Part shown: positions 1-64,000 of the stretch, piece by piece
How positions within the stretch are numbered: position 1 is the stretch's first letter
How the letters are laid out: every line of letters begins with the position of its first letter
From: Deltaproteobacteria bacterium
GTDB taxonomy: Bacteria; Desulfobacterota; Binatia; UBA9968; JAJDTQ01
Assembly (NCBI GenBank): GCA_026712905.1
Contig: JAPOPM010000199.1
Coordinates: 1 to 64,000 of the forward strand
Length of the DNA stretch: 64,000 bases
Reading direction: 5' to 3'
The notes under the pieces: generated by a model
Told to the model about the DNA's origin: nothing
Database searches by the model: none
The model's input: the letters and a program-made list of their open reading frames with translations, nothing else
Program-made: the position numbers and the translations under genes

Positions 1-589
1 CCTTCATCGTATACGACGCGCTCCCCAACCGAACCGTCACCGCCGGATCCAACACCACCATCTCCGTGCTCGCCGAGCCCGGCGTCCCCACGCTGTACCC
101 CTCCCCCGTGTCCACCGTCGCCGTCAACGACCCCGTCGTCGTCGCCCCCCCCTGGAACCAGAACCGCGCGATCGTCACCTCCGCCGTCGATGACAACGCC
201 GCGAACGTCGCCTTCTGATTCACCGCCCTCGAATCCAAGTACGTCTGCTCCTGCGTTACCGTCACACCCACCGTCAACGCCGCCGCCGCCGCCGTCGACC
301 CCGTCCGCGTCAGCGTGAATCCCACCTCATCTATCTCGTACCCGTAGCTCGCCGCACCCGCCGCGATCGTCACCGTGGTGGTGTCCTGCCCATACCCTGG
401 CGCAGCCGCCCCGAGAAGCGCCAGTACCCACATCAACAAGGCCGCCGGCAAGACCACCTCCACGCCAGTCCGTCGTCGAAAGGCGGCGATGGACCTGAAC
501 GCCGCTACACGACCTCCTTGACTCCCAGGGCGCCCGGCCACTACCGTCGGTCGAGAGTCATTCTGCGGACGAGCACTGTCAGTAAACAT
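1..589 (-). CDS. Secreted Calx-beta-like repeat protein, N-terminal part (runs off the window)
   Basis: Translated by hand from an ATG at 589 with a strong GGGGGAGGA ribosome site 7 bases upstream. The frame stays open for 196 codons to the window edge. Residues about 45-68 form a signal-anchor or long signal peptide (VVLPAALLMWVLALLGAAAP) ending near GYGQ. After it comes a beta-rich segment with the pattern of Calx-beta domains: YEIDEVGFTLTRTG, then alternating T/V strands, then a short VVLDPAVTV hinge that begins the next repeat. Such repeats occur in large adhesin-like surface proteins. The ligand is unknown and the C-terminus is not in the window. The domain call is from pattern only. Confidence 0.7.
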   Translation of the reverse strand, partial: MFTDSARPQNDSRPTVVAGRPGSQGGRVAAFRSIAAFRRRTGVEVVLPAALLMWVLALLGAAAPGYGQDTTTVTIAAGAASYGYEIDEVGFTLTRTGSTAAAAALTVGVTVTQEQTYLDSRAVNQKATFAALSSTAEVTIARFWFQGGATTTGSLTATVDTGEGYSVGTPGSASTEMVVLDPAVTVRLGSASYTMK

Positions 590-1157
590 TCTTGATTCCT
601 CCCCCGTCTGCCAAGTTCAGGCTCAGGAACCCGAATCTGGTCTTTTGGAAAATTTACCAATTTCGAGAATAAACATGTAATGGTAGATGTTTGTCATTGC
701 AACCACTAGATTTCACTATTAAGACTAGACATTCTTCCTAGAAAACCGATCGATCGATGCGCAGGCCTCGGAATCCGGAAGCCCAAGGGGAGATCCATGG
801 ACACCCCGTTCCAGCCCTTGGCGATAGCCAAATACGCCCGTATTTTGACAGACTTGGGGAGCTCCCCCGGAATCGGGGACATGACTATTGGAATGGATGA
901 GGATGAAGAATCGGCAGGTCGACGCCTACCACGAACGGTGCGGCGGAGCGGGGATTATGCGTGAAATTAGAAACCATTCGATCGACCAAGAATTTCACGT
1001 ATTCGATTATTTTTTCCAGAACAAAAAGGCATCGTTGAGACCCGGCAACGCGTCCTGGTTTCAAGCTACTCTCCAGGACAAGACGCACAGGCCGCGAGAC
1101 GGCCAAGGGAGGGTCCTTTCACCGGCTAGCACCGGCTACGGGAACAACGGGGCGCGC
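590..1157. other. Intergenic, no convincing gene
   Basis: About 570 bases between the Calx-beta-like gene and the repeat at 1158. Positions 640-750 are clearly more AT-rich than the surroundings and probably hold the promoter of the minus-strand gene. They include a short inverted repeat (AAACAT...ATGTTT) at about 672-693. The short open frames here have no ribosome sites and overlap one another on opposite strands. Confidence 0.5.
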
Positions 1158-1220
1158 TAGTGTGGTGTCCGGTTAATTCGCATATGCGGAGGATGTTTCG
1201 TTGCCGGCAAGGCGCGATGA
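1158..1220 (+). repeat. Solo end of the TGTGGTGTCC MITE
   Basis: Starts CTAG then TGTGGTGTCCGGTTAATT and continues with GCGGAGGAT and GGCAAGGCGCGATGA. These match, in order, the left end of the complete element at 28630-28817. Only one end is present, so this is a truncated copy. Confidence 0.65.
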
Positions 1221-1223
1221 ATC

Positions 1224-1248
1224 GTAGGGGCGACCCGCGGTCGCCCCC
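1224..1248. repeat. GGGGCGACC palindromic repeat
   Basis: GTAGGGGCGACC followed by its imperfect complement GGTCGCCCC. It belongs to the same family as the three copies at 8126-8241. It lies directly downstream of the tctB stop codon and may also act as a 3' hairpin. Confidence 0.6.
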
Positions 1249-1270
1249 CGGCGGCCATGGAAAGGGATGG

Positions 1271-1786
1271 TCAGAGCGGCGGGATGAAAGCGCCGAAAAT
1301 CACGCCGGCAAAGAGGTCGACGGCCAGCGTCCGTTCGAAGATGAAATAGAAGAAACCGAGCGCCAGTGCGGTGATGAAGGCCGTTCCCGGCCAGCCGATG
1401 CCACCCTGCTTGTGCGTGAAGAGCACCGCGAACAGGAAGGTCGACACATAGAACCCGGTGATGAAGACCAGCACCCCGAACGCCGCGAACCACACGAACA
1501 TGCGAACGATGAGGCCCAACTCGCCGGCCTTGGGGCCCTGCTGCGCGGTCTCGACAACGTCCTCGGCACCCGCGGCCGAGGAAAGGACATCCTCCAGGCT
1601 CACTTCGAAAGCGCTCAGGATGCGCGGATAGCGTTCACCGGCGAGACACAGGGCCGCCAGCAGCAGGGTTGGGAACGCCAGCACCAGGGGCACGAAGCCC
1701 GCCATGCCGCCGTAGGAGAACGACCACCCGAAGAACAGCGCCGCGGTGGCCACGAGGATCACCCCGAGAAGCGTGGACCCTTTCAT
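1271..1786 (-). CDS. tctB: Tripartite tricarboxylate transporter, small membrane subunit (TctB type)
   Basis: A 171-residue protein with four hydrophobic segments (roughly residues 5-22, 28-48, 100-120 and 128-165) and a polar central loop. This is the length and layout of TctB, the small membrane subunit of the solute-binding-protein-dependent TTT family. I chose the ATG at 1786 because it overlaps the TGA of the upstream large subunit as ATGA, which implies translational coupling; an in-frame start at 1819 would add 11 residues. It sits between tctA and a GGGGCGACC palindrome. Substrate cannot be inferred. Confidence 0.85.
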   Translation of the reverse strand: MKGSTLLGVILVATAALFFGWSFSYGGMAGFVPLVLAFPTLLLAALCLAGERYPRILSAFEVSLEDVLSSAAGAEDVVETAQQGPKAGELGLIVRMFVWFAAFGVLVFITGFYVSTFLFAVLFTHKQGGIGWPGTAFITALALGFFYFIFERTLAVDLFAGVIFGAFIPPL

Positions 1787-3276
1787 GACGACGCCTTCCC
1801 TTTCCGGCTCGACAGCCACGGCAGGCAGAGCATGAGGATGCTCAGGAGCATCAGCACTATGGTGACGGGCCGCGTGAAAAAGATGGCGTAGCTGCCGGCG
1901 GAGATCTGCAGCGACTGCACGAAGGACAGTTCCGCGCGCACCCCGAGCAGGAATCCGATGACCAGCGTCACCAGCGAGAAACCGAACCGGTTGAACGCGA
2001 AACCGAGGATGCCCGCGGCGATGGCGATACCGATGTCCCAGACGTTCTCGCGCGCGGCGTAGGCGCCGCCGACGGACAGCAGGAAGGCGGCCGGGACCAC
2101 GTAGCCCACGCGCAGCGTGGTGACCCGGGCGAGGATATCGGCGCCGAACGCGGCCATGAGGCTGGCCAGGAAGTTGGCGATCACGAAGCCGAAGATCAGC
2201 ACGAACACGATGTCCATGTGTTCCCGGATGAAGAAGAACCCGGGCTGGAGCCCGTGGAGGATGAAGGCGCCCAGAAGCACGGCCATGCCGGCGCTGCCAG
2301 GGATGCCGAAGATAATGGTGGGCAGCAGGGCGCCGCCGTCCTTGGCGTCATTGGAGGCCTCGGAGGCGATGATGCCCTCGGGAGTGCCGGTGCCGAACTT
2401 CTCCGGGTTCTTGGAGAACTGCACGGCCATGGAGTAGGAGAGAAAGTTGGCCAACCCCCCGCCGATGCCCGGAATGATGCCCGCAAAGATACCGATGGCC
2501 GAGCTCCGCACCAGCGTGGTCTTGTATTGGAAAACCTCCCAGAACCCCTTGAAGGCGCCGAACAGACCCACCCTGATGCGCGCGCCGCCCTCGGCGATGG
2601 TATCGCCGCGCAGCACGTGGTTGACCAGCTCGGCGATGGCGAAGAGCCCGATGAAGAACGGCACCAGCGGGATACCGTCCCACAGGTAGTTGTCGCTGCC
2701 GAAGTTGAAGCGCAGCACCCCGTGCACCGGACTGAAGCCGATGAGCGACAAGAGCACGCCGATGCCCGCGGACACGAGCCCCTTGAGCATGTTGCCGCGG
2801 GCGGCGTAGGCCACGGTCAGAAGGCCGAAGACCACCAGCATGAAGAACTCTGGCGGGCCGAAGGACAGCACGATGATCTTCACGAATGGGATGAGGATCA
2901 TCAGGAAGCACATGCCCACCACGGCGCCGAGAAACGACGACGCCGCCGCCAGCCCCACGGCCCGGCCCGCCTCGCCCCGGCGCGCCATGGGATGCCCGTC
3001 GAAGCAGGTGGCGGCGTTGGGCGCTTCTCCGGGGATGTTGAGCAGGATGGCGGGAACCGAACCCCCTTCGGTGGCGGCCCCCATCATCCCCGCCATGAGG
3101 AACATGGCGGTCTCCGCGTCCCACCCGAAGGTGAAGGTCATGCCGATGGTCAGGCCCGCCAGGAACAGCCCCGGGAGCGCCCCCAGGATGAGGCCGGACA
3201 CCGCGCCGACGGCGAGCACCAAGAGGTTCATGGGCTCGCTGAGCATGCCCATGGCCAGGAGAAATGGTTCCCACAT
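1783..3276 (-). CDS. tctA: Tripartite tricarboxylate transporter, large permease subunit (TctA type)
   Basis: A 497-residue polytopic inner-membrane protein, normal for TctA. The family signature GEAPNAATCFDGHPMARRG lies at residues 83-101 after the ALPGLFLAGLTIG segment, and a second glycine-rich repeat (PGIGGGLANFLSY) lies near residue 270. The start at 3276 has GAGGAA 9 bases upstream. It is the middle gene of receptor, large subunit and small subunit, transcribed tctC-tctA-tctB. The family carries out secondary uptake of carboxylates using a periplasmic receptor. The gap to tctC is about 120 bases. Confidence 0.92.
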   Translation of the reverse strand: MWEPFLLAMGMLSEPMNLLVLAVGAVSGLILGALPGLFLAGLTIGMTFTFGWDAETAMFLMAGMMGAATEGGSVPAILLNIPGEAPNAATCFDGHPMARRGEAGRAVGLAAASSFLGAVVGMCFLMILIPFVKIIVLSFGPPEFFMLVVFGLLTVAYAARGNMLKGLVSAGIGVLLSLIGFSPVHGVLRFNFGSDNYLWDGIPLVPFFIGLFAIAELVNHVLRGDTIAEGGARIRVGLFGAFKGFWEVFQYKTTLVRSSAIGIFAGIIPGIGGGLANFLSYSMAVQFSKNPEKFGTGTPEGIIASEASNDAKDGGALLPTIIFGIPGSAGMAVLLGAFILHGLQPGFFFIREHMDIVFVLIFGFVIANFLASLMAAFGADILARVTTLRVGYVVPAAFLLSVGGAYAARENVWDIGIAIAAGILGFAFNRFGFSLVTLVIGFLLGVRAELSFVQSLQISAGSYAIFFTRPVTIVLMLLSILMLCLPWLSSRKGKASS

Positions 3277-3395
3277 GGATTCGTTCCTCGGACGCGGCCC
3301 TTGCCGTCCCCTGCGTTGCGCCGACCGACCGCTCCGCTACCCACCGTCCACGGCCGCGTTCAAACCGCGGCCGTGGACGGCTTCGAAGCTCGTTC

Positions 3396-4379
3396 CTACT
3401 TGGCCTTGGCGGCCGCTCGCATCTCCTTGAGGTTGGCCTGGAAAAGGTTCTCGTAGTATTTCAGGTCTTCGGTCACGGAGGAACCCGGCCCCTCGACCAA
3501 CTGGATGGACGACGATTTCTTCCAGGCGATGTAGTCCTCGTCCCGCATGGACTTGAGCAGGAGTTCCTCGAGGATCTTCGCCCGGTCCGCGGGGATTCCC
3601 GGAGGGCCGCCGAAGGCGCGCAGGTCGCTGAAGTAGAGGTCAAAGCCCATCTCGTAAGAAGTCTTCACGTCCGGGGCGTTGACGGCGCGCTTCCTGTCCA
3701 GTTGAACCACCGGGCGCAGGTCCGTGCCGAGATAGGAGGTCACCGACGGGTGGTCGATGGGCTGGGCCCAGACGTCGAAGTCGCCGCGCAGGAGCGCCGG
3801 CAGCGACTCGCCCGTGCCACGGTAGCCGGCCACCACGTTAAAGTCGATGCCGAAGGTCTTGGCGGCCAGGAACGAGCCCAACCACCGTCCCACGCCGATA
3901 CCCTCGACCCCCCAGGTGACACGTTTTGCCTTCTGCAGGTCCGCGATGGACTTGTGGGGGCCCTTGGCCGATACGTGAAGGCCGAAGGGGTCCGCCCCCA
4001 CCCGGGCGAGCCACGTGTACTTGCTGGTTTCGAAGCCGACGGGCTTTTCCGACAGCATCTGGTCGCCGAGCATCCCGGAGGCTTGGAAGTGGGCGATGGT
4101 GTAGCCGTCGGGCTTGGCGCGGTACATGAATACCGAGGCGCGGCGGCCGGCGGCGCCGGTGACGTTCTTGACGATGATGTTCACGCCCTTGGGAACGAAC
4201 TTCTTCATGCTCCGGGCCGTGGCGCGGGCGATGGAGTCGTAGCCGCCGCCGGGCGAGAACGGCACGACGATGTTGATGTTGCGGTCGGGGAACTCGGCAC
4301 CCGCCTGCGAGAGCGGCAGGCTCACGGCCAGACCGAGCGCGAGGGCCCCCAACAGGATTCGAGTCGTCAGATTTCGCAT
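3396..4379 (-). CDS. tctC: Tripartite tricarboxylate transporter receptor (TctC/Bug family)
   Basis: A 327-residue periplasmic binding protein. Residues 1-28 are a typical signal peptide (basic MRNLTTR, hydrophobic core, then AGA). The mature protein opens with the Bug-family motif VPFSPGGGYD at 39-48, which forms part of the carboxylate-binding pocket. GGAGG precedes the ATG. It is the first gene of the tct operon and delivers substrate to TctA/TctB. Bug proteins bind many carboxylates and some nicotinate-like or aromatic acids, so the ligand is undetermined. Confidence 0.92.
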   Translation of the reverse strand: MRNLTTRILLGALALGLAVSLPLSQAGAEFPDRNINIVVPFSPGGGYDSIARATARSMKKFVPKGVNIIVKNVTGAAGRRASVFMYRAKPDGYTIAHFQASGMLGDQMLSEKPVGFETSKYTWLARVGADPFGLHVSAKGPHKSIADLQKAKRVTWGVEGIGVGRWLGSFLAAKTFGIDFNVVAGYRGTGESLPALLRGDFDVWAQPIDHPSVTSYLGTDLRPVVQLDRKRAVNAPDVKTSYEMGFDLYFSDLRAFGGPPGIPADRAKILEELLLKSMRDEDYIAWKKSSSIQLVEGPGSSVTEDLKYYENLFQANLKEMRAAAKAK

Positions 4380-4549
4380 ATCATTCCTCCGTCATTACGC
4401 TGGAAAGCGTCTTGTGCGGCCTTGCTGTACCGCGATGGGCTAAAGTTGTGTCACTGGCTGCCGATGATTTGGGAAGAAGGCAATAAGCATGACCTTTTAT
4501 GGGGGTCCCCCGGCATTGTCAAGGGTCATGAAGGAGATTTTGATTCGTG

Positions 4550-4578
4550 TTGACTCGGCCGAGCGTAACCGATAAGGT
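4550..4578 (+). promoter_or_regulatory. Possible sigma70-type promoter of ssb
   Basis: TTGACT at 4550-4555, a 17-base spacer, then TAAGGT at 4573-4578, about 40 bases before the ssb start. The -35 is good and the -10 is poor. Confidence 0.3.
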
Positions 4579-4619
4579 CCACGCTTCCGTCGCACAAAAC
4601 TAGCTCGTGAGGTGCGCAC

Positions 4620-5045
4620 ATGTCCGTGAACATCGCTATCGTCGTAGGAAACCTTGGCAAGGACCCGGAGGTCCGCTTCACCCAGAGCGGCCGCGCGGTC
4701 GCCAATTTTTCCATCGCCACATCCGAGTCCTGGACCGGTCAGGACGGCAACTCCCAGGAACGCACGGAGTGGCACAACATCGTCGTGTGGGGCAAGCAAG
4801 CGGAAGCCTGCGGCCAGTACCTGTCCAAGGGACGGCAGGTCTTCGTCCAGGGCCGTATCCAGACCCGCAAGTGGACCGACCAGAACGGCCAGGACCGCTA
4901 CACCACCGAGATCGTCGCCCAGCGGGTGCAGTTCCTCGGCGGCGGAGGCGGCGCGCGCGCTTCGCAGGAGTCCCAGGACCAGGGGTTCGGCGAACCTTCG
5001 TCCTCCTTCCAGTCCCCGCCCATCGACGACGACATCCCCTTCTAG
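4620..5045 (+). CDS. ssb: Single-stranded DNA-binding protein
   Basis: A 141-residue SSB. The OB fold occupies residues 1-105, with the family signatures [35 protein letters not shown] and [20 protein letters not shown] Gly/Ser/Gln-rich linker follows, then the acidic tip DDDIPF, which in known SSBs recruits repair and replication partners. GAGGTG lies upstream of the ATG. It is a stand-alone gene followed by an 11-bp hairpin. It differs from E. coli SSB mainly in having a shorter linker. Confidence 0.97.
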
Positions 5046-5055
5046 CGTTCTCTCC

Positions 5056-5081
5056 GGTGCAGGACACGGATGTCCTGCACC
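5056..5081 (+). terminator. Hairpin after ssb
   Basis: Perfect 11-bp stem GGTGCAGGACA / TGTCCTGCACC with a 4-base CGGA loop, 10 bases after the ssb stop. There is no T-run, so it may stabilise the 3' end or assist factor-dependent termination rather than act as a classical intrinsic terminator. Confidence 0.5.
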
Positions 5082-5233
5082 ACGTCAAAGCACATTTGCC
5101 GCGCCGCCCGCGCTGCGGGTTCCGATCAAGGGACCGGTTTGCGGACGCCTATCGCGGCACCTTTGCGCGCCAATGGGTCTCGTGACCTGGAATTCACAAT
5201 CAGAAGGAGAATGAAAGCAATTTTGCCGCATGG

Positions 5234-5296
5234 CAGAAGGAAAGCACACTTGCCCTCGTTTTGACTTATTCCGTTGGCAAGTGTGCTTTCCTTCTG
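5234..5296. promoter_or_regulatory. Perfect 21-bp inverted repeat upstream of the XRE/S24-like gene
   Basis: The left arm at 5234-5254 and right arm at 5276-5296 are exact reverse complements over 21 bases, separated by 21 bases. The arm centres are 42 bp apart, about four helical turns. Each arm contains the quasi-dyad AAGCACACTT. A TTGACT (5261-5266) sits in the spacer. The right arm ends 10 bases before the chosen start codon. It fits a pair of operators for autoregulation by the downstream repressor-like protein. A 21-bp RNA hairpin in the leader is the alternative. Confidence 0.6.
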
Positions 5297-5306
5297 GAAA
5301 CCTGCG

Positions 5307-6164
5307 ATGCCCCGACGGAAGACTCCCCCACTCTCAAGTCCCTCCAAGAACAAGATCCGGGATTTCATTGACGACGAGAAATCCCTGGGACGAGCCACGA
5401 AGGGGCAGATAGCGGCCGCCATCGGCATTCGACCGAGCCACTTCTCCAACCTCTTGAACGGACGCAACGAGTGGAAACTGAACCAACTGGAGAAGCTGGC
5501 CGAATTTCTGGGAGTGCCGCTTACCCGGCTGTTCGCCGAGCGCGGCAAGGAGAGCCCGGAGCGTCCCGCGCGACGGAATCGCGAGGTGGAACTGGAGGAC
5601 AGCGTACGGCGGACCTTGAGAGCCGAGGCTCGCGGGCTGCGCGCCGCGTTGCGGCGGGATCTGGATCTTCTTCTGCGCGAGCGGATCTCCGGCGACCGCC
5701 AGTCCTTGCCCGGCGGATACGCGACGGACGACGTCCCGGCTGACTACTGGACGGAGGGCGTCGACCTTGACGAAGCTCTCCCCGTGGAGATGCGGGAGCT
5801 CGACGCGGCTTACGACGCGTCCGGGGCAGCGCAAACCCCCGAGTCCGTGTGGTTCGGACGTGACTGGCTGCGCCGGCAGAGACTGGATTCCACCCAGTGC
5901 CTCATCGTCAGGATACAAGACGATTCCATGGCGGAGACCCTCCCGGACGGATGTTCCGTGCTGGTGAACCGGCGACAGCGGCAGAGGCACGCGGGACGCA
6001 TCTTTGCGCTGCGCACCGAGGACAGGCTGTTGATCCGGCGCGCGGGCAGGGATGCCTCCGGCGCCTGGCTGCTTGAATGCGATCATCCGGCGTGGGCGAC
6101 CGTGGCCTGGCCTGATGACGCGAAGGTCGTCGGCGAGGTGCGCTGGATGGCACGGACGTTCTGA
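5307..6164 (+). CDS. XRE-family regulator with a LexA/CI-like S24 domain, probably not self-cleaving
   Basis: A 285-residue protein. A helix-turn-helix of XRE type lies at about residues 31-72 (KGQIAAAIGIRPSHFSNLLN). A basic, coiled central segment follows, then a C-terminal S24 fold (VRIQDDSMAETLPDGCSVLV, then GRIFALRTEDRLLIRRAG). The nucleophile Ser is at 207. The residue 37 positions later, where LexA and CI have the catalytic Lys, is Arg244, so self-cleavage is unlikely. I chose the ATG at 5307 because the upstream alternative at 5274 lies inside the inverted-repeat operator. No strong ribosome site is visible. It is probably an autoregulated repressor; its targets are unknown. Confidence 0.8.
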   Translation: MPRRKTPPLSSPSKNKIRDFIDDEKSLGRATKGQIAAAIGIRPSHFSNLLNGRNEWKLNQLEKLAEFLGVPLTRLFAERGKESPERPARRNREVELEDSVRRTLRAEARGLRAALRRDLDLLLRERISGDRQSLPGGYATDDVPADYWTEGVDLDEALPVEMRELDAAYDASGAAQTPESVWFGRDWLRRQRLDSTQCLIVRIQDDSMAETLPDGCSVLVNRRQRQRHAGRIFALRTEDRLLIRRAGRDASGAWLLECDHPAWATVAWPDDAKVVGEVRWMARTF

Positions 6165-6196
6165 ATGGACACGCCGGCCCGAACCCGGACACCGCG

Positions 6197-7069
6197 TCAC
6201 CCCAGGCGCACGTTCACCAGGATCGCGCCGCCCACGGTCAGCACCGCCCCCGCCGGCACCCGCCAGGTGATGCGCTCCGCCCGCCGCAGCACCACCAGGG
6301 AAATCAACACCACGAACAACGGCGAGGTCTGGATCAGCGGCAGCATGCGGTAGATCTCGCCGAGTTGCAGTGCGCTGGCATACAGGAACTTGCCGAGGCC
6401 TTCGATGGCTCCGGCGACGATGAAGTATTTCCAGCCAACACGCACGTTCTCGCGGATCTCGCCCCGGCGCGTCGCCAGAGTGTAACCGGTTACCACCACC
6501 AAGGCCGCCAGGATGGCCACGGCGGCGGCGGCCACCGTGTCGGGAAAGGCCTGCACGCCGATACGCCAGCAAAGAGCCGCGCCCGCGCCGGCCACCGCGG
6601 CACCCAGTGGCCAAAGCATGTCCACCCTGCGCCAATGCCCGGTGACAGCCCCGGACGAGATCACCGCGATCCCCGCCACTACCAGCAGGATACCGGTCAG
6701 GTTGTACCAAGCCGGATCCTCACCGAGGAAGGCCATGGCCATGAAGGCGGCGAAGATGGCCGAACTGCCCTTGATGGGCGCGGCGCGCGACACACCGATC
6801 TTCGAGATCCCGATGAAGAAGGTCACGAAGAACACGCCTGGGTTGAGCGCCCCGCCCAGCATCATCCACAGGTAGTGGACGCCCCACGCCGGGAAGCGCA
6901 CGTCGAGGGCCGCGATCACGAGGGTGAACATCATCACCGAGGATGCGAGGGCCATCATGGCCCCCACCACGGCGTTGGCCCGCTCCAGCCCGAAACGCGC
7001 GGTCACGTCGGCGACGGCGTAGGCGAGGGCCGTGCCCAGAGCGAACAGCAGTGCCGCGTCGAACTCCAT
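6197..7069 (-). CDS. EamA/DMT-family permease
   Basis: About 290 residues with ten predicted transmembrane segments in two repeated halves, as in EamA (drug/metabolite transporter) proteins. Typical end-of-half signatures are KGSSAIFAAFMAMAFLGE and LIQTSPLFVVLISLVVLRR. The start at 7069 (MEFDAALLF) places the first helix at the N-terminus; the longer open frame upstream adds 23 polar residues. It is convergent with the XRE gene and divergent from the binding protein at 7210. Family members export or import diverse small molecules, and the substrate cannot be read here. A second EamA gene lies at 12141. Confidence 0.85.
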   Translation of the reverse strand: MEFDAALLFALGTALAYAVADVTARFGLERANAVVGAMMALASSVMMFTLVIAALDVRFPAWGVHYLWMMLGGALNPGVFFVTFFIGISKIGVSRAAPIKGSSAIFAAFMAMAFLGEDPAWYNLTGILLVVAGIAVISSGAVTGHWRRVDMLWPLGAAVAGAGAALCWRIGVQAFPDTVAAAAVAILAALVVVTGYTLATRRGEIRENVRVGWKYFIVAGAIEGLGKFLYASALQLGEIYRMLPLIQTSPLFVVLISLVVLRRAERITWRVPAGAVLTVGGAILVNVRLG

Positions 7070-7209
7070 GGCGTCAGCCCATACGTACCAGATAGGCGGT
7101 GCCCCGCATACGCGGTGCGCACGCGCGGCGCCGGACACGATCTTGACCGGCTCCCGTGCGGGTTGTAATAGACAAGCCTTGGGCGGAAGCTTCGAAAGGA
7201 GAACGAAAA

Positions 7210-8121
7210 ATGGCTGAGTTGGTCAAGATCAACGTGGAGAGCGCGGAAGCGGTTCTGGGGCTCCACTGGTTCGTGGCGCAGGAAGAAGGACTGTTCGAGG
7301 AAGAAGGCATGGAGGTGGAGATCCTCCTGCCGGGCGTGCGCGAGACCAAGTTCGCGGCCGACGATCCGCGGCGCACCGACCACACCCTGGTGAAGTCCAC
7401 CAACTACCAGTTCCTGTACGAGCAGAAGAAGGTGGACATCATGCGCGCCTGTTCCTGGGGACAGGTGCGGCGGGCCTACGACAGCGAGCGCGGCGCCCCC
7501 ATCTGGACCAAGCGCCCGGCGGTGGTGTGCCAGGGCATCTACGTCCTGCCCGACTCGCCGGTGAACGCGCCCATGCAGCTCGCCAACAAGAGCGTCGGCG
7601 TCCAGTACCACCAGGGCTCGCACTACCACACCCTGTCCCTGCTCGAGGGCTTCGTCGCCCGGGACGAGATGAACGTGGTGCACGCCGGCACCGTGCACGA
7701 ACGGTTCATCGCGCTGGAGAACGGCGAGGTGGACGCGGCCACGCTCATGGAGCCGTGGATCTCGCTGGCCCAGAAGCGCGGTTACAAGATGATTACCGAG
7801 GGCCACTACCTGGGGGTGGAGAACGGCCCCGCCGACATGGACCCCGACCTGCTCAAACGCATGCTGCGGGCCATCAAGAAGTCCGTCACCTACATCAACA
7901 AGAACCCCAGGAAGTACATCAAGCACATGCTGGCGGAGATCCCCGAGCACTACGCCAACGAGCTCACGGAAGACGACTTCTACCTGCCGCGGCTGCGCTA
8001 CGTGGACCCGGAGCCCTATACCGAGGAAGAGTTCGAGCGGCAGTACAAGTGGATGCTGACGTGGGACCTGATCCCCGAGGACGCGGACTACACCGAGCTG
8101 GTGTGCAATGTGACCGTCTGA
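7210..8121 (+). CDS. NMT1/SsuA-like substrate-binding protein without signal peptide
   Basis: 303 residues with the layout of ABC-type aromatic sulfonate/pyrimidine-precursor binding proteins: an N-terminal lobe (INVESAEAVLGLHWFVAQEEGLFEEEGMEVE), a hinge with KSVGVQYHQGSHYH, and a second lobe (GTVHERFIALENGEVDAATLMEPW). AAAGGAG precedes the ATG at 7210. No export signal is visible, so it may act in the cytoplasm as a THI5-like or ligand-processing protein, or be exported by another route. No ABC permease or ATPase lies beside it. The nearest genes are an EamA permease and a molybdo-hydroxylase. Ligand unknown. Confidence 0.7.
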   Translation: MAELVKINVESAEAVLGLHWFVAQEEGLFEEEGMEVEILLPGVRETKFAADDPRRTDHTLVKSTNYQFLYEQKKVDIMRACSWGQVRRAYDSERGAPIWTKRPAVVCQGIYVLPDSPVNAPMQLANKSVGVQYHQGSHYHTLSLLEGFVARDEMNVVHAGTVHERFIALENGEVDAATLMEPWISLAQKRGYKMITEGHYLGVENGPADMDPDLLKRMLRAIKKSVTYINKNPRKYIKHMLAEIPEHYANELTEDDFYLPRLRYVDPEPYTEEEFERQYKWMLTWDLIPEDADYTELVCNVTV

Positions 8122-8125
8122 ACCC

Positions 8126-8241
8126 GTAGGGGCGACCGCGGGTCGCCCCGGCATACAACGTCATCTTGTAGGGGCGACCGGCCGGTCGCCCTTGGCGTGC
8201 CACCTCACGGTGCAGTCAGGGCGACCGCGGGTCGCCCCTAC
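8126..8241. repeat. Cluster of three GGGGCGACC palindromic repeats
   Basis: Three copies, at 8126-8149, 8168-8191 and 8218-8241, of a palindrome of the form GTAGGGGCGACCGCGGGTCG. The third is inverted, and its GTAG supplies the TAG stop of the downstream minus-strand hydroxylase gene. A fourth copy is at 1224. Confidence 0.75.
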
Positions 8242-10643
8242 GATGGTTCGGCGCGGGCCTTTTCTATTTCGGTCCACACCCGTTCGGGCGTGAGCGGGAG
8301 ATGGTCGAAGGTGCAGCCCAGCGGCGCCAGCGCGTTCTCCACCGCATTGCAGATGGCCGCGGGCGCGGGAATGGCGCCGCCCTCCCCCACTCCCTTCATT
8401 CCCAGAGGCGTATACGGCGACGGCGTCACCAGGTGGTCCATGCGCACGTCGGGGATCTCCACCGCGGTGGGCTTCAGGTAGTCCACGAAGGTCGTCGCTT
8501 TCAGGTTCCCCTGCTCGTCGTAGTCGAACTCCTCGAACAGCGCCGCGCCGATGCCGTGGGCGGTGGCGCCCTGCACCAGCCCTTCCACGATGGCCGGGTT
8601 CAGCACAATGCCGCAGTCGTGCACCACGCCGTACTTGAGGATCGCGACCCCGCCGGTGTCCGGGTCCACTTCGACGATGACCCCGTGGGCGGCGTTGCTG
8701 GCGAAGAGCTGGTTGCGCACGCGGCGGTTCTCGTCGGGGACGTTGGCGAGGTCGGAGCTGTAGTAGAATCGACCCTCCAGGCCCGGCTCCATCCCGCGCG
8801 GCAGCGACAGCAGGTCGCGGTAGGCCACGAAGGCCAGCTCCGCCAGAGTCTTGCGATGCTCGTGGCGGTCGCGGGCGCGCACGCCCCCCTCGGCCAGCTC
8901 CAGGTTCTCCACCGGCTCCTGCAGCAGGTACGCCGCCAACTCCAGAAGCTTGTCGCGGACCTTGTGCGCGGCCCCGAGGATGGCGCCCACGTCGGTGCCG
9001 GCGAACTTGTTGGAGTAGTTGCCGGTGGCGTAGAGCCAGGGCGTCACCGCGGAGTCGAAGAACGGCGACACGCGCACGCCGTCCATGGCGACCCCCAGCT
9101 CGTCGGCGACGATCTGCGCCGCGGCGGTCTCGTGCCCCTGGCCGCTGCCCACGTCCCCCAGGAGCACCAGGATGCTGCCGTCGTGCTCCACCCGCACCAT
9201 GGCCGCCTCGGCCGAGCCCGAGGCGCTGCGCCGGCCGGACGAGAGCATGTAGGCCGACTGGTTGGAGGTGCTCGGCTCCAGCCCGATGGCGATGCCGATG
9301 CCGAGGTAGCGTCCCCGGGCGCGGGCCTCACGCTGTTCCTGGAGAAAGTCCTGGTAGTCGATGAGCGGCAGCAGCTTGTCGAGGGTGCCGCCGAAGTCGC
9401 CGCTGTCGATGAGCGCGCCGCTGGGGCCGGTGTAGGGCATGGCGTCGGGCGGCACCAGGTTCCTGCGCCGCAGCTCGATGGGGTCCATGCCGAGCTGCCG
9501 CGCCAGGTAGTCCATCATCCGTTCCATGGCCAGGCACATGAACGGCTTGCCGATGCCCCGGTTGGCGCCCGACGGGCACTTGTTGGTCATCACCGAGTTG
9601 ACCTCGTAGCGCACCACCGGGATGCGGTAGCAGTTGGTCAGGTTGCCGAGCTTGAGGATCGAATGCACCGTGGGATTGAGGACGTTGGCGCCCTCGTCCG
9701 CGATGTCGCGCACCCTCATGCCGAGGATGCGGCCTTCCTCGTCCAGCGCCGTTTCCAGGTCCATGACGCCGTTGCACGCGTGGATCAGCGCCATGAGGTT
9801 CTCGCGCCGGTCCTCCAGGTAGTGCACCGGCTTGCCCCCGCTCAGCTTGGACAGAAGCGCCGCGATGATCAGGTAGTGGGCCTTGCGCTTGTTGCCGAAG
9901 CCGCCGCCCACGTCCGGCGTGACGAAACGGATCTGCGCATGGGTCAGGCCCAGGCTGTGGGCCACGATGGGCATGGCCTGGCCCGGGCGCTGGTCGTTGG
10001 ACCAGACGGTGAGCTGTTCCCGGTGGTCGTCATAGACCGCGGTGCAGCCGAAGGTCTCGAGCGCCGTGGACGAGTAGCGCTGGATGTAGAAGCGCTTCTT
10101 GAAGACGTGGGCCGCGCGCGCGAAGGCCGCATCCGTGTCGCCGTAGTCGAAGCGGTCTTGCCACATGACGTTGGTGCCCATGGACTCGAAAAGCAGCGGC
10201 GCGTCCGGCTCCATGGCCGCCTCGGGGTCCACCGCCGCGGGCAGGGGCTCGTACTCCACCCGGATCTTCTCCAGCGCGTCCTCGGCCAGGTAGCGGCTGG
10301 TAGCCAGGATGGCGGCCACCGGCTCGCCCACGTGGGTGACCTTGCCGAAGGCCAGGCAGTAGGCGTCGAGGGCCACCGGAATGGGGATGAGGGAGCGCAG
10401 CGGCTTGGTCATGCGCCCCACGTCCTCGCCGGTGAGGCCGCACACCACCCCGGGCATGGCCAACGCCTCGCTCAGGTCCACGTTCACGATGCGCGCGTGC
10501 GCGTGCACGCTCCGCAGCAACGCGACGTGCAGCGTGTCCGGGAACTTCATGTCGTCGATGTAGGTGCCCCGGCCGGTGGAGAACCGCAGGTCCTCTCTCA
10601 GCCGGACCGGGCGGCCCTTCCATTGGGTGGATGAAGGTTGCAT
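8238..10643 (-). CDS. Molybdopterin-binding large subunit of a xanthine dehydrogenase/CoxL-family hydroxylase
   Basis: 801 residues. The N-terminal a/b hammerhead begins RPVRLREDLRFSTGRGTYIDD. The molybdopterin domain follows with PDVGGGFGNK at 243-252, the pocket segment NKCPSGANRGIGKP at 354-367, and GSGQGHETAAAQ and GVGEGGAIPAP further on. True CO dehydrogenases carry AYRCSFR in the pocket; this has ANRGIGKP, so it is a form II or related enzyme that hydroxylates an unknown N-heterocycle or aldehyde. It is the last gene of CoxM-CoxS-CoxL type (12023 to 8238), 4 bases from the 2Fe-2S subunit. The stop codon is provided by a GGGGCGACC repeat. Confidence 0.92.
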   Translation of the reverse strand: MQPSSTQWKGRPVRLREDLRFSTGRGTYIDDMKFPDTLHVALLRSVHAHARIVNVDLSEALAMPGVVCGLTGEDVGRMTKPLRSLIPIPVALDAYCLAFGKVTHVGEPVAAILATSRYLAEDALEKIRVEYEPLPAAVDPEAAMEPDAPLLFESMGTNVMWQDRFDYGDTDAAFARAAHVFKKRFYIQRYSSTALETFGCTAVYDDHREQLTVWSNDQRPGQAMPIVAHSLGLTHAQIRFVTPDVGGGFGNKRKAHYLIIAALLSKLSGGKPVHYLEDRRENLMALIHACNGVMDLETALDEEGRILGMRVRDIADEGANVLNPTVHSILKLGNLTNCYRIPVVRYEVNSVMTNKCPSGANRGIGKPFMCLAMERMMDYLARQLGMDPIELRRRNLVPPDAMPYTGPSGALIDSGDFGGTLDKLLPLIDYQDFLQEQREARARGRYLGIGIAIGLEPSTSNQSAYMLSSGRRSASGSAEAAMVRVEHDGSILVLLGDVGSGQGHETAAAQIVADELGVAMDGVRVSPFFDSAVTPWLYATGNYSNKFAGTDVGAILGAAHKVRDKLLELAAYLLQEPVENLELAEGGVRARDRHEHRKTLAELAFVAYRDLLSLPRGMEPGLEGRFYYSSDLANVPDENRRVRNQLFASNAAHGVIVEVDPDTGGVAILKYGVVHDCGIVLNPAIVEGLVQGATAHGIGAALFEEFDYDEQGNLKATTFVDYLKPTAVEIPDVRMDHLVTPSPYTPLGMKGVGEGGAIPAPAAICNAVENALAPLGCTFDHLPLTPERVWTEIEKARAEPS

Positions 10644-10647
10644 GGGT

Positions 10648-11151
10648 TCAACCGGATCTGACGCTTGGCGCGGCGGCGCGTACCGCGCGGACGATGTTGG
10701 CGTATCCGGTGCACATGCACAGGTTGCCGGAGAGCGCCTCGCGCACCTGGGTCTCCGTGGGATCGGGACAGTGCTTCAACAGATCCACGGCCGCCAGCAG
10801 CATGCCCGGCGTGCAGAAGCCGCACTGGAGCGCATGGTGCTCCACGAACGCCTGCTGCAACGGGTCCAACGCCTCCTCGTCGCCCAGCCCCTCCACGGTC
10901 ACGATCTCGTGGCCGTGGGCCTGCACGGCGAAGAGGATGCACGAACGCACCACCTGCCCGTCCATCAGCACCGAGCACGCGCCGCACACGCCGTGCTCGC
11001 AGCCCACGTGAACGCCGGTGAAGCCCGCGTCCTCGCGCAGGAAGTCGGCCAGTGTCTTGCGCACGTCCACCTCGGCCGCGCAACGCCGCCCGTTGACCGT
11101 CACGGAGACGGTGCGCCTGTCCGTTCGTTCGTCCGTCAACTCCCGCTCCAT
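10648..11151 (-). CDS. 2Fe-2S subunit of the molybdo-hydroxylase (CoxS type)
   Basis: 167 residues from the ATG at 11151. The plant-type 2Fe-2S cluster is bound by Cys51, 56, 59 and 71 (GCEHGVCGACSVLMDG...C). The second cluster is bound by Cys110, 113, 145 and 147 (QCGFCTPGM ... NLCMCTGY), which passes electrons from molybdopterin to FAD. The start overlaps the 3' end of the FAD subunit by 16 bases, and the large subunit begins 4 bases after the stop, a compact operon. The length is normal for the family. Confidence 0.95.
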   Translation of the reverse strand: MERELTDERTDRRTVSVTVNGRRCAAEVDVRKTLADFLREDAGFTGVHVGCEHGVCGACSVLMDGQVVRSCILFAVQAHGHEIVTVEGLGDEEALDPLQQAFVEHHALQCGFCTPGMLLAAVDLLKHCPDPTETQVREALSGNLCMCTGYANIVRAVRAAAPSVRSG

Positions 11152-12023
11152 CGCTCCAGCGCTTGCGCGACGGAGCGCTTGACCAGCACCGCGGCCAGTC
11201 GCCGCTGGTAGGGCGTGGCGTCCGCATGGGTGACGAGCGCCGCCACCTCGGTCTCGGCCGTCCTGCCCGCTTCTTCCACGAGATCGTGTTGGGCGGCACC
11301 GTCCGTACGAGCCACTCCCGCTCCGCCCACCAGCCGTTCGACCGCGTCCAGCCGTGACGGTGTCCACGCCGGTCCGGCCGCCACCACGCGCGCGCCGGTG
11401 CACGTTCCGTTCCCCTCCAGCACGACCGCGGCCTCGGCCAACGCGAAATCGCCGTGGCGGCGGCTGAACTCCACGAAGCTCGCCGGTCGGGGCGCCGGCG
11501 TCAACGGAATCCGCGCCTCCACCAATATCTCGCCCGGCGCCAGCGCGGTCTCGTAGGGACCCAGGAAAAACTCGCTCGCGGCCATCACCCGCTCGCCCGC
11601 CGGCCCCGCCGCCACCAACTCCGCGTCCAGCGCCGTCATCACACACGGCAACTCCGCCACCGGATCCGCGTGCGCCAGGCTGCCGCCGACGGTGCCGCGG
11701 TTGCGGATGGCGGGATGCCCCACCTGCGTCAGCGCCTCCACGAGAAGCGGGCAACGCTCCGCCAGCACCGTCGAGAACTCCGCCTCGCGCTGGCGAGTCA
11801 TGGCGCCGATGCACAGCCGCGCGCCGTCGTCGCGGATATAGGACAGACCCTCCACCTGATTGAGATCCACCAAGACCTCGGGATAGGCCAGCCGCAGGTT
11901 GAGCAACGGCACGAGGCTCTGACCGCCGGCCAGCACCCGCGCGTCGCCCGACGATTCTCGCAGGAGGTCGAGCGCTTCGGACAGCGACCGGGGGGTATGG
12001 TAACGAAACGGAGGTGGCTTCAT
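11136..12023 (-). CDS. FAD-binding subunit of the molybdo-hydroxylase (CoxM type)
   Basis: 295 residues, standard for CoxM. The FAD-binding motifs are AGGQS at 32-36 and TVGGSLAHADP at 111-121, and the protein opens PPPFRYHTPRSLSEALDLL. The C-terminal CO-dehydrogenase flavoprotein domain ends near residue 290. It is the first gene of the three-gene hydroxylase operon. The ATG at 12023 has GGAGGT 8 bases upstream. The FAD passes electrons from the 2Fe-2S subunit to an acceptor that is not identified here. Confidence 0.93.
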   Translation of the reverse strand: MKPPPFRYHTPRSLSEALDLLRESSGDARVLAGGQSLVPLLNLRLAYPEVLVDLNQVEGLSYIRDDGARLCIGAMTRQREAEFSTVLAERCPLLVEALTQVGHPAIRNRGTVGGSLAHADPVAELPCVMTALDAELVAAGPAGERVMAASEFFLGPYETALAPGEILVEARIPLTPAPRPASFVEFSRRHGDFALAEAAVVLEGNGTCTGARVVAAGPAWTPSRLDAVERLVGGAGVARTDGAAQHDLVEEAGRTAETEVAALVTHADATPYQRRLAAVLVKRSVAQALERWSGS

Positions 12024-12051
12024 GACGGGATACGATACTTACGGGAATCGT

Positions 12052-12079
12052 GGACCCCGGGTCAAGCCCAGGGTGACGG
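12052..12079. repeat. CCCGGGTCAAGCCC-type palindromic repeat
   Basis: GACCCCGGGTCAAGCCCAGG with GTGACG following, between the FAD-subunit gene and the EamA gene. The same repeat lies inside the MITE at about 28722-28749. Confidence 0.5.
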
Positions 12080-12140
12080 GAGGTTCGCTGACGACGGCAG
12101 GTTTGCCTATGCCGCGGGTATCGGCTAGACGGGAAACTTC

Positions 12141-13004
12141 ATGCGCCCTGAAATCGTTCCGTTCATCTCTGCCATGGGCTGGGCCGTGGACTCCATCATG
12201 GTGCGCAAGGGCGCGCGCACGTCGAGCGTTCTCAGCGCGGCCTTCCTCAGCTACGTCGTGACCACCGTCCTGATGTGGTCCTACGTGGCGATCAACTTCC
12301 CCCTCTCCATCGTCCGCTCCCCGGCGGCCTTCTACTTCATGGCCAGCGGCACGCTCCAGCCTCTGCTGGCGCGCATCTTCCTCTACATCGGCATCGACCG
12401 CCTGGGCGTCGCCCGAGCCATGCCGCTGCGCGGCGTCGGGCCGCTCTTCTCCGTGGCCATCGCGGTGGTCTTCCTGCACGAACGCCCGGTGGTCCCCGTC
12501 TACCTGGGGGCGCTTTTCATCGTCGCCGGCGGATGGCTGGTGCTCTATCGGAAGGAGGGCGCCAGTTCCGACTGGCGGCTGCTGGACGCGGTGTATCCCC
12601 TGCTGGCGGCATTCCTGGCGGGGGTCTCCCAGAACTTCCGCAAGGCCGGCCTGCTCATCCTGCCCAACCCGTTCGTGGCCGGCGCGGTGACCACCGGGAC
12701 CTCGCTCGCGATCTTCGTGGTCTACCTCGGGCTCAAGCGGCAGTTCTCCGTGGTCATACCGAGCCGGCAGAGCCTGCCTTACTTCGGACCCACGGCCTTC
12801 ATATCGGCCATCTCGCAACTCCTGGTCTTCACCTCACTGAGCCTGGGCGACGTGTCGGTCATGATCCCGCTGCTCAACACCACCCCGCTTTTCTCGCTCA
12901 TCCTCAGCCTGATCTTCCTGAAGGACCTCGAGAGGGTCACCGTACCCATCGTCCTCGGCGCGCTGTCCATGCTGGGCGGCGTAACCCTCATCGCCACCCG
13001 GTAG
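12141..13004 (+). CDS. EamA/DMT-family permease
   Basis: 287 residues with ten hydrophobic segments in two halves; each half ends with the EamA signature (PLRGVGPLFSVAIAVVFLHE and PLLNTTPLFSLILSLIFLKD). The protein opens MRPEIVPFISAMGWAVDSIM, so the start at 12141 leaves no room for a signal peptide, as usual for the family. It is divergent from the hydroxylase operon and could move that enzyme's substrate or product, but this is only positional inference. Confidence 0.85.
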   Translation: MRPEIVPFISAMGWAVDSIMVRKGARTSSVLSAAFLSYVVTTVLMWSYVAINFPLSIVRSPAAFYFMASGTLQPLLARIFLYIGIDRLGVARAMPLRGVGPLFSVAIAVVFLHERPVVPVYLGALFIVAGGWLVLYRKEGASSDWRLLDAVYPLLAAFLAGVSQNFRKAGLLILPNPFVAGAVTTGTSLAIFVVYLGLKRQFSVVIPSRQSLPYFGPTAFISAISQLLVFTSLSLGDVSVMIPLLNTTPLFSLILSLIFLKDLERVTVPIVLGALSMLGGVTLIATR

Positions 13005-13201
13005 CACGTGCATGACACGACCTGACACACGCGACCCTGTGAAGTTCGCGTTGACGTGACGCTCACGGAGCCGTAGAGTAACGGTCAGACAAGTTTTGGC
13101 TGAAACGGCCTAAAGAACCCCACAGGAGTACCGATCATATACGGACAGAGGGACGGAACGGACGAACCGACCGTCAAGGGTCATGACAACAGAGGTCCCA
13201 T

Positions 13202-13393
13202 ATGAGCGGTGAAATCTTCACGATTATCGGCGTCGGAATCGCCCTTGGTCTGTTCATCTGGCGGGTCGCCGCACGGCTTGACGGACGAATCGACCGGCTG
13301 GACCTGAGGATCGACGGTCTGCAAAAGGAACTGCACGACCTGGCACGGGAGTTTGCCGAACTGCGGGGGGAGATCAGGGGCGCCCAAACCTGA
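13202..13393 (+). CDS. Small membrane-anchored coiled-coil protein
   Basis: 63 residues: MSGEIFTIIGVGIALGLFIW is a single transmembrane helix, then a highly charged helix with heptad-like spacing (LDGRIDRLDLRIDGLQKELHDLAREF). GAGGTC precedes the ATG at 13202. The organisation, one membrane helix plus LDGRIDRLD-type repeats, resembles in reverse the larger protein at 28074. No function is recognised; such proteins often oligomerise at the membrane. Confidence 0.65.
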   Translation: MSGEIFTIIGVGIALGLFIWRVAARLDGRIDRLDLRIDGLQKELHDLAREFAELRGEIRGAQT

Positions 13394-13448
13394 CGCCGCC
13401 CCTTTCTCGCCGCCTGATTCAAGGCGGCGTACTCATCAAAGAGTTCGG

Positions 13449-14417
13449 TCAGTCCACTCGGTTGCGCCGCTCGCCGCGCCGGAAGGCGTCGATGTTTTCG
13501 AACACCTCGTCCATGAGCCGCTGGCGCGTCTCCCGGGCCGCCCAGGCGCAATGAGGAGTGATCAGGAGGTTGTCCAGCCGCGCCGCCGCCTCCATCATCG
13601 GGTGGCCCTCGTCGGGCGGTTCCTGCGAGATCACGTCCAAGGCCGCGCCCGCGATCGTGCCCTGTTCCAGCGCCTCGATCAGGGCCGCCTCGTCCACCAG
13701 GCCGCCGCGGGCGGTATTGACCAGATAGGCGGTGGGCTTCATCAACGACAGGCTGTGTGGGTTGATGAACCCCTGGGTCACGGGCGTGAGCGGGCAGTGC
13801 AGGCTTACGAAATCAGCCTGTCGCAGCACTTCCTCCAGGGGCAGCCTGTCCGGCTGCCGGCCTTCCTCGCCCACGCGGCCGGCCACGATCACCTCGAGTC
13901 CGAAGACCCGCGCCATCTCCGCGACCTTGCGGCCGATGTTGCCGTAGCCGACGATGCCCAGCACCCGCCCCTGAAGTTCGAAGCTCGGGTAGTCGTGGCG
14001 CGTGAAGATGGTGCTCTCCTGCCAGTCGCCCATGCGCGTCCCCTGAGCGTAACGCGCGGCCTGGGTGGCCAACTCCAGGATCAGCGCCAGGGTGTACTGG
14101 GCCACCGCGGTGGTGGCGTAGCCCGGTACGTTGCATACCGCGATACCCCGCTCCCGCGCGCACGCGATGTCGACGTTGTCGGTGCCGGTGGCGCCCACGG
14201 CGATGAGCTCGAGCTGTGCGGCCGAGGGGTGTTCCAGCCGTGCCCGGTCGAGCACGAACTTGTTGATGACCGCGCACTGCCGGTCCGCCAGACGCTCGGG
14301 CAACTCCTCCCCTTCCGTCAACTCGTGCGCGACACAGTCCGCGGCCTCCTCGAACCGCGTCAGGGTGACCACGCCGAAGGTGGCGGCGTCCAGGAACGCC
14401 AGGCGGAATGCGTTCAC
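13449..14417 (-). CDS. D-isomer-specific 2-hydroxyacid dehydrogenase
   Basis: 322 residues from a GTG at 14417 that overlaps the TGA of the upstream cupin gene (GTGA). The NAD-binding Rossmann motif is GIVGYGNIGRKVAEMA. The catalytic Arg, Glu and His are in VNTARGGLVDE, ISQEPPDEGHP and ITPHCAWAARE. It resembles hydroxypyruvate/glycerate dehydrogenases, which reduce 2-keto acids to D-2-hydroxy acids. The coupled cupin suggests a small degradative operon. A longer open frame exists, but its N-terminal part is a shadow of the cupin gene. Confidence 0.92.
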   Translation of the reverse strand: MNAFRLAFLDAATFGVVTLTRFEEAADCVAHELTEGEELPERLADRQCAVINKFVLDRARLEHPSAAQLELIAVGATGTDNVDIACARERGIAVCNVPGYATTAVAQYTLALILELATQAARYAQGTRMGDWQESTIFTRHDYPSFELQGRVLGIVGYGNIGRKVAEMARVFGLEVIVAGRVGEEGRQPDRLPLEEVLRQADFVSLHCPLTPVTQGFINPHSLSLMKPTAYLVNTARGGLVDEAALIEALEQGTIAGAALDVISQEPPDEGHPMMEAAARLDNLLITPHCAWAARETRQRLMDEVFENIDAFRRGERRNRVD

Positions 14418-14932
14418 GACCCGCCCTTCGCCCCGGGTCCGGTCTCGTCCTGGAAGTACGGAACCTCGGTGCCCTTCTTGTAAATACCGCGGAACGGCTT
14501 CTGGTCCGACGCGCCCGGTCCGGCGTACACCCCGACCTTGCCGGAGTCGGGATAGTGGACGATGTCGGGATACTGCATGGTGCTCACGCACAGGTAGCGC
14601 AGGTCCCCCTCCGACGTATTCACGAGCTGATGGCTCATGTCCACGCCGCCCGGGCAGGCGACGACCGTGCCGGCGCGCACCGCCACGGTCTCGTCCCCGA
14701 ACCGCAGGCTCCCCTCACCTTCGAGAATGTAGATCAACTCCTCGTTGAGGGTGTGCACGTGGAGCGGGAACGCCGCCTTGCCCGGCGGAACGGTGAAGAG
14801 CCCATAACCGAGTTTCTGCGCCCCCGCGGCCAAACCCACGCGCTGCCGTGTACCGCCGAACGAAGTGCCTTCAGGGGACGGCAGCGCCTCCTCGGCGACA
14901 TCGGAAACATGCACGATATTCTTGTGGCTCAT
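14414..14932 (-). CDS. Single-domain cupin protein
   Basis: 172 residues. Cupin motif 1 is PLHVHTLNEELIYILEGEG, with two His and a Glu as metal ligands. Motif 2 is PGGVDMSHQLVN, which carries the fourth His. The extended C-terminus is KKGTEVPYF. The fold commonly serves as a small dioxygenase, isomerase or sensor, and no substrate is evident. It is translationally coupled to the downstream 2-hydroxyacid dehydrogenase and divergent from the LysE-like exporter at 14995. Confidence 0.85.
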   Translation of the reverse strand: MSHKNIVHVSDVAEEALPSPEGTSFGGTRQRVGLAAGAQKLGYGLFTVPPGKAAFPLHVHTLNEELIYILEGEGSLRFGDETVAVRAGTVVACPGGVDMSHQLVNTSEGDLRYLCVSTMQYPDIVHYPDSGKVGVYAGPGASDQKPFRGIYKKGTEVPYFQDETGPGAKGGS

Positions 14933-14994
14933 CCGTGATCCTCCCTCTTCCTGTCCGTTTTCGTTAGAGCGGCCGCGTTGCTAGGCTCCCCGCC

Positions 14995-15615
14995 ATGGGC
15001 CTCCTGTTCGCGTATGCCATGGGGTTCTCCGTCGCCTCCATGCCGGGCCCCATCCTGGCGCTCATCACCACCGAGACGCTCCGCCGAGGCGCGTGGCCGG
15101 GTGTCCAGACGGCCCTGGCGCCCATGTGCGTGGACGCCTGCGTCATGCTGCCGCTGGTGATGGCGCTCCATTCCGCCATCCCGTCGGGGGCCGGCGCCGT
15201 GGCCATGGGCGTTGCCGGCGGCGCGTTTCTCCTCTGGCTGGGGATCCAGTCCTTCCGGGCAGGGTCGGCGCCCGAGGCCGCCGACCGCCCGCGCGGCTCG
15301 CGGCAGCTTTCCCCGTTTCTCAAGAGCGTGCTCACACAACTCATGAACCCCTATGCCTACATCTTCTGGGGGACGGTGGGTTTCGGCTTCGTGCGCGCGG
15401 GCTTCGCAAGCCAAGGCATCCAGGGGGCGCTGTCGTTTCCCGTGGGCTTTTGGCTCGGGGCGGGTACCATGAACTTCCTGGTCGTGTACCTGGTCAGCCG
15501 CGGGAGGCGCTACCTGCCCCCTCGGCTGGAGCCCTACGTGCACGTCCTCTCCGGAATCCTGTTGATCGCGGCGGGCGCCTTTCTCGTGTGGGCCGTAGCC
15601 CGGGATCACCTGTAG
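14995..15615 (+). CDS. LysE/RhtB-family exporter
   Basis: 206 residues, six hydrophobic segments. The LysE-family start is recognisable (AYAMGFSVASMPGPILALIT with the PGP motif), as is the LTQLMNPYAYIFWG segment mid-protein, equivalent to the conserved NPK motif region. The family exports amino acids and related compounds. It is divergent from the cupin gene, with about 60 bases between starts. Confidence 0.82.
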   Translation: MGLLFAYAMGFSVASMPGPILALITTETLRRGAWPGVQTALAPMCVDACVMLPLVMALHSAIPSGAGAVAMGVAGGAFLLWLGIQSFRAGSAPEAADRPRGSRQLSPFLKSVLTQLMNPYAYIFWGTVGFGFVRAGFASQGIQGALSFPVGFWLGAGTMNFLVVYLVSRGRRYLPPRLEPYVHVLSGILLIAAGAFLVWAVARDHL

Positions 15616-15626
15616 GCGGGGGAACC

Positions 15627-16484
15627 CTACGTACCCTTCTTCCCGGCTTCCGCAACCGCCTTGGCCTCATCCCACAGCGCATCCATCTCTTCGAAGGACG
15701 CCTGCTCCACCGTCTTGCCCCGTTCCGCCAGCTCGCCCTCGATATAGGCGAAGCGCTTGTGGAAGCGCTGGAGAGTGCCCTCCAGGGCCTCTTCCGCCTG
15801 TACCTTGAGAAAGCGGCCCAGGTTGACCACGGCGAAGAGCAGGTCTCCCAACTCCGCCTCCACGCGCTCCGGCTTCCCGCTCCCGGCCGCTTCCTTCAAC
15901 TCTTCCAGCTCTTCCTCCACCTTGCCCCACACGGGTCCCACGTCGGGCCAGTCGAAGCCGACGCCGGCGGCCTTGTCGCCGATGCGCTGGGCGCGCGCCA
16001 GGGCCGGCATGGCCCGGGGCACCGAGGTGAAGATGGAGTGGCCTTGCGCCCCGCCAGACGGTTTCTCCCGCGCCTTGATCTTCTCCCAGTTCCGCAACAC
16101 CGCTCCGGCATCCGTGGCGCGCTCGTCGCCGAAGACGTGGGGATGCCGCCGCACGAGCTTGTCGCGCAGGCCGGTCATCACTGCCTCGATGGCGAAGCGC
16201 CCGTCCTCGCGCGCCAACTGGGCGTGGAACAACACTTGCAGCAGCACGTCCCCCAGCTCGTCGCGGATGGCCGAAGCGTCGTCCTGGTCGATGGCTTCGA
16301 GCAGCTCGTAGGTCTCCTCCACGGCGTAGCGCTTGAGCGACGCGTGGGTCTGTTCCCGGTCCCACGGGCAACCGCCCTCGCCGCGCAAACGCGCCATCAC
16401 GCCGACGAGATCCTCGAACAGTTCGCCCGTGTTCTGTCGCTTGTCCTCGTCCACCGAATGCCGCCCGGTCTTGCTACTTGTCAC
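15627..16484 (-). CDS. mazG: Nucleoside triphosphate pyrophosphohydrolase MazG
   Basis: 285 residues with two MazG domains. The first has CPWDREQTHASLKRYAVEE and the metal-binding EExxE/ExxD pattern (EETYELLEA, DELGDVLLQVLFHA). The second has VEEELEELKEA and EAELGDLLFAVVNLGR. It hydrolyses NTPs to NMPs and PPi, a house-cleaning role. The first possible start is a GTG at 16484 that overlaps the upstream VOC gene by 11 bases, so the two are probably one transcript. The length matches E. coli MazG. Confidence 0.95.
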   Translation of the reverse strand: MTSSKTGRHSVDEDKRQNTGELFEDLVGVMARLRGEGGCPWDREQTHASLKRYAVEETYELLEAIDQDDASAIRDELGDVLLQVLFHAQLAREDGRFAIEAVMTGLRDKLVRRHPHVFGDERATDAGAVLRNWEKIKAREKPSGGAQGHSIFTSVPRAMPALARAQRIGDKAAGVGFDWPDVGPVWGKVEEELEELKEAAGSGKPERVEAELGDLLFAVVNLGRFLKVQAEEALEGTLQRFHKRFAYIEGELAERGKTVEQASFEEMDALWDEAKAVAEAGKKGT

Positions 16485-16863
16485 GGGGCGCGCCGACCCA
16501 GCCCGTGTCCGACACGTCGATCTCCTGCTCCTCCGGTCCGGTGACCTTGACCTCGAAGTAGGACTGGGGACGGGACGGATCGGTGGGATTGATTCGCGTC
16601 ATGTCCGTGAGCTGTTCGCCGCCCAGCTTGGCGACCCGCCCCACCGACTCCTCCAGGTTGTCCACCTGGAAGCCGAAATGGTCCACGCCCGCCGGGGACG
16701 TGGGTGTCTTGAGCTTCAGGATCGCCATGTTGATGTGGCCGTCGGACAGGTAGACGCCGTTCAACCCCTTCCCTACCTCCTCGAGATCGAACGCTTCCTT
16801 GTAGAAGGCCGCGGTCTTCGCCACGTCCCCGGTCCTGATCGCTATGTGCTTGAGTCGCGCCAT
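16474..16863 (-). CDS. VOC-superfamily (glyoxalase-like) protein
   Basis: 129 residues from the ATG at 16863, preceded by a strong AGGAGG. Two beta-alpha-beta-beta-beta modules are visible: MARLKHIAIRTGDVAKTAAFY and VDHFGFQVDNLEES. Candidate metal ligands are the His in LKHIAIR, the His in VDHFGF and a Glu in the terminal PEEQEIDV. The length is that of a single-domain lactoylglutathione lyase-like enzyme, but VOC proteins do many reactions and the substrate is unknown. It is upstream of and overlapping mazG. Confidence 0.85.
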   Translation of the reverse strand: MARLKHIAIRTGDVAKTAAFYKEAFDLEEVGKGLNGVYLSDGHINMAILKLKTPTSPAGVDHFGFQVDNLEESVGRVAKLGGEQLTDMTRINPTDPSRPQSYFEVKVTGPEEQEIDVSDTGWVGAPRDK

Positions 16864-16993
16864 TCGAAACCTCCTGTTTACGTCCGAAATCCGGTCACAA
16901 TTTACAGGAAAAGCCCGCGAGTTGCATTCCACGTGTCCCCCGGTCCGGCGGGCGCTCACAAACAGCCCCGTGAACCGCTAGACTTGAACCTCC

Positions 16994-18232
16994 ATGAACT
17001 TCGGGCGCCACGGCATTTCCATTTCCGTTTTCTGGTTCACCTTCTTCGGGGCACTTGGCGTCTTCTTCCCCTACTACAGCCTCTACCTAAAGGAGAACGC
17101 CGGCCTCACCGGCATCCAGCTCGGCATGGTGCTCTCGGTCATGCCGCTGGTGGGCATCGTCGCGCAGCCGTTCTGGGGCCAGGTCGCCGACCGCACCGGC
17201 GCCCGGAGCCGCATCGTCGCCTTCCTGTCCATGGTGGCCGCCGCGGGTTTCGTGCTGCTGGGGCTGGCCCAGGGGTTCGCCTTCATTCTCCTGGCCGCCA
17301 TCTTCCTCGCCTTCTTCTCCACCCCGGTCATTCCCCTTTCGGTTTCCGTGGCGCTGGCGGCGTTCCGCCGCTCCGGACCCCACGCCTACGGCTTCGCCCG
17401 TGCCTGGGGCACCGTGGGGTTCCTGGCCTCGGTGCTGATCTTCCCGTTGGCGCTGGACCGCGTACAGCAATGGCGCGGGCTCGGCCCGGTGCCGGGCGGC
17501 CCCTCGGAACCGGGCCTGGGAGCCATGTTCCTGGGCACCGCCGTCATCGTGCTGCTGGCCTCGGCCCTCGCCCTCGCCCTCCCAAAGGGGGGGCTCGTGT
17601 CGCTCAGGGCCGGACGGGGCGAGTGGCGGACGCTCCTCCGCAGCGGTCCCATGCGCCGCCTGCTCTTCTTCACCTTCGGCGCCTACCTCTTCGTCACCGG
17701 CCCCATGGGACTCCTGCCGGTCTACGTCCGCGCCCAGGGCGGCACCCTGGAGACGGTTCAGACCATGTGGATCCTCATGCTCGTCGTCGAGATCCCCCTG
17801 ATCCTGTGCACCGGCATGGGCCTCAAACGCATCGGCGCACGGGGGCTGCTGGCCGCGGGAGTGCTGGCCGGCGGCGTCCGCTGGACGGTTTGCGGCCTCA
17901 CCGCCAACCCCTACTGGATTTATCCGGTGCAGATGCTGCACGGCGTGATGGTGACGGGGTTGATGATGGGCGCGCCGCTGTACGTGGACCGGGTGGCCCC
18001 CGGACGGCTGCGGTCCACCGCCCAAGGCCTCGTGGCCATGGTCGGGCTCGGTATCGGCGGCATCGCCTCCAACACCGCGGCCGGCTGGATCCTCGACAAC
18101 GTCGATGCCAACGCGCCGTACCTCATCGGCGGCGTCGGCGCGCTGTTGGTGGGGTTGGCCATCCCCTGGCTCCTGCCCTCGGTGGCACACGAGGACGAGG
18201 AACCGGAGGAAGCCGCGGCGGCCGCCGGGTAG
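16994..18232 (+). CDS. MFS transporter
   Basis: 412 residues with twelve hydrophobic segments. The MFS loop 2-3 signature appears as GQVADRTGARSRIVAF after PLVGIVAQPFW. The N-terminal half resembles the nucleoside/sugar permease-like (MFS_1_like, LacY/NupG-type) group: FFGALGVFFPYYSLYLKENAGL. A Glu/Ala-rich tail ends the protein. The substrate is unknown. Convergent with the NHL-repeat gene. Confidence 0.88.
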   Translation: MNFGRHGISISVFWFTFFGALGVFFPYYSLYLKENAGLTGIQLGMVLSVMPLVGIVAQPFWGQVADRTGARSRIVAFLSMVAAAGFVLLGLAQGFAFILLAAIFLAFFSTPVIPLSVSVALAAFRRSGPHAYGFARAWGTVGFLASVLIFPLALDRVQQWRGLGPVPGGPSEPGLGAMFLGTAVIVLLASALALALPKGGLVSLRAGRGEWRTLLRSGPMRRLLFFTFGAYLFVTGPMGLLPVYVRAQGGTLETVQTMWILMLVVEIPLILCTGMGLKRIGARGLLAAGVLAGGVRWTVCGLTANPYWIYPVQMLHGVMVTGLMMGAPLYVDRVAPGRLRSTAQGLVAMVGLGIGGIASNTAAGWILDNVDANAPYLIGGVGALLVGLAIPWLLPSVAHEDEEPEEAAAAAG

Positions 18233-18245
18233 CGGACGTGGACGG

Positions 18246-19211
18246 TCAGTCCAGCTTCACCAGCTTCTGCAGGCTGCGCATCTCGCGCGGCGGCTCGATA
18301 CGCCGGCCCATGATGGTCCAGGAGACCTCCGCCACGTAGAGGTTGCGGTTCGAATCCAGGCAAAGGCCGTGGGGCGCGATGAACTGCCCCGGCCCCTCGC
18401 CCATCACGGGATCGCCGAAGCGCCCCAACTCGACGCCGTCGCCGTCGCGGATGACGATGCGGTGGCCGATGTTGGGATAGGCGCCGTTCTGCGACGTGCC
18501 CGGCCCCAGCTCGCCGATGTAGCAAATGGGCTTGGCGCCGTTCCCGAGGTTCTCCATGTAGAGCGCGCACGGGCGGTGCAGGTTGTCGCACCACTGGGCT
18601 TCGAAACGGCCGTTGCCGTCGAACACCTGGATGCGATGGTTCTCCCGGTCGGCCACGTAGACCCAGCCGTCGGCGTCGGCGCAGATGTTGTGCACGAGGT
18701 TGAACTCGCCCGGATCCGTTCCGGGCTCGCCCCAGGAGAACAGCAGCTTCCCGTCCGGCGAATACTTGTGTACCCGCGAGTTGCCGTAGCCGTCCGAGAC
18801 GTAGATGTCGCCGCCCGGCGAGAACGCCACGTGGGTGCAGCGGTTGAAGGGATCCCCCTTCTGGAACTCCGCCGCCTTGCCCGGAATCCCGAGGGTCATC
18901 AGCACCTTGCCGTCCAGCGTGCACTTGCGCACCGTGTGGTCGCCGTCATCGGTACAGAAGATCGTGTCGCCGTCCTGACCCATGGTGACGCCGTGGGCGC
19001 GGGCGAACACCCCCTCGCCCCAGGTGCGCAGAAAGCCTCCGTCCTTGTCGAAGACGATCATCGGGTGCTCGCCCCGGGTGAAGCAGTAGACGTTGTCGTG
19101 GGTATCCACGCCCACCGCCGCCACCTCCTTGAAGGTCATGCCGTCGGGCAGTTGCGCCCAGCCATCCTGCGCCTCGTAGCGAAAGTCACCGCTTCCCAGA
19201 GTCGTACTCAT
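18246..19211 (-). CDS. NHL-repeat beta-propeller protein
   Basis: 321 residues made of five or six NHL-like repeats, e.g. GVDTHDNVYCFTRGEHPMIV, YVSDGYGNSRVHKYSPDG, YVADRENHRIQVFDGNG and PHGLCLDSNRNLYVAEV. The pattern matches bacterial relatives of peptidyl-alpha-hydroxyglycine amidating lyase, though no activity can be assigned. The start at 19211 is chosen for its GAGAGG ribosome site; a GTG two codons upstream overlaps that site. There is no signal peptide. It is divergent from the flavoprotein gene at 19401, about 190 bases away. Confidence 0.85.
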   Translation of the reverse strand: MSTTLGSGDFRYEAQDGWAQLPDGMTFKEVAAVGVDTHDNVYCFTRGEHPMIVFDKDGGFLRTWGEGVFARAHGVTMGQDGDTIFCTDDGDHTVRKCTLDGKVLMTLGIPGKAAEFQKGDPFNRCTHVAFSPGGDIYVSDGYGNSRVHKYSPDGKLLFSWGEPGTDPGEFNLVHNICADADGWVYVADRENHRIQVFDGNGRFEAQWCDNLHRPCALYMENLGNGAKPICYIGELGPGTSQNGAYPNIGHRIVIRDGDGVELGRFGDPVMGEGPGQFIAPHGLCLDSNRNLYVAEVSWTIMGRRIEPPREMRSLQKLVKLD

Positions 19212-19400
19212 GAACACCTCTCATTGTTCTTTCTCAGCCGCCGAAGCGCCTGTCTGATCCTGGCCGCCGCGGTTCAAGGTAAGTGCTTTGACCGGAAACA
19301 GCAACTGGTCCCGGCCCCTTCGAGACGCGACCGGGGGGCCGCACGGTGCGTCGTACCGAAGCGGCTTGAACAATCACCCCCCGCTGTCTAATATCGCCCG

Positions 19401-21131
19401 ATGGCTGTTCGGCTGGAAACGGACGTGCTCGTGATCGGCGGCGGCATCGCCGGGGCCTTCGCGGCCTACCGCGCGCGGGAGGCGGGGGCGCGGGTGCTGC
19501 TGGTGGACCGTTCCTACTTCGGGCGCAGCGGCTGCAGCGCGTTGGCTTCCGGAGTCTACCCCGCTTACATGCCGGGCGACGACAAGGAGACGTGGATGCG
19601 CGCCTTCGGCGGTCCGCTGGTGAACCAGCCCCTGGTGTCGCGGTCGCTCCCGGTCATGCACGAGCACGTGCTGCTCATGGACCGCTGGGGCGTGAACTGG
19701 GTCAAGGAGGGCCGCAAGATCGTCCGCATGGGCGCGCCGGGGCGCTCCTTCGCCAACGGCGTGTGGATGGCCGAAGGCGGCCCGCAGATGATGATGGCGG
19801 TGCGTTCCGGCGTCGTCGGCAGCGGCGTCGAGGTCCTCAACCGGGTAGCCCTTACCGAGCTGTTGACCTCGGACGGCCGGTTGCCCACCGCGGGACGCGT
19901 GGTCGGTGCGGCCGGCTTCCACACCCGCACCGGCGAGATCCACGAGATCGCGGCCAAGGCCACGGTCGTGTGCACCGGACCCTACAAGTTCCCGTACCCC
20001 TGGCCCGGAAGCACGCTGGGCTACATGCCCATCGACCTCTCCGGCGACGGCATCGCCATGATGATGCGCGCCGGCGCGGAGCTGTCGCGGCTGGAACTCG
20101 GCGGCATCAACCTGAACCCCGACAACGCGCTGTCCGCACCCGGCCTGGAGTCGCTGATGCCGTCGGGGGCCAAGTGGGTGGACCAGGACGGCCGCCGCTT
20201 CCTCGAGGACTACGACCCCAAGCGGATGGAGATGACCCAACGGGCGCTTTTGTATTTCGCCATCGCCCACCAGAAGGAGTTGGGCCGGGTGCCCTCCATG
20301 GACCTGCGGGAGGTGCCGCCGGAGCGGATGCAGCTCATCCGGCGGGTGATCCCCATCGTGGTGAACAACCAAGAGGCCATGGTCGGCGACCTCACCGAGA
20401 CGCCGGTGCCTTACACCTTCCAGGTGGCCGGAACGAGCGGCATCTTCGGCGCCGGCGCGCGAGTCACCGAGCGAGGCGAGACCACCGTGCCGGGGCTCTA
20501 CGCCGCCGGCACCTGTACGGACATGACCTATCTCCCGGGCGGCAACCTGCCCTTCTGCTCCGTCACCGGCGACTGGACCGGACGGGCCGTCGGCGCGGCC
20601 GTGGGGTCGGTGGAACCGCCGCGTCCGCCGGCGGAGCAGGTGGAACGGGTGACGGCGCGGCTCCTCGAGCCGCTCCAGCGCTCGGACGGCGTCGCGTTCG
20701 AGCCGGTGCACCGCCGGCTCGGCGAGCTGCTGATGGAGAAGGTCGGGCTCGTGCTCCACGCCGACCGCCTCGACGCGGCCCTGGACGAGCTCCGCGACAT
20801 CCGGGAACACGAGGTGCCCCGGCTCATGGCGGGAAACCCCCACGAGCTGGCCAAGGTGTGGGGTCTCACCCAGTATATGCAAGTGTTGGAGGCGACCCTG
20901 CGCGCCTATCGCTACCGCACCGAGAGCCGCGTGGCCTTCATCCGCGAGGACTACCCGGTCATCGACAACGTGAACTGGGTGAAGATGGTGGTGGTCAAGC
21001 AGGAGGACGGCGCCCTCAGGCTCTGGGACGAGCCTTTGCCCGAGTCCTGGCACGACCCGCATCCGGTGCGGCCGACGCAGCACCTCCACCTCGTTTTCCG
21101 CTACCAGGAGACGCCCCATGCCGCGCGTTGA
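19401..21131 (+). CDS. FAD-dependent oxidoreductase of the fumarate reductase/AprA flavoprotein family
   Basis: 576 residues. The N-terminus is a dinucleotide-binding motif (VLVIGGGIAGAFAAYRAREAG), followed by the GRSGCSALASG active-site-side loop. A second FAD contact is in VPGLYAAGTCTDMTYLPGGN. The C-terminal helical domain and the companion ferredoxin overlapping its 3' end by 14 bases recall the AprA/AprB arrangement of adenylylsulfate reductase and related flavin-plus-ferredoxin enzymes. The classic succinate-binding Arg/His set is not evident, so the substrate is unknown. The adjacent acyl-CoA ligase faces it. Confidence 0.85.
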   Translation: MAVRLETDVLVIGGGIAGAFAAYRAREAGARVLLVDRSYFGRSGCSALASGVYPAYMPGDDKETWMRAFGGPLVNQPLVSRSLPVMHEHVLLMDRWGVNWVKEGRKIVRMGAPGRSFANGVWMAEGGPQMMMAVRSGVVGSGVEVLNRVALTELLTSDGRLPTAGRVVGAAGFHTRTGEIHEIAAKATVVCTGPYKFPYPWPGSTLGYMPIDLSGDGIAMMMRAGAELSRLELGGINLNPDNALSAPGLESLMPSGAKWVDQDGRRFLEDYDPKRMEMTQRALLYFAIAHQKELGRVPSMDLREVPPERMQLIRRVIPIVVNNQEAMVGDLTETPVPYTFQVAGTSGIFGAGARVTERGETTVPGLYAAGTCTDMTYLPGGNLPFCSVTGDWTGRAVGAAVGSVEPPRPPAEQVERVTARLLEPLQRSDGVAFEPVHRRLGELLMEKVGLVLHADRLDAALDELRDIREHEVPRLMAGNPHELAKVWGLTQYMQVLEATLRAYRYRTESRVAFIREDYPVIDNVNWVKMVVVKQEDGALRLWDEPLPESWHDPHPVRPTQHLHLVFRYQETPHAAR

Positions 21132-21309
21132 CGTGAACGACCAGGCGTGCACCGGCTGCGGCGTGTGCGTCGACACATGCCCCACCGACGTCCTGCGCCT
21201 CGACCCACGGGAAAAGGCCTTCCCGGCCTACCCCGGGGACTGCCAGGGCTGCTTCGTGTGCCAGTGGGACTGCGCCTACGGGGCCATCCGCGTCGTGGTG
21301 AACGGGTAG
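21118..21309 (+). CDS. Two-cluster 4Fe-4S ferredoxin, partner of the flavoprotein
   Basis: 63 residues. One cluster is bound by Cys11, 14, 17 and 21 (CTGCGVCVDTC), the other by Cys42, 45, 48 and 52 (CQGCFVCQWDC). The second has a QW insertion but conserves the spacing. The start overlaps the flavoprotein end, so translation is probably coupled, and it likely delivers or accepts the flavin's electrons. Too short to be AprB, which has an extra C-terminal tail. Confidence 0.92.
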   Translation: MPRVDVNDQACTGCGVCVDTCPTDVLRLDPREKAFPAYPGDCQGCFVCQWDCAYGAIRVVVNG

Positions 21310-21330
21310 CCCCCCGGCCCAGCCCCGAAT

Positions 21331-21360
21331 CGTCATTTCCGCGGAAGCGGGAATCCAGGG
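21331..21360. repeat. Half copy of the 102-bp inverted-repeat element, inside a gene
   Basis: CGTCATTTCCGCGGAAGCGG and the following GAATCCAGGG match the left arm of the 102-bp family. On the minus strand it encodes the final residues and stop of the acyl-CoA ligase. Confidence 0.8.
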
Positions 21361-22967
21361 ATTCCCACCCGTTCCCTCAGCGCCCGCTTGTCCACCTTGT
21401 CGCCTGACGCGACCTTGGGGAAAGCGTCCATCAGCTCCAGCCGGTCCGGGCGCTTGAAGGGGGCCAGCCCCTCGTCCCGAAGGAACTCCGTCACCTCTTC
21501 CAGGGTCAATGAGGCGCCGCCGTCCGTAATGACGCACGCGGCGATGCGCTCTCCCATCTCCGGGTCGTCGTAGCCCACCACCGCGGCCTCGCGCACCTTG
21601 GGGTGACGAGCCAGCAGGTTCTCGATGTCGGCCGGAAAGATGTTCTGTCCCCCGCGGATGATGAGGTCCTGGTCACGGCCCATGAGGTAGATGTTGCCGG
21701 CGTCGTCCATGCGCCCCCATTCCTCCAGGTCCAGGAAGCCGTCGGGGCGCCGGCGTGCGTTGAGGTCGGGGTTGTCGAGAAAACGCGCATCCGAGGGCAG
21801 TCCCCGGACCCACAGGCGTCCGGTCTCGCCTCTCGGCACCTCGTGGCCGTCCGCGTCCGTGATGCGCATCTCGTTGCCTTCGAGGGGGCGGCCCACGGAA
21901 CCGATGCGCACGTCGGGAGGATCGTCCCACGAGGTGGCGCACAGGCCGCCGCAGTCCACGCTGCCGTAGCCCTGCATGATACGGCAGCCCAGCCGTGCCT
22001 CGGCGGCGTGCCCGAGTTCGTGGGGCAACGGAGAGCCGTGGCTGACGATGATGCGCAGGGAGGTGAAGTCGTGGCCGTCCAGATCCGGCAGGGACAGCAG
22101 CCGGGAGATCATCGTGGGAACCATGGGCAGGACGTTCACCCGCTCCCGCGCCACCGTCCCGCAGGTGGCGGCCGGGTCGAAATGGTCCAGCAGCACGACC
22201 CGCGCCCCGGCTTCGCATACACCGTTGTACACCAACCCGTCCGCCACCCCCGAGATGATCGCGGTCACCGCGCACAGGGTGTCGCCCGCGCCAACCCGAA
22301 ACCGCCGGAGATGGAGCCAGGCGGTGAGCAGGCGCGTGTACAGGGGTACCGCCGCGCACTTGGGGGTGCCGGTAGAGCCGCTCGTGGTGGCAAGCTGGCA
22401 CACGTCCTCGACCCCGTAACGCGTGGCGGCGAGGCGCCGCCGCCCCTCGTCCGTCACCGGTTGGGACAGAACCGCTTCCAGCGCAAGACATCCGTCGGGC
22501 ACCTCGTCCCACGCCGCCAGCACGTGGCGCAGCTCCGGCCCGCGCACCTGCTCGATGAGTCCGGCGTGGCTGAAACCCCGGTAGGTGGCCGGGATAATGG
22601 CAACCTCGGGACGGGTGAAGCCCACGATGGCTTCCATCTCCGCGCGCCGCAGGCTCGGCGCCACGGTCACGAGCCGGAGGCCCGCCTTCTCGCACGCAAG
22701 GCGGGCAAGGAAGAGCTCCGCGGAGTTGGGCATCTGGATGAGAACGCGGCCGTCCCGCTCCAGGCCGAGGTCCAGGAGCGCCAGCGCCAAGGCGTCGGAA
22801 AGCTCCGCCACCTGGCCCCAGGTGAGGCGCCGGCGCGTGTCCACCAGCGCCTCCCTGGAGCCGACGCGGCGCGCGTTGTCATCGCAGAAGTCCGCCGCGG
22901 TCTTGAGCGGCATGTACCGCGCCACCGCTTCGCGCAACGCCGTGCGCGGCTCCGACATGTCCGACAT
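21333..22967 (-). CDS. AMP-dependent acyl-CoA synthetase/ligase
   Basis: 544 residues from the ATG at 22967 with GGAGG upstream. Adenylate-forming signatures appear in order: the P-loop-like TTSGSTGTPK, a YGSVDCGG motif, then the RLWVRGLPSDARFLDN region and GRDQDLIIRGGQNIFPADIE, and finally a C-terminal subdomain with FKRPDRLELMDAFPKVASGD carrying the catalytic Lys near the end. It activates a carboxylic acid with ATP and CoA; related enzymes act on fatty or aromatic acids. The last residues GFPLPRK and the stop lie in a half repeat element. Convergent with the flavoprotein/ferredoxin pair. Confidence 0.92.
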   Translation of the reverse strand: MSDMSEPRTALREAVARYMPLKTAADFCDDNARRVGSREALVDTRRRLTWGQVAELSDALALALLDLGLERDGRVLIQMPNSAELFLARLACEKAGLRLVTVAPSLRRAEMEAIVGFTRPEVAIIPATYRGFSHAGLIEQVRGPELRHVLAAWDEVPDGCLALEAVLSQPVTDEGRRRLAATRYGVEDVCQLATTSGSTGTPKCAAVPLYTRLLTAWLHLRRFRVGAGDTLCAVTAIISGVADGLVYNGVCEAGARVVLLDHFDPAATCGTVARERVNVLPMVPTMISRLLSLPDLDGHDFTSLRIIVSHGSPLPHELGHAAEARLGCRIMQGYGSVDCGGLCATSWDDPPDVRIGSVGRPLEGNEMRITDADGHEVPRGETGRLWVRGLPSDARFLDNPDLNARRRPDGFLDLEEWGRMDDAGNIYLMGRDQDLIIRGGQNIFPADIENLLARHPKVREAAVVGYDDPEMGERIAACVITDGGASLTLEEVTEFLRDEGLAPFKRPDRLELMDAFPKVASGDKVDKRALRERVGIPGFPLPRK

Positions 22968-23040
22968 GAGCTGCCTCCGGCCGTGCGGCGTCACGCCGCC
23001 GGCAGGGTTTTTCTACTGTAGACAGCCACCGCCATCAAAC

Positions 23041-23139
23041 GGTCCGTCGGCGACGTGCCGCCGGGCAAGAATTGGTCCGTCGGCGACGTGCCGCCGGGCA
23101 GGAATTGGACCGTCGGCGACGTACCGCCGGGCAGGAATT
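23041..23139. repeat. 33-bp tandem repeat, three copies
   Basis: Three units starting at 23041, 23074 and 23107, each GGTCCGTCGGCGACGTGCCG plus 13 bases, differing by one to three bases. Located 70 bases upstream of the acyl-CoA ligase start. No coding role is evident. Confidence 0.8.
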
Positions 23140-23171
23140 GCCGCCAACCCCCCGGTGCGTCATTTGTATGT

Positions 23172-23380
23172 TGAGAGAACCTCTCAGATCGGCCAATTTG
23201 AGGGGTAGGCATGCGGGGCGCGTCGCACGTCATAGGGTGAGAGCCCTCTAGGGGGATCTGCACCGGGCGGGAGTAGGACACCCCGCATGCCAGTTGTCGC
23301 TCCGAACAGATACCGGGGGTCAGAGCCCCGCATAAGCAAGTGTGGAGGACAGCGTCATCCTAGCAGAAGAGGAGGCGGTC
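23172..23380 (+). other. Structured noncoding stretch upstream of the IS110 relic
   Basis: Contains a 6-bp hairpin (TGAGAG/CTCTCA, 23172-23186), a perfect 11-bp inverted repeat (GGCATGCGGGG at 23208-23218 with its complement at 23281-23291) and a CGGGG/CCCCG hairpin (23314-23330). Intact IS110-family elements carry a noncoding end that encodes a folded bridge RNA upstream of the recombinase gene in some groups. This stretch has a comparable size and position, so it may be the remains of one. This is inference. Confidence 0.35.
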
Positions 23381-23561
23381 ATGAAGGTATTTGCAGGGAT
23401 AGATGTAGGCAAGCGGGAGTTGGTGGCAGGCGCTGTGGCGGCGTCACCCGGGGTTGAGTGAACGGGTAGCCCTGTATCAGAGCGTGAAGGGCGTGGGAGA
23501 GCTCACCGCGGCAACCTTGCTCGGGTACTTGCCCGAACTGGGCCAAGGGTACCCCGAACTA
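23381..23561 (+). pseudogene. IS110-family transposase relic
   Basis: An ATG at 23381 with GAGGAGG upstream gives MKVFAGIDVGKRELVAGAVA, the N-terminal catalytic start of IS110 recombinases (GIDVGK). It stops at TGA after about 25 codons. In another frame from 23454 the sequence gives ERVALYQSVKGVGELTAATL then LGYLPELGQ, which is the helix-hairpin-helix-like Transposase_20 segment from the C-terminal half. The middle is deleted and the halves are out of frame, so it is dead. Confidence 0.75.
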
Positions 23562-23582
23562 TTCGGAGGCGGAGCCGACGGT

Positions 23583-26069
23583 TCAGCCGTGCCCCTCCGC
23601 CTCCCGCACCAGCGCCCTGATGCGGTCGGGCGTGAGCGGCAGGTCCTTGATCTGGATGCCCAGGGACGACAGGGCGTGGGAGACGGCGTTGGCGAGGGCG
23701 GCGCCGCAGGCGACGATGCCGCCTTCGCCGGCGCCCTTGACGCCGAGGGGGTTGAGGGGCGAGGGGGAGTACTCGGTAATGATGCTTTCCACCGGGGGAA
23801 TCTCCATGCTGGACGGGAGCGGGTAGTCGAGCAGGGTGGTGGTGAGCAACTGGCCGTCCTCGTTGTAGGCGAGTTCCTCCAGCAGGGTGCCGCCGATGCC
23901 CTGGGCGGCGGCGCCGAGGGCCTGGCCGTGCACGAGCAGGGGGTTGACGGCGCGGCCGACGTCTTCGAGCACCAAATACCGCAGGATCTCCACCATTCCC
24001 GTCTCGGGGTCGACGGCGACGTGCACCAGGTGGCCGCCGTAGGTGTAGGTGAGGCGGTCGGTGTGGAAGTACTCGGTGGCCTCGAGGCCTGGGGTGTCGC
24101 CGCCGGAGAGCTTGCCGGGCTTGGTCATTTCCAGCAGGTCGCCCAGGTTCAGCAGCGCGCGGCCGGCATCAGCGACATCGCCCCCCGGATTTCCGCGCGG
24201 TGCCTCGTACCGGGCAGGCTCTTCGCCGGAATGACCGGGGCTGCCCGCTACGGGCCGCTCCGCCCCGGCGTCCGCCTCTCGACCGCCGCTGTCGCCGGAA
24301 CGACCGGGGCCGCCCGCCGCGGGCCGCTCCGTGCCGGCGGCATAGACCTTGCCGGAACGAAACTCCAGCCCCGCGGGGTCGGTCTCCAGCCGCCTCGCGG
24401 CCACTTCCAGCAACCGTTTCCTGAGCGCTTCGCCCGTCAGGTGCACGGCGTTGCCGGCCATGACGGTGCCGCGGCTGGAGTAGGTGCCGCCGCCCCAGGG
24501 CATGAGGTCGGTGTGGCCATGGAACACGGTGATCCACTCCATGGGCACGCCCAGGGCGTCGGCGCAGATCTGCGCCATGACGGTCTCGTGGCCCTGGCCC
24601 AGGGTGGCGATGCCCAGGTAGACGGCGACGCTCTCGGGGCCGGTGACGGCGACGCGGGCGCCCTCGGACGGTCCGAGGCCGGTGTTCTTGACGAACCAGC
24701 CGATGCCGATGCCGTGGTAGCGTCCGTCCCGTTTCTGCCCCTGGAGGGGCTTCAGCGCATCGTAGCCAAACCGCTCCAGGGCGGTGGCCAGCGCCCGCGG
24801 GTAGTCGCCGCTGTCGAACACGGTGGAGGTGATGCCGGGGCGCGTGGGTCCGAGTTCGTAGGGCAGTTCCTCGGGCTGGATGAGGTTCTTGCGGCGCAGG
24901 TCGATGGGGTCCATGCCCAGGTCGGCGGCGACCATGTCGAGCATGCGCTCCCGGAAATAACACGACTCGAAGCGGCCGGGGGCGCGGTAGGTGCCCACGC
25001 CCATCTTGTTGGTCATGACGCACTCGACGTGGGCCTGGTAGGCGGGGAAGCGGTACGGTCCGGGCAGCACCGCGGCGGTGGACGCGGGCACCAGGCCGCC
25101 GTGGGTGCGGATGTGCGCGCCCATGTCGCCGCGGATGCGCGCGCGCATGGCCAAGAATGTACCGTCCCGGCGCGCGGCGATCTCCAGCTCGCATTGCACC
25201 GCGCGCGAGTGGTTGGCGGCCATGAGGTGCTCGCGCCGGTCCTCGATCCACTTCACCGGCCGCCCGAGCTTCATGGCGGCGTAGGGGACCAGGTAGTCCT
25301 CGGGATAGAACTCGCCCCGGATGCCGAAGCCGCCGCCCACGTCGGGCTCGATGAAGTGGATGCGGTGCTCGGGCATCTCCAGCAGGGACGACAGCACCGC
25401 GCGGTTGAAGTGCGCCACCTTGGTCATGCCCCACACGGTCAGCTCGTTCCGGCCGGCGTCGTGGGACGCCAGCAGGCCGCGGGTCTCCATGGGATTGCCG
25501 GTGTGGCGGTGCACCCGCAGCATTTCCTTGCGGGTGTACTCGGCGTCGCGGAAGGCAGCGTCCACGTCGCCGAGCTTGATGTCGTAGCCGCCGGCCACGT
25601 TGGTGCCCTGCTCCTCGTGGATGATGACGTCGCCGCGTAGCGCCGCCTCCACGTCGGGCACCGCCGGGAGCGGCTCGTACTCCACGTCGATCAAGTCCGC
25701 GCCGTCCTCGGCCACGTAACGGTCCACCGCCGCCACCAGTGCCACCGGCTCGCCCACGTAGGCGACCTTGTCCCGCGCCAGCGGATACTGGAGGAAGCGG
25801 TCCAGCCCCTCCAGCGCGTACATGCGCAGCGGCACCGGCTTCACGCCGGTGGGCAGGTCCGCGAACGTGAGCACGGCGGCCACCCCCGGGAGCTTCAGCG
25901 CCTCCGACACGTCCACCGACTTGATGCGCGCGTGCGCGTGCGGGCTCCGCAGCACGGCCGCGTACAGCATGCCGGGTAGCTTCACGTCGTCGATGAACGT
26001 GGCCCTGCCGGTCAGGAACCGGACATCCTCACCGCGCCGTATCGGCGCCCCGACGTAAGTTTGAGCCAT
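23583..26069 (-). CDS. Orphan molybdopterin-binding subunit, xanthine dehydrogenase/CoxL family
   Basis: 828 residues from the ATG at 26069 (GGGAG upstream). It has the same family as the gene at 8238: RRGEDVRFLTGRATFIDD, PDVGGGFGIRGEFYPED, pocket segment GTYRAPGRFE, and GAGEGGIVACGAAL near the end. The pocket lacks the AYRCSFR of CO dehydrogenase. No FAD or 2Fe-2S subunit lies beside it, so it must use partners encoded elsewhere. Residues about 573-630 are a Gly/Pro/Glu-rich insertion with no place in the family fold, built from 45-bp direct repeats at about 24228 and 24297. Confidence 0.9.
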   Translation of the reverse strand: MAQTYVGAPIRRGEDVRFLTGRATFIDDVKLPGMLYAAVLRSPHAHARIKSVDVSEALKLPGVAAVLTFADLPTGVKPVPLRMYALEGLDRFLQYPLARDKVAYVGEPVALVAAVDRYVAEDGADLIDVEYEPLPAVPDVEAALRGDVIIHEEQGTNVAGGYDIKLGDVDAAFRDAEYTRKEMLRVHRHTGNPMETRGLLASHDAGRNELTVWGMTKVAHFNRAVLSSLLEMPEHRIHFIEPDVGGGFGIRGEFYPEDYLVPYAAMKLGRPVKWIEDRREHLMAANHSRAVQCELEIAARRDGTFLAMRARIRGDMGAHIRTHGGLVPASTAAVLPGPYRFPAYQAHVECVMTNKMGVGTYRAPGRFESCYFRERMLDMVAADLGMDPIDLRRKNLIQPEELPYELGPTRPGITSTVFDSGDYPRALATALERFGYDALKPLQGQKRDGRYHGIGIGWFVKNTGLGPSEGARVAVTGPESVAVYLGIATLGQGHETVMAQICADALGVPMEWITVFHGHTDLMPWGGGTYSSRGTVMAGNAVHLTGEALRKRLLEVAARRLETDPAGLEFRSGKVYAAGTERPAAGGPGRSGDSGGREADAGAERPVAGSPGHSGEEPARYEAPRGNPGGDVADAGRALLNLGDLLEMTKPGKLSGGDTPGLEATEYFHTDRLTYTYGGHLVHVAVDPETGMVEILRYLVLEDVGRAVNPLLVHGQALGAAAQGIGGTLLEELAYNEDGQLLTTTLLDYPLPSSMEIPPVESIITEYSPSPLNPLGVKGAGEGGIVACGAALANAVSHALSSLGIQIKDLPLTPDRIRALVREAEGHG
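24228..24341. repeat. Pair of 45-bp direct repeats inside the CoxL-type gene
   Basis: Two copies beginning CCGGAATGACCGGGG / CCGGAACGACCGGGG and ending CCCCGGCG / GTGCCGGCG, at about 24228 and 24297, 69 bp apart, in the same reading frame of the minus-strand hydroxylase. They encode the low-complexity insertion. Confidence 0.6.
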
Positions 26070-26236
26070 GCGCTGCTCCCTTCCCACGCTTCGAATGCGG
26101 TCGTTTCCGCGGAAGCGGCTCTTATCAAGACCTCACTGGTACACGAAAGGCAACCACACCCCCGAATACGTCATTCCCGCGAAACAGGCTGTGTCAAAAC
26201 CCCGCTTGGATGCATAATGGCGCTGACGCCTCTTAC

Positions 26237-26338
26237 CGTCATTCCCGCGGAAGCGGGAATCCAGGGGCGGTGGTGGGGCACTACAGCGGCGTTTCCCCGC
26301 CTCTCCACCCCTGGATTCCCGCTTTCGCGGGAATGACG
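26237..26338. repeat. 102-bp inverted-repeat element, full length
   Basis: Outer arms are the complementary pair containing TTCCCGCGGAAGCGGGAA. The inner core reads GGGGCACTACAGCGGCGTTT. The same 102-bp unit recurs at seven other places here (one copy, at 32777, is slightly longer), always between or at the edge of genes. It is flanked by a GACACAGCC-type module on the right. Confidence 0.85.
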
Positions 26339-26633
26339 ATTCGGGGGGTGGGCGCCCATTCTTGTCCGGGCGACGTTTGACACAGCCTGCTTCGGGGGCA
26401 TGACGTTCTGTTACCTGGTTTGCCTCATCAGTTCTTGACACAGCCTGTTCCGCGGGAATGACGATTCGAAGATCCTTGTCTCATGGGTCTTGGCACAGTC
26501 CCTCGGGAATGCCGGTGAGCGCCGTCGTTTTGGCCTAGACTCCGTTCATGCCACTATTCGTACCAGACTCGCTCATGGGTGTCGCGTCCCCTAACGCCAC
26601 GCCTCGATGCCATCACACATTGCCGTGACCACG

Positions 26634-26767
26634 TCGATACCGATGACCTCCTTGCAATGACCACCCGGTTGCTGATGACCTCCTTGCAATGACCGCCCGG
26701 TTGCCGATGACACCTTGCAATGATCACCCGTTGCCGATGATCACTTTCCCATGACCACTTGGTTGCC
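26634..26767. repeat. Degenerate 30-33-bp tandem repeat before a membrane-protein gene
   Basis: Four decaying copies of GATGACCTCCTTGCAATGAC followed by C(A/G)CCCGGTTGCC, ending directly at the ATG of the next gene. The rest of the 26070-26767 gap holds only the 102-bp element and scattered GACACAGCCTG modules; I see no gene. Confidence 0.65.
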
Positions 26768-28093
26768 ATGTCCGTGCTGATCCAAATCTTCCGGCCCGAG
26801 TCCTTGGTGCTGGTGCTGTGGGTGGTCCAGTTCGGGCGGCTGGCGTGGGCGGGGCCGTGGCTGGAGGGCGTGGGGGCGGTGGTCGCGGCGCTGTTCCTGT
26901 TGCGCGTCAGCGTGCGGCTGCGGCGCGCGACGGTGATCCTGTGCGGCGCCCTCACCGTCCTGGCCGCGGTGCTCGTCCTGGCCTACGGCGGGCTTTCGGC
27001 GGCGCTGGCGGGGCTCCGGACGACACCGCTGTTCACGGCCTTCTTCGGCACCATCGTGCTCTTGCGCGTCACCGCGGACCAGCTCCAGCAGATCGTCAAC
27101 GCGCGCGAGCTGTTCGAACGTCTCAAGCCGGACCAGCGCCTGGGGGGCTTCCTGGTGGGTAGCCACGTGCTGGCGTCGGTGCTGGGACCGGGTGCGTTCG
27201 CCATCACCGCGCCCATCGTGGGCGAGAGCAAGGTCGAGGCGGAACACCTGGCGGCCATGCGCGCGTGCCACCGCGGCGGCAGCTTGGCGGGTCTGTGGTC
27301 CCCGTTCTGGATCGCCATGGCGCTGTCGTCGCAGTACGTGCCGGGGGTGCCGCTGTGGCAGATCATGACGCTGGGGCTGTCCATGGCGGCGCTGGCGCTG
27401 ACCGGCTCCCACCTCCTGTTCTCGCGGGAGCGGGGCCTCGGGCTCCTGTGGCGCGCGCTCCGGAGCCTCCAGCCCATCGTCCCGCCGGTGGCGCTCTGCG
27501 TCGTGGTGGTGGCGCTGCTCTCCGGCGCCACGGTGCTGTCCACGCTGGAAGCGTTGATCGCGGGCGTGCCGGCGCTGTGCCTCCTGACCCTCTTGCCCAA
27601 GGGACGCCGCGCGCTGGGACGGACCCTGGCGCTCACCTACCGCGGTTCAGCCGACATCGGCAACGAGGTGACCATCCTCACCCTGTCGCTGGCCCTTGGC
27701 GGCGTGGTGCGGCATGTGTTCGCACAGACCGGCATCATGGAGTGGATGGGCGCCCTCGACCTCCCCGCCATGGCCGTCATCGCCCTGGTCATCGGCGGGG
27801 GGACCGTGAGTTCCCTGGTGGGGGTGCACCAGATCGTGTCGCTCACGTTCCTGTTGACCGTGTTGTCGAACCTGCCCTTGCAGGTGGCGGACGTGGTGCT
27901 CATGGAGAGCGCCCTGGTGAGCTGGTCCTGCGCCTCCATGGTGGGGCTCTCGGCCATCCTGGTGGCCACCGCTTCCACCATGTTCCGGGTCCCCCCGGAG
28001 CGCGTGATCCTGGGCCCCAACCTCGCCTTCGTGGCGCTCTTCGCCACGGGTGCGATCCTGGTGCTAACGGGCGTCAACGCGCTGTTGAGGTAG
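26768..28093 (+). CDS. Polytopic membrane protein, probable anion/carboxylate transporter
   Basis: 441 residues with about eleven hydrophobic segments. Two re-entrant-looking glycine/serine segments (VLGPGAFAITAPIVGES and IALVIGGGTVSSLVGVHQIV) sit in matching places of the two halves, as in ion-transporter (ArsB/CitMHS/TRAP-DctM) folds. AMRACHRGGSLAGLWSPFW is a conserved-looking loop. I do not recognise the exact family. The start at 26768 has no ribosome site, because degenerate tandem repeats run up to it. The 3' end overlaps the convergent coiled-coil gene by 20 bases. Confidence 0.65.
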   Translation: MSVLIQIFRPESLVLVLWVVQFGRLAWAGPWLEGVGAVVAALFLLRVSVRLRRATVILCGALTVLAAVLVLAYGGLSAALAGLRTTPLFTAFFGTIVLLRVTADQLQQIVNARELFERLKPDQRLGGFLVGSHVLASVLGPGAFAITAPIVGESKVEAEHLAAMRACHRGGSLAGLWSPFWIAMALSSQYVPGVPLWQIMTLGLSMAALALTGSHLLFSRERGLGLLWRALRSLQPIVPPVALCVVVVALLSGATVLSTLEALIAGVPALCLLTLLPKGRRALGRTLALTYRGSADIGNEVTILTLSLALGGVVRHVFAQTGIMEWMGALDLPAMAVIALVIGGGTVSSLVGVHQIVSLTFLLTVLSNLPLQVADVVLMESALVSWSCASMVGLSAILVATASTMFRVPPERVILGPNLAFVALFATGAILVLTGVNALLR

Positions 28094-28517
28094 GCGATTG
28101 CGCCGCCGCCGGCTCTTCAGGCGCCGGAAGGCGCAACAGGATGGTCTTGATGTCCCCCTCGACTCGGGTCAACCGGGCGCTGAACCGGCCCTCCAGCCGG
28201 TCGAACCGAGCGTCTATCTGCTCGAACCGGGCGTTGAACCGACCCTCCAGCCGGTCGAACCGGGCATTGATCCGGTCGTCCATCCGCTCGAGGCGGTTGT
28301 CCATCCGGTCGAACCGGCCATCCATCCGGTCGAACCGGCCATCCATCCGATCGAGGCCGCCCGTCACGTCTGCGTGCACGAGTTCGATGCGCTCGTCCAA
28401 GCGCCGGATCTCCGGGACAATCTGGATCTGGATGGTCCACAAGAGCAGTCCCGACAACGACGCTGCCACGGTCATGACGGCGATGATCACGCCAGCGTAT
28501 TCCTTCAGTTTCTCCAT
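28074..28517 (-). CDS. Membrane-anchored heptad-repeat coiled-coil protein
   Basis: 147 residues. One N-terminal transmembrane helix (YAGVIIAVMTVAASLSGLLLW) is followed by a long charged helix made of seven-residue units such as FDRMDGR, FDRMDGR, FDRMDNR, FDRLEGR, then a short Pro/Ala tail. The ATG at 28517 lies 11 bases after GGAGG; another at 28526 sits too close to it. It probably oligomerises at the membrane. No function recognised. The repeats also exist at DNA level, so the unit number may vary between strains. Confidence 0.7.
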   Translation of the reverse strand: MEKLKEYAGVIIAVMTVAASLSGLLLWTIQIQIVPEIRRLDERIELVHADVTGGLDRMDGRFDRMDGRFDRMDNRLERMDDRINARFDRLEGRFNARFEQIDARFDRLEGRFSARLTRVEGDIKTILLRLPAPEEPAAAQSPTSTAR

Positions 28518-28629
28518 GGCCCGCATTACCTCCTTGTATCCTATGAATAATGGATCGGCCGGTCAACACCTTTCTTTAGCCACGCGACAGCGAGCGGATG
28601 GCTTGGCGCGTTGCACACGATATGGAAGA

Positions 28630-28817
28630 CTATTGTGGTGTCCGGTTAATTAGCATAACAATATGCGGAGGATATTTTGTCGTCGGCAAGGCGCGATGAC
28701 GAGCAGTGGCGGGCACCACGCGAGGAAGACCCCGGGTCAAGGCCCGGGGTGACGCAACGCAGCCGAGGGCGAAAAAGACCCGCGGATTGTTATGCGAATT
28801 AACCGGACACCACACTA
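28630..28817. mobile_element. Complete MITE with 28-bp terminal inverted repeats
   Basis: Both ends read CTA then T or G then TGTGGTGTCCGGTTAATT, one mismatch, then GCATAACAAT, in inverted orientation. The inside is about 120 bases with GGCAAGGCGCGATGA near the left and a CCCGGGTCAAGGCCCGGG palindrome in the middle. No open frame. It is a nonautonomous element; the transposase is not in the window. A truncated copy is at 1158. Confidence 0.75.
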
Positions 28818-28848
28818 GGGGCAATCAACCCGACAGGAGCACTGACGC

Positions 28849-29283
28849 ATGTCCAGCCTTGCGAAAGACACCCGGGCGACGCTGATTCCGGCCATCCGGT
28901 ACCGGGACGCGTCGGCGGCCATCGACTGGCTGTGTGAGGCGTTCGGCTTCGAGCGACAATTGGTGGTGCCGGGCGAGGGCGGGGTTATCCTCCACGCGCA
29001 GCTCGTGTTCGGCAACGGCATGTTCATGCTGGGGTCGGCGCGGGATGACGAATTCGGCCGACTGCAGCAGCCCCTGGAGGACACCGGCGCGCCGGTGTCC
29101 CAGAGCAACTACGTCATCGTCTCGGACGTGGACGCGCACCACTCCAGGGCGGTGGCCGCGGGCGCCGAGATCGTCATGGCTCCGGAGGATCAGGACTACG
29201 GCGGCCGGCTCTACTCATGCCGCGACCCGGAGGGAAACCTGTGGAACTTCGGCAGCTATGATCCGTGGGACGAGGGTGCGTAG
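28849..29283 (+). CDS. VOC-superfamily (PhnB/glyoxalase-like) protein
   Basis: 144 residues, AGGAG upstream of the ATG. The opening LIPAIRYRDASAAIDWLCEAFGF and the closing segment DYGGRLYSCRDPEGNLWNFG are typical of PhnB-like VOC proteins, with DPEGNLW the usual C-terminal signature. Two modules make one metal site, and the bound metal and substrate are unknown. Proteins of this subfamily are often of unknown role or in resistance to small toxins. It stands alone between the MITE and a large repeat array. Confidence 0.82.
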   Translation: MSSLAKDTRATLIPAIRYRDASAAIDWLCEAFGFERQLVVPGEGGVILHAQLVFGNGMFMLGSARDDEFGRLQQPLEDTGAPVSQSNYVIVSDVDAHHSRAVAAGAEIVMAPEDQDYGGRLYSCRDPEGNLWNFGSYDPWDEGA

Positions 29284-29321
29284 GGTGCCGCCTGGATTCC
29301 CGCTTGCCAGCCCCCTCGAGT

Positions 29322-29423
29322 CGTCATTCCCGCGGAAGCGGGAATCCAGGGGCGGTGGAGGGGCACTACAGGGGCGTTTCTCCGCCGCGCCACCCCTGGA
29401 TTCCCGCTTCCGCGGGAATGACG
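29322..29423. repeat. 102-bp inverted-repeat element, full length
   Basis: Same outer arms and GGGGCACTACAGGGGCGTTT core as the copy at 26237. It is continuous with the 56-bp tandem array that starts at its right arm. Confidence 0.85.
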
Positions 29424-29760
29424 TTCCGTTATGTGCGTGCCTCACGAGTTTTGACACAGCCGCTTTCCGCGGGAATGACGTTCCGTTATGTGCGTGCCTC
29501 ACGAGTTTTGACACAGCCGCTTCCGCGGGAATGACGTTCCGTTGTGGGCGTGCCTCACGAGTTTTGACACAGCCGCTTCCGCGGGAATGACGTTCCGTTA
29601 TGTGCGTGCCTCACGAGTTTTGACACAGCCGCTTCCGCGGGAATGACGTTCCGTTATGTGCGTGCCTCACGAGTTTTGACACAGCCGCTTCTGCGGGAAT
29701 GACGTTCCGTTATGTGCGTGCCTCACGAGTTTTGACACAACCGCTTTCGCGGGAATGACG
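29414..29760. repeat. Tandem array of a 56-bp unit, six copies
   Basis: GGGAATGACG recurs at 29414, 29471, 29527, 29583, 29639, 29695 and 29751. Each unit is GGGAATGACGTTCCGTTATG, then TGCGTGCCTCACGAG, then TTTTGACACAGCCGCTTCCG, with rare substitutions. No repeat-spacer diversity, so it is not a CRISPR array. The gap 29284-29828 holds nothing else. Confidence 0.9.
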
Positions 29761-29828
29761 TTCTGTGACGTGGTTACGTAAGGTGTTTTTGACACGGGAA
29801 TGACGTAAGAGGAAGAAAGGAATAAACC

Positions 29829-30302
29829 ATGAAGGCAATTTTCAAGGCGGTGATGGTGCTCGGATTGTGTACGGTGTTGGGCGGCGGCGTGCTGACGGCG
29901 CAGCCGGCGCGGGCGGCGGACGACGCGGTGTCGAAGCACATGGTGGCGCAGGCCATGCTGGCGGCTCATTTCGTCGCGGCCGCGGTCAAGGCGAAGATGA
30001 GCGCGGACGAGATCAACGCGGCGCTGGCCGAGGTGGCGGCCGGGTCGGCCATCGCGGAGTTCTGGATCAGCGACGAGACCGGCGCCATCGAGTTCACCAA
30101 CATTCCGGGCACGGCGTTCAAGTTCCCGACGGATCCGGCGGGCAAGAGCCAGGCGGCGCCTTTCGCGGCGCTGCTGGACGGCAGCAAGAGCGTGGTGGTT
30201 CAGGGGTTCCAGCCGCGTGAGCTGGACAAGAAGGTGTTCAAGTTCGTGGGTGTGGCGGGCGTGGACAAGCGCCGCATCGTCCAGGTGGGCGTGGCCAAGT
30301 AA
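29829..30302 (+). CDS. Secreted single-Cache-like sensor-domain protein
   Basis: 157 residues. The signal peptide is residues 1-30 (MKAIFKAVMVLGLCTVLGGG ... ARA). The mature part has a helix (VSKHMVAQAMLAAHFVAAAV) and then strands with AEFWISDETGAIEFTN, FKFPTDPAGK and KFVGVAGVDKRRIVQVGV, the pattern of a small Cache ligand-binding domain but without a signalling domain. AAAGGA precedes the ATG. It converges on the subtilase gene at 30348. It could be a periplasmic ligand-binding partner, which is inferred only. Confidence 0.6.
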   Translation: MKAIFKAVMVLGLCTVLGGGVLTAQPARAADDAVSKHMVAQAMLAAHFVAAAVKAKMSADEINAALAEVAAGSAIAEFWISDETGAIEFTNIPGTAFKFPTDPAGKSQAAPFAALLDGSKSVVVQGFQPRELDKKVFKFVGVAGVDKRRIVQVGVAK

Positions 30303-30347
30303 GCAGGACGGGCGCCGCCCTCCGCGGAGCGACCCGTTGTCAGTGGC

Positions 30348-32942
30348 TCAGAACACCCAGCGCCAGCCGCCGAGGAATGTGACCTCGGGGTCGGCGCCCC
30401 TGCGGTGGCCCGGGCGGTGGCTGTACACCGCACCCAGGCGAAGCTCGCCCTTGGGCAGCGGCCGGAGCCACTCGCCGGAGAAGTCCATCTGCCGCCCGCT
30501 GGGCGCCAGGCCGGCCGACAGTGCGTCGTACGACACCGCTCCCGCCTTGGTGCGGCTCACGGGCACGGTCATCGATGCCCGGCCGCGCTCCACGCGCAGC
30601 GGTTGCGACACGGAGAAGCGCACCGCGCCGGCTCCCGCCAACGCCCGGCTCGCGTGCAGGGCGAACGCGCTGGTGGCCAGCGACGACACCCCGTCCACGA
30701 AGCCCCCGCGCGCATCCGGCACGACGATCCCCACCTCCGCGTTGGCGCCGATGCGCCATCCGCCCAGGTCCGTGCGCGCGTCCACTCCCAGGAAGGACGT
30801 GTCCGCCGCGAGGCCGCCGAAGCCGCCTTCGCCCACGCTCCCCAGAAGCGTCTTGGGCTCGCCGATCCACCCCGCACGCACGCCCCACGGCGACCCCACG
30901 CGCCGCCAGCTCAGTGCCGCTCCCAACGTGGGCCGCTGCCCCGGCAGCCCCTTGGTGGTGAACGCGGCCGCCGACACGCCTCCCCGCGCCGCCAGGGTGG
31001 CCTGCACCGCCCCCTCGGCCAGCGACATGTGGCTCCCCAGGACATCCGACGACGCCTCCAGGCGCGTGGCGTGGACACTCAAGGCCGCCATCTCTCCGCC
31101 CGGGCCGGCTTGCGCGCCCCCGTGAACGGACTCATCCGCTTCCGCGTACGCCGACACACCCGCGGACTCCTCGCCCGCGCCCCTGTCCGTGCGCCCACGC
31201 ACCTGCGTGGTGACGCTCTCTCCGCCCACCCGCGACGGGTCCTCCGCCAGGAAACTCCGCAGCCGCGCCGCCACCGACGGCCCGCCGGCGGTTCCGGTGA
31301 AGTCCCCCAGCCGGTACCAGAATGGCGCTCCCAGTCGGTCCACCGCCATCACCTCCCGTGACCCCAGCGACCGGCGCAGACCGTCGCCGAAGGCCGTCCC
31401 CGGGCTGATGGACGTGGACAGGAGCCGGAAGCCGTTGGCGCCCACGCTCGTCCCCACCGGCACCTCCAGGACGCCCACCGGCGAGGTCGCCGCGCCCAGG
31501 TCCATCGAACCTCGGCCGTAGATGGCCGGGTCGGCGTAGAACCCGCTCCGGTCGGCGGTATCGAACAGCCGGGCCACCAGGTCCGTGTTCGACAACTGGT
31601 CCCGGAAGAGCTGCTTCATGATGGCGAGCCCGCCCGACACCATGGGGGCGGCGAAGGATGTCCCTCGGAGATTCGCGTAGTCCCGGCTTGAGAAACGGGG
31701 ACTTATGTTGCCGAAATAGGCGCTACGGATTGCCTCGCCAGGAGCGGCGATGCAGAAGTCCGCGGCGATACCGCAGCGATTGGAGAAGGACGCGATCCGC
31801 CCGTCGTTGGGACTCAACGCCACCACCGCGACGGAATGGCCCTGCAACTCTTCGATGCGCGCCGGAATGCCCGGATTGATGTCGACGGAAACCGCGTTGA
31901 GCGCGTCGCGCGGGCAGAACTCCACCGTCGCGGAATCGCACGCGTCTCCGTGCGAGTTTCCCGCCGCCCACACGAGGATGACCTTTTCCTCGGAATCCGC
32001 CTGCGCCAGGGCGGCGAGGGTCGTCGCATAGTTGTCGCGCAGATCCTCCTCGGTGTAGCCGTCGATCAGACCCTGGTAGCCGAAGCTCAGGTTCAGGATG
32101 TCCACCTTCCGGTCGCCGTCCCGCCACGAGAACACCTGCCCGTACAGCGCGGCGTCCTCGGCGTCCACGGTGGGCAGAGCCTCCACCGGCACCGGCCTGT
32201 AAACGCCGTCGCCCGACCCCAGGGTGAGGGCGAACACGGCAAGGTCAGCGCCCCAGGCCACGCCGTGGTGACCGATTTCCGAATCGGTCCGTGCCCCCGC
32301 CGCCACGCTCGCCACCGCCGTGCCGTGAGACAGGAGGCCGGCCTCGGACAGGGTCTCGTCGATCGCGCCGGGCGTGAATTCCTCGGTGACCTTCCTGTTG
32401 TCGTTGCCCGCGATCGACGGGTGCTCCAGGTCGATGCCCGTGTCCAGGACGCCAATGGTCACCCCGGCGCCGGGCTCGACGTCCGGCCCCATCAGCACGC
32501 TCAGGTTGCCGTAGGCCTCGTCCGCGTTGATGTGGGTCAGTCCCCACTGGTTCCAAAACCCCGTGTGCTCCCGGGACTCCTCGGCGGCAGCTTCCGCGGC
32601 CTCGTTGAATTGCTCCAACTCGACGCAGTCGCCGTCGTGGACGGCGACGCACGGCTCCGACGGTAGCGCGGGACTGCCGACCACGCCGCAGCCGGCGAGA
32701 GCAACCGGCAGAAGAAGGACGAGCAGTAAGACTTTCCAGGCTGTGACAAAACTCCCGAGGCAACGATCCCCCGAAGAGTCATTCCCGCGAAGGCGGGAAT
32801 CCAGGGGTGGCGAGGCGGGGAAACGCCCCTGCAGTGCCCCACCCCCACCACCCCTGGATTCCCGCTTTCGCGGGAATGACGTTCCGTAGGGTCCTTGCTT
32901 CATGAGTCTTGACACAGCCTGAATCGCGGGATGACGTGACAT
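30348..32942 (-). CDS. Subtilase autotransporter (NalP-like lipoprotein protease), intact triad, 5' end fused to a repeat
   Basis: S8 protease passenger plus C-terminal beta-barrel ending GGWRWVF. The catalytic residues are Asp in GVLDTGIDLEHP (codon 32442-32444), His in SHGTAVASVAAG (32325-32327), oxyanion Asn in WAAGNSHGD and Ser in GTSFAAPM (31656-31658). A lipoprotein signal (VLLLVLLLPVALAGCG) precedes them, as in its paralogue at 32987. Here the region coding for the start has been replaced by a 102-bp repeat read in frame, so the signal would be internal by about 60 residues. The start at 32942 is only the longest plausible ATG, without ribosome site; the real start is uncertain and the gene may be poorly expressed. 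Confidence 0.75.
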   Translation of the reverse strand: MSRHPAIQAVSRLMKQGPYGTSFPRKRESRGGGGGALQGRFPASPPLDSRLRGNDSSGDRCLGSFVTAWKVLLLVLLLPVALAGCGVVGSPALPSEPCVAVHDGDCVELEQFNEAAEAAAEESREHTGFWNQWGLTHINADEAYGNLSVLMGPDVEPGAGVTIGVLDTGIDLEHPSIAGNDNRKVTEEFTPGAIDETLSEAGLLSHGTAVASVAAGARTDSEIGHHGVAWGADLAVFALTLGSGDGVYRPVPVEALPTVDAEDAALYGQVFSWRDGDRKVDILNLSFGYQGLIDGYTEEDLRDNYATTLAALAQADSEEKVILVWAAGNSHGDACDSATVEFCPRDALNAVSVDINPGIPARIEELQGHSVAVVALSPNDGRIASFSNRCGIAADFCIAAPGEAIRSAYFGNISPRFSSRDYANLRGTSFAAPMVSGGLAIMKQLFRDQLSNTDLVARLFDTADRSGFYADPAIYGRGSMDLGAATSPVGVLEVPVGTSVGANGFRLLSTSISPGTAFGDGLRRSLGSREVMAVDRLGAPFWYRLGDFTGTAGGPSVAARLRSFLAEDPSRVGGESVTTQVRGRTDRGAGEESAGVSAYAEADESVHGGAQAGPGGEMAALSVHATRLEASSDVLGSHMSLAEGAVQATLAARGGVSAAAFTTKGLPGQRPTLGAALSWRRVGSPWGVRAGWIGEPKTLLGSVGEGGFGGLAADTSFLGVDARTDLGGWRIGANAEVGIVVPDARGGFVDGVSSLATSAFALHASRALAGAGAVRFSVSQPLRVERGRASMTVPVSRTKAGAVSYDALSAGLAPSGRQMDFSGEWLRPLPKGELRLGAVYSHRPGHRRGADPEVTFLGGWRWVF
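32777..32881. repeat. 102-bp-family inverted-repeat element at the 5' end of the subtilase gene
   Basis: Complementary arms (GTCATTCCCGCGAAGGCGGG and its partner) around a core with GAAACGCCCCTGCAGTGCCC. It lies just upstream of the lipoprotein signal codons and is read in the subtilase frame (SFPRKRESRGG ... PPLDSRLRGND). Confidence 0.85.
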
Positions 32943-32986
32943 GGTGAAACCTGTGAGCGAGTTGTGTGTAAGCATGATCCCCTGGT

Positions 32987-35350
32987 TCAGAATGCCCAGC
33001 GCCAGCCGCCGAGGAAGGTCAGCTCGGGCCTGGCGTCCTTGCGGTGGCCCGGACGGTGGCTGTACACCCCACCCAGGCGAAGCTCCCCGTTCGCCAGCGG
33101 CCGGCGCCATTCGCCGGAGAAGTCCATCTGCCGGCCGCTGGGCGAAAGGCCCGCCGACAGCGGCTCATACGACACCGCCCCCGCCGTCGTCCGGCTCACC
33201 GGCACCGTCAAGGACGCTCGCCCACGCTCCACGCGCAGCGGCTGCGACACCGAAAAACGCACCGCCCCGGCCCCCGCCAGCGCCCGGCCGGCGTGCAGCG
33301 CGAACGCGCTGGTGGCCAGCGACGACACCCGGTCCACCCATCCTCCGCCCACGTCCGGCACCACGATCCCAAGCTCCGCGCTGGCGCCGAGCCGCCACCC
33401 GCCCAAGTCCGTGTGCGCGTCCACGCCCAGGAAAGAAGTGTCCGCCCGCAAGCCGCCGAAAGCGCCTTCGCCCACGCTCCCCAGGAGCGTCTTGGGCTCA
33501 CCGATCCAGCCCGCCCGCAGCCCCAGCGGCGACCCTGCCCGCCGCCAGCTCAGCGCCGCTCCCACCGTGGGCCGCTGCCCCGGTTGCCCCTTGGTGGTGA
33601 ACGCCGCCGCGGACACACCGCTCCGCGCCGCCAGGGTGGCTTGCACCGCACCCTCGGCCAGCGACATGTGGCTGCCCCGGACCTCGGACGACGGCCGCAG
33701 GCGAGCGGCGTACAGAGTGATCGGCGCCGTGTCCCCCGCCGGGCCGGCTCCTTCCCGCGCCGTGTGGAGAGGCTCCACCGTGCCGGCCTCTCCCCTTGAC
33801 GCCGCAACGTTGCCCGTGCGGCTCGCCCACGCCGGGTCGGGCACCAGGAAGCCCCGCAGCCGTGCCGTTACCGACGGCCCGCCCCCGGCATCGGTGAAGT
33901 CTCCCAGGCGGTACCAGAACGGCGCTCCCATGCGATCCACCGCCATCACTTCCCGCGACGCGAGAGACCGCTGCAGACCATCCCCGAGGGCCGTTCCCGG
34001 GCTGATGGACGTCGAAGAGAGCCGGAAGCCGTTCGCTCCGACGCTCGGTTCCACCGGCACTTCCAGCACGCCCACCGGCGAGGTCGCGGCACCCAGGTCC
34101 ATCAAGCCCCGCCCGTAGAACGCACGGTCCGCGTAGATGCCGCTGTCGTCGGCGGTCTCCAGCAGCCGGGTCACCAGGTCCGTGTTGGACAACTGGCCAC
34201 GAAAGACCTGCTTCATCACGGCCAACCCGCCGGATACCATGGCCGTGGCAAATCCGTTCCCCGAACTGACCGTGTAGGCCCGAACGGCCTGTCCCCGAGA
34301 GGGTCCGAAATAGGCGAACCGCATGCTCATCGCCGGCGCCGCGATGCAATAGTCGGCGGCAATGCCGCAACGATTCGAAAACCGTGCCAACCCTCCGTCG
34401 GCCTGGTTCACTCCCACCACGGCGACGGAATGGCCTCGCAACTCCTCGATGAGCGCGGCGAGCCCGCCCAACACATTGGGCGAAACCGCGTTCAGGAAAC
34501 CGTACCGGCAGTTGTCCGTCACCGACGGAGCGCACTCACGTCCATGGCTGCTGCCCGCCGACCATACGAGGATGGCCTTCTCCTCGGAGTCCGCCTGCGC
34601 CAGGGCGGCGATGGTGCGGCCGTAGTTGTCCCGGAGATCCTGTTCGGTGTAACCTTCAATCACACCCGACATGACCAGGCTCAGGTCCAGGATGTCCACC
34701 CTGCGGTCGCCGTCCCGCCAGGACAGCGCCTCCTCGTACTGGGCAGCATGCCTCGGGTCCGCCGACGCCAGACGCTCGAGCGATCTGGGCTCGTAGGGGC
34801 CGCTGACCGTGGAAGTGGGGACGGCGAACATGGCGATGTCGGCGCCCCAGCCAACGCCGTGGCTGGAGATCCCCTGGTAGGGGTCTCCTTCAACGAGGCG
34901 GCTGCCCGCGGCGATGCTCGCCACCGCCGTACCTAACGAAAAGGCCTCCTCGCCGGTCTCGTCCGCCGCGTCGTCCAGGAATGTTTCCGTGACGGCTTTG
35001 TTTCCGGAGAACGCCGGGTGGTCGAGGTCGATGCCGGTGTTCAGGAACCCGATCGTCACCCCGGCGCCGGGTTCGGCGTCGGGACCCTCGACAACGTTCA
35101 GGTTGCCGTAGGCCGCGTCCGCCTTGATGTAGCCGAGCCCCCACTGGTTCTCATAGCCCGGATGCTCGCGGGACTCCTCGGCCGCCGCTGCCGCGGCCTC
35201 CTGGAATTCCTCCGGCTGGACGCAGCCGTCGTGGACGGGGAGGCATTCCTCCGGAGCCAGACGGGGATTGTCGCCGATGACGCCGCAGCCGGCGAGGACG
35301 AACAACAGGAACAGGGCGATGGGGAGGGTGAATGCCGCGACTCGTGCCAT
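32987..35350 (-). CDS. Catalytically dead subtilase autotransporter (lipoprotein)
   Basis: 787 residues, paralogue of the protease at 30348 along the whole length. The lipoprotein signal is MARVAAFTLPIALFLLFVLA followed by lipobox Cys22. The protease domain keeps its fold motifs, but Asp is Asn104 (GFLNTGID), His is Leu139 (FSLGTAVAS), the oxyanion Asn is Ser267 (WSAGSSHG) and Ser is Gly366 (SSGNGFATAM). The C-terminal barrel ends GGWRWAF with the terminal Phe expected of an outer-membrane beta-barrel. The frame is intact with no decay, so loss of activity looks selected or tolerated without loss of the protein. Possible roles: binding partner, decoy or chaperone of the active paralogue. Confidence 0.88.
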   Translation of the reverse strand: MARVAAFTLPIALFLLFVLAGCGVIGDNPRLAPEECLPVHDGCVQPEEFQEAAAAAAEESREHPGYENQWGLGYIKADAAYGNLNVVEGPDAEPGAGVTIGFLNTGIDLDHPAFSGNKAVTETFLDDAADETGEEAFSLGTAVASIAAGSRLVEGDPYQGISSHGVGWGADIAMFAVPTSTVSGPYEPRSLERLASADPRHAAQYEEALSWRDGDRRVDILDLSLVMSGVIEGYTEQDLRDNYGRTIAALAQADSEEKAILVWSAGSSHGRECAPSVTDNCRYGFLNAVSPNVLGGLAALIEELRGHSVAVVGVNQADGGLARFSNRCGIAADYCIAAPAMSMRFAYFGPSRGQAVRAYTVSSGNGFATAMVSGGLAVMKQVFRGQLSNTDLVTRLLETADDSGIYADRAFYGRGLMDLGAATSPVGVLEVPVEPSVGANGFRLSSTSISPGTALGDGLQRSLASREVMAVDRMGAPFWYRLGDFTDAGGGPSVTARLRGFLVPDPAWASRTGNVAASRGEAGTVEPLHTAREGAGPAGDTAPITLYAARLRPSSEVRGSHMSLAEGAVQATLAARSGVSAAAFTTKGQPGQRPTVGAALSWRRAGSPLGLRAGWIGEPKTLLGSVGEGAFGGLRADTSFLGVDAHTDLGGWRLGASAELGIVVPDVGGGWVDRVSSLATSAFALHAGRALAGAGAVRFSVSQPLRVERGRASLTVPVSRTTAGAVSYEPLSAGLSPSGRQMDFSGEWRRPLANGELRLGGVYSHRPGHRKDARPELTFLGGWRWAF

Positions 35351-35425
35351 GCGGTAGTTGCTAACCCGAGCCGTTTTAAAAGTCCAGTTTTCCCGTCGTG
35401 TAAAACGGACACGGGTGGGTTTTCG

Positions 35426-35530
35426 TCAGAACGCCCGGCGCCAGCCGCCGAGGAAGGTCCACTCCGGGCCGGCGTCCCCGCGGTGGCCGGGCCGGTGGCT
35501 GTAAACCGCGCCCAGGCGAAGCTCGCCGTG
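35426..35530 (-). pseudogene. C-terminal remnant of a third subtilase autotransporter
   Basis: Translates as GELRLGAVYSHRPGHRGD then EWTFLGGWRRAF and stop, matching the last 34 residues of both intact paralogues. Upstream of it the frame gives unrelated residues, and the 3' end of the MEKHLA gene begins 7 bases away. A third copy was deleted down to its barrel tail. Confidence 0.8.
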
Positions 35531-35537
35531 CGAGCGG

Positions 35538-36002
35538 TCACGGCTCTTCGCCGATACCTGCTCCCAGGGCCGTCCACCGCGAGAAAGCCGCGGCCTGGCC
35601 CCGTCTGGCGCCACCCTCGTCCAGGACATTCCATACGGTGGCCTGCTCCACCAGGAAACGCCGGCCCGTCCGCGAGATGCGCACCCCGCGGTAATCGTCG
35701 ACGAAGCCGTGGGTGGTCACCCGCCCCAGCATTCGCGCCCGCTCCTCCCGGTTCACCGGCTCGGCGGTAAGCCGCGAGGGGGTCGCCGTGAGCTGAGCCC
35801 AGGTCATCTCCCATAGATCCAGGGCCCGGCGGTTGCCGTAGTTGAGGATGGGATCGTCGGAGTCGAGGTGGGACACCACCACGAAGGGCGCGGAGAAGAG
35901 CCGGTCGCTCTGGGCCTGGATGTCGCCGCTACGGTCGATGAGCTCCCGCCTCAGCCACAAGGCGTAGCTGTCCAGCAGCCAGCGGATCCAGTCAAGGTCC
36001 AT
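35538..36002 (-). CDS. MEKHLA-domain (PAS-like) protein
   Basis: 154 residues, nearly all MEKHLA domain: WLLDSYALWLRRELI, APFVVVSHLDSDDPILNYGN, RRALDLWEMTWAQL, PSRLTAEPVNREERARML, DYRGVRISRTGRRFLVEQ and ATVWNVLDEGGARRGQAAAF are all recognisable. The domain is PAS-like and in plants sits at the end of HD-ZIP III factors; bacterial stand-alone copies have no known function. I chose the ATG at 36002; an earlier ATG would add 14 residues. It lies directly before the autotransporter remnant and after the Slam-like gene, all on one strand. Confidence 0.85.
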   Translation of the reverse strand: MDLDWIRWLLDSYALWLRRELIDRSGDIQAQSDRLFSAPFVVVSHLDSDDPILNYGNRRALDLWEMTWAQLTATPSRLTAEPVNREERARMLGRVTTHGFVDDYRGVRISRTGRRFLVEQATVWNVLDEGGARRGQAAAFSRWTALGAGIGEEP

Positions 36003-36052
36003 GGAAACATCATTGCGGCAGCCGGAAGTCAGGGGCGGAGGCACGAGGCCGG

Positions 36053-37417
36053 CTAAAACTGTCTCACCACACGCAACTCGCCGCCGGTTTTCTTGTAGTC
36101 GTAGAGTTGGGCGTTGGTGGTGCGGCCTTCGTGTACTACCGACACCTCGGGGCTGAAGCCGAAGAGAGTGAGAGCACGATTGAGAACCGAGGCGCGCACG
36201 TTGTACGTCTTGTCTTCCCGGGGCACGCCGTCAGGCGTATTGGGAGACCAATCGCCTTCGTAGTCCGTCCACCGATGGCCGCCGCCCGCGCCCACCGTAA
36301 AACCCCAAGGGAGGGCTACCGACACCCCGGCCTGGAGCCAGGTGCTCCGGTTACGGAACTTGGGGTTCAGCGGCCGGTCGCGCCCGTATCCGCCGGTGGC
36401 ATCGAATCGCACCGTAGGGGTGACCACCCATCCCGCGTTGAGCGAGAAGTTCCGGACCGGACCGTCCAGCGTTTTGCGCGTGCGGTACCGCCGGTCGTGC
36501 CACGACGACCTGCCGTTGAGCGTAAGCCGGCGGGTGAACCGGTGCTTCACGGTGAGTCTCGCGCCCAAGTCGAAGTAGTCGGGCTCGTTGGCGCTCCACC
36601 GATGACGCCAATTGCCGAGCACGCTGAACTCCGTCCTCTCCGTGGCCAGGACGCGCGGTCCGGCATGCCACGACACGAGCATCTGGTCGAATTTCCCGCC
36701 CGAGTATTCCCGGCGCGAACCGTCCACGCCCAGGCGGAGCCCAAGCCGGTTCGCCAACCGATGTTGGTACTCGCCGCCGCCCCAGATCGAAAGCCCGACC
36801 CCCGAAGTGGTCAGCGACTCGGCATCACGGCGGAACGGCAGTCCGAAGATGTAGATGACTCTCTCGTTGGATGTGCCCCCGATATTGGTGTCGGGCGCCA
36901 CCGCAAAGCCCATGTGCAGGTTCCAGCCCCGGCGGCGCCGGATCTGGGCAAGGAAGCGGCCCACGTTGGCTACCACCGGTGGCGGCGGGTTGCCGGCTAG
37001 AACTCGCTCGAAATGCTGCCGGGCCAGGCCATCCTCGCCCTTGAGAAAAAACGCCCGCGCCAGCTCCAGCCGCGCGCGGACCAAACCCGGACGGTTGATG
37101 AGCATGGTACGGAAAGAAACGATGGCCTCGTCGAGCAACGCATTTCGGGCCTTTTCGGCGATGCCCGGGCGCTGCGATTCCGCGCCCGCCGCCATGCCGA
37201 TGAGAAACAGCAGATCCATGCGCCCCGGATTGGCCCGCGACAGCGGACGAAGGACATCCAGCGCCGCTTGAAACTGCCCGCTCTTGAGTAGCGTGCGCAC
37301 CTCCGCAACGTCTTCCGCGACCGAAGGAGCCGGCGCCTGGGCGGTCCCGCCCTCAGGCACGGCAACCATGAATACAGCGATCGCCACCAATGCACCGCAC
37401 ACGGATCTCAGGGTCAT
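36053..37417 (-). CDS. Slam-like outer-membrane protein (TPR plus beta-barrel)
   Basis: 454 residues. A signal peptide occupies residues 1-27 (ends GGTAQA). TPR-like helices at about 35-150 (LLKSGQFQAALDVLRPLSRA, ARLELARAFFLKGEDGLARQ) precede an outer-membrane beta-barrel from about 165 to the C-terminal VVRQF, with many alternating aromatic strands. This architecture is that of surface lipoprotein assembly modulators (Slam, DUF560), which move lipoproteins to the cell surface. The adjacent upstream gene encodes a candidate client lipoprotein. AAAGGTG precedes the ATG. A hairpin with a T-run sits 24 bases before the start, so expression may be attenuated. Confidence 0.8.
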   Translation of the reverse strand: MTLRSVCGALVAIAVFMVAVPEGGTAQAPAPSVAEDVAEVRTLLKSGQFQAALDVLRPLSRANPGRMDLLFLIGMAAGAESQRPGIAEKARNALLDEAIVSFRTMLINRPGLVRARLELARAFFLKGEDGLARQHFERVLAGNPPPPVVANVGRFLAQIRRRRGWNLHMGFAVAPDTNIGGTSNERVIYIFGLPFRRDAESLTTSGVGLSIWGGGEYQHRLANRLGLRLGVDGSRREYSGGKFDQMLVSWHAGPRVLATERTEFSVLGNWRHRWSANEPDYFDLGARLTVKHRFTRRLTLNGRSSWHDRRYRTRKTLDGPVRNFSLNAGWVVTPTVRFDATGGYGRDRPLNPKFRNRSTWLQAGVSVALPWGFTVGAGGGHRWTDYEGDWSPNTPDGVPREDKTYNVRASVLNRALTLFGFSPEVSVVHEGRTTNAQLYDYKKTGGELRVVRQF

Positions 37418-37441
37418 CGTTCACCTTTGAATTATTGGCAA

Positions 37442-37478
37442 AAAAAGAGGGTGGCGCGAATCGCGTCACCCTCTTTTT
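37442..37478. terminator. Intrinsic terminator or attenuator between the lipoprotein and Slam-like genes
   Basis: A 17-bp stem (AAAAAGAGGGTGGCGCG with its complement, one G-T mismatch) and a 3-base loop with A/T runs on both sides, so it would work in either direction. It lies 79 bases after the lipoprotein stop and only 24 bases before the Slam-like start. Confidence 0.85.
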
Positions 37479-37556
37479 CGTGGTTAAACCTGCGAGTTCA
37501 GAGCCTTACCATCGGCCTCCGCGCCCGCGCGGCTGGCGAGTGCCAGGGCCTTTTGT

Positions 37557-39773
37557 CTACTTATCACGCTTGTCGAGAGTCGCCCCGAACGCACCTCTAA
37601 CGTGCCCGTGGGAAGAATGGGCATCAAACCTACCGGCCACCGAGCCGGGGTGCATGTCCTGCGCGGCAGCGCCGGCCGCCGGATTACCGAAGAACTGACC
37701 CTCCCAGTCTCCTGTCGTCACCGGAGAGCCGCCCACCGAACCGCCCATCCCGCCGTCGCGGTTTACGTCGGTCTGTCCGTCACCGGTGAACATATCCATG
37801 TTGGACAAATTCTGGATCCCGATGGCCCCGAGCGTGAGACTGAACCCTGCCATGTCATTTCCATCCTCGTCCTGGAATCCGTCGATCGTTCCGTCTATCT
37901 GCTGTGCCCTGTTGGCGGCGATATCACCGCCGCCGAAGCGCGCCGTCAAGGTGGCGCTCGCCGTGAACTCGCCATGCTCAAGAGAGTCAAGGGTCGCGTT
38001 CGCGTTGTAAGTCTTCTTCGCGTACCTGCCGGCTGCCGGACCTTTGTACGTCGCGGAGCCTTCCAAGCCGCTCAACCCGCTGTTGTTGTACTCTTCCTCG
38101 CCGCCATAAAAGGTGCGGAAGCTCACGGCGCCGGTGTCCTTGTTCACCGTCGTCCACCATCCAAACCGCAGATAGTCTTCGTCAGCCACCCTCACGTTGG
38201 GCACGGCAAGGTCGTCTGTCCTGGTAGCCGCCGCCGTCTCGTTATCGGCGGGGTCGGACACGTTATCGGGCCCGAGGAAGTCGGGGGTGAAGGTCCACTC
38301 TCCCTCTATCGCACTGATCGTTGGATCCGCGCCATCTGTCCCTGCAACAACTGCAATAGAGCACGTGTCGCCGGTGCAGGTGAAGTCGCCCGGTACGCCG
38401 TCCCACATGCCCGCAAACGCACGAGGATTAACTGCGTCATCCGCGATGTAAGTGGTGGTCTGGGCCGCCATATCAGGGAATGACGGTGAAGCCGCAAGCA
38501 TCCTGAACAGCGGGAGCTGTTCTGCGGTCGTCACGAGGGTCAGCACGCCGTTGGTCACGGTAGAAATGGCGGCAGAGTCCGCGGCTGTGTGGACGTCGGT
38601 GAACTTCTCCATCGTGTCCTGGATGTTCGTATAGACCGTCGCGGTCTGGTTGCTGTCGTCTGCCTTCACGATATCGGCTTTAAACCATCCGTTGCCGACG
38701 CTGGTGGCGGTCACATCCTTCCCGATGGTGGTGTCGTCCGTTGTGGCCTCGGTGGGGGTCGCGTTGTCGTCTCTCGTCGCCGTGACCTTAACATTGGTTC
38801 CGTCGTGCTTCGCCGACGCATAACCCGGTGCCATAGACTCACCGTCGTCGCCGCCCAGGCGCATCGCGTAGGGCATGGCCTCCTTGGCCGTGTTGGCTTG
38901 CATCAGCTCGTAGTTGGCGGCGGCGACTGCTGTTTGGGCGGCGGTTACCGCTACCTGCGCCCGCGCCATCTCAACAGCGGTCCCATTCGCGGCCGCGGCC
39001 GCGGCCGCATTGGCCGCCGTCATCGCCTCGTTGGCCTTGGAGACCAATTCCTCAGCGTCGTCCACGTCCGTGTCCTGCGTACCGTATGCGATCAAGAGGG
39101 TGTCGAATGCCGCCTTGGCGACGGTATAGGCAGTATAGGTGGCGTTGGATTGCATAGTAGCCAACGCGAGGGCCAAAGCAGCTTCCGCCGCTTCCTTGTC
39201 CGCAATGGCCTGGTCACGCTCCGCCTCCGCCATCATCGCACGCGTTTCCGCGGCTGTCGCCTCCGCTACCGCCGTATCCCTTGCCGTGTTGGCAGCATCC
39301 CGCTCCGTCTCCGCCACCATCTTGGCGGCTTCCGCGGCTGCCGCAGCCGCTACCGCCATATCCCTTGCCGTGTTGGCAGCATCCCGCTCCCCTTCAGCCA
39401 AACCTTGGGCGGCTTTCGCGGCGGTCTCCGCCTCCTCCGCCGCCATCTGGGCGGCTTCCGCGGTGGCCTGCGCCGCCTCCGCCGCCATCTGGGCGGCTTC
39501 CGCGGTGGCCTGCGCCGCCTCCGCCATCATCTGGGCAGTGTTGGCAGCGTCCCGCTGTGTCTCCGCCGCCATCTGGGCGGCTTCCGCGGCAGCCCGGGCA
39601 GTGTTGGCAGCGTCCCGCTCCATCTCCGCCTGAGCTTGAGCCGCCAGCGCGGCGTTCCTTGCTTCTATGGCCTCGTCCCGGTCGTTCTTTATCCCGGAAT
39701 TAGACGAACAGCCATACAGCCCTGCCAAAACCATGGCAGCCGCCAAGGCCATCACAATTTTACGATTCAACAT
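37557..39773 (-). CDS. Alanine-rich coiled-coil surface lipoprotein, candidate Slam client
   Basis: 738 residues from the ATG at 39773 with AAGGAGGA upstream. Residues 1-22 are a lipoprotein signal (VLAGLYGC, lipid on Cys22). Residues about 30-215 are an Ala-rich coiled coil of seven- or eleven-residue units such as AAEAAQATAEAAQMAAE and ERDAANTAR, likely a long stalk. A Thr/Asp-rich middle follows. The C-terminus (GEFTASATLTARFGGGDIAA, GRFDAHSSHGHVRGAFGATL) resembles the TbpB-like 8-strand barrel that ends many Slam-dependent lipoproteins, where GAFGA is typical. The ligand is unknown. The gene is followed by a terminator and then the Slam-like gene. Confidence 0.78.
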   Translation of the reverse strand: MLNRKIVMALAAAMVLAGLYGCSSNSGIKNDRDEAIEARNAALAAQAQAEMERDAANTARAAAEAAQMAAETQRDAANTAQMMAEAAQATAEAAQMAAEAAQATAEAAQMAAEEAETAAKAAQGLAEGERDAANTARDMAVAAAAAAEAAKMVAETERDAANTARDTAVAEATAAETRAMMAEAERDQAIADKEAAEAALALALATMQSNATYTAYTVAKAAFDTLLIAYGTQDTDVDDAEELVSKANEAMTAANAAAAAAANGTAVEMARAQVAVTAAQTAVAAANYELMQANTAKEAMPYAMRLGGDDGESMAPGYASAKHDGTNVKVTATRDDNATPTEATTDDTTIGKDVTATSVGNGWFKADIVKADDSNQTATVYTNIQDTMEKFTDVHTAADSAAISTVTNGVLTLVTTAEQLPLFRMLAASPSFPDMAAQTTTYIADDAVNPRAFAGMWDGVPGDFTCTGDTCSIAVVAGTDGADPTISAIEGEWTFTPDFLGPDNVSDPADNETAAATRTDDLAVPNVRVADEDYLRFGWWTTVNKDTGAVSFRTFYGGEEEYNNSGLSGLEGSATYKGPAAGRYAKKTYNANATLDSLEHGEFTASATLTARFGGGDIAANRAQQIDGTIDGFQDEDGNDMAGFSLTLGAIGIQNLSNMDMFTGDGQTDVNRDGGMGGSVGGSPVTTGDWEGQFFGNPAAGAAAQDMHPGSVAGRFDAHSSHGHVRGAFGATLDKRDK

Positions 39774-39787
39774 TCCCTGTTCCTCCT

Positions 39788-39840
39788 TACCGTTTGAAGA
39801 GCCCAAGCTTACCGTTTAAGCCGCCCCAAGTTTACCGTTT
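39788..39840 (-). promoter_or_regulatory. Three AAACGGTA direct repeats before the lipoprotein gene
   Basis: AAACGGTA (minus strand) at 39788-39795, 39810-39817 and 39833-39840, 22 and 23 bp apart, i.e. two helical turns. The repeats extend to AAACGGTAAGCTTGGG. The last copy runs into the ribosome site. It fits a tandem operator; a short VNTR in the leader is the alternative. In the rest of the 39774-40163 gap I see only an imperfect 40-bp direct repeat (39861 and 39996, sharing CATGGGGAA-like cores). Confidence 0.55.
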
Positions 39841-40163
39841 TAGGGCAATGCCACGTGGATAACACAAGTCCGTGGGGAATGCAAGGGAGAAAATGCCCGT
39901 CACCGCACAAAACCCGCGACGCGACTTCCCAAGTCCCGCCGGTCGAATACCGTCGATTCGCGTGCCAGCCTCCCTCGGTCCAACTGCTCTCGGCTAACAC
40001 AGGCCCATGGGGAAAGCAAGCAAGAAACGCCGGCCTTTTGGCTGTTTTTGTAGCGGGTGTCTCCGGTTTGACTTGTCCCGGCAAAACCCCGATAAAGGGA
40101 CGAACCGGAACGGTCCGGCAGCGGGTGTTTCCCGCCGAACCCACAGCGCAAGGAGAACATCCA

Positions 40164-40379
40164 TTGGCAACCACCGTCACAGCCCCCATGGTTGGAAAGA
40201 TATTGAGGATCGAGGCGAATCCCGGCCAGGCCGTTGAAGAGGACGACGTGGTCATCGTCATGGAGGCCATGAAGATGGAGATTCCCGTGGTGGCGCCGGC
40301 CGGCGGAACGGTCAAGGACGTCAAGGTCGAGGTGGGGCAGTCGGTGGAGGCGGGAGAGGAGCTCGCCGAGATCGACTAG
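40164..40379 (+). CDS. Biotin carrier subunit of a sodium-translocating decarboxylase
   Basis: 71 residues from a TTG at 40164; AAGGAGA lies 7 bases upstream and no ATG fits. A longer open frame exists, but its N-terminal part has no domain. The protein is just the biotinyl domain: TVTAPMVGKILRIEANPGQA, then the biotinylation motif MEAMKM with Lys37, then GTVKDVKVEVGQSVEAGEEL. It carries CO2 from the carboxyltransferase (42472) to the membrane beta subunit (40713). It is the first gene of the cluster. Confidence 0.88.
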   Translation: MATTVTAPMVGKILRIEANPGQAVEEDDVVIVMEAMKMEIPVVAPAGGTVKDVKVEVGQSVEAGEELAEID

Positions 40380-40418
40380 CCGCGCGGTGGCGCACGGCTT
40401 CGGTCCGGCAGGTTTGAC

Positions 40419-40535
40419 ATGGGCACCTGGGAATTTGGCCTCACGGTTGCGCTGGTGGGCAGCGTCGGCACGCTGGTGGTGCTGTGGCTGCTGAGTCTGC
40501 TGATTCTGCTCATTAGGAAGATATTTCCTGCATGA
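40419..40535 (+). CDS. Small membrane subunit of the decarboxylase (OadG/MmdD-like)
   Basis: Found by reading the gap: ATG GGC ACC TGG at 40419 to TGA at 40533-40535, 38 residues. MGTWEFGLTVALVGSVGTLV continues with VLWLLSLLILLIRKIFPA. It is one N-terminal membrane helix with a basic end, as in OadG/MmdD, which stabilise the complex, but without their long soluble tail. It sits 39 bases after the biotin carrier and before the beta subunit. GC-rich but with no ribosome site better than GGCAGG. Confidence 0.6.
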   Translation: MGTWEFGLTVALVGSVGTLVVLWLLSLLILLIRKIFPA

Positions 40536-40552
40536 CGGCCAGCCCGCCGACT

Positions 40553-40660
40553 CGTCATTCCCGCCCCTCTACTTAGTCATTCCCGCGAAAGCGGGAATCC
40601 ATGGGTGGCGGAGGGGCCCCGCCCCGCCTCTCCTGGATTCCCGCTTTCGCGGGAATGACT
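40553..40660. repeat. Variant of the 102-bp inverted-repeat element
   Basis: One extra CGTCATTCCCGCCC end, then the paired arms (GTCATTCCCGCGAAAGCGGG and complement) with a shortened GGGGCCCCGCCCCGCC core. It separates the small subunit from the beta-subunit gene, inside what is otherwise one operon. Confidence 0.8.
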
Positions 40661-40712
40661 AGAATCGGGGGACCGGGACTGGAATAGCGGGCTTCACCCT
40701 TCACAACAAGAT

Positions 40713-41855
40713 ATGGAATCTGCGATTTTTTCGGGCATCCTGGGGCTGCTTGACGGCATAACGAACTTGGGGGGCGGCCAGGTGGTCATGATGGCCATCG
40801 CGGGCGTGCTGCTCTACCTGGGGATCGGCAAGGGGTTCGAGCCGCTGCTGCTGGTGCCCATCGGCTTCGGCGCCATCCTGGTGAACATCCCCCAGGCGGA
40901 CCTGATGGCCGAGGGGGGCACGCTCCGGTTCTTCTACGACTTCGGCATCCGCACGGAAATCTTCCCGGTGCTGATCTTCATCGGCATCGGCGCCATGACC
41001 GACTTCGGGCCGCTGTTCTCCAACCCCAAGATCATCATGCTGGGGGCGGCCGGACAGTTCGGCATTTTTTTGACACTGCTGTTGGCCCTGGGGATCGGGT
41101 TCGACAAGCTCGACGCCGTGGCCATCGCCGTCATCGGCGCCTGCGACGGGCCCACCGCCATTTACGTCAGTTCACGCTTCGCGCCGCACCTGCTGGGGGC
41201 GGTGTCGGTGGCGGCATACTCTTATATGTCGCTGGTGCCGCTGATCCAGCCGCCCATCATGCGGTTGCTGACCACGGCGCGGGAGAAGCAGGTGGTCATG
41301 AGCATGGTGCAGCAGGCGCCCGTGTCCAAGACCACGCGGATTCTGTTCCCCATCGTGGTGACGGTGGTGGCGTCCATCATCGCGCCCCTGGGGACGCCGC
41401 TCATCGGCATGCTGATGCTCGGCAACCTGCTGCGCGAGTGCGGCGTGGTGGAACGGCTCAAGCTGGCCTCGGAAAACGAGATCGCCAATATCGTGACACT
41501 GCTGCTGGGGCTGTCCATCGGCGGCACCATGGCGGCGGAGCGGTTCCTGCGGGTGGAGACCCTGATGGTGCTCGGCTTGGGCTTGGTGGCCATCGGACTC
41601 GACACCGTCATGGGAGTGCTGTTCGGCAAGGGCATGTGCCTGCTCACCCGCGGCAAGATCAATCCCCTCATCGGCGCCGCCGGCATCTCCGCCTTCCCCA
41701 TGGCCGCACGCGTGGTGCAGAACGAGGGCCAGCGCTACAACAGGAAGAACCACCTGCTGATGCACGCCATGAGCGCCAACGCCGGCGGTCAGATCGGCTC
41801 GGTCATCGCCGCCGCCATCATGCTGTCGGTGCTGCGCGGGATGGGGATCATCTGA
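40713..41855 (+). CDS. Sodium-translocating decarboxylase beta subunit
   Basis: 380 residues, the normal length of OadB/GcdB/MmdB. About nine membrane segments, with the family motifs GIGKGFEPLLLVPIGFGAIL, IFIGIGAMTDFGPLFSNP, VAIAVIGACDGPTAIYVSS, ERLKLASENEIANIVTLLLG and LIGAAGISAFPMAARVVQ. It decarboxylates the biotin carrier and couples this to sodium export. The Asp in GACDGPTAIY and the SENEI region match the sodium-binding residues of the family. With the carboxyltransferase at 42472 it most likely forms a methylmalonyl-CoA or glutaconyl-CoA decarboxylase. Confidence 0.95.
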   Translation: MESAIFSGILGLLDGITNLGGGQVVMMAIAGVLLYLGIGKGFEPLLLVPIGFGAILVNIPQADLMAEGGTLRFFYDFGIRTEIFPVLIFIGIGAMTDFGPLFSNPKIIMLGAAGQFGIFLTLLLALGIGFDKLDAVAIAVIGACDGPTAIYVSSRFAPHLLGAVSVAAYSYMSLVPLIQPPIMRLLTTAREKQVVMSMVQQAPVSKTTRILFPIVVTVVASIIAPLGTPLIGMLMLGNLLRECGVVERLKLASENEIANIVTLLLGLSIGGTMAAERFLRVETLMVLGLGLVAIGLDTVMGVLFGKGMCLLTRGKINPLIGAAGISAFPMAARVVQNEGQRYNRKNHLLMHAMSANAGGQIGSVIAAAIMLSVLRGMGII

Positions 41856-41918
41856 CAACCTCGCGAATGCGGGCTTAAGAATCGGCATGAGAGGGCGATC
41901 CATTCCATAGGCACCGAT

Positions 41919-41999
41919 TCTTGACTTTACCGCCGTTTCCTGGTGTCGTGTTCTGGAACGGCCCGCATTCGCGCGCCCGGCGCATCAGGGGATGGCCTC
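41919..41999 (+). promoter_or_regulatory. Conserved leader of coiled-coil family gene 1
   Basis: TTGACT at 41921 then TTACCGCCGTTTCCTGG and TTCTGGAACG. The same block precedes the related genes at 44548 and 54702, with TTGACT 77-79 bases before the ATG each time. It looks like a conserved promoter or leader. Confidence 0.6.
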
Positions 42000-42410
42000 A
42001 TGGGTTTGATCGTTTCCGAAGTCTACGATGCGCTGATCGAAGCCGGGACTTCCCCGGAGAAGGCAACAGCCGCGGCCGCCGCCGTGCCCTTGGCCGAGAA
42101 CGTGGGGACAAGAGACGACATCGCGGGGATTCACGCGGACATCGCGGGGATTCGCGTCAGCATGGCGACGCAAGACGACTTGGCAGGGATTCGCGCGGAC
42201 ATCGCGGAGATTCGCGCCAGCATGGCGACGCAAGATGACCTGACAGGGATTCGCGCGGACATCGCACGGATTGACGCCAGTATGGCTACCAAGCAGGACT
42301 TGGTAAGGATCGGGAAGGACATTGCCGTCCTCAAGTTCGCGGTGTTCAGCGGTGGAGCGGTCATTATGGGCGCTCTAGGCACTCTGTTGAAGCTCGCTTT
42401 CTTTCCGTAG
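42000..42410 (+). CDS. Coiled-coil membrane protein, DUF1640-like family, copy 1
   Basis: 136 residues from the ATG at 42000. N-terminus MGLIVSEVYDALIEAGTSPE is shared with the genes at 44548 and 54702. Then come 11-residue units DIAGIRADIAEIRASMATQD predicted to form a coiled coil, and one C-terminal membrane helix (FAVFSGGAVIMGALGTLLK) ending LAFFP. The MATKQDL repeats and C-terminal helix resemble the DUF1640/CCDC90 family, whose bacterial members have no assigned function. It sits between decarboxylase subunits but differs from them in style. Confidence 0.75.
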   Translation: MGLIVSEVYDALIEAGTSPEKATAAAAAVPLAENVGTRDDIAGIHADIAGIRVSMATQDDLAGIRADIAEIRASMATQDDLTGIRADIARIDASMATKQDLVRIGKDIAVLKFAVFSGGAVIMGALGTLLKLAFFP

Positions 42411-42471
42411 TTCGTCTGCATCGGCGCCTTGCGCTTCCGTACCTGCTCCGGCGCCTGGAAACCCGACCTTC

Positions 42472-44061
<1,590 letters not shown>

Positions 44062-44175
44062 GCCCACGCGTCACTGAGCGTCTGTTCCGCGCCCTCTCGA
44101 ACCGATTCGTCATTCCCGCGAAACAGGCTGCGGCCAAACACCGTCCGCACAAGGTTTGCCGCCCGCCCCCCGATT

Positions 44176-44277
44176 CGTCATTCCCGCGAAAGCGGGAATC
44201 CAGGGGTGGTGGTGGGGCACTACGGCGGCGTTTCCCCGCCTCGCCACCCCTGGATTCCCGCTTTCGCGGGAATGACG
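44176..44277. repeat. 102-bp inverted-repeat element, full length
   Basis: Arms and GGGGCACTACGGCGGCGTTT core as in other copies. Flanked by GACACAGCCGCTTCCGCGGG modules to 44345; the gap 44062-44547 holds these and the leader at 44469. Confidence 0.85.
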
Positions 44278-44468
44278 AATCGGGGTGGTTGGCGCCAATT
44301 CTTGTCCTGGTGACGTTTTGACACAGCCGCTTCCGCGGGAATGACGAATTGAAGAGGCCCTGCCTCATCAGTTTCGACACAGCCTGGGAAGCGGGAATCC
44401 AGGCGGAGCGGGGCGACTTTTCGTTTAAGTTGACCATCCTGAGCGCCGACAGTTCCTTACGAGACCGT

Positions 44469-44547
44469 TCTTGACTTTGCCGCCGTTTCTTGGTCTCGTA
44501 TTCTGGAACGTCCCGTACGCGCGAGCAGCGCACCGGGGGATGCCAGC
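44469..44547 (+). promoter_or_regulatory. Conserved leader of coiled-coil family gene 2
   Basis: TTGACT at 44471, then TTGCCGCCGTTTCTTGG and TATTCTGGAACG, 77 bases before the ATG. Matches the blocks at 41919 and 54621. Confidence 0.6.
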
Positions 44548-44892
44548 ATGGGCCTGATCGTTTCCGAACTCTATGACGCACTGATCGAAGCCGGAGCATG
44601 TCCGGAAAGCGCCAAAGCAGCCGCCGGCGCCGTACCGCCAGCCGACAACATGGCGACCAAAGAAGACATAGCCAGACTCGAGAGGAACATGGCGACCAAG
44701 GAGGACCTCGCCAGGCTCGAGAGCAACTCCAACGAGAGGTTCGCCAAAATCGAAAGCGCAATGGCGACCAAAGAGACCACCAACGAGAGATTCGCCAAGA
44801 TCGAAAAGCAACTCGCCGTACTCAATTTCGCGGTGTTCAGCTTTGGTTCAGCGATCCTGGCCTTCATGGTCAAGCTGACCTTCTTCCCATAG
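44548..44892 (+). CDS. Coiled-coil membrane protein, DUF1640-like family, copy 2
   Basis: 114 residues. MGLIVSELYDALIEAGACPE opening, then a heptad-like stretch with ATKEDIARLERNMATKEDLA and NERFAKIE units, then a C-terminal membrane helix (FAVFSFGSAILAFMVKLTFF). It is shorter than the copies at 42000 and 54702 because fewer units are present. The gene is in the same orientation as the decarboxylase genes and precedes the convergent exbD. Function unknown. Confidence 0.75.
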   Translation: MGLIVSELYDALIEAGACPESAKAAAGAVPPADNMATKEDIARLERNMATKEDLARLESNSNERFAKIESAMATKETTNERFAKIEKQLAVLNFAVFSFGSAILAFMVKLTFFP

Positions 44893-44904
44893 GTTGCCGT
44901 TTGC

Positions 44905-45321
44905 CTACTCCCGCGCCCTCTCCCGCCGCGTCATGATCGCGAGCCGGGTCACCCCGGCGGCGCGGGCGGCGTCCATCACCGTCACCACCAAGCCGTGGGC
45001 CACGCGCCGGTCGGCGCGGATCAACACCTGGGCGTCGCGCCGTTCGGCGGCCGTGGCGCGCAGGCGTGCGCCCAGCGCCTCCAGCGTCACCGGCGCGCCG
45101 TCGAGGCGGATGGCGCCCTCCGGCGTGATGGCGATGGTGATGTCGCGGTCCTGGCGCGCCACCTCCGGGGCCGCGGCGTCGGGCAGGTCCACGGTGATGC
45201 CCGGGTTGGTCAGGAAGTTCATGGACAGGGCAAAGAAGATCAGCAGGTTGAAGATGGTGTCCACGACCGGGGTCATGTCGATGAAGCCGCCGGCGGCTCT
45301 CCTGTGGGTGCGGAAGTTCAT
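44905..45321 (-). CDS. exbD: ExbD/TolR-like proton-channel accessory protein
   Basis: 138 residues from the ATG at 45321, which overlaps the ExbB stop (ATGA). One N-terminal membrane helix carries the proton-pathway Asp (FIDMTPVVDTIFNLLIFFAL), followed by the periplasmic domain (ITIAITPEGAIRLDGAPVTL, VLIRADRRVAHGLVVTVMDA). With ExbB it converts the proton gradient into mechanical energy for TonB-type transport or for envelope functions of Tol type. No TonB or TolA is in the window. Confidence 0.92.
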   Translation of the reverse strand: MNFRTHRRAAGGFIDMTPVVDTIFNLLIFFALSMNFLTNPGITVDLPDAAAPEVARQDRDITIAITPEGAIRLDGAPVTLEALGARLRATAAERRDAQVLIRADRRVAHGLVVTVMDAARAAGVTRLAIMTRRERARE

Positions 45322-45980
45322 GCCGGCCGGCCGCCCCGGTCGCCCGCCCCCTCGCTCAGCAGGTCCATGAAGCGGGTGCACAGGCGCTCCATCTCCAGGG
45401 TGAGGGCGTTGGCCTTGTTGAGCAGGTAGCGGTGCATGACCACGGTGGGGATGGCCACGCTCAGGCCCGCGAGGGTGGTGACGAGGGCCTCGGAGATGCC
45501 CCCGGCCAGGGTGGCCGGGTCCACCACGCTCTGGGTCGAGATGACCGAGAAGATCTCGATCATGCCCGAGATGGTGCCCATGAGCCCCAGCAGGGTGCTG
45601 ACCCCGGCGATGGTGCCGAGGGTGTCCACGAAACGCTCCAGCCCGGCGGCTTCCTGTCGCCCCGCCTCCTCCAGGTGCTCCTTCATGACGTCACGCCGCT
45701 GCCCGGCGACGCGCACCCCCACCGCCAGCACCCGCGCCACCGCCGCAGGGCTCCGGCCCAGCAGCTCCGCGGCCCCGGCCAGGTCCCGGTCCACCACCAG
45801 CGCCTCGGCGCGCCGCACCAGGTCCGCCGGCACCACCCGCCGCCGCCACAGGCTCCACAGCCGTTCCATGAAGATCGCCAGCGCCGCGACGGAGCACAGC
45901 AGGATCGGCGCCATGAAAAAGCCGCCCTTGGCAAGGAATTCAAACATGATGGAATCTTGTGCCCAGTCCCCCTGTGCCAT
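45318..45980 (-). CDS. exbB: ExbB/TolQ-like proton-channel protein
   Basis: 220 residues with three membrane segments: FLAKGGFFMAPILLCSVAAL at the start, and the family pair IAGVSTLLGLMGTISGMIEI and SEALVTTLAGLSVAIPTVVM. The MotA/TolQ/ExbB signature GLMGTISGMI is clear. The ATG at 45980 is the furthest start; one at 45947 (MFEFLAKGGFF) is as likely and fits homologue starts better. It is coupled to exbD and divergent from the CcdA-like gene. Confidence 0.93.
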   Translation of the reverse strand: MAQGDWAQDSIMFEFLAKGGFFMAPILLCSVAALAIFMERLWSLWRRRVVPADLVRRAEALVVDRDLAGAAELLGRSPAAVARVLAVGVRVAGQRRDVMKEHLEEAGRQEAAGLERFVDTLGTIAGVSTLLGLMGTISGMIEIFSVISTQSVVDPATLAGGISEALVTTLAGLSVAIPTVVMHRYLLNKANALTLEMERLCTRFMDLLSEGAGDRGGRPA

Positions 45981-46029
45981 ATCATTTAATCATGGCTTCC
46001 GTTAAGCGCCCCGCGCCCCTCGTCGTCCC

Positions 46030-46758
46030 ATGAACGACGTCAACCTCATCGTGGCCTTCGCCGCCGGCGCACTCTCGTTTCTGAGCCCCTGCGTGCTGCC
46101 GCTGATCCCGTCGTACCTGTCGTTCGTCTCCGGCATCTCGCCGCGCGAGATGAGCGAGGGCGGCGCGCCCGGCGGCCGGGTGATGGGAAACGCGCTGGCG
46201 TTCGTCCTGGGCTTCTCCATCGCCTTCGTGGCGCTGGGGGCGTCGGCCAGCCTGCTGGGGCGGTTGCTTCTCGGATACCAGGACGTGGTGCGCGTGGTCG
46301 GCGGCGTGCTCATTATAGTGGTGGGGGTCTACCTGACGGGGATCTTCCGGGTCGCCACCCTGGAGCGCTACGCCCAGGTCAACCTGCGCAGCAAGCCCGC
46401 CGGGTATCTCGGCTCGGTGCTCGTGGGCCTCACCTTCGCGGTGGCGTGGATCCCCTGCGTGGGGCCGATCCTGGGCGCCATCCTTACCCTGGCCGGCACC
46501 ACCGGCGAAGTGTACCGGGGCGCGCTGCTGCTCTCCGCCTACGCCGCCGGCCTGGGCCTGCCGCTGCTCCTCAGCGCCCTGGCCATGAACCAGTTCTTCC
46601 GCATCTCCCGCGCCCTCGGCTCCTGGCTCACCGCCATCCACGTCGCCGCCGGCCTCCTCCTCGTCGCCGTCGGCCTTCTCCTGGTCACCGACAACATGAC
46701 CGCCGTCAACGCCTACGCCCTCCGCCTCACCCCCGCCTGGCTGGTGACGCGGCTGTAG
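46030..46758 (+). CDS. ccdA: CcdA/DsbD-type thiol-disulfide transmembrane protein
   Basis: 242 residues, six membrane helices in two halves. The redox-active cysteines are Cys21 in LSPCVLPLIPSY and Cys143 in WIPCVGPILGAI, at matching positions of the two halves, as in CcdA. It carries electrons from cytoplasmic thioredoxin across the membrane for cytochrome c maturation or similar. The start at 46030 has no strong ribosome site. A GIY-YIG gene follows. Confidence 0.93.
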   Translation: MNDVNLIVAFAAGALSFLSPCVLPLIPSYLSFVSGISPREMSEGGAPGGRVMGNALAFVLGFSIAFVALGASASLLGRLLLGYQDVVRVVGGVLIIVVGVYLTGIFRVATLERYAQVNLRSKPAGYLGSVLVGLTFAVAWIPCVGPILGAILTLAGTTGEVYRGALLLSAYAAGLGLPLLLSALAMNQFFRISRALGSWLTAIHVAAGLLLVAVGLLLVTDNMTAVNAYALRLTPAWLVTRL

Positions 46759-46787
46759 GGCATCCATCGCTTCCAACGTGAGTGAAG

Positions 46788-47081
46788 ATGAAGACTCCCT
46801 GCGTCTACATCCTCGCCAACAAACCCCGCGGGACACTGTATACCGGCGTTACGTCCAAGCTCGTTCAACGCGTCTGGCAACACAAGAACAACGTCGTCGC
46901 CGGTTTCACCAAGCGCTACCAAGTACACCACCTGGTCTGGTACGAGGTCCACAGCTCCATGGAAAGCGCCATCACCAGAGAAAAGGCCCTCAAGAAGTGG
47001 ACCCGCGCCTGGAAGATCGATTTGATCGAGAAGACCAACCCCACATGGGCCGACCTCTACGACGACATCGCCAAGGTCTGA
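46788..47081 (+). CDS. GIY-YIG domain protein, UPF0213-type
   Basis: 97 residues from the ATG at 46788 (a GTG two codons earlier is possible). Core motif CVYILANKPRGTLYTGVTSK gives the GIY..YIG pair as VYI..LYTG; then the conserved Arg in QRVWQHK, a Tyr in KRYQVHHLVWYE and Glu in SMESAITREKALKKW. It is the small stand-alone form common in bacteria, structure-specific nuclease-like, role unclear. It follows ccdA directly. The downstream DNA is full of REP-like elements. Confidence 0.9.
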   Translation: MKTPCVYILANKPRGTLYTGVTSKLVQRVWQHKNNVVAGFTKRYQVHHLVWYEVHSSMESAITREKALKKWTRAWKIDLIEKTNPTWADLYDDIAKV

Positions 47082-47103
47082 CTTCGCCACTACCCCCCCG
47101 CGT

Positions 47104-47336
47104 CGTCATTCCCGCGCAAGCGGGAATCTAGGGGCGGTGGGGAGGGGGTCGAGGCGGGCAGGCCCCGCGCACCCCTGCCGTCAGTCCCGCGAAAGCGGCT
47201 GTGTCAAAACTCTGCTTGGATAGGAAAACGCCAGCCACGTCACAAACCGTCATTCCCGCGCAAGCGGGAATCCAGGGGTGGGGAGGGGCCGCAACGGGCG
47301 TATTCCCCGCCGCGCCACCCCTGCCAAAATTGGCTC
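47104..47336. repeat. Partial 102-bp-family elements (two)
   Basis: A left-arm copy from 47104 and a nearly complete but shortened copy from 47248 to about 47333, each with CGTCATTCCCGCGCAAGCGG arms. The gap 47082-47733 contains these, the full copy at 47434 and GACACAGCC/GTGTCAAAACT modules; I see no gene. Confidence 0.75.
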
Positions 47337-47433
47337 GGCTGCGCCTCGCAACGGTGCACCCCTGCCGTCAGTCCCGCGAAGGCGGCTGTGTCAAAACTCC
47401 GCTTGGATGGGAGGACGACCGCCACGTCCGAAC

Positions 47434-47535
47434 CGTCATTCCCGCGCAAGCGGGAATCCAGGGGCGGGGAGGCGGTGAAACGCCGCTGCAGTGCCCCACC
47501 ACCACCCCTGGATTCCCGCTTCCGCGGGAATGACG
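47434..47535. repeat. 102-bp inverted-repeat element, full length
   Basis: Arms CGTCATTCCCGCGCAAGCGG and its partner, core GAAACGCCGCTGCAGTGCCC in the inverse orientation relative to 26237. Confidence 0.85.
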
Positions 47536-47733
47536 GTTCGGGGTGGCGGTGCCATCGCCGGTTTGGGTGGAGTTTGACACAGCCGCTTCCGCGGGAATGA
47601 CGACTCGGTGGGTTGGTGCCAATTCTTGTCCGGACGCAGGAGCAACCGTTGCGAGGCGCAGCCGAGCCAATTTTGGGCCGCCCCTTACGACGCACGGCGG
47701 CGGCGCGACGCCCCTCCCTCGTCGTCCTCCGGC

Positions 47734-49059
<1,326 letters not shown>

Positions 49060-49082
49060 TCAGGCACGGCGTGGACATGACC

Positions 49083-49113
49083 GCCTGGATTCCCGCTTCC
49101 GCGGGAATGACGA
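49083..49113. repeat. Right arm of the 102-bp element
   Basis: CCTGGATTCCCGCTTCCGCG followed by GGAATGACGAA, one half only, between eno and ftsB. Confidence 0.75.
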
Positions 49114-49165
49114 ATCAGGGGCCAGTTGCACTCCGGACGCCGATAAACCATGATAGAATCGTCCT

Positions 49166-49492
49166 ATGGTCCCGGCGCAAAAATGGTCGCGGCGCGTCGT
49201 CAACTACGGCCTTGGGGCCGTGTTGTCGCTGACGCTGTTCTTCTTGGTGTTCGGCGAGTGGGGGCTCGTGCACTACCGGCGCTTGGTGGAGGAACGCCGG
49301 CTGCTGGAAGAACGGTCCCAGGCGCTGCAACGTGAGAACGAGATGCTGCGCGAGAAGATCTACCTTATCCAAAAGGACGACCGCTACCTGGAGAAGCTCG
49401 CGCGAGAGGAGTTCGGGCTGGCGCGCGAGGGGGAGACCATCTACCTGTTCCCGGCCGGCGGGATTCAGAACGCGGGTCGGTCAGAACATTGA
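49166..49492 (+). CDS. ftsB: Septum formation initiator FtsB/DivIC
   Basis: 108 residues: one transmembrane helix (YGLGAVLSLTLFFLVFGEWG) and then a parallel coiled coil (RRLVEERRLLEERSQALQRE) ending in the family segment YLEKLAREEFGLAREGETIY. FtsB bridges FtsL and FtsQ at the division site. It is divergent from eno, the usual arrangement. The ribosome site is weak. A tRNA-Gly gene starts 37 bases after the stop. Confidence 0.92.
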   Translation: MVPAQKWSRRVVNYGLGAVLSLTLFFLVFGEWGLVHYRRLVEERRLLEERSQALQRENEMLREKIYLIQKDDRYLEKLAREEFGLAREGETIYLFPAGGIQNAGRSEH

Positions 49493-49528
49493 CATCGCGT
49501 CCGCGATCCCATATGGGGTTAGCCTAGA

Positions 49529-49603
<75 letters not shown>

Positions 49604-49630
49604 AACTCAGCGCCTTCAGCGCATCCTTCC

Positions 49631-50818
49631 CTAGTCTTTCGACGGTTCTCCCTTGGCCGGTTTCTCTTGCGCGGCCTCCGCCTCGTCCCCGGCTGCCGCG
49701 GCCGCACCAGAACCGGTGCCCGCGCCTTCCGCGTCCTCCGCTTCCGCTTCGCCGCGCTCCTCCTCCCCGTTCGCCGTATCTCCGGCGAGCGCGTGCACCA
49801 TGCGCTCCACCGAGATGGCGCCCACGGTGCGGCCCTCCACGTCCACCACCGGCGCTTCCTCGCCGGAAGCATCCACCACCCGCGACAGGGCCTCCTCCAG
49901 CACCATGTCGGAAGGAATCCCCTCGTCCGCGTCCGGTTCGGCGGACGGCGCGCCTTCCTCGGCCGGTTCCATGATGGAGCCCACCTGGATCACGCGCCCG
50001 CGGTTGATGTTGCGTGTGAAGTTGGAGATGTAGTCGTCGCTGGGCTGGAGCACGATCTCCTGGGAGTCGCCGTTCTGCACCACCACGCCGTCGCGCAGGA
50101 TGGCGATGCGGTCGCCGATGGTGATGGCCTCGTCGAGGTCGTGGGTGACGAACAGGATGGTGCGGTGCAGCTCGCGCTGCAGCTCCAGCAGCAGCGTCTG
50201 CATGTCCGCGCGAATGAGCGGGTCCAGGGCGCTGAAAGCCTCGTCCATGAGCAGGATCTCGGCCTCGGTGGCCAGCGCCCGGGCCAGCCCCACGCGCTGC
50301 TGCATGCCGCCGGACAGCTCATGCGGATACGAGGCCTCGTACCCGGTGAGCGCCACCCGGTCGATCCAGCGCTGGGCGCGCTCGTCGCATTCCGGGCGCG
50401 CCACGCCCTGCATCTGCACGCCGTAGCGCACGTTCTCCAGCACCGTGCGGTGCGGGAACAGGGCGAAGTGCTGGAACACCATGCTCACCCTGTGGCGGCG
50501 CAGGCCCTGCAGCGCGGCGCGGTCGAGGGTGCACACGTCCTGGCCGTCCACCTCGACGGTGCCCTCGGTGGGCTCGATGAGGCGGTTGACGTGACGCACC
50601 AGGGTGGACTTGCCGCAGCCGCTGAGCCCCATGACCACCTGGATGCTGCCCGTCTCCACGGTCAGGTCGATGTCGCGCAGCGCCAGCACGTGCCCGTGGG
50701 TTTCCAGCAGCTCCTGCTTGTCCATGCCCTCGCGCACGTAGGGCATCACCGACCCGGGGTCGGCGCCGAACACCTTGTACAGCGAGCGGATCTGGATATG
50801 CGAGGAATCGGTCGTCAT
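49631..50818 (-). CDS. Glycine betaine/proline-type ABC transporter ATPase (ProV/OpuAA-like)
   Basis: 395 residues from the ATG at 50818. Walker A GLSGCGKST, Q-loop MVFQHFALFPHRTVLENV, signature LSGGMQQRVGLARALA, Walker B ILLMDEAFSALDP, and a His switch FVTHDLDEA are all present. A ProV-like N-terminus (KVFGADPGSVMPYVREGMDK) precedes them. The C-terminal half has a CBS-like segment (VVDVEGRTVGAISVERMVHA) and an unusual Glu/Ala/Gly-rich tail. The start shares one base with the permease stop (TGATG). No binding protein is next to it; it likely imports a quaternary ammonium compound. Confidence 0.9.
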   Translation of the reverse strand: MTTDSSHIQIRSLYKVFGADPGSVMPYVREGMDKQELLETHGHVLALRDIDLTVETGSIQVVMGLSGCGKSTLVRHVNRLIEPTEGTVEVDGQDVCTLDRAALQGLRRHRVSMVFQHFALFPHRTVLENVRYGVQMQGVARPECDERAQRWIDRVALTGYEASYPHELSGGMQQRVGLARALATEAEILLMDEAFSALDPLIRADMQTLLLELQRELHRTILFVTHDLDEAITIGDRIAILRDGVVVQNGDSQEIVLQPSDDYISNFTRNINRGRVIQVGSIMEPAEEGAPSAEPDADEGIPSDMVLEEALSRVVDASGEEAPVVDVEGRTVGAISVERMVHALAGDTANGEEERGEAEAEDAEGAGTGSGAAAAAGDEAEAAQEKPAKGEPSKD

Positions 50819-51699
50819 CAGCTTTTCCTGCCGCTCTGGATGCGCCGTCCGTAGCTCTGGGTGATGCGGTCGAAGACGATGGCGAGCGCCACCACCGCCG
50901 CGCCGTTGAACAGGCCCAGCGCGAAATACTGGTTGGTCACGGCCTGGAGAACCGGCTGGCCCAGCCCTCTCACGCCGATCATGGACGCGATCACCACCAT
51001 GGACAGGGCCATCATGATGGTCTGGTTGACCCCCGCCATGATGTTGGGCAGCGCCAGCGGTATCTGGATGTCGAACAGCCGCCGCCAGGTGTCCGTGCCG
51101 AAGGCGTCGGCGGCTTCCAGCACCTCCTTGTCCACCAGCCGGATGCCGAGGTTGGTGAGCCGGATCACGGGCGCCACCGCGTAGATCACCACGGCGATGA
51201 GGCCGGGGATCTTGCCGAGGCCGAAGAGCATCACCACCGGGATCAGGTAGACGAAGATGGGCATGGTCTGCATGATGTCCAGGATCGGCGTGATCAACGC
51301 CTGCACCCGGTCTGAGCGCGACATCCAGATGCCCACCGGAATGCCGATGGAGATGGCGATCAGCGTGGCGACGAAGATGATCGCCAGGGTGCGCATGGTG
51401 TCTTCCCACATGCCCAGGTAGCCGATGAGGAAGAGCGCCACGGCCACACCGACGGCCAGCCGCTTGCTGCGCCCGGCCACGTAGCACAGCGCGGCCACCG
51501 CCAGGATCACCAGCCACCAGGGGGCGGCCAGCAGCAGCCGCTCGAACCAGATGAGGAAGTAGAGCAGGGGATCGAAGAAGCTCTCGATGCTGTCGCCGTA
51601 GGTCCGGGAAAACGACCGGTACCCGGTGTCGAACACCCTCTTGAGCTCGCGCAGCGACGCCGCGTCTAGGGTGGGAAATTCTTGCAGCCAGCCAGTCAT
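50818..51699 (-). CDS. ProW/OpuAB-like ABC transporter permease
   Basis: 293 residues with about six membrane segments. The binding-protein-dependent permease signature appears as EAADAFGTDTWRRLFDIQIP (the EAA loop that contacts the ATPase). IPVGIWMSRSDRVQALITPI and ILDIMQTMPIFVYLIPVVML are typical of ProW. The N-terminus is a periplasm-side segment (LQEFPTLDAASLRELKRVFD). GGAAGGTG precedes the ATG at 51699. It is upstream of and overlapping the ATPase gene. Confidence 0.92.
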   Translation of the reverse strand: MTGWLQEFPTLDAASLRELKRVFDTGYRSFSRTYGDSIESFFDPLLYFLIWFERLLLAAPWWLVILAVAALCYVAGRSKRLAVGVAVALFLIGYLGMWEDTMRTLAIIFVATLIAISIGIPVGIWMSRSDRVQALITPILDIMQTMPIFVYLIPVVMLFGLGKIPGLIAVVIYAVAPVIRLTNLGIRLVDKEVLEAADAFGTDTWRRLFDIQIPLALPNIMAGVNQTIMMALSMVVIASMIGVRGLGQPVLQAVTNQYFALGLFNGAAVVALAIVFDRITQSYGRRIQSGRKS

Positions 51700-51770
51700 G
51701 GCACCTTCCGGGTTTGCGCCCTTCGACTGCGCGCCGCTGGCGCGCCGCTACGCTCGGGACGCCGTCTTTC

Positions 51771-54524
51771 CTACGCGTGCGCCTCCGCCCAGTTCTCGCC
51801 CGTGTGGACGTCCACCACCAGGCCGCAGCGCAACTCCGCCGCCCCCTCCATGCACTCCTTCACGAGCCCGGTGGCCTCCTCCAGCGAGGTGCGCGGCACC
51901 TCGAACACCAGCTCGTCGTGCACCGTGAGCAGCATGCGCGCCACCGGCTGCTCCAGCAGCGCCTCGTCCACCGCGATCATGGCGCGCTTCATGATATCGG
52001 CGGCGGTGCCCTGGATGGGCGCGTTGAGCGCCATGCGCTCGCCCACCGCGCGCATGCGGAAGTTGGACGACTGGAGCTCCGGCAGATAGCGCCGGCGCCC
52101 GAACATGGTCGTGGTGAAGCCGTCCACCCTAGCGCGTTCCACCTGCGCGTCCAGGAACGCCTTCACGCCCGGGAACTGGGCGTAGTAGGCATCGATGAAC
52201 TCGCGCGCCTCGCCCACCTCGATGCCCAGCCGCTGGGACACGCCGAAGGCGGACATGCCGTAGGCGATGCCGTAGGAGAACTGCTTCACGCGCCCGCGCA
52301 TCTCGGTGGTGACCCCGTCCACCGGCACGCCGAACACCTTGGCCGCGGTGGCCGCGTGGAAGTCGTGGCCGTGGGCGAAGGCGTCCAGGAAGCTCGGGTC
52401 CTCGGACAGGTGCGCCAGCACCCGCAGCTCGATCTGCGAGTAGTCCGCGGACAGCAGCACGTTGTCCGGCGGGGCCACGAAGGCGCGCCGGATCTGCCGC
52501 CCCAGGTCCGCCCGGATGGGAATGTTCTGCAGGTTCGGCGCCGACGACGACAGCCGCCCGGTGGCGGCCGCGGCCTGCTCGTAGGTGGTGTGGATGCGCC
52601 CGGTCTCCTGGTTGACCAGGCTCAGCAGGGAGTCGGTGAAGCCGGTGCGGAGCTTGGCCACCTCGCGGTACTCCAGCAGCGTGTCGATGATGGGGTGGCG
52701 CCCCGCCAGCTTGCCCAGCTCGGCGGCGTCGGTGGAGTAGCCGGTCTTGATCTTCTTGGTCTTGGGCAGGCCGAGCTTGTCGAACAGGATGCGCGACAAC
52801 TGCGGGTGCGAGTTGACGTTGAAGGTCTCGCCGGCGTGCTCCTGGACCTTGGCCTGAAGCGTGTCCATGCGTTCGCCGAGGTCCCGGTTGAGGCCGCCGA
52901 GATAACCGTCGTCCACCAGGATGCCGGCGTGCTCCATGCGCGCCAGCACCTCGGTCAGCGGGAACTCCAGGGTCTGCGCCAGCTCCCAGCTTCCGGCCTC
53001 CTCGAGACGCGCCTCGAGCACGGCGGCCGCCGCCTGCACCGCCGCCGCCTCGGAAGCCAGCCGGCGCCGCCGCTGCGCCTGCTCGCGGTCCTCGTCGCCG
53101 GAGTTGAGGAGGTCTCCCTGCACGCCGCCGGCCGGCGCTTCCTCGGCGCCGGCGCTTCCGCCACGGGCCCCGTGCCCGCCGCCTTCGGAAGCCTTGCCGT
53201 CCTCCGCCTCCTCGTCCAGGGCCGCGTCGAGATGGCGGGCAACGATGTCCTTGAGCGCGTAGCCGCCGCTGGCGCCGGGGTCCAGCAGGTAGGCGGCGAT
53301 CTTGAGGTCGCAGCGCACGCCGCGCAGCCGGCCGCCGTTGCGCAGCATCGCGCCGTACAGCGGCTTGGCCTCGTACACCGCCTTGGCCACGCCGGCGTCC
53401 GCCAGCACCGCGGCCGCGCCCGCCGCGCCGTCCAAGGGCAGCATCCCCACCTCGCCCGGCCGGGCGCACAGCGCCGCCATGCCGTCGTCCCACGCCACCG
53501 CCACCGACCCGGCCGCGGGCACGTCCGCGCCGGAGGCCCACTGGGAGATGGACTCGGGCCGGATCACCGACTCCGCCGCGGGCGGCGCGGCGCCGGGGGC
53601 CGCCAACGCCAGGAAGCGCTCGTACAGGGTGCGGAACTCCAGCGAGGTGAACAGCCGGCGCACCGTCTCCGGGTCCCACGGCCGGCGCTCGAACACGCTC
53701 GCGTCGGTCTCCAGGGGCACGTCGTCCAGGAGCCGCCCGAGCTTGCGGTTGAGCTTCACCTGGTCGGCGCACTCCTCGATGCCCTTGCGGATCTTGGGGG
53801 TCAGCTCGGCGGCGTGCTCGATGATGCCCTCGATGTCGCCGTACTTCTCGAGGAGCCGGGCCGCGGTCTTGTCGCCCACGCCGGGCACGCCCGGCAGGTT
53901 GTCGGCCTGCTCGCCCTTGAGGGCGGCGAAGTCGGTCCAGCGCTCGGGGCCGACGCCGTAGCGCTCCACCACCATGGCCGGATCGTAGCGGATCATGTCG
54001 GTGACGCCCCGGCGCGTCATCAGCACGGTGACGTCGTCGTTCACGAGCTGCAGGCAGTCGCGGTCGCCGCTCACGATGATCACGTGGTGGCCCGCCTCGC
54101 GCCCGCGCCGGGCCAGGGTCGCCAGCAGGTCGTCGGCCTCGTACCCCTCCAGCTCCACCACCGGGAGGCACAGCGCCTCCAGCACCTCGCGGATGAGCGG
54201 GAACTGCCCGCGCAGGGTCTGGGGCGTCTCGCTCCGCCCCGCCTTGTACGCCGGATACTGGTCCAGCCGGAACTGCGGCTCGCCCTTGTCCATGCACGCG
54301 ATCACCGCGTCCGGCCGCTCCTCGCTCTCCAGCTTGAAGAGCATCGAGGTGAACCCGAACACCGCGTTGGTCACCTGCCCGGAGCTGGTCACCAACGTCT
54401 CCGGCAGCGCGAAGAAGGCGCGGAAGGCGAGCGAATAGCTGTCCAGGAGAAGGACGCGGTGCTTGGCCGTGCTTGCCTCGGCTGCGCTCCCCGGTCGACT
54501 GGAATCATCTCCTTTCGCGGCCAT
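51771..54524 (-). CDS. polA: DNA polymerase I, without proofreading motifs
   Basis: 917 residues. The N-terminal 5'-3' exonuclease/flap domain is present (LLLDSYSLAFRAFFALP, EGYEADDLLATLA, VSGDRDCLQLV, GVPGVGDKTAARLL). The central 3'-5' exonuclease-like domain lacks its catalytic residues: motif I is AWDDGMAAL instead of DxE, motif II lacks the Asp and motif III reads LASEAAAVQAA instead of YxxxD. An acidic, Gly-rich insert follows at about 440-480. The polymerase domain is intact: motif A LSADYSQIELRVLA, O-helix VKQFSYGIAYGMS, motif C TVHDELVFEV. Replicates gaps in repair and lagging-strand processing. Confidence 0.96.
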   Translation of the reverse strand: MAAKGDDSSRPGSAAEASTAKHRVLLLDSYSLAFRAFFALPETLVTSSGQVTNAVFGFTSMLFKLESEERPDAVIACMDKGEPQFRLDQYPAYKAGRSETPQTLRGQFPLIREVLEALCLPVVELEGYEADDLLATLARRGREAGHHVIIVSGDRDCLQLVNDDVTVLMTRRGVTDMIRYDPAMVVERYGVGPERWTDFAALKGEQADNLPGVPGVGDKTAARLLEKYGDIEGIIEHAAELTPKIRKGIEECADQVKLNRKLGRLLDDVPLETDASVFERRPWDPETVRRLFTSLEFRTLYERFLALAAPGAAPPAAESVIRPESISQWASGADVPAAGSVAVAWDDGMAALCARPGEVGMLPLDGAAGAAAVLADAGVAKAVYEAKPLYGAMLRNGGRLRGVRCDLKIAAYLLDPGASGGYALKDIVARHLDAALDEEAEDGKASEGGGHGARGGSAGAEEAPAGGVQGDLLNSGDEDREQAQRRRRLASEAAAVQAAAAVLEARLEEAGSWELAQTLEFPLTEVLARMEHAGILVDDGYLGGLNRDLGERMDTLQAKVQEHAGETFNVNSHPQLSRILFDKLGLPKTKKIKTGYSTDAAELGKLAGRHPIIDTLLEYREVAKLRTGFTDSLLSLVNQETGRIHTTYEQAAAATGRLSSSAPNLQNIPIRADLGRQIRRAFVAPPDNVLLSADYSQIELRVLAHLSEDPSFLDAFAHGHDFHAATAAKVFGVPVDGVTTEMRGRVKQFSYGIAYGMSAFGVSQRLGIEVGEAREFIDAYYAQFPGVKAFLDAQVERARVDGFTTTMFGRRRYLPELQSSNFRMRAVGERMALNAPIQGTAADIMKRAMIAVDEALLEQPVARMLLTVHDELVFEVPRTSLEEATGLVKECMEGAAELRCGLVVDVHTGENWAEAHA

Positions 54525-54620
54525 GCAAGAAGTCTACTCCGGGGGGTAAAGGAGGGTCAAGGACGTTTACGAAAACCCTTGAGAACCCGTGCGCGGCGCC
54601 GATGTTCCTTTTGTGGGCAG

Positions 54621-54701
54621 CCTTGACTTTGGCCGGGTTTCTTGGTTCCGTGTTTTGGAACGAACCGTAAACGTGCGCGCGGCGCATCCGGAGATGCCAT
54701 G
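54621..54701 (+). promoter_or_regulatory. Conserved leader of coiled-coil family gene 3
   Basis: TTGACT at 54623, then TTGGCCGGGTTTCTTGG and TTTTGGAACG, 79 bases before the ATG at 54702. Third copy of the block at 41919 and 44469. Confidence 0.6.
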
Positions 54702-55103
54702 ATGGGCTTGATCGTTTCCGAACTCTACGATGCGCTGGTCGACGCCGGGGCTTCGCCGGACAGGGCGAAGGCCGCGGCGGGCGCCGTACCCTCGACGGAC
54801 AACGTGAGCACCAAGGAAGACATCGCCAGGATCGAGGCCAGATTCGACAGGGTCGAGGCCAACATGGCCACCAAGGAAGAGCTGGCAAAACTCGAGGCCA
54901 GGCTCGACCGCGTCGAGGCCAACATGGTCACCAAGGAGGAGCTGGCAAAACTCGAGGCCAGGCTCGACCGCGTCGAGGCCAACATGGTCACCAAGGAGGA
55001 CTTTGCAAGACTCGACAAACAGGTCGCGGTCCTGCGGTTGGCGGTGTTCGGATTCGGCTCGACCATCGTAGGCTTGCTGGTGAAGTTGGCCTTCTTCCCG
55101 TAG
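54702..55103 (+). CDS. Coiled-coil membrane protein, DUF1640-like family, copy 3
   Basis: 133 residues from the ATG at 54702 (another ATG lies three bases earlier). MGLIVSELYDALVDAGASPD opening; then repeats of KLEARLDRVEANMATKEELA, the unit duplicated nearly exactly at DNA level; then a C-terminal membrane helix (LAVFGFGSTIVGLLVKLAFF) ending FP. It is the best-conserved of the three. Divergent from polA. Probably forms a membrane-tethered oligomer; function unknown. Confidence 0.78.
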   Translation: MGLIVSELYDALVDAGASPDRAKAAAGAVPSTDNVSTKEDIARIEARFDRVEANMATKEELAKLEARLDRVEANMVTKEELAKLEARLDRVEANMVTKEDFARLDKQVAVLRLAVFGFGSTIVGLLVKLAFFP

Positions 55104-55207
55104 GCCCGAACCCTGTCCTACTCAGCCCCGCCCCGCCCCTGGATTCCCGCTTTCCAGGCTGTGTCAAAACGTCGTCCGGACAAGAATCGGCGCCAACCCC
55201 CCCGATT

Positions 55208-55309
55208 CGTCATTCCCGCGGAAGCGGGAATCCAGGGGCGGCGAGGCGGGGAAACGCCGCTGTAGTGCCCCACCACCACCCCTGGATTCCCGCTTCCGCG
55301 GGAATGACG
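55208..55309. repeat. 102-bp inverted-repeat element, full length
   Basis: Standard arms, core GAAACGCCGCTGTAGTGCCC. Flanked on both sides by GTGTCAAAAC/TTTTGACACAGCC modules. The gap 55104-55378 holds nothing else. Confidence 0.85.
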
Positions 55310-55378
55310 AATCGAGGAGGCTCTGCCTCATCAGTTTTGACACAGCCTGTTTCGCCGTAATGACGGGTTCCCCGGGGC

Positions 55379-57061
<1,683 letters not shown>

Positions 57062-57156
57062 GTGCTCGTCTCCCTTCGCGGCCCTCTCCGGCCGACCCTC
57101 CGTTTGAGTTTAGACGGTTTGCGCGCTAGGGGGAACTTTGCCGAGAGTTTGCGCCC

Positions 57157-57879
57157 ATGAGCCATTCCCCCACATCCATCCCGCCGCGCGCCGTGGTTGT
57201 CCGGCACGTCGCTTTCGAAGACCTGGGGTCATTCGCCGGCCCGTTGGCCGAGGGCGGCTGGCGCGTCCAGTATGTCGAGGCCGGCCTGGATGGGCTCGAC
57301 GCGGCGGCGGACGCCGATCTGCTGGTGGTCCTGGGCGGTCCCATCGGCGCCGGGGACGACGGCCCGTATCCCTTCCTGACGGAGGAGGTGCGCCTCATCG
57401 AAGGCCGCCTGGCGGCGGACCGGCCGACCCTGGGCATCTGCCTGGGCGCCCAGCTCATGGCGCGGGCGCTGGGGGCGCGGGTGTACGGCGCGGGACGCAA
57501 GGAAATCGGTTGGGGGCCGCTCTCCCTGAGCGAAGCCGGGGCCGCGTCGGCCCTGAGCCTGTTGGCGCCGGACCGTGCCTCGGTGCTCCACTGGCACGGC
57601 GACACCTTCGACCTGCCGCACGGCGCGATCCACCTGGCCGCCACCGAGGTGTGCGAGAACCAGGCCTTCGGTTGGGGCGAGCGCGCGCTGGCGCTCCAGT
57701 TTCATCCCGAGGTGACCGCCGCCGGCCTCGAGCGCTGGTTCATCGGCCACACCCTGGAAATCGCGACCACCCCGGACATCTCGGTGGCGCAACTCCGTGA
57801 CGCCACCCGCCGGTTCGCGCCGGCGCTGGAACGCCAGGGACCGGCGTTCCTCCGCCGCTGGCTCGGGCGTGTGCTGTAA
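57157..57879 (+). CDS. Class I glutamine amidotransferase-like protein (GMP synthase-type domain)
   Basis: 240 residues. Catalytic Cys95 in LGICLGAQ, with His183 and Glu185 in LQFHPEV: a full GATase1 triad. The overall match is to stand-alone GuaA-like amidotransferases that are often annotated for glutamine or gamma-glutamyl compounds. The extended C-terminus (DATRRFAPALERQGPAF) is of the stand-alone type. No synthetase partner is visible. Divergent from gpmI. Confidence 0.9.
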   Translation: MSHSPTSIPPRAVVVRHVAFEDLGSFAGPLAEGGWRVQYVEAGLDGLDAAADADLLVVLGGPIGAGDDGPYPFLTEEVRLIEGRLAADRPTLGICLGAQLMARALGARVYGAGRKEIGWGPLSLSEAGAASALSLLAPDRASVLHWHGDTFDLPHGAIHLAATEVCENQAFGWGERALALQFHPEVTAAGLERWFIGHTLEIATTPDISVAQLRDATRRFAPALERQGPAFLRRWLGRVL

Positions 57880-57906
57880 AACGCCTAAGGCACCAACTCC
57901 CTGAAC

Positions 57907-58008
57907 CGTCATTCCCGCGGAAGCGGGAATCCAGGGGCGGGGAGGCGGGGAAACGCCGCTGTAGTGCCCCGCCACCACCCCTGGATTCCCGCTTCCGCGG
58001 GAATGACG
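57907..58008. repeat. 102-bp inverted-repeat element, full length
   Basis: Standard arms and core GAAACGCCGCTGTAGTGCCC, followed directly by the 67-bp tandem array. Confidence 0.85.
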
Positions 58009-58068
58009 GTTCGGGGGGTTGGTGCCAATTCGTGTCCGGACGACGTTTTGTCACGGCCTGTTCCGCGC

Positions 58069-58277
58069 GAATGACGGTTCGCGGGGCTGCGCCTTACCTG
58101 GCCGAGCGGAGTCTTGTCACGGCCTGTTCCGCAGGAATGACGGTTCGCGGGGCTGCGCCTTTGCCTGGCCGAGCGGAGTCTTGTCACGGCCTGTTCCGCG
58201 CGAATGACGGTTCGCGGGGCTGCGCCTTTGCCTGGCCGAGCGGAGTCTTGACAAAGCCTGTTCCGCGGGAATGACGG
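58069..58277. repeat. Tandem array of a 67-bp unit, three copies
   Basis: GAATGACGG recurs at 58069, 58135, 58202 and 58269. Each unit is GAATGACGGTTCGCGGGGCT, then GCGCCTTTGCCTGGCCGAGC, then GGAGTCTTGTCACGGCCTG and TTCCGCGC. It ends just before the stop of the minus-strand gene at 58305. Confidence 0.85.
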
Positions 58278-58304
58278 AGGAAGTGGCGCGGCGGCCGTTC
58301 CGCC

Positions 58305-59222
58305 TCATCCCGCGATTTCCTCCAGTTCGCCGCGGGTGTCGATGTCCTTGGCGAAGGAGCGGATGCGGGTCACCGTCAGGGCCACGGGCTGGGGCATGGC
58401 GCCGGCGTCGTCCCGGACGATGATCTGGCGGGACAGCTCGGCGGCGAGCTCCGGCACTGTAAGGCGCCGCGCGGTGTAGCGCAGGTAGGTCTTCAGGATG
58501 CCGTAGGGTGCCGCCAGGGTGCGTCCCGGGCAGCGGAAGTTCCGCAGCAGGCGCGCGTCTTCCTCCAGCCACAAGCCCACGGCCCTCAGCGTGATGCGGG
58601 TCAGGCGCTCGTAGATGCTGCGGTTGCGGTAGCGGTACGCCATCATGAGGAACATGTTGAACCAGTCGAGGCGGATGGCGTTCGCCCGCAGCACCAGCAA
58701 GTGGCCGGGATAGAGGTTCAGCAACGGCTCGCGCGGCGCCGGACGCATGCGGTAGCTGGGCTTCCAACGGCTGACGCCCATCTCCTCGGCCTCGGCCGCG
58801 ATCATCTGCCACCACAGGCCCCTGTCGGCACTGGGCCCGTAGCCCTCGTCCAGCAGGGTCCGGAACTCTTCCGCCGTGGGCAGGATGTCGCAGGCCGAGA
58901 CCGCCACCGGGCGGTCCGGGTAGCGCTCGGTCAGGAGGGCGGCGAACCGCTGGATGTTGGCCAGGAGATCTCCCGGGGTATCACTGATCTCGCAGTCCAC
59001 CAGGTCCCCATAGACGTGCCGCGGCCCCACCAGAACGGGGTCCTCGAACCGGTGGCTTTCGCGCATCCGGTGGATCAGTTCGCCCGCGATGCAGCGACCG
59101 GACGGCAGGCGTACGGCGCCCTTGAAACCCTTCAGCACGTCTTCGGGCGCCACGCCCTCCGGTATGGTTTCAACCCGGTCGTTGCCGCCAGCCATCACGA
59201 GGACCGGCAACAGGTCATTCAT
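58305..59222 (-). CDS. Nucleotidyltransferase-like protein (MobA/NTP-transferase fold), function unknown
   Basis: 305 residues from the ATG at 59222, with GGAGCGAG upstream. The first 110 residues resemble an NTP-transferase fold: VLVMAGGNDRV at the start, LKGFKGAVRLPSGRCIAGEL with a Lys pair, then a conserved-looking PVAVSACDILPTAEEF that would place an Asp at the metal site. The rest is helical (LVLRANAIRLDWFNMFLMMA). The gene is near molybdopterin genes but I cannot link it to them. Substrate unknown. Confidence 0.5.
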   Translation of the reverse strand: MNDLLPVLVMAGGNDRVETIPEGVAPEDVLKGFKGAVRLPSGRCIAGELIHRMRESHRFEDPVLVGPRHVYGDLVDCEISDTPGDLLANIQRFAALLTERYPDRPVAVSACDILPTAEEFRTLLDEGYGPSADRGLWWQMIAAEAEEMGVSRWKPSYRMRPAPREPLLNLYPGHLLVLRANAIRLDWFNMFLMMAYRYRNRSIYERLTRITLRAVGLWLEEDARLLRNFRCPGRTLAAPYGILKTYLRYTARRLTVPELAAELSRQIIVRDDAGAMPQPVALTVTRIRSFAKDIDTRGELEEIAG

Positions 59223-59460
59223 GGGCTTCTCGCTCCGTCGGTGTAGGACTGCTGAGCCACGGACCGGCTCCCGGGTCCGTGGCGCTCGACCGCCGGGGAT
59301 CAGTATGCCTCCCTCCGGCGGCGCTCTCAAGCTCCCTTCGCGAGTGTGTCATCTTTTGAAAAATAGAGACGAAACTGCTAGTCAAGAAGGAGGAGCCGCA
59401 TGCTGGCCGGAACGGTCCTCGACACGGATCGTGCCGGCGCTCGAAAGCGGCCGCACCAAC

Positions 59461-59649
59461 ATGCCGACCACCATCAAGTGCCCCATTTGTCGTACCGAAA
59501 CGCCATGGACCGGCAATCCTTGCCGGCCCTTCTGCTCGGAGCGCTGCCGGTTCGTCGACCTCGGCGCCTGGGCGGGCGGGACCTACCGCGTTGCCGGCGA
59601 CGAACTGGTGGACGAGTCGCAGCCCATCGAAGAATCCGAGCCTCGATGA
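59461..59649 (+). CDS. yacG: DNA gyrase inhibitor YacG (zinc protein)
   Basis: 62 residues. Zinc is bound by the C-x2-C and C-x3-C pair in KCPICRTETPW and PFCSERCRFVDLG, and the family tail WAGGTYRVAGDE follows. The ATG at 59461 starts the domain exactly; a longer open frame upstream is a shadow of the nucleotidyltransferase gene. YacG binds GyrB and blocks DNA binding. An LpxA gene starts 105 bases downstream. Confidence 0.92.
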   Translation: MPTTIKCPICRTETPWTGNPCRPFCSERCRFVDLGAWAGGTYRVAGDELVDESQPIEESEPR

Positions 59650-59754
59650 ATCAGTATCCCGTACCCGACCCAATGCCCAGATCCGGCGCCTTCCGCTCGA
59701 GGTTGCCTGTCGAATCTTCGGCAGCGCTTCAGCCGTAACAGCCGGAGATCAACC

Positions 59755-60555
59755 ATGTCGATACATCCTACTGCCGTCGTGGATCCACGCGCCGAAATTC
59801 ACCCCGACGCCGAGCTAGGCGCCCATGCCGTCATCGACGGCCCGGCGAAGATCGGCGCCGGCACCCGCCTGGCGCCCCACGCCGTGGTGTTGGGGTGGAC
59901 CGAACTGGGTGAAGGCAACCAGGTGCACAGCGGCGCCGTCCTGGGAGACGCGCCGCAGGACCTCTCCTACCGGGGCGCCAAGTCCTACCTCCACATCGGC
60001 CACCGCAACGTGTTTCGCGAGGGCGTCCAGGTCCACCGGGGTACGGCGCCGGACTCCACCACGGTGATCGGCGACGACAACTTCCTGATGGCCAACTGCC
60101 ACGTGGCCCACAATTGCCGGCTGGGCGACCGCATCATCATGACCAACAACTCCGTGGTGGGCGGCTACGTGGAGATCGGCGACCGCGTGGTGCTCTCCGC
60201 GAGCTGCGCCGTGCACCAGTTCGTGCGCGTCGGTACGATGGCCATCATGCGCGGCTTGAGCGCCACGAGCCGCGACGTGCCGCCGTTCGCCATCATCGAC
60301 TGGCAGCACACCGTGCGCGGACTGAACGTGGTCGGTCTGCGCCGGGCCGGTTTCGAGGAACCCCGCGTCCGGGTTCTGAAGAACGCCTTCCAGATCCTTT
60401 TCCGCAAGCGCCGCAACCTGAGCGCCGCGGTGAAGGAACTGGAAGAGCACCTCTCCGATCCCTTCGGGGACGTCGCCTTCCTGCTGGAGTTCATCCGCGC
60501 GTCCAAGCGCGGGGTCTGCGCCGGCCCCAAGTCCCATCCGCTGGGCAGGCCGTGA
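59755..60555 (+). CDS. lpxA: Acyl-ACP-UDP-N-acetylglucosamine O-acyltransferase
   Basis: 266 residues of left-handed beta-helix hexapeptide repeats (PTAVVDPRAEIHPDAELGAH, KIGAGTRLAPHAVVLG). The catalytic His119 and neighbour His116 are in MANCHVAHNCRLGD, matching His125/His122 of E. coli. The C-terminal helices (GLRRAGFEEPRVRVLKNAFQ) are typical. GGAGATC precedes the ATG. It starts lipid A synthesis and shows the organism makes LPS. No other lpx gene or fabZ is next to it. Confidence 0.95.
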   Translation: MSIHPTAVVDPRAEIHPDAELGAHAVIDGPAKIGAGTRLAPHAVVLGWTELGEGNQVHSGAVLGDAPQDLSYRGAKSYLHIGHRNVFREGVQVHRGTAPDSTTVIGDDNFLMANCHVAHNCRLGDRIIMTNNSVVGGYVEIGDRVVLSASCAVHQFVRVGTMAIMRGLSATSRDVPPFAIIDWQHTVRGLNVVGLRRAGFEEPRVRVLKNAFQILFRKRRNLSAAVKELEEHLSDPFGDVAFLLEFIRASKRGVCAGPKSHPLGRP

Positions 60556-60604
60556 CGTTGTTCTGAGCGAGGCGCCGCGCCCAGCGGCGCGAAGTCGAAG
60601 GGCG

Positions 60605-61333
60605 TTACACCGGCCGGTGGTGTCTCGCGAGACTGCGCTCGACGGCCTCTTCCGACAACGGGTACTGGAACATCTCGTTGCGCATGCGCACGCGCTGCAG
60701 GCTGACGCGCTCGATGGCCCGCTTCATGGTCTTGAGGTGCTGCTTGGTGCCGACCGCCGCGGCCGCCTCGCGCGCGGCCTCGCGGTAGTGGTTCTTCTCG
60801 TCCTGGTAGACCACCTCCATGGCCGCGGCGATCTTGCGCGCGAGCACGCTGCCCTTGAGCTTGCGCCCCTCCCGGAAGAGGCGCGCGCCGCCGCCCTCGG
60901 TGACCAGCACCGCGGCCTTCTCCACCACCGAACCGGCCACGTAGTCCCGGCGCAGATCCCCCAGGGCCTTCTCTTCGGGCAACTGGATGGTGTCCTCGGC
61001 GGCGATCTTGCGGCCGAGCAGGTACTCCAGGATGTCGGCCTGGAGCACGTAGTGGTTGAACTCCTGGACCATCTGCTCCATGAGCCCGTGGTAATGGTGC
61101 CGGTCGACGGTGCGGTCCACTTCGGGGAACATCTCCACCAAGTTGGCCAACTCCCGGTGCAGGCCGGTGAAATAGCCGTCCACCGGGTGCAGCTCCTTCC
61201 ATAGCTGGGCCTTGAGCCAGTAGACGTGCTGCTCGCGGGTCGGACCGCCGCGGAAGAATCGCCTGGCGATCTCGGCCTCGGTCTCCCAATACGGATAGGC
61301 CACGTCGATCAGATATTTCTCGGTCTGGTTCAT
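60605..61333 (-). CDS. Ferritin-like di-iron candidate protein, function unknown
   Basis: 242 residues, all helical. Two ExxH motifs, in MVQEFNHYVLQADILEYL and VYQDEKNHYREAAREA, with a His-rich stretch (VDRHHYHGL) and a Glu/His helix (LHRELANLVEMFPEV) before them. Two ExxH plus extra Glu is the hallmark of ferritin-like di-iron carboxylate proteins, but the full set of ligands cannot be proven here. GGGAGGTG precedes the ATG. Convergent with lpxA and divergent from the CinA-like gene. I do not recognise a specific family. Confidence 0.55.
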   Translation of the reverse strand: MNQTEKYLIDVAYPYWETEAEIARRFFRGGPTREQHVYWLKAQLWKELHPVDGYFTGLHRELANLVEMFPEVDRTVDRHHYHGLMEQMVQEFNHYVLQADILEYLLGRKIAAEDTIQLPEEKALGDLRRDYVAGSVVEKAAVLVTEGGGARLFREGRKLKGSVLARKIAAAMEVVYQDEKNHYREAAREAAAAVGTKQHLKTMKRAIERVSLQRVRMRNEMFQYPLSEEAVERSLARHHRPV

Positions 61334-61405
61334 GGCACGGGCACCTCCCTGGTATCCTGTAGCGCTTTCGCTTTGCCGTTCCTTGGCATACTATGGTCCC
61401 TCGTC

Positions 61406-62140
61406 ATGTCCAAGTCCGCGGGCATCATCATCATCGGCAACGAGGTCCTTTCGGGGAAGACCCAGGACATCAATTCCACGTTCCTGTGCCGGGAACTGCG
61501 CCAGCTCGGGGTCGAGGTCCAGCGCGTGACTGTGATACCGGACGACCTGGAGCTCATCGGGCGCACGGCGGCGCGCTTCGCCGCGAGGTGGAACCTGGTC
61601 TTCACCACCGGCGGCGTCGGCCCCACCCACGATGACGTGACCATCGAGGGAATCGCCCACGGCTTCGGCGTCAAGGCCGTTATCGAGCCGCGGCTGGAAG
61701 GACGCCTGCGCGCGCGCTACGGCGCGGACGTGAACCCGGCGCGGCTGCGCATGGCCATGGTGCCGGAGGGAGCGGAGTTGCTCGCCGCCGGGGCCATGTT
61801 CGCTCCGGTGATCCGCATGCGGAACGTCTACATCTTCGCCGGCGTGCCGCGCATCCTGCAGGACCGATTCCAGGCCATCAAGGAACGCTTCCGCGAGGAG
61901 CCGTTCCACCTGCGCAACATCTATATCAAGGACGGCGAGGGCGTCATCGCGGGCACCCTCAACGAACTGCTGGAGCGGTTTCCCGACATCCTGCTGGGCT
62001 CCTACCCGGTGCTGGACAACCCGGACTACAAGGTGAAGGTGACGGTGGAGTCCAAGAGCGGAGACTACCTCGACCGGGCGGTGGCCGATTTGCTGGAGAA
62101 TTTGCCGGCGGCCGCGATTCTGCGCGTCGAGGAAGGCTAG
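61406..62140 (+). CDS. CinA N-terminal/MoCo-binding-like domain protein
   Basis: 244 residues from the ATG at 61406. The MoaB/MogA-like fold appears as AGIIIIGNEVLSGKTQDINS and VFTTGGVGPTHDDVTIEGIA, with the substrate-binding GGVGPTHDD motif. The C-terminal part (FAGVPRILQDRFQAIKERF) matches the COG1058 half of CinA. The deamidase CinA C-terminal domain is absent. It may act on pyridine-nucleotide derivatives or molybdopterin. A moaEDB cluster lies just downstream on the opposite strand. Confidence 0.85.
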   Translation: MSKSAGIIIIGNEVLSGKTQDINSTFLCRELRQLGVEVQRVTVIPDDLELIGRTAARFAARWNLVFTTGGVGPTHDDVTIEGIAHGFGVKAVIEPRLEGRLRARYGADVNPARLRMAMVPEGAELLAAGAMFAPVIRMRNVYIFAGVPRILQDRFQAIKERFREEPFHLRNIYIKDGEGVIAGTLNELLERFPDILLGSYPVLDNPDYKVKVTVESKSGDYLDRAVADLLENLPAAAILRVEEG

Positions 62141-62176
62141 CTAGGGTAGCCCCGGCCGCGTATCCACCCTACGGAA

Positions 62177-62278
62177 CGTCATTCCTGCGGAAGCGGGAAT
62201 CCAGGGGCGGGGAGGCGGGGAAACGCCGCTGTAGTACCCCACCACCACCCCTGGATTCCCGCTTCCGCGGGAATGACG
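62177..62278. repeat. 102-bp inverted-repeat element, full length
   Basis: Arms with one substitution (CATTCCTGCGG), core GAAACGCCGCTGTAGTACCC. Sits between the CinA-like gene and moaE, with a TTTTGACACGGCC module on the right. Confidence 0.85.
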
Positions 62279-62339
62279 TTCCGTTACGTAGATGCCTCAT
62301 GAGTTTTGACACGGCCTGTTTCGCGGGAATGACGATCCG

Positions 62340-62771
62340 TCACGGGGTGGCGAAGCGTTCGCCGCTCTGGCTGCCGATCCAGATCTCGCCGCCCTGGTAG
62401 ATTTCCTTCTTCCAGATGGGCACGCGCTTCTTCAATTCGTCGATGGCGTAGCGGCATGCCTTGAAGGCGTCGTCGCGATGCGGCGCGGAGACGGCGATCA
62501 TCACGCTGGCCTCGCCGATGGGCACGTTGCCGATGCGGTGGACGATGGCCGCGCGGGTGATTTCCCACTTCGCCGCGGCTTCCTCGCCTAGCCGGGCCAG
62601 CTCCTGCTCGGCCATGCCGGGGTAGGCCTCGTAGTCCAGGGATATGATGGAGCGCCCCTCGTTGTTGTCGCGGGTGGCGCCGATGAAGGTCGAGACGGCG
62701 CCCGCGCCGGGGTCGCCCACGTAGGCGAGCAATTCGTTCAAGTCGATGGGTTTGTCGGTCAGCCGGAACAC
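62340..62771 (-). CDS. moaE: Molybdopterin synthase catalytic subunit MoaE
   Basis: 143 residues. The family motifs GAVSTFIGATRDNNEGRSII and LDYEAYPGMAEQELARLG are followed by the active-site segment RIGNVPIGEASVMIAVSAPH with Arg and His, and VPIWKKEIYQGGEIWIGSQ with the catalytic Lys pair. I chose the GTG at 62771, 5 bases after GGAGG; another GTG at 62783 adds four residues. It transfers sulfur from the MoaD thiocarboxylate to precursor Z. It overlaps or abuts moaD. Confidence 0.94.
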   Translation of the reverse strand: MFRLTDKPIDLNELLAYVGDPGAGAVSTFIGATRDNNEGRSIISLDYEAYPGMAEQELARLGEEAAAKWEITRAAIVHRIGNVPIGEASVMIAVSAPHRDDAFKACRYAIDELKKRVPIWKKEIYQGGEIWIGSQSGERFATP

Positions 62772-62772
62772 G

Positions 62773-63018
62773 TCATCCTCCACTCACCGGCGGGATGAAG
62801 GCGACCTCGTCGCCGTCGGCGAGCCGCTGGCCGCGCTCGACGTACTCACTGTTCACCGCGTAGAGGAGCCTGAGGTCGATGCCGGAAAGGCCCGGGTACT
62901 CACTCTGGAGCCGTTTCCACAGCTCGTTCACGGTGGAGCCGTCGGGAACCTCGTGGACCGCGTCGCCGGCGCCCGCCCGCTCCCGCAGCATGGCGAAGAG
63001 CTTGACGCGCACCTTCAT
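62773..63018 (-). CDS. moaD: Molybdopterin synthase sulfur carrier MoaD
   Basis: 81 residues, ubiquitin-like fold: VRVKLFAMLRERAGAGDAVH, the central LWKRLQSEYPGL helix, YAVNSEYVERGQRLADGDEV and the C-terminal PPVSGG whose last Gly81 carries the thiocarboxylate. The ATG at 63018 overlaps the moaB stop (ATGA). It gives sulfur to the dithiolene with MoaE. Confidence 0.95.
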   Translation of the reverse strand: MKVRVKLFAMLRERAGAGDAVHEVPDGSTVNELWKRLQSEYPGLSGIDLRLLYAVNSEYVERGQRLADGDEVAFIPPVSGG

Positions 63019-63521
63019 ATTCCGCGCGCCTGCGCCACCATGTGGCCCAACTGCGGCAGCAGCAGGTCCTTCATGGCCGTTTCCACGGCGCCGCGCGAAC
63101 CCGGCATGGATACCACGATCCGGCTGCCCACGGCCCCCGCCACCGCGCGGCTCAGCATCGCGGCGGCGCCGATCTCCTGGTAGCTCAGGTACCGGAACAA
63201 CTCGCCGAAGCCGTCGATGCGCTTTTCGATGACGCCGCTCACCACCTCGTAGGTGCCGTCGCGGGGCGCAATGCCGGTGCCGCCGTTCAGTAGCACCACG
63301 TCCACGCCGTCCGCGGCCAGCGCGGTTCCCAAGAGCGCGCGGATGTCCTCGGGCTCGTCCTTGACGATCTCGTACCCCGCCAGCGCATGGCCGCCTTCCT
63401 CAAGCATCCCCTTGATGGTGGCGCCGCTGCGGTCCGTCGACGCATCACGCGTGTCGCTTACGGTGATGACGAAGCAGGCGACGGTCTTGAGACTTCGGTC
63501 GATGTGGGACTGCTCTGCCAT
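63015..63521 (-). CDS. moaB: Molybdenum cofactor biosynthesis protein MoaB/Mog-like
   Basis: 168 residues of the MoCF-binding fold: ACFVITVSDTRDASTDRSG, IVKDEPEDIRALL and VDVVLLNGGTGIAPRDGTYE, with the GGTGI motif that binds molybdopterin. The C-terminal MPGSRGAVETAMKDLLLPQL is typical. It may adenylylate molybdopterin. First gene of moaB-moaD-moaE, a compact operon that fits the molybdo-hydroxylase genes at 8238 and 23583. Confidence 0.93.
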   Translation of the reverse strand: MAEQSHIDRSLKTVACFVITVSDTRDASTDRSGATIKGMLEEGGHALAGYEIVKDEPEDIRALLGTALAADGVDVVLLNGGTGIAPRDGTYEVVSGVIEKRIDGFGELFRYLSYQEIGAAAMLSRAVAGAVGSRIVVSMPGSRGAVETAMKDLLLPQLGHMVAQARGI

Positions 63522-63581
63522 GTTGCTCCAGAGTTTGACGTTCCGCGGCGTACTTGCGTTGTGATCTCGGACGCAGCCTGT

Positions 63582-64000
63582 CTAGATCCGCATCGGCATG
63601 ACCACGTACAGCAGCGTGTCGTCGCCGCCGCGGCGCACTACCGTGGGACTCTCGTCGTCCATCAGGCCCATCTCGACGTGGTCGTCCTGTTCCATGACGT
63701 TCAGGATGTCCAGCAGGTACTGGGCGTTGTAGCCGATGACGATGCGGTTGCCCTCGTACGCCACGTCCACTTCCTCGGCCGCTTCCCCGAGATCCGGGTT
63801 GTTGGCGGAGATCCCGATGGTGCCGCCGGTGAACTCGACGCGGACGCCACGAAAGCGGTCGCTGGAGAGCAGCGACACGCGACGCAAGGCACGAAACAGG
63901 ATGGCTTGAACCACATCCGCCTTGTTCTTGTTGTCCGACGGTATGACCTTGTCGTAGTCGGGGAACTCGCCGTCGATGAGCCGGATGGACATCTCGACGT
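63582..64000 (-). CDS. dnaN: DNA polymerase III beta clamp, C-terminal part (runs off the window)
   Basis: The final 139 codons of DnaN: IRLIDGEFPDYDKVIPSDNK, the domain 3 repeat (FRALRRVSLLSSDRFRGVRV), the NAQYLLDILNVMEQDD helix and the terminal TLLYVVMPMRI that forms part of the partner-binding pocket. The frame is open to the window edge, so the start lies outside. It slides on DNA as a processivity clamp. It is upstream of moaB on the same strand, about 60 bases apart. Confidence 0.95.
   Translation of the reverse strand, partial: VEMSIRLIDGEFPDYDKVIPSDNKNKADVVQAILFRALRRVSLLSSDRFRGVRVEFTGGTIGISANNPDLGEAAEEVDVAYEGNRIVIGYNAQYLLDILNVMEQDDHVEMGLMDDESPTVVRRGGDDTLLYVVMPMRI

Follow-up and report, generated by a model that had tools for sequence, protein, structure and literature searches.

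The window, by which we mean the whole stretch of 64,000 nucleotides of DNA that was analysed, carries on its minus strand two neighbouring genes for subtilase-like (S8) proteins. The gene at 32987-35350 (minus strand), delimited from its open reading frame, Pfam and an AlphaFold2 model, is open over its full length and encodes a pseudoprotease of 787 residues. Its layout comprises a lipoprotein signal, an S8 domain (residues 95-415), a linker (about 505-545) and a predicted outer-membrane barrel (about 569-787). The lipobox is LAGC, and its Cys22 (35285-35287, minus strand) is invariant in all four inactive orthologues. The second gene, at 30348-32975 (minus strand, with its start at 32975 or 32942), encodes a paralogue in which Asp, His, Asn and Ser are intact by open reading frame, Pfam and codons. 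The two proteins are 67% identical. The Peptidase_S8 match of the paralogue (Pfam, E=3e-38) is stronger than that of the pseudoprotease (E=1e-20), and we call the paralogue active on account of its sequence, which has the four residues of the catalytic set.

With 11-44 bases from the stop of the inactive gene to the start of the paralogue in the window, the pair is probably a single operon, and the same arrangement is found in two other genomes of the genus (G005 and G006). The order is reversed in a third (G002), where the active copy precedes the inactive one, so a strict operon order is not conserved. The genus was sampled through nine draft MAGs, namely the source genome in 280 contigs and eight others, and four of the nine (the source, G002, G005 and G006) have a tandem pair of one inactive and one active copy at one and the same locus, with MEKHLA and SlipAM as neighbouring genes and, as far as the stretches extend, OadB as well. 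Every inactive copy has an active neighbour (4/4). Upstream of the pair, between the MEKHLA gene and the pseudoprotease, lies the 3' remnant of a third S8 copy (35429-35540, minus strand), which ends in ...TFLGGWRRAF, and a similar 3' remnant is found in G002 upstream of the active copy (L050, about 8700-8770). The remnants in the window and in G002 indicate that members of the array have been lost at this locus, which is a dynamic tandem array. The SlipAM (surface lipoprotein assembly modifier) homologue adjoins a coiled-coil lipoprotein (36053-37417 and 37557-39806 in the window), and the two are perhaps a Slam and its substrate. Presence of the SlipAM gene next to the S8 array is conserved across the genus.

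The open reading frame listed for the paralogue begins too early, as the family start, MSRHPAI, lies at 32942 (or MLTHNSL at 32975). Between the MSRHPAI start and the signal peptide, the leader is interrupted in frame by a hairpin (MITE-like) repeat of about 100 bp (32779-32880, with no strand assigned; fold z-score -9), which lengthens the leader by about 60 residues ahead of the signal peptide. The hairpin arm (TTCCCGCGAAAGCGGGAATCCAG arms) occurs 326 times in the genome with at most one mismatch. The paralogue leaders of G005 and G006 are free of the repeat at that place, and export of the paralogue in the source genome may be impaired by its lengthened leader. The sequence-only reading had described both frames as intact over their whole length; this holds for the inactive copy, and in the neighbour 'intact' applies to the reading frame alone, given the hairpin repeat in its leader. 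Peptides of the FPRK type were also observed in the passenger-barrel linkers of the inactive copies of G005 and G006 (L049, 7280-9631; L048, 9728-12046). They look like an in-frame translation of the same hairpin repeat, and insertions seem to be tolerated in the linker.

Replacement of the catalytic site and retention of the fold

In the pseudoprotease the catalytic Asp is replaced by Asn104 (AAC, 35039-35041), the catalytic His by Leu139 (TTA, 34934-34936), the oxyanion Asn by Ser267 (AGC, 34550-34552) and the catalytic Ser by Gly366 (GGA, 34253-34255), all on the minus strand, and the neighbour has GAC, CAC, AAC and TCC at the same places. These four residues had been placed exactly in the sequence-only reading, and the Asp, His, Asn and Ser that it gave for the neighbour were confirmed by codon. 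The three orthologues (G002, G005 and G006, in that order) have His, His and His for the Asp, Ser, Tyr and Tyr for the His, Ser, Asp and Glu for the oxyanion Asn, and Gly, Gln and Gln for the Ser. The resulting sets are N-L-S-G in the source genome, H-S-S-G in G002, H-Y-D-Q in G005 and H-Y-E-Q in G006, and the Asp/His/Ser triad with oxyanion Asn of an active S8 peptidase is absent from the pseudoprotease and its three orthologues. Near the S1 pocket, an invariant Gly has also been replaced by Ala340 (APG to APA; 34331-34333, minus strand), a change that is fixed in all four. For two of the replacements, His to Leu (CAC/TTA) and Ser to Gly (TCC/GGA), no base of the codon is shared with the neighbour, which excludes single-base errors as their cause. 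Sequencing error, which had been named beforehand as a way in which the reading might fail, is ruled out, like assembly error, by these two triple-base replacements and by the agreement of four MAGs.

The subtilase fold is still recognizable. The pseudoprotease scores 74.8 bits on PF00082, for which the curated cut-off is 21.8, and this is its sole Pfam match; no prodomain or jelly-roll domain was found by Pfam. An AlphaFold2 model built from an alignment of 30 relatives (mean pLDDT 83) has a confident subtilase domain followed by about 12 long barrel strands. The lipobox and barrel that had been ascribed to this gene from sequence are both there, the latter as predicted structure. The model of the active copy has the same architecture, and among solved structures the pseudoprotease is best matched by the passenger of Ssp, an autotransporter (8E7F). 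The hallmarks of a type Va barrel, which are a C-terminal position, 12 strands and an aromatic end, are seen in the AlphaFold2 model only, where the C-terminal residue is Phe. The Pfam Autotransporter model PF03797 was unmatched by 30 full-length members of the family, and by 10 barrels even at an E-value of 10. Searches of the barrel against all of Pfam and against PDB sequence profiles gave nothing useful, and a fold search against viral proteins gave weak porin-like matches only. Because the barrel matches no Pfam model, 'autotransporter' is used here only in the sense of the architecture and the predicted model.

Conservation within the protease domain was followed at 138 positions, chosen for a conservation of 85% or more among active homologues. 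All four inactive copies keep 106 of them, including the cysteines 273, 281, 328 and 335. Positions lost or partly lost amount to 17 of 31 within windows around the catalytic site and cleft and to 15 of 107 elsewhere (Fisher p=1e-5, or p=3e-4 without the catalytic four), p-values that are indicative since the windows were drawn from subtilisin motifs rather than coordinates and after the lost sites had been seen. The S1-wall positions 222, 224, 226 and 229, together with G340, G364, A368 and P370, are invariant or nearly so in active homologues and lost or variable in the inactive copies. Decay in the inactive copies thus extends to both the S1 wall and the GTSxAAP motif, which makes it unlikely, judged from these residues, that the inactive copy serves to bind peptides through the old cleft.

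Descent and selection

Within the genus, the named relatives are MAGs that bear the label Candidatus Binatia or Deltaproteobacteria, and the four bacteria with an inactive copy are related and marine. The copy in G004 has an intact catalytic set. That in G003, on a short contig, has His, Asn and Ser, and an N-terminal frameshift puts its Asp out of frame. Beyond the genus, the S8 family is found in MAGs labelled Nitrospira, Nitrospinae, Defluviicoccus, Rhodospirillales, Alphaproteobacteria and Gammaproteobacteria, and three of these out-of-genus MAGs were binned from the sponge Aplysina aerophoba (PMC5649159). About 35 other homologues were inspected, including tandem arrays of two or three copies, and all have kept the four residues. 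No inactive copy was found in the genomes of 12 more distant relatives, in which all copies have the catalytic set. Close relatives in other genera are absent from 148 genomes of the class and 297 of the phylum, and this confinement to one genus within the class suggests that the family has spread horizontally.

The protease-domain tree places the four inactive copies in a single clade (support 91), whose sister is the clade of active copies from the genus. Their monophyly indicates that the loss was ancestral rather than a product of sequencing error. As is expected of a true pseudoprotease, the catalytic residues are gone from the whole orthologous group. The tree of the barrel has a different shape, with inactive and active copies intermingled and the two barrels of G002 grouped together. 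Tandem S8 copies in a Defluviicoccus MAG (L043, 2457-4766 and 4829-7159) likewise have near-identical barrels and different passengers. The mixed tree and the barrel pairs of G002 and L043 indicate that gene conversion homogenises the barrels and leaves the passengers to diverge, and constraint on the barrel in part reflects this exchange with active copies.

Selection was measured on the protease domain with a purpose-written codon model of the GY94 type, which was also run with G004 as outgroup. From four orthologues, and with dS partly saturated in distant pairs, maximum likelihood gave an omega of 0.19 in the inactive clade and 0.14 on active branches, and forcing omega of the inactive clade to 1 cost 2dlnL 210. 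With the outgroup, omega was 0.19 in the inactive clade, 0.13 in the background and 0.71 on the stem of the inactive clade, and setting the inactive clade to 1 cost 2dlnL 209. The stem value lies above the rest (p=0.006) and is indistinguishable from 1, and constraint in the inactive clade is slightly weaker than in the active one (p=0.04-0.055). When protease domains are compared between G005 and G006, which are the closest pair, the inactive copies differ by a dN of 0.054 and a dS of 0.19, and the active copies by 0.055 and 0.20. The dN/dS comparison that had been proposed for the inactive copy therefore found purifying selection across four species, and this selection followed the catalytic loss. 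Catalysis was lost, a relaxed or adaptive phase ensued, and new constraint then set in. Relaxed evolution of the whole copy, the other outcome that was to overturn the reading, is contradicted by the rejection of omega=1.

Function of the pseudoprotease

With sequencing error and relaxed evolution both set aside, retention of the copy for a non-catalytic function is well supported at the level of sequence. The suggestion that the fold was kept for binding or regulation survives in this respect (four species, omega 0.19), and is weakened as regards a substrate trap or inhibitor acting through the cleft, which is degraded. The inactive copy is probably a selected, non-catalytic binding protein. 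NalP and SphB1 are surface lipoproteins, and we consider it likely that the protein studied here is a surface lipoprotein of a comparable S8-plus-barrel type, in which a selected pseudoprotease passenger works by binding next to an active copy.

A tandem duplication was followed by loss of the triad and oxyanion Asn from one copy before the species of the genus separated. After a relaxed phase, the inactive copy came again under strong purifying selection, always beside a copy with the catalytic set. Its passenger would be exported as a surface lipoprotein without proteolysis, and would bind a target with some surface outside the former substrate cleft. The likeliest specific version, which draws on the analogy of CspC and CspA in the Csp system of the active CspB, is that the inactive copy modulates (stabilises, localises or restrains) its co-expressed active paralogue or shares its ligands. 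We put this partner role first because the gene pair is conserved, and the reversed order in G002 counts against a strict operon pair. Action through the active paralogue can be proposed only tentatively, and independent ligand binding is about equally probable. In a stronger form, which we hold to be doubtful, the pair would be an obligate heteromeric unit in which, outside the cell, the active passenger is controlled or targeted by the inactive one, the barrels being kept alike by gene conversion as the passengers diverge. Such a unit would be comparable with the Csp system and built on barrel-anchored lipoproteins in marine (sponge-symbiont type) Binatia-like bacteria.

As an independent surface binder, the pseudoprotease would serve as an adhesin or receptor whose ligand comes from a host (sponge) or from the environment, and the tandem arrangement would result merely from duplication. 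This is a serious possibility that falls short of an even chance. The traceable relatives outside the genus come from sponge-symbiont bins, the cleft residues have diverged while the fold was kept, and the gene order in G002 is reversed, all of which fit such a role; however, neither Pfam nor NCBIfam finds an adhesion domain, and an active neighbour always stands beside the inactive copy. The shared fold, adjacent gene and probable co-transcription would also suit a competitive decoy, which would protect or limit the active enzyme by binding substrates or protease inhibitors through a retained cleft, but S1-wall and cleft positions are lost or variable among the inactive copies, an enrichment that persists without the catalytic four. 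A substrate-trap decoy is disfavoured by this decay, and we regard it as improbable. The least probable readings, both to the same degree, are neutral decay and new chemistry. Exchange of barrels by gene conversion and the remnants of a further copy next door might point to a decaying pseudogene of a recently duplicated protease, open by chance or through gene conversion. Against this, the inactivation is older than the divergence of the species, the frames are intact in four genomes, and the low omega given above is that of the protease domain, a part that escapes homogenisation. Neutral decay is rejected by the codon models. Replacement residues such as His-Tyr-Glu/Asp-Gln in G005 and G006 might instead form a catalytic or metal site, as His stands for Asp in three of the four copies and the polar set is common to these two genomes; the four sets differ, however, which makes a site common to all implausible and rules out a new shared active site.

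Comparison with known systems

The closest working analogue in kind is the clostridial pair CspC and CspA beside active CspB. CspC of C. difficile has D105, T170 and G485 at the triad, with His changed to Thr, Ser to Gly and the Asp kept (PMC6636752), and it pairs with CspA in a heterodimer (PMC12880746). Like these proteins, the present one is a pseudoprotease of subtilase fold related to an active family member, and its loss of catalysis is limited to one lineage, with active copies kept in others. CspC and CspA work through binding, as in their heterodimer, whereas binding is only proposed for the present protein. They are soluble proteins of the spore and have a prodomain and a jelly-roll domain, in place of which the present protein has a lipobox and a C-terminal barrel, and it is not a member of the Csp family. 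In addition, CspC has lost two of its three catalytic residues, while here all three and the oxyanion Asn are gone.

The arrangement of a subtilase passenger and a C-terminal barrel is shared with the subtilase autotransporters Ssp (8E7F, PMC9977779), NalP, SphB1 and EprS. In NCBIfam, the EprS model ranks second for the active paralogue, which scores far short of the cut-off of that model. These autotransporters are proteases with a catalytic site, usually with the Pfam Autotransporter barrel, whereas the inactive passenger is without such a site and its barrel matches no Pfam model. A literature search for autotransporter and pseudoprotease together, with few subscription journals covered, returned only a review on another subject. 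What is new here is a pseudo-subtilase in which catalytic loss is complete and extends to the oxyanion Asn, within a lipoprotein whose barrel is autotransporter-like. To our knowledge, bacterial pseudoproteases with evidence of selection after the loss are few, and the clostridial Csp proteins are the standard case. In the present family, a single genus records the whole sequence of duplication, full catalytic loss, relaxed phase and renewed constraint, and the adjacent active sister serves as control. The pair also offers a subtilase lipoprotein of this architecture in which non-catalytic function can be tested, from a family found in sponge-associated lineages. More broadly, the pseudoprotease belongs with the inactive serine protease homologues, a recognised class of which 42 prokaryotic cases were listed in a survey of 91 genomes (PMC2605481); inactivity was inferred there from missing residues, whereas here orthology and constraint after the loss were tested.
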